Origin: an uncultured bacterium | GTDB taxonomy: Bacteria; Armatimonadota; HRBIN16 | Assembly: GCA_937132045.1 (NCBI GenBank) | Contig: CAKZNX010000427.1 | Span: 1-32,306 of the forward strand | DNA length: 32,306 nt | Direction: 5' to 3' | Shown here: one piece after another, positions 1-32,306 of the stretch | How the letters are laid out: each line of letters starts with the position of its first letter | Numbering within the stretch: position 1 is the first letter of the stretch | The notes under the pieces: model-generated | Database searches by the model: none | What the model was told of the DNA's origin: nothing | The model's input: only the letters and a program-made list of their open reading frames with translations | Translations under genes and position numbers: made by a program

Positions 1-92
1 GGGACGAGAGGGGGATTGCTTCGTCGCTGCGCTCCTCGCAATGACACGGGGGCGATTGCATCGTCCCGGGGCTCGTTGCAATGACATATCCC
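1..92. repeat. Two copies (second degenerate) of a dispersed intergenic repeat, GATTGCTTCGTCGCTGCGCTCCTCGCAATGACAC
   Basis: Positions 14-48 match the core of the repeat units at 16299-16690; a diverged copy follows (gcgattgcatcgtcccggggctcgttgcaatgacat). Confidence 0.85.
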
Positions 93-126
93 AAGGAATC
101 TTTCTCAAACACATCCTCCGAAAAGC

Positions 127-155
127 TTGATTTTCCCAGCAATATTTGTTAGAAT
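127..155 (+). promoter_or_regulatory. Sigma70-type promoter TTGATT-N17-TAGAAT
   Basis: TTGATT at 127-132, 17-nt spacer, TAGAAT at 150-155, upstream of the small ORF at 322. Confidence 0.6.
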
Positions 156-321
156 ACGAGAAGATTAGCAAACTGAGGGTTTTCTTTCTTTTCTGGTTCA
201 TTTCTGGTTCGCCAAAGCAAAGGGGTACCGACTGCAGACGCAACATGGGGACAGTCGCGCAGCACGTCCTCAGGTGCTGGTCATGCTACAGCGTAAGTGC
301 TAACGAGGGGGGACACCAGCA

Positions 322-531
322 ATGTGGCAGCGACCGGAAAATGATCAGTTTGCAGAGGAGCTCTTCCTGGCGGGAGAGCGTGTAGCTCCAGGCGTTTACC
401 GACAGGTAGGCAGCGACCGTGTTATTCGATTAGAAAAAGAAGATGTTCTGCCTGCGAGCTGTGACGGTCACGTTGCTTGTTATGTGCGCATCCAGAACTT
501 GTGGTCGCAGATTCAGGCAATGCGGATGTAG
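322..531 (+). CDS. Small conserved-looking protein of unknown function (69 aa)
   Basis: ATG preceded by GAGGGGGG (305-312, spacing 9); flanked by a promoter and a strong terminator; even codon composition. Confidence 0.65.
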   Translation: MWQRPENDQFAEELFLAGERVAPGVYRQVGSDRVIRLEKEDVLPASCDGHVACYVRIQNLWSQIQAMRM

Positions 532-548
532 AACGGAATAACGGACTG

Positions 549-579
549 AGAGCCGACGGTGACGACCGTCGGCTCTTTT
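549..579 (+). terminator. Rho-independent terminator, probably bidirectional (also 3' of accA)
   Basis: AGAGCCGACGGT-GACG-ACCGTCGGCTCT followed by TTT: 12-bp perfect stem and 4-nt loop. Confidence 0.9.
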
Positions 580-580
580 G

Positions 581-1543
581 CTACATTGTGGCGACGCTCC
601 ACATGCCCAGATTACGATACCGCTCGTAGCGGCTCTCGCGCAGCTTGCTGACGGACAACCTCTGCAGAGCCGGGAGATGTCTGTGCAAAGCCTCCTTCAC
701 GATTTGTGCTGCCGCCAGAGGGTCGCGGTGCGCTCCACCCAGTGGCTCCTCGATTACCTCGTCTACCACGCCAAAGCGGAGCGCATCGTGCGCGGTCAGT
801 TTCAGTGCCTCGGCGGCTTCGGGCGCCCGTTTCGGGTCACGCCACAAAATAGCCGCACACCCTTCCGGCGGGATGACGGAGTAGATGGCATATTCCTGCA
901 TCAGCACACGGTCAGCCACGGCGATACCCAGAGCACCGCCACTTCCTCCTTCACCAATCACGACCGACACGATGGGCACCTTCAACGAAATCATCTCGCG
1001 CAGGTTGCGGGCGATTGCCTCGCTGATACCCCGGCTTTCCGATTCCACACCGGGGTCTGCCGCAGGAGTGTCCACAAAGGTGATAACCGGTCGTCCGAAC
1101 TTTTCTGCCAGATGCATCAATCGGAGCGCCTTGCGATAGCCCTCGGGCTTCGCCATCCCGAAATTGCGCCGCTGTCGCTCTTTCAGGTCGCGCCCTTTCT
1201 GCTGACCGATTACCATCACCGGTTTGTCGTTCAGCCAAGCCATACCGCCGATAATCGCCCCATCGTCGCCGAACTGGCGGTCGCCGTGCAGTTCCACGAA
1301 GTCGTCGAAGATAACGCGGATATAGTCCAGCGTGTAAGGGCGCTGGGGATGCCGCGCCAGCAGGGTGCGGTCCCAGGGCGTCAGGTTGCGGAAGATCTCG
1401 CGCAACAGTCTTTCCCTGTCCCTCTCCAGCGCGGCGATCTCCTCGCTTTTGTCGATGCCCTGCTCTGCTGTGAGGCGTTTTAGCGCTTCGATATTGGCAT
1501 CCAGCTCGGCAATCGGTTTCTCGAAGTCCAAAACAGTCCGCAC
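581..1543 (-). CDS. accA: Acetyl-CoA carboxylase carboxyltransferase subunit alpha
   Basis: 320 aa; FDDFVELHGDRQFGDD, GEGGSGGALGIAVADRVLM and YSVIPPEGCAAILW motifs; adjacent accD. Confidence 0.97.
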   Translation of the reverse strand: MRTVLDFEKPIAELDANIEALKRLTAEQGIDKSEEIAALERDRERLLREIFRNLTPWDRTLLARHPQRPYTLDYIRVIFDDFVELHGDRQFGDDGAIIGGMAWLNDKPVMVIGQQKGRDLKERQRRNFGMAKPEGYRKALRLMHLAEKFGRPVITFVDTPAADPGVESESRGISEAIARNLREMISLKVPIVSVVIGEGGSGGALGIAVADRVLMQEYAIYSVIPPEGCAAILWRDPKRAPEAAEALKLTAHDALRFGVVDEVIEEPLGGAHRDPLAAAQIVKEALHRHLPALQRLSVSKLRESRYERYRNLGMWSVATM

Positions 1544-1548
1544 CTCAA

Positions 1549-2382
1549 CTAACCCCCCGTGAAGAAACGGAGTAGTCGGTAAAGCGTATGTTTCAGCTCC
1601 TTACGCGGCACCACGATATCCACCATGCCGTGCTCCAGTTGAAACTCGGCGGTCTGGAAGTTGGGCGGCGGTTTGACCACCTGTGCCTGTGCTGCCACGC
1701 GCTGCCCCGCGAACCCGACAAGAGCGCCCGGTTCCGCGATGACCACATCGCCGACCGAAGCGTAGCTTGCCAGGACGCCCGCCATGGTGGGGTCCGTTAG
1801 AACACTAATGTAGGGAACGCCTGCTTCCTGCAGTTTGGCGGCAGCGGCACAGGTTTTCGCCATCTGCATCAGCGACAGCAAGCCCTCCTGCATCCGTGCC
1901 CCACCGGAAGTCGAGCAGATGACGATGGGTTGTTTAGTCTCCAGAGCGTGCTCCATCGCGCGGGCAACCTTCTCGCCCACCGCACTGCCCATGCTGCCTC
2001 CCATGAAGGCAAAGTCGGCTACTGCCAGCACAATCGGGATACCGGAGATCGTGCAGGTACCAGTAACCATCGCCTCCGGCAGTCCGGAGTTCGCTTTGCC
2101 CTTGCTCAGCTTGTCCGCGTATTCGGGAAAGCCCAGCGGGTCGTCGGAGACCACCTCCACATCCCGCTCCACAAAGGTGTCGGCGTCCGCCAGCAGCGCG
2201 ATGCGCTCTCGCGCCGGCAGGCGGTGGTGGTGTCCACAGCGGTTGCAGACCTTCAGATTCCTTTCGAAATCGCGAGCGAAAAGAATCTGCTGGCATCCGT
2301 TACATTTCACCCATGCGTCGTTCATCTCGTCCAGTGCCAGCTCTTCAGCACGGCTTCGCCTTGCGAACCATCCCCTTTGCAT
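1549..2382 (-). CDS. accD: Acetyl-CoA carboxylase carboxyltransferase subunit beta
   Basis: 277 aa; N-terminal CNGC...CNRCGHH zinc ribbon and CTSGGARMQEG motif. Confidence 0.96.
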   Translation of the reverse strand: MQRGWFARRSRAEELALDEMNDAWVKCNGCQQILFARDFERNLKVCNRCGHHHRLPARERIALLADADTFVERDVEVVSDDPLGFPEYADKLSKGKANSGLPEAMVTGTCTISGIPIVLAVADFAFMGGSMGSAVGEKVARAMEHALETKQPIVICSTSGGARMQEGLLSLMQMAKTCAAAAKLQEAGVPYISVLTDPTMAGVLASYASVGDVVIAEPGALVGFAGQRVAAQAQVVKPPPNFQTAEFQLEHGMVDIVVPRKELKHTLYRLLRFFTGG

Positions 2383-2469
2383 GCGTCTGTTCCTCCACGT
2401 CGGCAGGATTATACCCGCCTCAGGCAGAAATCTGCGCCTACAAAATCACTGCGCAGGGGTGATGCGCTC

Positions 2470-3531
2470 GTGACCTTGCACGACCTCCGTAAAGAGATTG
2501 ACCAGATCGATGAGCAAATCCTGCACCTGCTGACCCGGCGGGCGGAGCTGGCACAGCAAATCGGCAGGATGAAGATGCGTTCGCGCACACAGTTCTTCAC
2601 ACCCGAACGCGAACAGCAGATATACCGTCGCCTGATACAGATTAACCGCGGTCCTCTGACCAACGAGCAGCTCCGTGCGATATTCCGTGAGATTATCTCC
2701 GCGGCGCGTGCGCTGGAGAAACCGCTGGTCATCGCCTACTGGGGACCTCCGGGCACGTTCAGCCACCAGGCGGGCGTGACCAAGTTTGGCTCCAGCAGTG
2801 AGTTTGTGCCTGTGGACTCCATTCAGGATGTGTTCCACGAGGTGGAACGATCCAGCGCCGATTACGGCATTGTGCCTGTGGAGAACTCTACTGCGGGCGT
2901 CATCCCCGAGACGCTCGACCTGTTCATGCAGACGAACCTCAAAATCTGCTCGGAGCTGTATGTGCCGATTGTATACTATCTGGTGTCGCAGACCGCGCTG
3001 GAGAAGGTGAAGCGGGTCTACGCGGGCGCACAGCCGCGTGAGCAGTGCAAGCAATGGCTGCGCCAGCATCTGCCGGGCATCGAGATTGTGGAGGTCTCCA
3101 CCACCGCGCGTGCGGCAGAGATGGCGAAGGAGGATCCCGACTCGGCGGCGGTGACCAACGCGCTCGCTGCGCAGATGTACGAGGTGCCGATTATCTGCGA
3201 ACACATCGAGGACAACCCGCACAACCGCACGCGCTTCCTCGTTATCGGCTACAACGAACCCGAGCCCACCGGCAAAGACAAGACCTCCCTCATGTTCTCG
3301 GTACAGCACCGACCGGGCGCACTCTTCCGCGCCATGGCTGCCTTCGAGATGTACAACGTGAACATGACGATGATCGAAAGCCGCCCGACCAAGCTGGTTC
3401 CCGGCGAGTACATCTTCTACGTGGATGTGCAGGGACACATTAAAGACGCCGCTGTGGCGAAGGCGCTGGCTGTCCTGCGTGAGCGCAGCCTGTTTGTGAC
3501 CGTTCTCGGCTCATATCCCGAGGCGGAATAG
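2470..3531 (+). CDS. pheA: Bifunctional chorismate mutase / prephenate dehydratase
   Basis: LRKEIDQIDEQILHLLTRRAELAQQIG chorismate mutase domain, then a PDT domain (YWGPPGTFSHQA, NRTRFLVIG) and a C-terminal ACT domain (ESRPTKLVPGEYIFYVD). GTG start chosen within the longer ORF 1930-3531, with AGGGGTGA upstream. Confidence 0.95.
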   Translation: MTLHDLRKEIDQIDEQILHLLTRRAELAQQIGRMKMRSRTQFFTPEREQQIYRRLIQINRGPLTNEQLRAIFREIISAARALEKPLVIAYWGPPGTFSHQAGVTKFGSSSEFVPVDSIQDVFHEVERSSADYGIVPVENSTAGVIPETLDLFMQTNLKICSELYVPIVYYLVSQTALEKVKRVYAGAQPREQCKQWLRQHLPGIEIVEVSTTARAAEMAKEDPDSAAVTNALAAQMYEVPIICEHIEDNPHNRTRFLVIGYNEPEPTGKDKTSLMFSVQHRPGALFRAMAAFEMYNVNMTMIESRPTKLVPGEYIFYVDVQGHIKDAAVAKALAVLRERSLFVTVLGSYPEAE

Positions 3532-3698
3532 CGCACGAGGTACGGTTTTTTCGTGCGGATGGGTGAAAAATAGAGGAGTTTGGTACGGTTCTTGCAGTAT
3601 TATGAGGTGACATGTTAGGGGTGCCCGTGTTCGCCGCCCGCGCCGTGCAGGTTGGGGAACGCAGCACTGGGCGATGTACGAGACAGGAGGAAGTTGCA

Positions 3699-3902
3699 AT
3701 GCAAACCGGTACGGTGAAATGGTTTAATGACGCCAAAGGCTACGGCTTCATTAAGCCAGACGACGACGACAAGGACGTGTTCGTGCACTACACGGCGATC
3801 CAGATGCGCGGGCATAAGACTCTCACCGAGGGACAGCGCGTGCAGTTCGAGATCGTGCAAGGCGCGAAGGGTCCGCAAGCCGCGAACGTGACAGCACTGT
3901 AA
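3699..3902 (+). CDS. Cold shock domain protein (67 aa)
   Basis: [22 protein letters not shown]...[10 protein letters not shown] with RNP1/RNP2 motifs; AGGAGG upstream. Confidence 0.97.
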
Positions 3903-3923
3903 AGCGGCACTCATACTGACAGC

Positions 3924-3950
3924 AAGCGCCGGTCCACCCCACCGGCGCTT
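3924..3950 (+). terminator. Hairpin terminator after the csp gene
   Basis: AAGCGCCGGT-CCACCCC-ACCGGCGCTT: 10-bp perfect stem; no long U-tract. Confidence 0.65.
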
Positions 3951-3976
3951 CATCGCTTGTATTGGTTAGCATACAG

Positions 3977-4480
3977 CTACGGCAGTATCTGCCGAATACT
4001 GCTCTCCAGCTCCTCTGCACGCCGTGAGCCTATCAGCAGAGTGCGCCCATCAGCGAACTCGAGTTCCACACCCTGGTTGCCCGAAACGGTATACGCCTTG
4101 CCGCGCACCCCGTAGCGGATTCCCCATCCGCCATACTCCAGCAGGGGATTGTAGGTGCGCGCCTGCACCGACTTGATGCGTTCGGGTGTAATCTTCACCC
4201 AGCGCCAGTGGAAGGGAATGTAGCGCACGTAGACGCCATCATACCGTACCTGCGTGACCAGTCGCATCGACGCGAACACCACCGGTAACAACACCCCTAC
4301 CCCCAGCCACACCAGCCACACAATCACCCCTTCCGTCACGTCGGCGCTAACCGTGCGCCGGCGAACCAGATACTGCCACCAGATATACCATGCGGGCGCG
4401 GCGGCTACTAATAGTATCAGCCAGAACCACCACTGCCCAAACCGTTGTTCCTCGTGAAAGAGGGCAAAGTGTTCGTGCAT
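3977..4480 (-). CDS. Membrane protein of unknown function with PH-like C-terminal region
   Basis: 167 aa; two N-terminal hydrophobic helices, then YDGVYVRYIPFHWRWVKITPERIKSVQARTYNPLLEYGGWGIRYG. Confidence 0.75.
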   Translation of the reverse strand: MHEHFALFHEEQRFGQWWFWLILLVAAAPAWYIWWQYLVRRRTVSADVTEGVIVWLVWLGVGVLLPVVFASMRLVTQVRYDGVYVRYIPFHWRWVKITPERIKSVQARTYNPLLEYGGWGIRYGVRGKAYTVSGNQGVELEFADGRTLLIGSRRAEELESSIRQILP

Positions 4481-4566
4481 TTTTCTCTCCCATACCGTTG
4501 CCTGCAGGAAGTAGGTGCCTCCTGCGCCAAATAAATCATATCACCTTAGCATCAGGTGACGCTACC

Positions 4567-5436
4567 ATGAATCGCAGAGAGTTCATACAGGGGACGATGG
4601 TCATGTTTGCAGCTTCCGCTATGGACGCGGCATCGGCAGGTCAGCCGGCGCCACAACTGCCAGCTTTCAAGCTGGGTCTGGTTACCTACAATCTGGCAGC
4701 AAAGTGGGACATCCCTACCATCATCGCACGGTGCAAAAACACCGGCTTCACTGCGGTGGAACTGCGCACTACGCACGCGCACGGGGTGGAACCGGATATC
4801 GGCTCGGTGCAACGGCAGGAGGTGCGCCAGCAGTTTGCCGACTCGGGCATTGTGCTGTGGGGGCTGGGCACGGTGTGCGAATTCCACTCGCCCGATCCGT
4901 CGGTGGTGCGCCAGAATATCGAAACCTGCAAACGCTTTTGCGAACTGGCGCGCGACGTCGGCGCGAAGGGAGTCAAGGTGCGCCCGAACGCTCTGCCCGA
5001 GGGCGTACCGGTGGAGAAGACGCTGGAGCAGATTGGCAAAGCGCTGATCGAGTGCGGCAGGGCAGGCGCCGACAACGGGGTGGAGATCTGGCTGGAGGTG
5101 CACGGGCACGGCACGCAGGAACCGCCCAACATCGCGCGCATCATGCAGCACTGCCAGCACCCAAACGTGGGCATCACTTGGAACTCCAATCCCACCGACG
5201 TGAAAGACGGCAGCGTGCGGGCGAGTTTCGACCTGCTCAAATCAACCATCCGCTCCGTACACATTACCGAGCTGACGAACAACTATCCATGGCGCGAGCT
5301 GTTCAGTCTGCTGAAAAGCATCGGCTATGACCGGTATACCCTCGCCGAGATACCGGGTATGGATAGCACCAGCGTCGCCGATATCGAGCGGTTCATGCGC
5401 TACTACCGCGCCGTGTGGCAGGAGCTGTGCCGGTGA
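4567..5436 (+). CDS. Sugar phosphate isomerase/epimerase-like TIM barrel protein with Tat-type signal
   Basis: MNRREFIQG twin-arginine start; LGLVTYNLAAKWDIPTIIARCKNTGFTAVELRTTHAHG and ...IHITELTNNYPW-type AP-endonuclease-2 family features. Start at 4567 preceded by AGGTGA. Confidence 0.85.
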   Translation: MNRREFIQGTMVMFAASAMDAASAGQPAPQLPAFKLGLVTYNLAAKWDIPTIIARCKNTGFTAVELRTTHAHGVEPDIGSVQRQEVRQQFADSGIVLWGLGTVCEFHSPDPSVVRQNIETCKRFCELARDVGAKGVKVRPNALPEGVPVEKTLEQIGKALIECGRAGADNGVEIWLEVHGHGTQEPPNIARIMQHCQHPNVGITWNSNPTDVKDGSVRASFDLLKSTIRSVHITELTNNYPWRELFSLLKSIGYDRYTLAEIPGMDSTSVADIERFMRYYRAVWQELCR

Positions 5437-6320
5437 AACCGCCCCTGTGGCGCTCATCTCTGCACGGGGGACACAGTCGGGAGTTTTGCGACCATGCCCA
5501 GTCCTCCATTCAGGAGCTGCTGGACACAGCCATTCAGGCAGGCATCCACACCGTCGGCGTGACCGAGCACGCCCCACGCCTCGGGGAGCGCTTCCTCTAT
5601 CCGAACGAGGTCCGCATGGGCTGGAAGGTGACCACACTGGTGGAGAACTTTGACCGCTACGCGCGTACCCTGCCTGCAGTCATCGCTAATTACGCCGACC
5701 GCCTTGTCGTGCTGAAGGGATATGAGATCGAGGTGGTGCCATCCGACAGCTACATTCCAGTGATGCAGGATTACCGCACCCGATACGGCTTCGAGTACAT
5801 GGTGGGGTCGGTTCACTATGTGCAGGAAATCTCCATAGACGGCAGCGTGGAGGAGTTCGTGCAGGCGATGGAGGCGTGCGGCGGGCTCGAGGCGCTCGCG
5901 GTGCGCTACTACCAGGCTGTCGCCCAGATGGTACAGGCGCTTCAACCCGAGGTGGTGGGGCATCTTGACCTTATTCGCCTGAACGGACATCGGTTCGGCT
6001 CGGTGGAAACGCCTGCCATCAGGCAGGCTGTGCAGCAAACACTGGAGGCAATTCGCGAGACGCAGGGCATTCTGGAGCTGAACACCGCGGGCTGGCGCAA
6101 GGGACTGGAGGAGCCGTATCCTGCCTCCTGGCTGGTGCAGATGGCACAGCACATGGGCGTTGCTTTCTGCCTCGGCGATGACAGCCACTGCACCGCACAC
6201 GTAGCGTTCGGCTTCGAGCGGGCGCGCGAGTATCTCCTGGCGAACGGCGTACGTTCACTGACAGTGCTCACCCGTGAGGATGGTGTGCTCGTTCGTCGCA
6301 CCGCACCGCTGGAAGACTGA
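5433..6320 (+). CDS. PHP-domain phosphatase, histidinol-phosphatase-like
   Basis: SLHGGHSREFCDHA, VGVTEHAPR and VGSVHYV metal-ligand motifs; GTG start overlaps the upstream stop (GTGA). Confidence 0.85.
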   Translation: MKPPLWRSSLHGGHSREFCDHAQSSIQELLDTAIQAGIHTVGVTEHAPRLGERFLYPNEVRMGWKVTTLVENFDRYARTLPAVIANYADRLVVLKGYEIEVVPSDSYIPVMQDYRTRYGFEYMVGSVHYVQEISIDGSVEEFVQAMEACGGLEALAVRYYQAVAQMVQALQPEVVGHLDLIRLNGHRFGSVETPAIRQAVQQTLEAIRETQGILELNTAGWRKGLEEPYPASWLVQMAQHMGVAFCLGDDSHCTAHVAFGFERAREYLLANGVRSLTVLTREDGVLVRRTAPLED

Positions 6321-6374
6321 TCGGCAAAAAAGGAGGCTCCGTTAGACCTGCTCCCCATGCGAGGGAAGGTGGTT

Positions 6375-6490
6375 GAGCCTCTCCCCGCGTCGGGGAGAGG
6401 TCAGGAGAGGGGGTTCGCGGCTGAACCCATGCAACCCCCTGCGAGCAGATCCCCTCTCCCCACATCGAGGAGAAGGGTCAGGAAGCGCCT
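6375..6490. repeat. Dispersed intergenic hairpin repeat (CCTCTCCCCG-CGT-CGGGGAGAGG family)
   Basis: Perfect 10-bp stem at 6378-6400, GGGGGTT (6409-6415)/AACCCCC (6433-6439), and a degenerate third hairpin at about 6451-6476. Confidence 0.75.
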
Positions 6491-6553
6491 GCCACGGCGT
6501 TCCCGCGGACAACGCTGGGAATTGCGACGCTTTTGAAACACCCACGACACGTA

Positions 6554-6582
6554 TTGCAAATTGGGGGCGGATTCAGTATAAT
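6554..6582 (+). promoter_or_regulatory. Sigma70 promoter TTGCAA-N17-TATAAT
   Basis: TTGCAA 6554-6559, TATAAT 6577-6582, 20 nt upstream of tRNA-Cys. Confidence 0.8.
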
Positions 6583-6601
6583 GATGGTGCAAACGGGGTG
6601 A

Positions 6602-6677
6602 GGCGCCGTACCCAAGTGGCTAAGGGGGCGGTCTGCAAAACCGCTATTCGCCGGTTCGATTCCGGCCGGCGCCTCCA
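6602..6677 (+). tRNA. tRNA-Cys (GCA), CCA encoded
   Basis: GGCGCCG/CGGCGCC acceptor stem, GCGGT-CTGCAAA-ACCGC anticodon arm, GCCGG-TTCGATT-CCGGC T arm, U73 discriminator, CCA. Confidence 0.96.
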
Positions 6678-6713
6678 TTTTTTACTGCTCACAGCGGGAG
6701 GTCGAGAACAGGA

Positions 6714-6995
6714 TTGGCTAATCTGAAGTCGTCCCTGAAGGACATCAAGCGCAACGAGAAGCGTCGCCTGCGCAACCGCTCCGCCAGGTCGGCAATGAAG
6801 ACCTTCATCAAGAAGGCGAAGCTGGTTGTGGCGAGCGGCGACACCGAAGCCATCAAACAGGCTCTGGCTCAGGCATGCAGTTCCATCGACAAGGCAGCAG
6901 AGCGCGGTATTATCCACAAGAACGAGGCAGCCCGACGCAAGTCGCGTCTGATGCACTTTGTGAACTCTCAACTGGCGAGATCGAGCGGCGCGTAG
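6714..6995 (+). CDS. rpsT: 30S ribosomal protein S20
   Basis: (M)ANLKSSLKDIKRNEKRRLRNRSARSAMKTFIKKA; TTG start codon. Confidence 0.95.
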   Translation: MANLKSSLKDIKRNEKRRLRNRSARSAMKTFIKKAKLVVASGDTEAIKQALAQACSSIDKAAERGIIHKNEAARRKSRLMHFVNSQLARSSGA

Positions 6996-6999
6996 TCCC

Positions 7000-8064
7000 T
7001 TACTTCAGCCCACACAGGTCGACTACCAGCCGCTCGATGACCCTTCGGGGGTCGCTGTCTCCCTCATCGATGCCTTTCAGCACCCGATCCGCCTCATGCA
7101 GGCGTTCGAAGGCACGGGCAAGCGTCTCCAGAGACATCCTGCTTGCCTGTTCACGCAAGTTCTTTTCCAGGAAGCGCTGGCGGGCGAGCAGCTGCGCGAG
7201 GTTCGGATCGCCGGGAAACCACTGAGCCGCCCGTTCACCCTGTTCCATCTCCAGACGCATCTGCCATAGAAGCCGAAATTGCCGAGCGATAAGCGCCATC
7301 AGGCGCGGCACAATCGCCTCCGCACGCCCGCCAGAAGCCAGCACATCCTGCAGGAGGCGCATCGCCACCGCGGCGTTGCGCAGGGCAATGGCATCCACCA
7401 GCCGAAACACCTGCGCCTCCACCGTTCGGCTGACCACAGCCTCCACATCCTCCCGCTCGATGCGTGTACGCTCACCCACGTACAAAACCAGCTTCTGCAG
7501 TTCCGTTTCGGCTGAGGCTGTGCTAGCAGCGGTCAGGAAGGTGAACCGTTCCAGTGCGTCCGGCGCGAACTGTTTGCCCGTCTCGTTCACCCGCCTTTCC
7601 ACCCAGTCCTCGAAACTGCTGGCAGTCAGCGGCTTGCACTCGATCACCACGCCGTGCTTCTCGACAGCGTTCAGCAGCCTGGCGGGCACGGGCGCCGATT
7701 TCGCCCGCTCTTCCTCTTCACTTTCCCCATGCGTATACAGAATAAGCACCGTGCTTTCAGGCAGACGGGACATGGTGTCGGCAAGCGTTTCCGCATCCGC
7801 GCCCTTCAGGTTCTGAACTCCGCGCACCATCACCACGCGATACGGCGAAAAGGCGGGGATGCTCATCGCTTCGGCAAGGATGGTCGGCAGGTTCACCTCC
7901 TGCGCGTCCAGATGCGCCCTGTCAAGATCTTCCGCCCCCAAACGGTCGCGCAGCAGGCTCAGCACAGCGTGCTTCTGTCCCTCTTCCCTGCCGTACACCA
8001 GGTACACACGCGCGGGCGTCTTGCCGACGCCCTTGCGCAAAAATTCCGCGGCATGCACTGCCAT
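7000..8064 (-). CDS. holA: DNA polymerase III subunit delta
   Basis: 354 aa; VYLVYGREEGQKHAVLSLLRDRL and C-terminal HolA-type helical region; adjacent rpsT is a common neighbour. Confidence 0.88.
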   Translation of the reverse strand: MAVHAAEFLRKGVGKTPARVYLVYGREEGQKHAVLSLLRDRLGAEDLDRAHLDAQEVNLPTILAEAMSIPAFSPYRVVMVRGVQNLKGADAETLADTMSRLPESTVLILYTHGESEEEERAKSAPVPARLLNAVEKHGVVIECKPLTASSFEDWVERRVNETGKQFAPDALERFTFLTAASTASAETELQKLVLYVGERTRIEREDVEAVVSRTVEAQVFRLVDAIALRNAAVAMRLLQDVLASGGRAEAIVPRLMALIARQFRLLWQMRLEMEQGERAAQWFPGDPNLAQLLARQRFLEKNLREQASRMSLETLARAFERLHEADRVLKGIDEGDSDPRRVIERLVVDLCGLK

Positions 8065-8075
8065 GATGGCTCGCC

Positions 8076-9107
8076 CTACAGCAGGTCACCGATGGCTACC
8101 GTCCGCCCTTCCGCCATGCTGCGGATGACCGCCTCGGTGAACTCCATATACTTGACCCCTTCTTCGAACGTGGTCAGCTTAATCTTCTCAAGACCACGAA
8201 TAGCGTTGATGAACTCTTCCTCCACACGCCACCTGCCCTCATCCTCAGGAGGAATGGCGATTTCCGCGAGGGCGCTGTCGCCTCGTCTGCCGCCGAACAG
8301 CCGGTTGTCGGCAAAACGAAGGGTGCCTTCGCTGCCGAACAGCCATATCTCGGGTCCACCAGTTAACCCGGTAACGGCGGAAATCTGAAAGTGCGCCACC
8401 GCGCCACAAACCATCTCCGCCACCACCTCCAGATGATCGGGCACGCGCACCGCTCGCAGGTATCCGGAGGCGTCTTTGCGCATGGGCACGTAGGTCTTGC
8501 CCATCGCCGTCACACGCTTTGCTTCGCCTGCCCAGCGCATTACCGCCTCATACCAGATACCCAGTGTCATCGTGTTGAAACCGCTCAAGTCGAAGTCCTG
8601 ACGCCAGTGCAGGGGCGACTCGCGGTCGATAAAGGTGCCTCCCGCGCGAACCTCTATCGCCAGCACCTCGCCAAGGTAGCCCTGCGCCAGCAGGCGTTTG
8701 ATGGTGTTATCCACCTTGAGCGTGAAGGGAGAGGGAACCACCTGCGTCACGAGATGCGGACGTGCTCGCGCCGCTTCGAGCATCTGCCGAGCCTCTCGCA
8801 GGTTCATCGCCATGCGTGCCTCGGTCATTACATGCTTGTTCACCTGCAGAGCCGCCAGCGTCACCGGACAGTGCATGTAGGGCCACGTACCAATGACAAT
8901 CGCGCTGGTATCGGGGGCATCCACCAGCTCACGCCAGTTGTCGTACACTCTGCGAATGCCGAACTGCCGGGCGACTCGCTCCGACGATTCGCGCGTGCGG
9001 TTGCACACGCTGACAATCTCGACGCCCTCGATCGCCTGCAGGTTGGGGATATGCTGAGCAACAGTGTTCGCCCCGGCGCCCACCACGCCGATACGAATGG
9101 TCTCCAT
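8076..9107 (-). CDS. Gfo/Idh/MocA family oxidoreductase
   Basis: IRIGVVGAGANTVAQHIPNLQAIEGVEIVSVCNRTRESSERVARQFG and an EARMAMNLREARQM motif. Confidence 0.92.
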   Translation of the reverse strand: METIRIGVVGAGANTVAQHIPNLQAIEGVEIVSVCNRTRESSERVARQFGIRRVYDNWRELVDAPDTSAIVIGTWPYMHCPVTLAALQVNKHVMTEARMAMNLREARQMLEAARARPHLVTQVVPSPFTLKVDNTIKRLLAQGYLGEVLAIEVRAGGTFIDRESPLHWRQDFDLSGFNTMTLGIWYEAVMRWAGEAKRVTAMGKTYVPMRKDASGYLRAVRVPDHLEVVAEMVCGAVAHFQISAVTGLTGGPEIWLFGSEGTLRFADNRLFGGRRGDSALAEIAIPPEDEGRWRVEEEFINAIRGLEKIKLTTFEEGVKYMEFTEAVIRSMAEGRTVAIGDLL

Positions 9108-9143
9108 GCGTTGAATCCACCTCCAGAGGGAGATGTTTCGACG

Positions 9144-11204
9144 TCAGCGATGCCACAACCTGTATCGCTTCTTCAGACCGGCGCGAATCTCATGCAGATG
9201 CCGCTCCGCCTGCACCACCTCAGCGTCACCCACACCATGCCCGTATTCGCTTCGCTCCAGCAGGCGGGTAAGCGCCCATATCGGTTCTGCCAGCTCCGGC
9301 AGCGAACTCTGCACCAGCGCGGCGTATTCCGACGGAGTCATCCATGCTTTGCGTGCTATTCCCGCTTTCTCCAGCATCCGCACCGCATGTAGATAACTGC
9401 GCACCAGCCGCGATACGGCATAGCCAGACGACCGTCGCCCACGAAGTTCGTTCACCACCGCGAACAACAGGAGGCTGAGAGCAGCCACTGCCAGCGCCGT
9501 CGGTAGATGACCGAACCGCTGGGTCAACATCTGCCACAGGTTGCGGTTCTTCCGGTCGCGGTTGTTGCCAGAGGACACGTCTCGCGCACCCTCGGTGGGG
9601 TCGAATGCAATCCAGCCGTAGCCGGGGAAGTATACCTCCGTCCACTGGTGACGGTGCTTCTCCCGTACGATGAAGGTGCCGTCGGGCTGACGGTCGCCGC
9701 TGAGGAAGCCCGTTGCCACGCGCGCCGGAATGCCCGCATAACGTGCCAGCACCGCCAGCGCGGAGGAGAAAAGGTCGCAGTAGCCCTGTCGTGAGTCGAA
9801 CAGGAAAAACTCCACAGCATCCCTGCCCATCGGCACGGCGGGCGCGTTCAGGTTGTAGTCGCAGGTGGATTCGATGTAGTTCTTGAGCGCCAGCACCTTG
9901 TCGTAGTTGTTATCGTGGTCGGCGGTCAGTTTGCGCACCAGGTTCACCAGGCGCTGGCTGGGTTCCGGCGACACCTCGAAGTAGACCATGCTGACGATTG
10001 TGGGTGCCGCTGGCGGGGCGCGGCGCAGGTCTTCCGGCGTGGCTTCGGGCACGTGCGACACCACCTCATACTCGGTGCCCACCCGGTAGCCGTAGTAGGT
10101 GACCAGACTGCCGGTCGCGTCCACGCGCACCGAGAGATTGGGGAAGCGCACCTCCACCGGCTGAGCCGCTCCGTACACGATGTTGCTGGCGCCGCTGACC
10201 AGCTTGAACCGCTGCGTTACCTCCCGATAGCGGGTCGGGCGTGGGGAAACGGGTGGTACCTGCAGGCTATACAGACCGTCGCGCCGCTCCGGGAACTCGG
10301 CAAAGGGCAAAGTGGCGTCGAACAGGTCGCGCGCGTAGAAGCCGAAGCGCGGATTCGCCCAACCGCGCCCCGTGTAGCGCGTGTATACACTGCCGCGCCA
10401 GTACAGCGGTTCGCTTGCTTTCACCTCCAGCACCGCCTGGTCGCTGAGAGACACCGGACCCGAACCTACCAGAATAGCCGGGCGATTGAACGAGCCTGCC
10501 GATTGCCCACTATCCGCCGCCGCCGACAAACCCGGGGGCAGGGGTGCACCACTGAGGCGCAAAGAGGTATCGCGCAGAGGCATTCCCACGATCACGCCGG
10601 TCAGCGCTGCCAGCACACCGCACGAGAGCGCTACCACTACATGCGCCCGCAGAAAGCGAACTTCTGGCTTAGCCGTGTGGTACATCCGCCGGTAATTCTC
10701 GTATGACAGCAGGAAGGCGGTGTTGCCCAGAAACAGGGTGGACAGCCAGAAGGACTGATGCGAGCTGAGCGCCGGAGCCGTTACCCCCAGCAACGCGACT
10801 ACGGGCACTGCGATGAACAGCACGTGCTCGTCAGATGCCAACATGAAAGAGGTGAACACCACCAGCCACGACAGGAAAGCGATGGCGGTTCCGCCGTAGG
10901 TGGATTCCACGTCGAAGGGTAGAACCCATCCCTGCGTCCAGAAGTTGAACAACGCATACACAATCAAGCCGGCGAACAGCCATCGGATGAACAGACCTGT
11001 CGTCAGTTCGAACCATCCCTGCAGTCTGGCGATGAAGCTGAACGCGAAGCCCATCAGAACCAGCGCCATCATCATGGTGGTGAAGCGCTCGTCCTGAATG
11101 ACAAGGCGCGCCGCCATCAGACCGCAGAAAGCCACCGCCAGCCCGGATAGATAGAACCAGAGGCTTGGGCGGTTCGCGGAGCCGTGTGAGCCGGTTACCT
11201 TCAT
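9144..11204 (-). CDS. TgpA-like membrane transglutaminase (transglutaminase-like cysteine protease domain)
   Basis: Multiple N-terminal TM segments; SRQGYCDLFSSALAVLARYAGIPARVATGF and HQWTEVYFPGYGWIAFDPTEG supply Cys-His-Asp. Start taken at MKVTGSHG (11204), overlapping the DUF58 stop; the longer ORF to 11696 runs into the DUF58 gene. Confidence 0.92.
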   Translation of the reverse strand: MKVTGSHGSANRPSLWFYLSGLAVAFCGLMAARLVIQDERFTTMMMALVLMGFAFSFIARLQGWFELTTGLFIRWLFAGLIVYALFNFWTQGWVLPFDVESTYGGTAIAFLSWLVVFTSFMLASDEHVLFIAVPVVALLGVTAPALSSHQSFWLSTLFLGNTAFLLSYENYRRMYHTAKPEVRFLRAHVVVALSCGVLAALTGVIVGMPLRDTSLRLSGAPLPPGLSAAADSGQSAGSFNRPAILVGSGPVSLSDQAVLEVKASEPLYWRGSVYTRYTGRGWANPRFGFYARDLFDATLPFAEFPERRDGLYSLQVPPVSPRPTRYREVTQRFKLVSGASNIVYGAAQPVEVRFPNLSVRVDATGSLVTYYGYRVGTEYEVVSHVPEATPEDLRRAPPAAPTIVSMVYFEVSPEPSQRLVNLVRKLTADHDNNYDKVLALKNYIESTCDYNLNAPAVPMGRDAVEFFLFDSRQGYCDLFSSALAVLARYAGIPARVATGFLSGDRQPDGTFIVREKHRHQWTEVYFPGYGWIAFDPTEGARDVSSGNNRDRKNRNLWQMLTQRFGHLPTALAVAALSLLLFAVVNELRGRRSSGYAVSRLVRSYLHAVRMLEKAGIARKAWMTPSEYAALVQSSLPELAEPIWALTRLLERSEYGHGVGDAEVVQAERHLHEIRAGLKKRYRLWHR

Positions 11205-12433
11205 GAGCCACCTCCGGGATGCAGCGGAACCACCATCACCCCATGCGCGGAAAGGGCGTTCAGGAAGTCGCTTTCGTGCAGGGCGTCGTTGACGCCGCCC
11301 TGTTTGTCCAGAGCCGGCACATTGGGCAGAAGCGCCACCACCTGTATCTGTCGGCGCGTGCATGCCTGCACCAGGGGAAGAAGGCGTCCATCTGCGGAGG
11401 CAGTCACCAGCACCAGAAGTCCCCCCGGCTGTGCAGTGGCAATCGCTTTCGACACCACGTCCACGAAGGAAACGGCGGTCTGAGGCTGAATATCCGCCAG
11501 CGCATACAGGTAATGATACAGGTGATCGGACGACCACTGAGCGGGCCGACCGTCCACCTCCGGCTTGCCGATCAGCAGACGATAGGGCAGTCCGCTGTGG
11601 TGGGCGAGATGCAGGGCGCCGCTCACGCCCTTGATCATCAGTTCGAAGCTGGCAGGCAGCTGACGCAGCGAAGGTGAGGCATCCAAAATGACGCACACCT
11701 CGGTCTGCGTGAACCGCTCGAAGTCGCGCACGAACAGCTCGCCGTAGCGCGCGGAATGCTTCCAGTCCACACGACGCAAGGGGTCACCCGCTATGTATTC
11801 ACGAATACCCAGAAACTCCACACTGTCGCCGCGAACTGGCGCGGAGTGTGTGCCCGCCGCAGCATAATTCGCGCCTCGGAAGCTCTCGATGGCTGGCAGG
11901 GAAAGCGGGGTGGGTAACACCACGATCTCGCTTCGCTCGCGCAGGCGATGCGAGAAGAAGAACATGCCCAGCGGGTCGGTCGCCTGAATGTCCAGCGGTC
12001 CGATCGAGTACCTGCCCCGGTGCTGGAAAACCACCTGATATACCGACTCCTGCGTACCCCTGGCAGGCACCGCCAGCGGGATTATGCCGTCGCCTTCGGC
12101 AAACTGCGCTCCCTCCGGCAGAGTATCCCGTGCGTGCAGGAAATACCTCGGCAGGTTGCTCTGGTTCTCGATGCGCAGTGTCACAGGCACCGGTTGACCA
12201 TCCCAGGCGGTATCCGCCGCCTGACGACGCACTGTCAAGCCTGCCAGCATCCGCTTGCCCACTGCATACGACACAAGAGGCACCGCAGCAAGCGCTACTG
12301 CCATCATATACAGGTGCCCCAGCCCCAGCGTCATCGCCACGGTGAGGATGCACAGACTGGAAAGCGCGGTGGTCAGCACCTTCACCCCGTGATAGTTGCT
12401 CTTTACCGACTGTTCTGGAACATCCTGTGTCAT
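11201..12433 (-). CDS. DUF58 domain-containing protein
   Basis: Two N-terminal TMs and the REYIAGDPLRRVDWKHSARYGELFVRDFE signature. Confidence 0.93.
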   Translation of the reverse strand: MTQDVPEQSVKSNYHGVKVLTTALSSLCILTVAMTLGLGHLYMMAVALAAVPLVSYAVGKRMLAGLTVRRQAADTAWDGQPVPVTLRIENQSNLPRYFLHARDTLPEGAQFAEGDGIIPLAVPARGTQESVYQVVFQHRGRYSIGPLDIQATDPLGMFFFSHRLRERSEIVVLPTPLSLPAIESFRGANYAAAGTHSAPVRGDSVEFLGIREYIAGDPLRRVDWKHSARYGELFVRDFERFTQTEVCVILDASPSLRQLPASFELMIKGVSGALHLAHHSGLPYRLLIGKPEVDGRPAQWSSDHLYHYLYALADIQPQTAVSFVDVVSKAIATAQPGGLLVLVTASADGRLLPLVQACTRRQIQVVALLPNVPALDKQGGVNDALHESDFLNALSAHGVMVVPLHPGGGS

Positions 12434-13386
12434 CTGGCGACTCCAGCACCCAGCGGCACCACTACCTGTTGAAGCACCTCCTGCACGATCTGCGAGGCGT
12501 CGGCGCCGCGCACGCGCGCCTCCGGCTTCAGAATCAACCGGTGCGAGAGTACCGCCGGCGCCACTGTCTTCACATCATCAGGCAGAACGTAGTCGCGCCC
12601 TTCCAGCACGGCGTGTGCCTGCGCTGCGTGCATGAGGTTCAGCGAACCGCGCGGGCTTGCACCGAGCTGCACATGGGGATGGTGGCGTGTGCCGTTGACG
12701 ATACTGACGATATAATTGCGTACGGTATCGTGCACGAAGACGTTTCGCACCTCGCGCTGAGCCTGCACGATCTGTTCGGGTTGAGCCACCTGCTCTACAT
12801 GCGACAGCGGATGCTCCTGCTGTTGTCGGCTGAGAATCATCACCTCATCGCGCTGTGAGGGATAGCCCAGCGAGAGCCGGATGAAGAAGCGGTCCATCTG
12901 CGCTTCCGGAAGTGGGTAGGTGCCCAGCATTTCCACGTTGTTCTGCGTGGCGATGACGAAGTACGGCTTGGGAAGAGGATGTGACACCCCGTCGATGGTC
13001 ACCTGTCGCTCTTCCATGCATTCCAGAAGGCTCGACTGCGTTTTGGGGGTAGCGCGGTTGATCTCGTCTGCCAGAACCACATTCGCGAACACCGGACCCG
13101 GGTGCAGTTCGAAGCCCAGCGTCTTCGGGTTGAAGACGTTTGTGCCCGTCACGTCGGCGGGCAAAAGGTCGGGCGTAAACTGAATGCGCCGGAACTTGCC
13201 GCCGATAGCGCGTGCCAGCGCCTTTGCCAGTGTGGTCTTCCCCACGCCCGGAATGTCTTCGATCAGCAGATGCCCATCACACAGAAGGGTTAACACAGCA
13301 AGCTCCACCATCTGGCGCTTGCCCACAATCGCTTTCTCCACCTCATCGACAACACGATGGAGCAGTTCCGCAGTCGGTTCTGGCAC
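12430..13386 (-). CDS. MoxR family AAA+ ATPase (MoxR-1)
   Basis: IEDIPGVGKTTLAKALAR Walker A, LADEINRATPKTQSSLLECMEERQVTIDG Walker B. GTG at 13386 has GGGGGAGG 8 nt upstream. Confidence 0.94.
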   Translation of the reverse strand: MPEPTAELLHRVVDEVEKAIVGKRQMVELAVLTLLCDGHLLIEDIPGVGKTTLAKALARAIGGKFRRIQFTPDLLPADVTGTNVFNPKTLGFELHPGPVFANVVLADEINRATPKTQSSLLECMEERQVTIDGVSHPLPKPYFVIATQNNVEMLGTYPLPEAQMDRFFIRLSLGYPSQRDEVMILSRQQQEHPLSHVEQVAQPEQIVQAQREVRNVFVHDTVRNYIVSIVNGTRHHPHVQLGASPRGSLNLMHAAQAHAVLEGRDYVLPDDVKTVAPAVLSHRLILKPEARVRGADASQIVQEVLQQVVVPLGAGVAR

Positions 13387-13612
13387 GATGATGACCTCCC
13401 CCAACCATTTCGCTAGCCAGCGTATCTCTCTATACTTGAAAGACGCATACAGATGTTCCCTCGTTACCTTGCCGGTAGGCATCCGGTTTTACTTGGTATC
13501 AATGCGGGGATTCTTCACTACCCGTACCCTCTGCAGGCGCAGGCAAGGGATGGGCATGGAAAACTTCCATCAGAAGGTGGCATCCCACCAGCCAAGGGGG
13601 AGGAATGCACAC

Positions 13613-13828
13613 ATGGGAGTGCACGATGCCAAGAACTACGTGGGTGCCTTCTGCGAAATCACATGGAAGGATCGCAACGGCAACACCCACGTGACGCTGG
13701 CGACTGTTGAAGACGCACGCTATGTGCCGCTCTACGGTGCATACCTGATTACGGATGCAGAAGATATTCGCCTCGACCAGGTGATTGCGATACAGTTTGC
13801 CGAAGCCGCGACGCGAAAGGCAGCGTAG
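13613..13828 (+). CDS. Small protein of unknown function (71 aa)
   Basis: MGVHDAKNYVGAFCEITWKDRNGNTHVTLATVEDARYVPLYGAYLITDAEDIRLDQVIAIQFAEAATRKAA; GGGGGAGG RBS; terminator downstream. Confidence 0.75.
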   Translation: MGVHDAKNYVGAFCEITWKDRNGNTHVTLATVEDARYVPLYGAYLITDAEDIRLDQVIAIQFAEAATRKAA

Positions 13829-13859
13829 TTCGGGGCATGATGCGATGGAGCGGAGGCAC

Positions 13860-13888
13860 GCCGGCGGGCAGGTTTTCTGTCCGCCGGC
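13860..13888. terminator. Bidirectional hairpin between the 71-aa gene and the response regulator gene
   Basis: GCCGGCGGGCAG-GTTTT-CTGTCCGCCGGC: 12-bp stem with one G-U. Confidence 0.75.
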
Positions 13889-13895
13889 TAAGGTG

Positions 13896-14354
13896 CTATT
13901 CGCTGTGACGCTGCGATGAGGTCAGACGCCGGGTGATCTCTTCCATCCGGCGCAGGGTGTTCACCGCCGAGCGGCGACGTTCCAGTGCCTGCTCGATCTT
14001 CAACACCAGCAGTTCGTACACGTCCACCCCGGGGATGTTCTTCTCCACGTAGTCGAACGCCCCACGACGCATGCATTCCACGGCGTTTGCCACATTCCCG
14101 TAAGCCGTCAGCACGATCACCTCGCTGAACAGGTCGTGTGCCAGAGCCGCCTCCAGAATACGCACGCCGCTGTCGGGGTTCTCCATCGCCATGTCGGTAA
14201 TCACCACGTCGTATGCAGGCGATGCCTGTCGTATTTTCGCGACGCCGTCAGCCTCCCCTTCTGCCACGTCCACCTGAAACCCCTCACGTTGCAGGCGGCG
14301 CAGGAGGGCATGGCGTACCTCTTCCTCATCGTCGATAACCAGAATGCGATACAT
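13896..14354 (-). CDS. Response regulator, receiver domain only
   Basis: YRILVIDDEEEVRHALLRRL, VVITDMAMENPDSGVRIL, VIVLTAYGN, KNIPG; no recognisable output domain. Confidence 0.92.
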   Translation of the reverse strand: MYRILVIDDEEEVRHALLRRLQREGFQVDVAEGEADGVAKIRQASPAYDVVITDMAMENPDSGVRILEAALAHDLFSEVIVLTAYGNVANAVECMRRGAFDYVEKNIPGVDVYELLVLKIEQALERRRSAVNTLRRMEEITRRLTSSQRHSE

Positions 14355-14363
14355 ACAACCTCC

Positions 14364-16154
14364 TCACGATCGCTCCTTGCTCTCCGCATTGTCTCCTGCA
14401 GGTTTGCCGTTCACCGGCAGCAAGACGTGAAAACAGGCGCCCTCGCCGGGCTTACCATCCTCGTAAACGAATCCGCGGTGCGCCTCCACGATACCTTTGA
14501 CAATGGACAGTCCCAGCCCCATCCCTTTCACCCGCGAGCTGAAGAAGGGCTGGAAAATCTTCTCCTTGATGTCGTAAGGCACTCCCGGTCCTCTGTCACA
14601 AAAGACGACATGCACGAACTGACGGTTTCGCCCGACCCCAAATCGCTCGGGGAGGGCGCGCGAGTCCACCAGCTCGGTGAGGATGTGCAGCTGGCCGCCC
14701 TCCGGCTGGAAGCTGAGCGAGTTCTCGATCAGCTCGGCAAAGCACCGCTTCAGCTTTACGGCGTCACAGCGGATAGGGGGCAGACTGGAGTCCAGTTGTA
14801 GATTCAGCTCCACCGGTCCACGGCGCGGGAAGATTTCCGCCACCGTCTGCGCCACGATGTTGTTCACGTTGTCCACGCCGGTCGACAGATGCGTCGCCAT
14901 CACAAAATCGCGAAACTCGTGCAGGATCTCCTCGAGGCGCGACACGCCGCGGCGGATACTGCCGATGAGCTCGGTCAGCTCCTGGCGGTCGACCTCTCCG
15001 GGCTGCTGAAGCAGATACTCCACCTCGTTCAGGTCGCCCTTGATGGCGAAGGTTCGGTTGCCGATCATGTGTGCCGCTTTGGCGGACATCTCGCCCCATG
15101 CTGCCATACGCTCGGTCTGGATCAGCCGCTGACGCATGTGCAAGCTCTCGATTGCCGAGCCGAGCTGGCTGCCGATAGCGGAGAGCACCTCCACCTCGTC
15201 GTCGGTGAAGCAGTTGTCGAACCACGGCGCCAGACTGCGCCGGCGAACTACCCGAATCACGCCGATGGTGCGAGAGCGCCCCCAGACCGGAACCGCGAGA
15301 AAGGCGCCAATCTGCTCTACAGGCATCTCGCTGGCGATGCCTCGCCACCGCGGGTCCTCACGCGGGTCTCTGGTGCGCACCGGCTCGCCGTGCTGCGCCA
15401 CCCAGCCGGTCAACCCCTCGCCCAGCAGGTAGGACACCTGACCGACCTGCTCTCGCAACGCGCCACTGGACGCCTGCAGGGTTAATCGTCTGCGGTCGTC
15501 GTCCACCAGAAACACGGAGCAGTCCTCGAATCGCAGCACCTTGCTCGCCACACTGAGCACCGTCTGCATCAGATCGTCTAAGTCCTCCGAGGTGCTCAGC
15601 TCGTTGCCAATCTGCACCAGAGCCTCCTGCCGCAGGCGGGACTGATGCAGGTTAAGCGCGGTAAGACAAAGGTCAGCCAGCAGCACGATGGCATCCACAT
15701 CTTCCTGACCATAGGCATTGGGCTGGTCGGACTCGATGTTGATGACGCCACGTGTGCGCCCGTAAGCGTCGACGATGGGCACCGCCACCTCGCTCACCAC
15801 GTCGTCGAAGAAGCGCAGGTAGTGCGGGTCGCGGCTCACGTCGCCCGTGCAATAGGGTCGTTGTGTTGCCGCCACGTAACCGGTGATGCCCCTGCCCTCC
15901 TCCTGCGCCACTGTCAGGCGGCGCTGGCGTTTCTCCTCGTCCCAGCCGGGGCCCAGTGCGCTGCGGATTACCAGTTCGCCCGCATCCTCGTCCACTAGGG
16001 CCACGAAGGCGCGAAAACCTCCCACCAGCTTCATCCCCTGCTGAAGGGCGGTTGTCAGGAAATGGTCGATATCGGGATAGCGAACCAGCTGCTTGACCAC
16101 TGCTCCGAGCTGCTCGAGGGTCTGCTGGTATCTATCGTGCTGCCGGGTTTTCAA
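14364..16154 (-). CDS. Sensor histidine kinase with tandem GAF domains
   Basis: Two GAF-like segments, H-box-like AHMIGNRTFAIKGDL, N-box ELIENSLSF, FCDRGPGVP and FFSSRVKGMGLGLSIVKGIVEAHRG. Confidence 0.92.
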   Translation of the reverse strand: MKTRQHDRYQQTLEQLGAVVKQLVRYPDIDHFLTTALQQGMKLVGGFRAFVALVDEDAGELVIRSALGPGWDEEKRQRRLTVAQEEGRGITGYVAATQRPYCTGDVSRDPHYLRFFDDVVSEVAVPIVDAYGRTRGVINIESDQPNAYGQEDVDAIVLLADLCLTALNLHQSRLRQEALVQIGNELSTSEDLDDLMQTVLSVASKVLRFEDCSVFLVDDDRRRLTLQASSGALREQVGQVSYLLGEGLTGWVAQHGEPVRTRDPREDPRWRGIASEMPVEQIGAFLAVPVWGRSRTIGVIRVVRRRSLAPWFDNCFTDDEVEVLSAIGSQLGSAIESLHMRQRLIQTERMAAWGEMSAKAAHMIGNRTFAIKGDLNEVEYLLQQPGEVDRQELTELIGSIRRGVSRLEEILHEFRDFVMATHLSTGVDNVNNIVAQTVAEIFPRRGPVELNLQLDSSLPPIRCDAVKLKRCFAELIENSLSFQPEGGQLHILTELVDSRALPERFGVGRNRQFVHVVFCDRGPGVPYDIKEKIFQPFFSSRVKGMGLGLSIVKGIVEAHRGFVYEDGKPGEGACFHVLLPVNGKPAGDNAESKERS

Positions 16155-16298
16155 GGCGATATTGGCTACTCCTCAGTCGGTGTGTTGCGCAACTATGAGT
16201 ATATCTGTATTTCGGGCGCTTTGGCAAGGTTGACGTGGCACCGTGCGTGTGGAGGAGTTCATTCTCGGCTCGGCAGGAGCCTCGCCCTCCAGCAGTAC

Positions 16299-16503
16299 GT
16301 GTCATTGCGAACCTGCCTTCGGGCAGGGGACGCAATCGCCTGCGCCTTGCGCTAGTTGAAGAGGATTGCTTCGTCGCTGCGCTCCTCGCAATGACACGGG
16401 TCAGGTGTCATTGCGAGCCTGCCTTCAGGCAGCGGAGCAATCGCCTGCGCCTTGCGGTAGTTGAAGGGGGTTGCCTCGTCGCTGCGCTGCTCGCAATGAC
16501 ATA
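16299..16503. repeat. Two long repeat units, GTGTCATTGCGA...TCGCAATGACAY
   Basis: Unit A1 16299-16397 and unit A2 16405-16501 both begin GTGTCATTGCGARCCTGCCTTCRGGCAG and end TCGCAATGACAY. Confidence 0.9.
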
Positions 16504-16690
16504 AGGGTTGAGGGGGATTGCTTCGTCGCTGCGCTCCGCGCAACGACACGAGGGTTGAGGGGGATTGCTTCGTCGCTGCGCTGCTCGCAATGACACGAGG
16601 GCGAGGGCGATTGCTTCGTCGCTGCGCTGCTCGCAATGACACGAGGGTTGAGGGGGATTGCTTCGTCGCTGCGCTGCTCGCAATGACACG
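16504..16690. repeat. Tandem array, four units of 46-47 bp
   Basis: AGGGTTGAGGGGGATTGCTTCGTCGCTGCGCTGCTCGCAATGACACG at 16504-16550, 16551-16597, 16598-16643, 16644-16690; units 2 and 4 are identical. Confidence 0.95.
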
Positions 16691-16730
16691 CGATGGTGTG
16701 TCATTGCGAGCCTTCATCACCCCGACCCCC

Positions 16731-16758
16731 TTGACTTCTGCACAATCTGTGGTATAAT
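16731..16758 (+). promoter_or_regulatory. Sigma70-type promoter TTGACT-N16-TATAAT for hsp20
   Basis: TTGACT 16731-16736 and TATAAT 16753-16758, about 20 nt downstream of the repeat array. Confidence 0.8.
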
Positions 16759-16831
16759 AGTACGTGTATTGAGCGGAATAGACTAAAGTAACATATCTAG
16801 AATAGACACAGGTACTCAGGAGGTGAGGGCT

Positions 16832-17311
16832 ATGACACGTCGTGAACCGACCATCGCGCGCCGCGAGACCAAAGGAGGCATCCGCCGCTGGGATCCGTTC
16901 GGGGAGATGGATCACTGGTTCGAGCGGCTCTTGCCGTTTAGCCCACTCACCCGCTGGAGCACGAACGTGGAGATGGGCTTTGAGCCTGACGTGGACATCT
17001 ACGAGACCAACGACGAGCTGGTGGTGTTCGCCACCTTGCCCGGGGTGGAGATGAAGGACGTGCAGGTAGAGGCAAGCGCAAACACGCTCACCATTCGCGG
17101 CGAGCGCAAGCCCCTGATCGCCGACGAGAACGTGACCGTTCACTACCGCAGCGCTTGGGGTGGGCACGGCACCTTCGAGGCACGTTACGATCTGCCGGTC
17201 GAAATCAACCCGAACAAGGTGAAGGCGACGCTCCGCAACGGTATTCTGGAAGTGCGTTTGCCGAAAGTGGAAGCGGCGAAGGTGAAAGCGGTGAAGGTTC
17301 ATGTCGAATAG
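16832..17311 (+). CDS. Hsp20/alpha-crystallin family small heat shock protein
   Basis: PDVDIYETNDELVVFATLPGVEMKDVQVEASANTLTIRGERK...FEARYDLPVEINPNKVKATLRNGILEVRLPK; AGGAGGTGA RBS. Confidence 0.96.
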   Translation: MTRREPTIARRETKGGIRRWDPFGEMDHWFERLLPFSPLTRWSTNVEMGFEPDVDIYETNDELVVFATLPGVEMKDVQVEASANTLTIRGERKPLIADENVTVHYRSAWGGHGTFEARYDLPVEINPNKVKATLRNGILEVRLPKVEAAKVKAVKVHVE

Positions 17312-17339
17312 CCTGTCCCCCTCGGCATTGCCCCAAACA

Positions 17340-17369
17340 GAGCGTCCCCGCCATCCGGCGGGGACGCTC
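17340..17369. terminator. Bidirectional terminator between convergent hsp20 and rpmB
   Basis: GAGCGTCCCCGCC-ATCC-GGCGGGGACGCTC: 13-bp perfect stem. Confidence 0.85.
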
Positions 17370-17392
17370 TCAATACTCCAAGAGTGCCTCTG

Positions 17393-17608
17393 CTACAGCG
17401 CGCGCTTGACCTTGCCTGCCTTCAGGCAGCGAGTACAGACCTTGATGCGGCGCACGCTACCGTTCACCACCGCACGCACCGGCTGCAGATTCGGATACCA
17501 CACCCGCTTGGTGCGCGGGGCGCGCAGTGCCCACGCACCCGAGTGAACGTGCCGGATATTTTGACCGTGCATCACGCCCTTGCCGCATATGTCACATACG
17601 TGAGCCAT
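17393..17608 (-). CDS. rpmB: 50S ribosomal protein L28
   Basis: MAHVCDICGKGVMHGQNIRHVHSGAWALRAPRTKRVWYPNLQPVRAVVNGSVRRIKVCTRCLKAGKV. Confidence 0.95.
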   Translation of the reverse strand: MAHVCDICGKGVMHGQNIRHVHSGAWALRAPRTKRVWYPNLQPVRAVVNGSVRRIKVCTRCLKAGKVKRAL

Positions 17609-17642
17609 TTCTCCGTAACCTCCAGCGCATAGACCGCACAGC

Positions 17643-17672
17643 ATTATACCAGACGCCCGCGCCGTTTGGCAA
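17643..17672 (-). promoter_or_regulatory. rpmB promoter TTGCCA-N18-TATAAT with extended -10 (TGG)
   Basis: Minus strand: TTGCCA (17672-17667), TATAAT (17648-17643), TGG directly before the -10. Confidence 0.75.
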
Positions 17673-17762
17673 ATCTCTCCAGTTTGCTGAGGTGCCCGGC
17701 AAGGAATCTGTGCAACTTACAGGGAATCCGAATTTATTAACTTCTCAGGAAGGAGAGAGACC

Positions 17763-18926
17763 ATGAAAGCGCTTTTGAGTAGCATCGTAGTTCTCTTGGC
17801 ACTGAGCGGTGCATGGGCGCAGGCGTTGACACCCCCCGGCAGACCTCTACCTGTACACCCCATGGTACCCGGCACCGCCAAACGCATCCACGCCACAGCA
17901 ACGGCGGTGCTTGCGCCAACCAGTGCCCAGCAGCCAGTAGCGCTCACCCTGTACGACGCCACCTCGCTCGATCAGCTGGCGTACGATGGCACGTCTGTCT
18001 ACTTCTACACCCTGCCCGCAGCCGCCGTTTTCCGCGAGCAGATTCCCCTGCTGGGTCCAGCCAGGCTCAACGCGCTGGAAATGCTTTACACCGGAACCGG
18101 TGCTGCAGGCAGCACTGCCAGCATCACTATCCAGGTGTACGGGTGTCGTACGGGCAGCGTCATCGAAGATCCCATTGCCAGCGGATTTCCGCTCCTCGCC
18201 ACCTTCACCGGGCAGATTCCTACGGATGGTACCTATGTGCTTACCCTTGACCTCGGTGGCGTGGTGTACGATGCGGGGGTAGACGCAGGTAACCGGCGGT
18301 ATTCACACGACCTGGTGGTGCAGATTCAAACCACGGGCACCAACCGACCGGGTCTGTACATTGCCAACGGCGGCAACTCGCTGCGTCTGCGCAACGACGG
18401 TGGTCTCGGCGTGACGAAACCCGCGCTATTCCCGCTGGGAACCGGCGCGTTCTGGGCAGACGAGGGGAACCGTTTCCATTACGAGCGCTACTTCATCGGC
18501 TCCAGCGACAGCAACTGGCGCGAGGGCACCTCTACCTACTGGTGGGGCGGTAGCCCGATGGGAAACTGGTCTTTCAGCGTGTCCGGCTCGTACAACTTCG
18601 TCGGCAAAGTAACGAACAACGCCAACGTTGCCATGACCGAGGCAAAGCTGCAAATCAACGGCTCGCCGGTGACCGTGCCGCTGGAGGAGCTGCAGGATGG
18701 CTCGCGCGTCTTCACCCTGCCTCTGCCTCCCAACGTCGCCCATGATGTGCGCATCGTGATGGGACCGCCCTACCTCGTGCGCGCCAAAACGGTGACAGCA
18801 GGGTCGCCAGCGACGCCGGTGGAGGAGGAGTTCGTGCTGATCTCGGGTGACCTGGATGGCGATAACGAGGTCACGCTGTTTGACTTTGGCATCCTCGTCA
18901 GCAGCTTCGGCGAGATTGGAGACTGA
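17763..18926 (+). CDS. Secreted protein with C-terminal dockerin-like (EF-hand) motif
   Basis: Signal peptide MKALLSSIVVLLALSGAWAQA; C-terminus SGDLDGDNEVTLFDFGILVSSFGEIGD. Confidence 0.82.
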   Translation: MKALLSSIVVLLALSGAWAQALTPPGRPLPVHPMVPGTAKRIHATATAVLAPTSAQQPVALTLYDATSLDQLAYDGTSVYFYTLPAAAVFREQIPLLGPARLNALEMLYTGTGAAGSTASITIQVYGCRTGSVIEDPIASGFPLLATFTGQIPTDGTYVLTLDLGGVVYDAGVDAGNRRYSHDLVVQIQTTGTNRPGLYIANGGNSLRLRNDGGLGVTKPALFPLGTGAFWADEGNRFHYERYFIGSSDSNWREGTSTYWWGGSPMGNWSFSVSGSYNFVGKVTNNANVAMTEAKLQINGSPVTVPLEELQDGSRVFTLPLPPNVAHDVRIVMGPPYLVRAKTVTAGSPATPVEEEFVLISGDLDGDNEVTLFDFGILVSSFGEIGD

Positions 18927-18937
18927 GGCTTTACGCA

Positions 18938-18972
18938 GGGAGTGAGAGCTGGCTCATTCGGCTTTCACTCCC
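18938..18972 (+). terminator. Hairpin terminator after the dockerin-like gene
   Basis: GGGAGTGAGAGC...GCTTTCACTCCC: 12-bp stem with one G-U. Confidence 0.65.
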
Positions 18973-20126
18973 TATTTCTCCTCGGCTCGCTCCCGCGCCT
19001 GACGCAGCAGTTCCAGCGCGTACGCCGTCAGCGAGCTGTGAGGATACTGCTTGAGAAACCGCTGAAGCAGGCTGATCGTCCTGTCTGGCTGGTTCAACTG
19101 CTGGAGAGTAAGCCTTGCCATTTGCAGCAGAGCGTTCTCACCTTCCGCCGTGCCCCCAGCGGTATCGGCGAGCCTCTGCAACAGCTCCAGCGCCTCCCGA
19201 GCGCAACCCACCTGCGCCGCCCGCAACGACCAGCGCAGAGTCAGATCGGCAGGAAGAGAAACCGTCAGCAGATGTCCGTGCATCTCCAGCAGGATGTCCA
19301 CCCCACCCCGCACATCGTTCTGCAGGTCGCTCAGCACCAGCGCTCGCTGGTAGTACGGCGTGGCGGTGTCATCCTCTCCCAACGAATGCGCGGCGCGCGC
19401 CGCCGCGAGATGTGCCTGCACCGATTCGGGTTCCAACTGACACCATGCCTGCGCAATTCGCAGAGCCGATAGCAGGTCGCCCTGTGCCTGCGCTGCCACC
19501 AGCTGCTGGGAGAGGTAGGTACGTGCCCCTGCTCGCGTCATGCGAAGCGACAGAGCCAGCACCATGCCTACCACAAAACCGCCCAAATGTCCCCAGTAGC
19601 CGACGGTGCCCACGCCACCCTCTGCCAGTGTGCGCACCGCCCCCACCACCTGCGGAATGAACCACAACGCAATCACCCACAGGCTTGGCACGGAAAGCCT
19701 GCCGATAGGCATGTCCACCGCGAAGAAGCGCACCGCAAACGCTCCAATCACGGCAGCCACCATGCCCGACGCCCCCATAATCGGCGAACCGGCACGCTCG
19801 GGCTGGGAAATCAGCACCACACCCGCCTGCACAGACGAGGCAGCTATCCCGCCCCCGACCAGCACCAGCAGGTATTCGTAACGCCGTACCGCACCCTCCA
19901 GCAGAGTGCCGAACACCATCAGCCACAGCAAGTTGCCTGCCAGATGAGGGGTGGAGATGTGCAGGAAGCAGGAGGTCAATGGTGCCCACAGGGAGAACCG
20001 CTCGGGCACCAGCCACAGCGCCTCCAGCGGTACGCCGACCAGCGGTAGCACACTGCCCGCTACTATCAACAGGCAGACGCTTGTGGTGACTATCGGCAGA
20101 GGACGGGCTCTCCGGTGTGTCTTCAT
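18972..20126 (-). CDS. Rhomboid family intramembrane serine protease with C-terminal TPR-like repeats
   Basis: HLAGNLLWLMVFG, GASGMVAAVIGAF (catalytic Ser) and YWGHLGGFVVGMVL (catalytic His), then TPR-like helices. Confidence 0.9.
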   Translation of the reverse strand: MKTHRRARPLPIVTTSVCLLIVAGSVLPLVGVPLEALWLVPERFSLWAPLTSCFLHISTPHLAGNLLWLMVFGTLLEGAVRRYEYLLVLVGGGIAASSVQAGVVLISQPERAGSPIMGASGMVAAVIGAFAVRFFAVDMPIGRLSVPSLWVIALWFIPQVVGAVRTLAEGGVGTVGYWGHLGGFVVGMVLALSLRMTRAGARTYLSQQLVAAQAQGDLLSALRIAQAWCQLEPESVQAHLAAARAAHSLGEDDTATPYYQRALVLSDLQNDVRGGVDILLEMHGHLLTVSLPADLTLRWSLRAAQVGCAREALELLQRLADTAGGTAEGENALLQMARLTLQQLNQPDRTISLLQRFLKQYPHSSLTAYALELLRQARERAEEK

Positions 20127-20183
20127 GTCCGGTCAGCTCTCTGCACCGCGCTCTGGCGTCGGCAGAATGCAGGATACCGGCGC

Positions 20184-21209
20184 CTACTGCGTCGACGTTT
20201 CCGAAACAAGCGGGAGCCGCACCTCCGTGCGCTGGCGCACATGCTCCAGCACGGAGTCGATCACCTGCTCGGGTGTGACCCCTTGCGCCTCAGCTTCGAA
20301 GTTCAGCAGGATACGGTGTCTCAGCGCAGGATATGCAACCGCTTCAATATCCTCGATAGCCACGTTGTAGCGTCCCTGCGCCAGCGCACGCACCTTCGCG
20401 GAGCTGACCAATGCCTGAGCACCTCGCGGGCTGGAACCGAAGCGCACGTAGCGCTGAACGGTCTCCGGTGCCCCTTCCACATCAGAATGCGTGCAGTGCA
20501 CCAGCTGCGACGCAAAGTTGCGTACAGGCTCTGCCAGCGGTACCTGCCGCGCGAGCTTCTGCATCCACAACACCGTCTGGGCGTCTGCCACTGCCTCCGC
20601 CTGCGGCACCTCTGCACCCGTCGTGCGATCGATGATGGCGTTCAGTTGCTCCACCGAGGGCGATCGCACCAGCAGTTTGAACAAGAAGCGGTCGAGCTGG
20701 GCTTCAGGAAGCGGGTAGGTGCCTTCCATCTCGATGGGGTTCTGCGTGGCAAGCACAAAGAAGGGCTCGGGCAGGGGATAACGCACACCCGCCACCGTCA
20801 CGGCGTGCTCCTGCATCGCCTCCAGCATCGCCGACTGCGTTTTCGGCGTGGCGCGGTTGATTTCGTCCGCCAGCACGATGTTGGCAAAGACGGGTCCCGG
20901 CTGGAACTGAAACCGACGGCGTCCGCTATCGTCCTCCGCTAGCAGGTTGGTACCGGTGATATCGGCTGGCATCAGGTCGGGTGTGAACTGGATACGTGCG
21001 AATCGGAGCGACAAAACCTGCCCCAGCGTGCGCACCAGCAGCGTTTTGCCTAACCCCGGCACCCCCTCCAGCAAGGCGTGACCACCCGCGATGGCGCACA
21101 GCAGCGTGCCTTCCACCACCTCCTCGTGCCCCACGATGACACGCCCGGTCTGCTCGCGCAGCACATGCATCACCTCGCGAAAGCGGCTGACCTGTTCCTG
21201 TAAGTCCAT
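20184..21209 (-). CDS. MoxR family AAA+ ATPase (MoxR-2)
   Basis: LEGVPGLGKTLLVRTLGQ Walker A; VLADEINRATPKTQSAMLEAMQEHAVTVAG. Confidence 0.94.
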   Translation of the reverse strand: MDLQEQVSRFREVMHVLREQTGRVIVGHEEVVEGTLLCAIAGGHALLEGVPGLGKTLLVRTLGQVLSLRFARIQFTPDLMPADITGTNLLAEDDSGRRRFQFQPGPVFANIVLADEINRATPKTQSAMLEAMQEHAVTVAGVRYPLPEPFFVLATQNPIEMEGTYPLPEAQLDRFLFKLLVRSPSVEQLNAIIDRTTGAEVPQAEAVADAQTVLWMQKLARQVPLAEPVRNFASQLVHCTHSDVEGAPETVQRYVRFGSSPRGAQALVSSAKVRALAQGRYNVAIEDIEAVAYPALRHRILLNFEAEAQGVTPEQVIDSVLEHVRQRTEVRLPLVSETSTQ

Positions 21210-21970
21210 CAGCGGATGTATGAACCTCCGTTCACGTCCAGCGTCACGCCCGTCAGGTAGTCGGCATCGGGCGAGGCGAGGAACCGCACCGCCTTCGCCA
21301 CATCCATCGGATCTGCCACCCGACCTATCGGTATTTGCGCGACGATGCTGTCGCCGCGCACTTTCAGCGGCTCCGCCGACATATCGGTAGCCACCCAGCC
21401 GGGCGCCACTGTGTTGACCTGAATGTTGTCCGGCGCCAGCTCCACCGCCATGCTTCGTGCCAGCACCGTCATCGCTGCTTTGGAGGCGGCGTAGTGGCTG
21501 TGGTGCGCTTCTCCGCGAATGCCCGCCCGAGACGCCACGAAAATCACCTTGCCACTACCCTGCCTGCGCATCACCGCCACCGCGTGATAGCTCAGGTTCA
21601 CCGCACTGAAAAAGTTGACGGCGAACATGTGGCGCCATGCCTCCTGCCAGCGTTCAAAATCCGGTTCGCTGAAGGGCAGCGGCTCATAGATACCGGCGTT
21701 GTTCACCAGAATATCCAGCCGCCTGGCACGGCGCACCGTCTCCTCCACCAGCCATCGGCAGGTGTCCGCCTCAGCCAAGTCGCCCTGAAGCAGGAAATGC
21801 CCCTCGGCAGGCAGAGACGCCAGCGTTTTCTGTGCATCCACCTCATGGGAACGATAGTGCACCGCTACCGTCGCGCCCCACTCTGCCAGCGCCAGAGCGC
21901 ATGCCCGCCCGATACCGCGAGACGCGCCGGTAACCAGAGCGACCTTTCCCCTCAGCGAATCAGACGTCAT
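21209..21970 (-). CDS. SDR family NAD(P)-dependent oxidoreductase (FabG-like)
   Basis: TGASRGIGRACALALAEWGA, NNAG, YAASK. Confidence 0.94.
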   Translation of the reverse strand: MTSDSLRGKVALVTGASRGIGRACALALAEWGATVAVHYRSHEVDAQKTLASLPAEGHFLLQGDLAEADTCRWLVEETVRRARRLDILVNNAGIYEPLPFSEPDFERWQEAWRHMFAVNFFSAVNLSYHAVAVMRRQGSGKVIFVASRAGIRGEAHHSHYAASKAAMTVLARSMAVELAPDNIQVNTVAPGWVATDMSAEPLKVRGDSIVAQIPIGRVADPMDVAKAVRFLASPDADYLTGVTLDVNGGSYIR

Positions 21971-21975
21971 CCAGC

Positions 21976-23943
21976 TTAGCCCTCCACCCGGTAGATGCCC
22001 ACATCATAAGGAGGCAGCCGAACGGCACCGCCATCCGAAACACTGCCCAGCACCACCGAAGCGCCAGCAGGCACCAGAGCTGTTCTCTCCTCGTTTGCCA
22101 GATTCACCACTATCAGGTAGCGCGCTCCATCCTTCACGCGCCACTGTGCATCCACGTCGCGCGGTATGCCAGCCATCTGCTGAACGCCCACATCGTCCAG
22201 AATCCTCGCGAAAAGGGTGTCGTATAGCTCAGGCTCGCCATAGGTGCCGAATGTGTACACCGTGCCCCCACCCACCTGGTGACGAGCGATAGCCGGTTCG
22301 CCGGAGAAGATAGAGTGGGTGTAGGTGGCGATCGCCTCCGCCCCCTGCAGGAGGAGGGCATCCGCCCACACCGAGCAGGCGAACTCCTCGCCCGTGTTGA
22401 GGCGCACGTGGTTCACCTCATCGCCCAGCGGGTCATAGTCATCCACCTCCACCCCTGCCAGATGCCGTACCAGCGCAGGCAAAGGCTCCGTCCGGCACAC
22501 ATTCAGCTCGTTCTTCACGCCCGTGCGCGGGCTGAGAACCAGCGTGCCCCCACCCTCTACGAACTGCGTCAGGCGCTCGGCGTCGCTTTCGGTCATCAGA
22601 TACCACGACGGCGCAATGATCAGACGATAGTGGCTCAGGTCGGCACCGATGGGCACGATGTCTACCCCCACGCCCAAACCGCGCAAGGAGTAGTAGTAAC
22701 GGCTTACCTGCTGCCACCAGCGCAACCCGTTGACCTGCGGCTGTATCTGCAACGCCCAGTTCTGCTCGTACGAGTGGAGTATCGCCACCTGATGGCGCAA
22801 GGTGGTGCCGTCCAGCTCCGCGCTCAGACGGTTGACCTCTTCGGCGAAGCGAGCGATCTCCCGATAGCGTCGGCGAGCAACGCCGTCGTGGTTCAGGATG
22901 CCATGCCAGTATTGCTCGGTTCCATACAGGCACGACCGCCACCGGAAGAAGACCACTGCATCGGCGCCGTGAGCAATGGACTGCCATGCCCATGCACGAA
23001 TCTGCCCGGGCGCAGGTCGTCGGCTTACCGAACCCCAGCCGGTGATTCCGCTCTGCTGTTCCATCACCCAGAAGTTCTTGCCTTTGACACCGCGCATCAC
23101 GTCGTGCGCGAGCTCCGCATGACCAGCGTTAGTCCAGCTGCCGCCGGGGTAGTTGTCCCACGAGACGAAATCAAGGTCGTGCGCCAGCGCGAAGTAGTCT
23201 ACGCTATCGTGCAGACCCATCAAGTTGTGCGTGACGAAGTGATGCGGTGCCAGGCGACGGATGATTTCCACTTGTTCCCGTTGGAAGCTGACAGTGGATT
23301 CGGAGGCAAACCGGCGATATTCCAGCCTCAGCGACGGGTTATGTTCCTCTCCACAGCGCGCCACCCATGGCAGCGGGATCTGGCTCCAGCTGGTGTACTC
23401 CTGGCTCCAGAAGATGGTTCCCCACGCTTTGTTGAGGTGTTCCAGCGTGCCGTATTTGCGTTGAAGCCACTGGCGGAAGAGGTCGGCGCACACCTCACAG
23501 TAGCACAGGTTAGCCTCGAACTCGTTGTCGGTCTGCCAGCCGATGACGGCGGGGTGGTTGGCGTAGTGGCTGACCATCGCTTCGGTAATCCGGCGCGAGT
23601 AACGGCGCATCACGGGATGGTTCAAACAGCGTTGCAGGCGCGTGCCGAAGCCCAGGGGATAGCGTCTGGAATCGCGCGGGTAGATATCGTAGCGCTCATG
23701 CAGCCAGGCTGGTGGGGTAGCGGTAGGCGTCCCCAGTATCACCTGAATGCCGTGCCGGTGCAATACCTCGAGGGCACGGTCGAGCCACTCGAAGTCGTAA
23801 ATGCCGTCCCTCGGTTCCAGCCGGCACCACGAGAACTCTGCCAGCCTTGCCAGGGTGATGCCCGCCTCACGCATCAGTCGCGCGTGCGGTTCCCACAGGT
23901 CTTCGTCCCAGTGTTCGGGATAGTAGTCCACACCAACGCGCAT
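21976..23943 (-). CDS. GH42 beta-galactosidase
   Basis: MRVGVDYYPEHWDEDLWEPHARLMREAGITLARLAEFSW; QTDNEF acid/base and WVMEQQSG nucleophile regions. Confidence 0.94.
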   Translation of the reverse strand: MRVGVDYYPEHWDEDLWEPHARLMREAGITLARLAEFSWCRLEPRDGIYDFEWLDRALEVLHRHGIQVILGTPTATPPAWLHERYDIYPRDSRRYPLGFGTRLQRCLNHPVMRRYSRRITEAMVSHYANHPAVIGWQTDNEFEANLCYCEVCADLFRQWLQRKYGTLEHLNKAWGTIFWSQEYTSWSQIPLPWVARCGEEHNPSLRLEYRRFASESTVSFQREQVEIIRRLAPHHFVTHNLMGLHDSVDYFALAHDLDFVSWDNYPGGSWTNAGHAELAHDVMRGVKGKNFWVMEQQSGITGWGSVSRRPAPGQIRAWAWQSIAHGADAVVFFRWRSCLYGTEQYWHGILNHDGVARRRYREIARFAEEVNRLSAELDGTTLRHQVAILHSYEQNWALQIQPQVNGLRWWQQVSRYYYSLRGLGVGVDIVPIGADLSHYRLIIAPSWYLMTESDAERLTQFVEGGGTLVLSPRTGVKNELNVCRTEPLPALVRHLAGVEVDDYDPLGDEVNHVRLNTGEEFACSVWADALLLQGAEAIATYTHSIFSGEPAIARHQVGGGTVYTFGTYGEPELYDTLFARILDDVGVQQMAGIPRDVDAQWRVKDGARYLIVVNLANEERTALVPAGASVVLGSVSDGGAVRLPPYDVGIYRVEG

Positions 23944-24014
23944 CACTTCCTCCACCACCTCGAGTGTCAACAGGCTTTTCGAGGAACGCTTCCCAACATC
24001 CTGCCATTGGCAAA

Positions 24015-24043
24015 TTGACTTCTCCCCTCAAATGTGCTAAACT
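24015..24043 (+). promoter_or_regulatory. rpsO promoter TTGACT-N17-TAAACT, extended -10
   Basis: TTGACT 24015-24020, TAAACT 24038-24043, TGC immediately before the -10. Confidence 0.75.
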
Positions 24044-24047
24044 ACAC

Positions 24048-24187
24048 TGGTGCGTTAGCGGAGCATCGCCTGCTGCCGTTGTGCCGTTGTCCCCCTGGGG
24101 ACAACCGTAGAACGGCACGTGGACGGTGAAAGCTGAGCGACGCACCACCAGACGATCCCACACTGGAAAGGGGGAAATGCACGCAGA
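24048..24187 (+). promoter_or_regulatory. Candidate structured rpsO leader (putative S15 autoregulatory RNA)
   Basis: TGGTGCGT (24048-24055)/ACGCACCA (24140-24147); GTGCCGTT (24081-24088)/AACGGCAC (24111-24118); GTTGTCCC.../GGGACAAC (24086-24105); CCCCCT (24091-24096) complementary to AGGGGG (24169-24174). Confidence 0.6.
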
Positions 24188-24463
24188 ATGCCACTGACCA
24201 AAGAGCAGAAAGCCGAGATTATCCAGAAGTACCGACGCTTCGAGGGCGACACCGGTTCGCCTGAAGTGCAGGTCGCTCTGCTGACGGCGCGCATCAACCT
24301 GCTGACCGAGCACCTGCGCCAGCACAAACACGACTACCACACCCGGCGCGGGCTGATGATGCTGGTTGGTGAGCGCAAGCGCATGCTCGACTATCTGGCT
24401 CGGCAGGACATCCAGCGCTACCGCGCGCTGGTGAGCTCGCTGGGCATCCGCAGCAAACAGTAG
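24188..24463 (+). CDS. rpsO: 30S ribosomal protein S15
   Basis: [70 protein letters not shown]. Confidence 0.98.
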
Positions 24464-24521
24464 CCAAACCCTGCGTAGCCAGAACCGTATACTCAACCAA
24501 CAAGAGGAGTTTCATCAGTCC

Positions 24522-26759
24522 ATGATACACACCGTCGAAGTGGAAGTCGCCGGTCAGCTTATCCAGATCGAGACCGGCCGCGTCGCCAAGCAAGCAAACG
24601 GTGCCGTTCTGGTGCGTTCGGGCGACACCATCGTACTCTGTACCGCCACCATGAGCCGGGAAGCGAGAACCGACATCGATTTCTTCCCGCTGGTGGTAGA
24701 CTATGAAGAACGCAAATACTCTGTCGGTAAAATCCCGGGAGGTTTCATCAAACGCGGAGGGCGCCCCAGCGACAAGGCGGTTCTGACGTCCCGGCTGATT
24801 GACCGTCCCCTGCGTCCCCTGTTTCCCAGCGGAATGCGCAACGAGGTGCAGGTTATCGCCATGCCGCTGTCGGTGGACAATGAGCACCTGCCCGATGTAC
24901 TTTCCATCATCGCCGCGTCCGCTGCGCTGACCATATCCAACATCCCGTTCCACGGTCCGGTGGGTGCGGTGCGCATCGGCAAGGTGGAGGGCGAGTGGGT
25001 GGTCAACCCCTCGTTCGATCAGGTGGACAACGGCGACCTGGACCTCGTGGTAGCTGGCACAAAGGATTACATCGTGATGGTGGAAGCGAGCGCGAGCGAA
25101 CTGACCGAAACGGAAATCCTGGAAGCGCTCGACCTCGCCCATCAGCACATCCAGCCCATCTGCGCCATTCAGGAGGAGCTTGCTGCCAAAGTGGGCACGG
25201 TGAAGGCAGAGGTGCCCATCTACTCGGTGCCCGAAGACATTCTCACCCGCGTCCGGGAGCAGTTCGCCGAGCAGGTACTTCAGGCGATTCAGCAACCCGA
25301 CAAATCAGCGCGGGAGGAGGCTATCGAACTGCTGAAAGAGGAGATCGTGCAGGCGATTCTGCCCGAGTACCCCGAGCAGGAGACCGACCTTCGCGAAGCC
25401 GCCGACAAAGTGGTGAAGGAGCAGGTACGTCGCCTGATCCTCGAGTATAAGGTGCGCCCCGATGGCAGAAAGTACGACGAAATCCGCCCCATCAATTGCA
25501 TGGTGGGCTTGCTCCCCAGAGTGCATGGCTCTGCCCTGTTCACCCGCGGGCAAACGCAGGTGTTGACCAGCGTCACACTCGGTCCGATGGAGGAAGCGCA
25601 GATTATCGACACACTGGAAGAGGACGGGTTCAAGCGCTACATGCACTTCTACAACTTCCCGCCCTACAGCGTGGGCGAAACACGCCCCCTGCGCGGACCG
25701 GGCAGGCGCGAAATCGGACACGGTGCGCTGGCAGAGCGCGCCCTGCGTCCCATGATACCGCGCGAAGAGGAGTTCCCCTACGCCATCCTGCTCACGTCGG
25801 AGGTACTGGAGTCGAACGGGTCCACCTCCATGGCGAGCGTGTGCGGCTCCACGCTGGCGCTGATGGACGCGGGTGTGCAGATCAAGGCGCCTGTGGCAGG
25901 CGTGGCAATGGGACTGATGACACAGGGCGACGAATGGGTGGTGCTCAGCGATATTCAGGGCATGGAGGACTTCTCCGGCGATATGGACTTCAAGGTCGCT
26001 GGCACCGCCAAGGGGATTACCGCCCTGCAGCTGGACACCAAGATCTCGGGCATTCCGCGCCCGGTGTTCGAGCGCGCACTGGAGCAGGCACGACAGGGCA
26101 GGCTGTTCATCCTGGAGCGGATGCTGGAGACTATCGACAAGCCGCGCGATCACATCAGCCCCTATGCCCCACGTATTATCGTGATGGAGATTCATCCCGA
26201 CAAAATCGGCGATGTCATCGGTCCGGGCGGTCGAATCATCAAGAAAATCCTCGCCGACACCGGCACGCGCATCCAGATCGAGCAGGACGGTCGCGTCTAT
26301 ATTGCTGCTGACGATGAGGAGAGCGGCGAGCGGGCACGCAAGATGATTGAGGACCTCACCCGCGACGTGGCGGTGGGCGAAACCTTCCTCGGTAAGGTCA
26401 CCCGCACCTCCTCGCTGGGAGTATTCGTGGAGATACTGCCGGGCAAGGAAGGGCTGGTGCCGCTATCGCAGCTGTCGGAACAGCGCGTGCGTCGCGCGGA
26501 CGAGCTGGTGAAGGTGGGCGACGAGATCCTAGTGAAGGTTGTGGAGATCGACAACCTGGGCAGGATCAACCTGAGCGCCCGAGGACTTCACAACGTTTTC
26601 AGTGGACAGGCTGCGTCGGCGGGTCAACCTCCCTCCACCGGTGGTTCGCGTCCCCCGCAGGGAGGGCACGAGCCATCCGGCTATGGGCGTGGCGGTGATG
26701 TGCGCCGCCATCGGGGTGATGACGACACGCCGCGAGCGCGCTTCCGCCCGAAACGCTGA
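24522..26759 (+). CDS. pnp: Polyribonucleotide nucleotidyltransferase (PNPase)
   Basis: Two RNase PH domains, KH (DKIGDVIGPGGRIIKKI), S1 (FLGKVTRTSSLGVFVEILPGKEGLVPLSQL); rpsO-pnp order. Confidence 0.98.
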   Translation: MIHTVEVEVAGQLIQIETGRVAKQANGAVLVRSGDTIVLCTATMSREARTDIDFFPLVVDYEERKYSVGKIPGGFIKRGGRPSDKAVLTSRLIDRPLRPLFPSGMRNEVQVIAMPLSVDNEHLPDVLSIIAASAALTISNIPFHGPVGAVRIGKVEGEWVVNPSFDQVDNGDLDLVVAGTKDYIVMVEASASELTETEILEALDLAHQHIQPICAIQEELAAKVGTVKAEVPIYSVPEDILTRVREQFAEQVLQAIQQPDKSAREEAIELLKEEIVQAILPEYPEQETDLREAADKVVKEQVRRLILEYKVRPDGRKYDEIRPINCMVGLLPRVHGSALFTRGQTQVLTSVTLGPMEEAQIIDTLEEDGFKRYMHFYNFPPYSVGETRPLRGPGRREIGHGALAERALRPMIPREEEFPYAILLTSEVLESNGSTSMASVCGSTLALMDAGVQIKAPVAGVAMGLMTQGDEWVVLSDIQGMEDFSGDMDFKVAGTAKGITALQLDTKISGIPRPVFERALEQARQGRLFILERMLETIDKPRDHISPYAPRIIVMEIHPDKIGDVIGPGGRIIKKILADTGTRIQIEQDGRVYIAADDEESGERARKMIEDLTRDVAVGETFLGKVTRTSSLGVFVEILPGKEGLVPLSQLSEQRVRRADELVKVGDEILVKVVEIDNLGRINLSARGLHNVFSGQAASAGQPPSTGGSRPPQGGHEPSGYGRGGDVRRHRGDDDTPRARFRPKR

Positions 26760-26778
26760 TGTGCTGTTGCAGACACAT

Positions 26779-26805
26779 CCCCTCTCCCGGGTTGCGGGAG
26801 AGGGG
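26779..26805. repeat. Hairpin related to the 6378-6400 repeat family
   Basis: CCCCTCTCCCG-GGTTG-CGGGAGAGGGG: 11-bp perfect stem between pnp and the M16 gene. Confidence 0.7.
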
Positions 26806-26831
26806 GCAGCGGTGAGAGGTTCATCCACCGT

Positions 26832-28091
26832 ATGCCCATCGAAACCTTCACACTGCCCAGCGGTCTTCGCGTGGCTTGCGAGCACATGCCCTCTGCCCGC
26901 TCGGTGGCGGTGGGAGTTTTCCTCGCTACCGGCTCCCGCGACGAGCGCGCCAGCGAACGCGGTATCGCACACTTCATCGAACACATGCTCTTCAAGGGAA
27001 CGGCACGGCGCGATGCTCTCGACATTGTGCGCGAGATCGAGGGGCGCGGAGGCTACATCAACGCCGAAACCGACAAGGAATACACCGCCTTCACCGTGCG
27101 CGTGCTGCCCGAAGACCTGACGGTAGCGCTGGACGTGCTCTCGGATATGCTGCTGGCGCCCCGCCTCGATTCACAGGATATCGAGCGCGAGAAGCGAGTG
27201 GTTCTTGAAGAGCTGCGCGAGCTGATGGACTACCCAGAAGAATATGTGTACGACCTCTTTGCGCAGACCCTGTGGCAGAGGCATCCGCTGGCGCATCCCG
27301 TTATCGGCGAGGAGCGCACCATCCGCTCGTTTGCACGCGCAGACATTCAGAGAGTGATGGCTGAACGCTACATCACCCCAAACACCGTGGTTTCCGCCGC
27401 GGGGCAGGTTCAGCCCGACCGTCTGGTGGCGCTGGTGGAACGCTTCTTCCGCGACATGCCCATCGGCCAGCCTCAACCGCGTCTCCGACAGGCACGCGCA
27501 CACGCGCACCGTCGCCTGCTGCCCCACCCCACCCGGCAGATTCACTTCTGCATGGGCACGGCTGGCGTCAATGTGTACGACAATCGCAGATATACCCTCG
27601 CCGTGCTGGACACCCTGCTGGGCGGCAACATGAGCAGTCGTCTCTTTCAGGAGGTGCGCGAGAAGCGCGGACTGGTGTATCACATCGGCACCAGTGCGAT
27701 AGCCTATCGCGAAGGAGGATACTTCGCCATACATGCGAACTGCAGTCCAGAGAACTACGACCGTGTGCTGGAGGTGGTGCACCAGCAGCTGCAGGAGGTC
27801 TGCCTGGGTAACCTGACAGAGGAAGAAGTGCAGCGCGCCAGACACCAGCTGCGCGGAGGGCTGCTGATGAGCACGGAGAGCGTGAACGGACGCATGTCGG
27901 CAAACGCCCGCAGTCTGCTCTTTCACGGAAGGGTAATTACCACGGAGGAGATTATCGAACATATCGACCAAGTGGATGCGCAGCGGGTCATTCAGATGGC
28001 GCGCGACCTGTTCGGCAACGGCGAGATGGCAATAGCGGCAATCGGTAGTTTTACGGAGGGAGGGAACGACGACGATGAGCACGGGGAGTGA
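26832..28091 (+). CDS. M16 family metallopeptidase
   Basis: HFIEHMLFKGT (HxxEH) and the C-terminal M16 half (VYDNRRYTLAVLDTLLGGNMSSRLFQEVREKRGLVYHIG). Confidence 0.95.
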   Translation: MPIETFTLPSGLRVACEHMPSARSVAVGVFLATGSRDERASERGIAHFIEHMLFKGTARRDALDIVREIEGRGGYINAETDKEYTAFTVRVLPEDLTVALDVLSDMLLAPRLDSQDIEREKRVVLEELRELMDYPEEYVYDLFAQTLWQRHPLAHPVIGEERTIRSFARADIQRVMAERYITPNTVVSAAGQVQPDRLVALVERFFRDMPIGQPQPRLRQARAHAHRRLLPHPTRQIHFCMGTAGVNVYDNRRYTLAVLDTLLGGNMSSRLFQEVREKRGLVYHIGTSAIAYREGGYFAIHANCSPENYDRVLEVVHQQLQEVCLGNLTEEEVQRARHQLRGGLLMSTESVNGRMSANARSLLFHGRVITTEEIIEHIDQVDAQRVIQMARDLFGNGEMAIAAIGSFTEGGNDDDEHGE

Positions 28092-28884
28092 AGAGGTCAT
28101 TCGTGTGGCGGTAGCAGGCGCCTGCGGACGGATGGGCAGGCTGGTGGTACAGACTATATTGAGACAGCCGGACATGGCGCTGGTGAGTGCTATCGACAAA
28201 CAGCATGTGGGCGAGGACATCGGCACCATTGCAACAGAGCACCCGCTGGGAATCGCCGTCACCGACCACGTCGCCGAGGCGCTGGCAGTGAGCCAGCCGC
28301 ATGTGCTGGTGGATTTCACCACACTGGGCGCGGCGGTCAGCCACATACACGCGGCGCTGGAGCACGGCGTAATACCGATTGTGGGCACCAGCGGTTTCTC
28401 CGCACAAACACTGTCAGATATCCGGGAGGCGGTACAGCGCACCGGCACCGCCTGTATCATTGTGCCCAACTTCGCGATTGGTGCCGTGCTGATGATGCAG
28501 TTTGCGAAGGAGGCTGCACGTTACTTCGCCAACGCCGAGATTATCGAACTGCATCACGACGGTAAGGTCGACGCCCCTTCCGGCACCGCCATCCGCACCG
28601 CCGAGATGATTGCCGCGGCACGCACCGAAAGACCACGCCAGATTGTTCAGGAGCAGAAGTTTGAGGGAGCACGTGGCGCCACGGTGGCACATGTGCCGGT
28701 GCACAGTGTACGGTTGCCCGGGCTGGTCGCGCATCAGATGGTTATCTTCGGGGGGCAGGGCGAGACGCTCACCATCCGCCACGACTCCATCGACCGTAAC
28801 TCTTTCATGCCCGGCGTGATGCTGGCTGTTCGCAAGGCGCGAAGCGTGCAGGGACTCGTGGTGGGACTGGAGCATCTGCTGTAG
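28075..28884 (+). CDS. dapB: 4-hydroxy-tetrahydrodipicolinate reductase
   Basis: VAVAGACGRMGRLVVQTI, ELHHDGKVDAPSGTA; overlaps the M16 gene by 17 nt. Confidence 0.96.
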   Translation: MSTGSEEVIRVAVAGACGRMGRLVVQTILRQPDMALVSAIDKQHVGEDIGTIATEHPLGIAVTDHVAEALAVSQPHVLVDFTTLGAAVSHIHAALEHGVIPIVGTSGFSAQTLSDIREAVQRTGTACIIVPNFAIGAVLMMQFAKEAARYFANAEIIELHHDGKVDAPSGTAIRTAEMIAAARTERPRQIVQEQKFEGARGATVAHVPVHSVRLPGLVAHQMVIFGGQGETLTIRHDSIDRNSFMPGVMLAVRKARSVQGLVVGLEHLL

Positions 28885-29026
28885 CGCCAGTCTTATCGTG
28901 ACTGTCGGCATTTGGTCGCACAACCTGTAATGGGAGAAAAAACTATCGAACGGGAATCGGCCGCTGCGTATGGTAAGTGGTGAGCAGGGGGGTGAATTTT
29001 CCCGTATTTATGCTTAAGCCAACATA

Positions 29027-29056
29027 TTTACTTTCACCCTTCTGTAGTAGTATACT
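29027..29056 (+). promoter_or_regulatory. Possible promoter TTTACT-N18-TATACT
   Basis: TTTACT 29027-29032 and TATACT 29051-29056 upstream of the PEP-CTERM gene. Confidence 0.45.
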
Positions 29057-29130
29057 CTGAATTGCAGCGACACGAATTGGGAGAACATACCGCTTATCCC
29101 ACACTGCATTCTTAAAAGGGGGTGCGGGCA

Positions 29131-29925
29131 ATGCGTCGCCAGTGGTTACTTGCCCTAACGGTCATCGTCGCTTTTGTGTGCAGCTCTGGTGCTACCAGTG
29201 ACGCGCAGGTCATTTTGATGCAGCCGGTCGATCTTTCCATCTGGGGGCAATATCAGCGCCTGCGGGTGGTCATTCAGGAGCCACAACAACCTCTGGAAGT
29301 AAGCGGCTGGAGCATCGATAACACTGTACCCAAGCTGGGTACGGGCATATCCCGACACCGATTATCTGTCAGACTCAGCCAGCCATCGGGTGACACGTCG
29401 GCATGGCAACGCAGTCGACAATCGCGGGCTTCAGCATCGGCGAAGATGTCCAGCACGCGCGGTAACGGCGTACCCTTCGCCCAGTCCTCAGGTGGTAGAC
29501 CCGGGTTAGCATCATTTGTTCAGGTAGCAGGGGCGCGTCCTGGCTCTACCGCACGGCTGCTGGCGGACAGACCGTCTGCACAGGGGCTGTACATTGCTCT
29601 TAGCGCTGCCACAACGGAAAACGCTGGGGACGTGCGGGATCGCTCGCCAGTGGACATCCTGCAACTCAGCGGCTCAAACGAAGAAGACGACGAAGGTGTC
29701 GCGGTGCTGTTGTCAGGAGAATCTCTGGTCTGGTTTGCCCTGACAGCGTGGCTATTGGGACTGACCTACGAGTGGAACTCCCCGGATTACCTGGTTCCCT
29801 CCGGTCCCAGCACCATCATTCCGGAGCCTTCTGCACTGGTGGCGCTTGGCATGGGATGCAGCGGCTTGATTGGTGTGGCGCTGCGTCGAAGAGCGGCACG
29901 AAGCCATAGAAAGGATAACCGGTAG
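29131..29925 (+). CDS. PEP-CTERM sorting domain-containing protein
   Basis: Signal peptide MRRQWLLALTVIVAFVCSSGATSDAQ; C-terminus STIIPEPSALVALGMGCSGLIGVALRRRAARSHRK. AAGGGGG RBS. Confidence 0.8.
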   Translation: MRRQWLLALTVIVAFVCSSGATSDAQVILMQPVDLSIWGQYQRLRVVIQEPQQPLEVSGWSIDNTVPKLGTGISRHRLSVRLSQPSGDTSAWQRSRQSRASASAKMSSTRGNGVPFAQSSGGRPGLASFVQVAGARPGSTARLLADRPSAQGLYIALSAATTENAGDVRDRSPVDILQLSGSNEEDDEGVAVLLSGESLVWFALTAWLLGLTYEWNSPDYLVPSGPSTIIPEPSALVALGMGCSGLIGVALRRRAARSHRKDNR

Positions 29926-29955
29926 GGTCACACATCGAGAAGCTGGTATTTCGCG

Positions 29956-30009
29956 GGCTTGCTGAGAGCGTATCAGATGTTGAGCAGACATCCATCTCTC
30001 AGCAAAGCC
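29956..30009. repeat. Long inverted repeat with nested hairpin upstream of uvrC
   Basis: GGCTTGCTGAGAG (29956-29968)/CTCTCAGCAAAGCC (29996-30009), one bulge; nested GATGT-TGAGCAG-ACATC (29976-29992). Confidence 0.7.
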
Positions 30010-30019
30010 GTGCCGCTTG

Positions 30020-30028
30020 TGCTACAAT
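30020..30028 (+). promoter_or_regulatory. Possible extended -10 promoter (TGCTACAAT) of uvrC
   Basis: TGC-TACAAT ends 7 nt before the GTG at 30035; -35 region poor. Confidence 0.5.
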
Positions 30029-30034
30029 GATAGC

Positions 30035-31879
30035 GTGGACGACACGCTGAATGCAAAACTGCAGGCGCTCCCCACGCTGCCGGGCGTTTACATCTTCAAG
30101 GACGCGCAGGGAACCGTGCTCTATGTGGGCAAGGCGGTGTCCCTGCGACCGCGTGTGCGTTCGTACTTCCACAAGAGCGCCGAGCACTCCATCAAGACCC
30201 GCCGCCTCGTGGAGAAGATTGCCGACATCGAGTGGATTGTCACGGATACCGATCTGGAGGCGCTGGTGCTGGAGTGCAACCTTATCAAGCGTCATCGTCC
30301 ACCTTACAACATCCGCCTGCGCGACGACAAGCAATACCCCTTCCTGTGCCTGACCACTGCCGAACCCTTCCCGCGCCTGATGCTGGCACGCCGCGCGAAG
30401 AACGACGGCAACCGCTACTTCGGTCCCTATTCCGGCAGCCGACCGGTATACCAGACCATGCACCTGCTCAACCGCCTCTTTCCGCTGGTCACCTGTGGGG
30501 AAGCGTTCACGGGCGAGCCGGTTCGCAAGCCGTGCCTGTACCACCACATGGGCAGATGTCCTGCCCCCTGTGCGGGACTGGCAGACCGCGAACGCTATCG
30601 CGAGACGGTGCGCGAGGTGGAGTTGTTCCTGAGCGGCAGGCACGAGAAGCTGCTGAAAGCGCTCCACCGGCAAATGGAGGAGGCTTCCGAAAGACTGGAG
30701 TTCGAGCGCGCCGCCGCCCTGCGTGACCAGATTCGCGCGGTCGAGCAGGTTATCACCCAGCAGAAGGTGGTATCCGCCGAGATGGTGGACCAGGATGTGC
30801 TCGCCTATGCTGCCGATGAACAGCGTGCGCTGGTGCAGATGTTCTTCATCCGGGGCGGCAAGCTGATTGGGCAACAGCACTTCTTTTTAGACGGAGCCAC
30901 GGAAGAGGACCAGCGCAAGGCACTGCAGGAGTTCCTGAAGCAGTACTACGATCAGGCGCAGGACGTCCCCAGCGAGATTCTGATTCCCGCACCCATCGAG
31001 GAGGCGCACATCATCGAACAGTGGCTGAGACAGAAGCGCGGCGGGCGGGTGGAACTGCACGCTCCACAGCGGGGCGGGAAGAAGAAGCTGCTGGAGATGG
31101 CGCTGACCAATGCCGAGCTGGCGCTGAACCAGGCGCGTCAGCAATGGCTGCGGAAAAAGGCACAGCAGGAGGCGGTGCTCACCGCATTGCAGGAAGCACT
31201 GGGGCTGGCGTCGTTGCCGCGGCGCATCGAGGCGTACGATATTTCCAACATTCAGGGCTTTGCCCCGGTCGGTGTGATGGTGGTGCTGAAGGAGGGCAAG
31301 CCATCCAAGAGCGACTACCGCCGGTTCAGCATCAAGTATCTGCCCGAATCGCCTAACGACTTCGCCATGATGAGAGAGGTGGTCATCCGTCGCCTGCGGG
31401 AGGCGCAACAGGGCAATCCGAAGTTCACTGAGCTGCCCCAGCTGATGCTGATTGATGGCGGCAAGGGACAGCTCAACGCCGCGCTGGATGCGATGCGCGA
31501 AGTGGGGATGCAGGTTCCTGCTATCGGTCTGGCGAAGCGGTTCGAGGAGGTGTACCTGCCGGGGCGTTCGGAGCCGCTGGTCCTGCCCAAAGATTCGCCT
31601 GCCCTGCATCTGCTTCAGGCAGTGCGCGACGAAGCACATCGGTTTGCTGTGGAGTACCATCGCAAGCTGCGAATCAAGCGGAGTACCTCCTCGGTGCTGG
31701 ACGAGATACCGGGCGTGGGTCCCCGACGCAAACAGGCACTGCTCAAACACTTCGGTTCGGTGAAACGATTGAAAGAGGCGAGTGTCGAAGAGATTGCGGC
31801 TGTGCCATCCATCACCCGTCCGGTGGCGCAGACTATCTATTCGGAACTGCATAAGGAGGAGCAAAGGTGGTCGGGCTAA
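30035..31879 (+). CDS. uvrC: Excinuclease ABC subunit C
   Basis: LPTLPGVYIFKDAQGTVLYVGKAVSLRPRVRSYF (GIY-YIG), EAYDISNIQG, C-terminal HhH. Start uncertain (GTG 30035 preferred over TTG 30017). Confidence 0.95.
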   Translation: MDDTLNAKLQALPTLPGVYIFKDAQGTVLYVGKAVSLRPRVRSYFHKSAEHSIKTRRLVEKIADIEWIVTDTDLEALVLECNLIKRHRPPYNIRLRDDKQYPFLCLTTAEPFPRLMLARRAKNDGNRYFGPYSGSRPVYQTMHLLNRLFPLVTCGEAFTGEPVRKPCLYHHMGRCPAPCAGLADRERYRETVREVELFLSGRHEKLLKALHRQMEEASERLEFERAAALRDQIRAVEQVITQQKVVSAEMVDQDVLAYAADEQRALVQMFFIRGGKLIGQQHFFLDGATEEDQRKALQEFLKQYYDQAQDVPSEILIPAPIEEAHIIEQWLRQKRGGRVELHAPQRGGKKKLLEMALTNAELALNQARQQWLRKKAQQEAVLTALQEALGLASLPRRIEAYDISNIQGFAPVGVMVVLKEGKPSKSDYRRFSIKYLPESPNDFAMMREVVIRRLREAQQGNPKFTELPQLMLIDGGKGQLNAALDAMREVGMQVPAIGLAKRFEEVYLPGRSEPLVLPKDSPALHLLQAVRDEAHRFAVEYHRKLRIKRSTSSVLDEIPGVGPRRKQALLKHFGSVKRLKEASVEEIAAVPSITRPVAQTIYSELHKEEQRWSG

Positions 31880-32232
31880 TTGTGCGCTGGGTTGCGAACG
31901 CTGTGGCATTGTTGCTGACAGTGTGGCTGGGCAAGATGCTGGGATTGGGGCTTCACGTCACCGGCATCTGGGGGGCGATGATTGCCGCGCTGGTCATCGG
32001 GTTGATCAACGCCTTCATCCGCCCTATCGTGGTGATGCTCACGCTACCGCTTAACTGCCTGACCTTTGGGCTTTTCGGGCTGATTATCAACGCCTTCCTG
32101 TTCTGGCTGGCAGGAGAGCTGCTCACGGAGTTTGACGTGCGGGGTCCTGTCGCCGCGCTGTTTGGTTCAATTGTCATGAGCCTGTTCAGCAGTCTGCTCA
32201 GCCAGACAGTGGCACCGGAAAAGCACCGTTAG
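31867..32232 (+). CDS. Phage holin family / DUF-type four-TM membrane protein
   Basis: Four hydrophobic segments with GIWGAMIAALVIGLINAFIRPIVVMLTLPLNCLTFGLFGLIINAFLFWLAGELL; AAGGAGGA RBS. Confidence 0.85.
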   Translation: MVGLIVRWVANAVALLLTVWLGKMLGLGLHVTGIWGAMIAALVIGLINAFIRPIVVMLTLPLNCLTFGLFGLIINAFLFWLAGELLTEFDVRGPVAALFGSIVMSLFSSLLSQTVAPEKHR

Positions 32233-32277
32233 GGGCTTTGTGGAAGAATATAGAGGGAACAGGCGAGGATGAACCGC

Positions 32278-32306
32278 ATGAGAGATCGTCGCTGGGTATT
32301 GATTAC
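32278..32306 (+). CDS. 5' end of a truncated CDS
   Basis: ATG with AGGCGAGG 9 nt upstream; open to the window end (MRDRRWVLI). Confidence 0.35.

Follow-up and report, generated by a model that had tools for sequence, protein, structure and literature searches.

The window, a 32,306-nucleotide stretch of DNA, is contig C427 in the draft genome (3.5 Mb) of a hot-spring bacterium, an HRbin16-like member of the Armatimonadota. Members of the class HRBIN16 rank with the most active Armatimonadota in hot-spring mats at 60 °C (PMC11788075). The comparison set comprised ten genomes of the class, all belonging to one genus and including this genome, and a phylum set of 291 genomes; bacterium HRbin16 and a 'Chthonomonadia bacterium' are among the close relatives with named records. 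Near the start of the window a small gene lies on the plus strand; accA and an accD-like carboxyltransferase gene are convergent to it. The following features were annotated:

127..155, plus strand: promoter TTGATT-N17-TAGAAT with TG before the -10 (consensus scan; kept in 10/10 genus genomes)
162..321, plus strand: predicted 5' leader of ~160 nt (start site inferred from the -10)
305..312, plus strand: Shine-Dalgarno GAGGGGGG (read directly; conserved in 10/10)
322..531, plus strand: 69-aa ORF of an unnamed Armatimonadota protein family (ATG at 322; no Pfam match)
549..580, plus strand: intrinsic terminator (hairpin and conservation), probably common to the convergent accA
581-1543, minus strand: accA, convergent to the small gene

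The -35 hexamer TTGATT (127-132) and the -10 hexamer TAGAAT (150-155) are separated by a 17-nt spacer, with TG upstream of the -10, and all ten genus genomes keep the pattern TTGA[CT]T-N17-TA[CG]AAT. Leader length ranges from 142 to 171 nt across these genomes, counted to the ATG from a start 7 nt past the -10. The terminator consists of a 12-bp hairpin (549-560/565-576) followed by TTTT; its stem is kept with compensatory changes (GCCGACGG/CCGTCGGC versus GCCGGCGG/CCGCCGGC) and its RNAalifold z-score is about -6. Lying between convergent genes, it may serve both the small gene and accA. No terminator-like site was found between the promoter and the ORF. The promoter, the leader of about 160 nt, the 69-aa ORF with a good ribosome-binding site (RBS) and the 12-bp terminator had been described in an earlier note on this DNA; all lie where it placed them, and the promoter-leader-gene-terminator unit is conserved in all ten genomes of the genus.

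Two further observations were made in the window. A 330-aa ORF (2446-3438, minus strand) adjoins the accD-like gene and has no Pfam match. A 33-nt imperfect palindromic repeat (GATTGCTTCGTCGCTGCGCTCCTCGCAATGACA and variants) is present in 8 copies in the window, at sites that include 14-46, 55-86 and 16365-16688, and in 374 copies in the genome (≤3 mismatches), often in short arrays with a spacing of ~47 or 55 nt.

The ORF is a real, conserved and undescribed small protein, as the earlier note had supposed. Members of its family occur in 10/10 genus genomes and in 38 of the 291 phylum genomes, the same 38/291 being recovered by a profile search, with up to three copies per genome. Protein identity is 91-99% inside the genus and 32-69% in the 28 genomes of other Armatimonadota families, and the core motif reads LFLAGERVxPGxYRQVGxxREVRLExEDxLPASLDGRVACY. 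The 69-aa sequence has no match in Pfam at E≤10 and none in a PDB sequence search, so that a cold-shock domain of the CspA family was found by neither route. An AlphaFold2 model of modest confidence (pLDDT 74) is small and mostly beta with a C-terminal helix; Foldseek gave no fold match to it above noise (best E 0.58). Residues 42-66 (445-519, LPASCDGHVACYVRI) weakly and recurrently resemble part of Legionella AnkH/LegA3 or of an ankyrin-repeat protein, as seen in three libraries with E-values of 0.018, 1.6 and 0.3, which is too weak for functional inference.

Within the genus, the mean pairwise identity of the leader at 236-321 is 88%; for the four-fold degenerate sites in the ORF it is 80%, and at 160-200 it drops to 50%. 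The conserved block has a sharp onset at TTCCGGTTCGC. Four genomes (G001, G004, G005 and G006) carry indels of 1-2 nt inside it, so its conservation is not maintained through a common reading frame. Alignment and folding delimited the following RNA features:

202..341, plus strand: conserved structured RNA element that extends 20 nt into the coding sequence (alignment, alifold, covariance model)
202..212, plus strand: P1 5' arm TTCYGGTTCGC, a conserved island within a poorly conserved stretch
224..228, plus strand: P2 lower 5' arm (GGRRC in relatives), pairing with 266-270; purine variation opposite U
232..239, plus strand: P2 upper 5' arm CUGC-AGAC, pairing with 254-262; 98.8% paired, nearly invariant
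246..252, plus strand: P2alt 5' arm UGGGGAC, pairing with 266-272 in 10/10 genomes
266..272, plus strand: hub segment GUCCUCA (GUUCCCA in relatives), pairing with P2 224-228, P2alt 246-252 or Shine-Dalgarno 309-314
275..281, plus strand: P3 5' arm TGCTGGT; 92.9% of cells paired with 315-321
284..291, plus strand: P4 5' arm UGCUACAG (UGCUGCAU in relatives), able to pair with the start region 322-329; 96% of cells paired
315..321, plus strand: P3 3' arm ACCAGCA, abutting the ATG (pair conservation)
330..339, plus strand: P1 3' arm GCGACCGGAA, within codons 3-6; 99% of cells paired, U-G-compatible changes

For 202-341, RNAalifold on the ten genus sequences gave -39.9 kcal/mol, compared with -27.6 ± 3.6 kcal/mol when columns were shuffled within conservation classes (z -3.46), and none of 300 shuffles reached the observed value. 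By this measure structure near the RBS is conserved beyond chance, moderately so against coding controls: 140-nt windows over the accA/accD region mostly fell between z -1.7 and +1.8, but a single window, on the sense strand, reached -3.3. The signal is good but not overwhelming, because the controls include that last window. A 140-nt slice of the leader cut slightly differently reached a z of only -2.5 (60 shuffles). In this genome alone the leader folds no better than shuffles (z -0.88), which means that the structure signal arises solely from comparison. Covariation is thin, since only ten close sequences exist: one or two pairs show changes on both sides, and 40-181 of 500 shuffles reach as many. 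Together, the alignment and the consensus fold support conservation of the leader as a probable structured RNA around the RBS.

A covariance model recovered the element in 10/10 genus genomes (E≤6e-28) but in none of the 281 remaining phylum genomes. The leaders of distant homologues gave no convincing match to it (best 14 bits, E 0.2). Two relatives from another family (L033 and L035) carry their own unrelated conserved stretch of ~80 nt 5' of the homologous ORF, possibly a different leader element. Searched against Rfam, the leader has no match at gathering score and just a meaningless partial U6 at E≤10; thus no known cis-regulatory family (riboswitches, thermometers, leaders) was matched by covariance model.

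The consensus domain is closed by P1 (202-212 with 330-339), a helix of ten pairs with one bulged U in which 99% of cells are paired and all departures but one are G-U compatible. Absent from the earlier note, P1 joins the leader to codons 3-6 and encloses both the RBS and the start codon. Codons 3-5 never vary at the third position, and in codon 6 no change occurs except one that gives a G-U pair, whereas codons 7-12 all vary. This codon pattern is only suggestive of P1, because codons 13-19 are mostly invariant as well; elsewhere in the ORF third positions are invariant at 24 of 63. The arm duplex of P1 is equalled by 2-6% of shuffled arms.

These last two figures, like the single-genome z-score and the accA/accD window at -3.3, favour an ordinary 5' UTR, in which recent ancestry, a good RBS and promoter-proximal constraints would account for the similarity and the helices would be chance products of a G+C-rich leader. 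However, the leader is more conserved than four-fold sites, the 5' arm of P1 stays invariant where the stretch around it has diverged, and all 300 shuffles fold less well than the exact element. We consider an ordinary leader possible, though doubtful on this balance.

Inside P1, the first hairpin P2 (224-228 and 232-239 with 254-270) has 98-99% of its cells paired. In this genome its lower arm needs a bulge and is disfavoured (+8.5 kcal/mol in the nascent leader of the window). The second hairpin, P3, pairs TGCTGGT (275-281) with ACCAGCA (315-321). It is one of the two helices proposed in the earlier note, which had set the RBS in its closed loop, and it withstood comparison: 6 or 7 of its 7 pairs are kept in 9/10 genomes (93% of cells paired), with G-U-tolerant changes in one. 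It is lost in G005, whose P3 region has diverged (L004:1384-1520) and which prefers another fold; there the Shine-Dalgarno is predicted to pair with the hub segment instead (P ~0.43 at 37 °C). In the predicted ensemble of this genome itself, P3 is absent at 37 °C and P1 is low in longer context.

The other proposed helix, CAGCAC (260-265) with GTGCTG (274-279), is not conserved. All four short segments of the two helices are exact in this genome; in the alignment, however, just 80% of the cells of the first helix are paired, compensatory changes are absent and the closing pair is broken in 6/10 genomes. Since this helix also has a pairing probability of ~0.05 or less in every genome, we rejected it. 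Comparison across the genus thus upheld the conservation of one helix and not of the other, and with one of two unconserved the pair alone amounts to weak evidence.

Alternatives to the consensus hairpins were also surveyed. P2alt (246-252 with 266-272) has 100% of cells paired, and this genome shows a compensatory A-U to G-C change and a G-C to G-U change in it; changes on both sides affect at most two pairs in this survey, a number that 40/500 shuffles reach. The hub segment that P2 and P2alt share is also complementary to the Shine-Dalgarno (309-314) in 10/10 genomes. For the nascent leader up to position 273 at 37 °C, P2 and P2alt are predicted to lie within ~2.5 kcal/mol of each other in 7/10 genomes; as exceptions, this genome and G005 favour P2alt and G006 favours P2. 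P4 (284-291 with 322-329) lacks informative covariation and belongs to the predicted ensemble of this genome. P3 and P4 together are forbidden by geometry, their 3' arms being adjacent (315-321/322-329) and their 5' arms joined by 2 nt. A kissing interaction between 257-263 and 285-291 was discarded: 91% of cells are paired, but it is broken by this genome's own changes and has no covariation. Chance alone can also produce G-U-tolerant complementarities within 100 nt, and no alternative pairing has strong covariation of its own. Mutually exclusive folds at the translation start do exist, as the earlier note had proposed, but between other partners, namely P2 versus P2alt and P3 versus P4.

Opening the region from -15 to +15 of the start is predicted to cost 17.3 kcal/mol at 37 °C, the second highest value among 17 starts examined in the window. 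Shuffled flanks equal this cost in 23 of 150 cases, and the Shine-Dalgarno itself is predicted to be mostly just half paired.

Taken together, we propose that 202-341 is a cis-acting translational control element of the stand-alone 69-aa gene, a reading to which we assign a probability of roughly 0.6. The domain would be closed by P1, the long helix of the 5' part of the leader with codons 3-6. Inside it would form either P2 or P2alt as the first hairpin, and P3 as the second, its loop holding the Shine-Dalgarno and its 3' strand touching the start codon. Since the hub could pair with 224-228, 246-252 or the Shine-Dalgarno, and 284-291 with the start codon, the leader might move between arrangements accessible and inaccessible to the ribosome. 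Such refolding would set translation initiation rather than transcription; control at initiation appears most likely because the domain takes in both the Shine-Dalgarno and the start codon and nothing resembling a terminator comes before the ORF. The proposal draws on the observed conservation of sequence and of pairs, on the consensus fold and on the isolation of the unit. From these we infer that the folds interconvert in the cell, with an effect on translation and a trigger that may be temperature, a ligand, a protein or an RNA. Of the translational switch put forward in the earlier note, the structured RNA around the RBS stands; switching would be between partners other than the two helices it set against each other.

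Counting against translational control are the thin covariation, the weaker z-score of the alternative slice, the accA/accD control at -3.3 and the loss of P3 in G005. Folding predictions also weigh against it, to the extent that the ensemble of this genome lacks P3, the Shine-Dalgarno is half paired and shuffled flanks can match the opening cost. The element is best described as a plausible candidate, found in only one genus. The weights that we give to the individual readings overlap with the general statement of control and are not meant to sum to one.

The element may work like translational leaders such as that of cspA or like RBS-masking riboswitches, as a candidate structured regulatory mRNA leader. 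In E. coli cspA, a leader of ~160 nt precedes a protein of ~70 aa and forms mutually exclusive folds, which are reported to control RBS access. The likeness is one of working, a long structured leader before a protein of ~70 aa; there is no sequence or family relation, the protein is different, and any temperature response here would be that of a thermophile. E. coli cspA mRNA has been described as carrying a cis thermosensor (PMC9947658). A cspA- or ROSE-type RNA thermometer, in which temperature alone shifts P2/P3 versus P2alt and thereby RBS access, would suit a class with hot-spring members active at 60 °C (PMC11788075). The predicted consensus fold has P2 at 37-55 °C but P2alt at 65 °C, opening the RBS costs 14-21 kcal/mol at 37 °C and only 8-12 kcal/mol at 65 °C, and the ~160-nt leader, the ~70-aa product and the structure reaching into the coding region recall cspA. 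However, all RNA melts with heat; the predicted change is gradual, with no shared sharp transition, and the shift to P2alt at 65 °C is not uniform among genomes. Nor was the protein found to resemble any cold-shock or heat-shock family, and no Rfam thermometer matched. We regard a thermometer as unlikely.

Autogenous control, with the 69-aa protein or another protein binding the leader and repressing translation, ranks below it and is quite unlikely. As in the leaders of ribosomal protein operons, the structure spans the RBS and start and is restricted to one gene unit, here monocistronic, and the product is small and predicted to be mostly beta. Unlike those systems, the 69-aa protein is no detected ribosomal protein or known RNA binder by family or fold, and no Rfam ribosomal protein leader matched; moreover, relatives outside the genus have the protein without this leader, so a protein-RNA pairing would not be general.

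Improbable in turn is a metabolite or ion riboswitch, in which the invariant loops 240-253 and 281-293 of the P1-closed multi-branch domain would bind a ligand. The compact junction, with its two hairpins and loops of nearly invariant sequence, resembles translational riboswitches of the SAM-II and preQ1 types, which likewise have a P1-closed domain, the RBS in a helix or loop and no terminator. It differs in having no Rfam match at E≤10 and no ligand, to which the gene offers no clue, in a P1 that uses coding sequence, and in standing before one gene in one genus only, which is unusual for a metabolite riboswitch.

More speculative still is a specific form of the proposed translational control, in which decoys of the Shine-Dalgarno (246-252) and of the start region (257-263) would compete with the true RBS for 266-272 and 284-291, giving thermophilic Armatimonadota a lineage-specific switch that is closed by a helix with codons 3-6 of the controlled gene. 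A coding leader, either an upstream ORF or an N-terminal extension of the 69-aa ORF, is excluded for practical purposes by indels and stops: the ORF frame is open into the leader in most relatives and an in-frame ATG at 283 is open into the ORF in several, but stops close the frame just upstream in this genome (G000) and in G004, the 1-2-nt indels in G001, G004, G005 and G006 shift leader frames relative to each other, and the strong Shine-Dalgarno fits ATG 322 only.

Regulatory RNAs of the Armatimonadota appear to be little studied, judging from the literature searched, where no paper was found that joined 'Armatimonadetes' and 'riboswitch'. Should translational control prove false, the case would show how readily one sequence yields attractive, unconserved helices. 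If confirmed, it would provide a genus-specific translational control element governing an undescribed family present in 38/291 genomes of the phylum, within a stable promoter-leader-gene-terminator unit that could easily be transplanted into a reporter.
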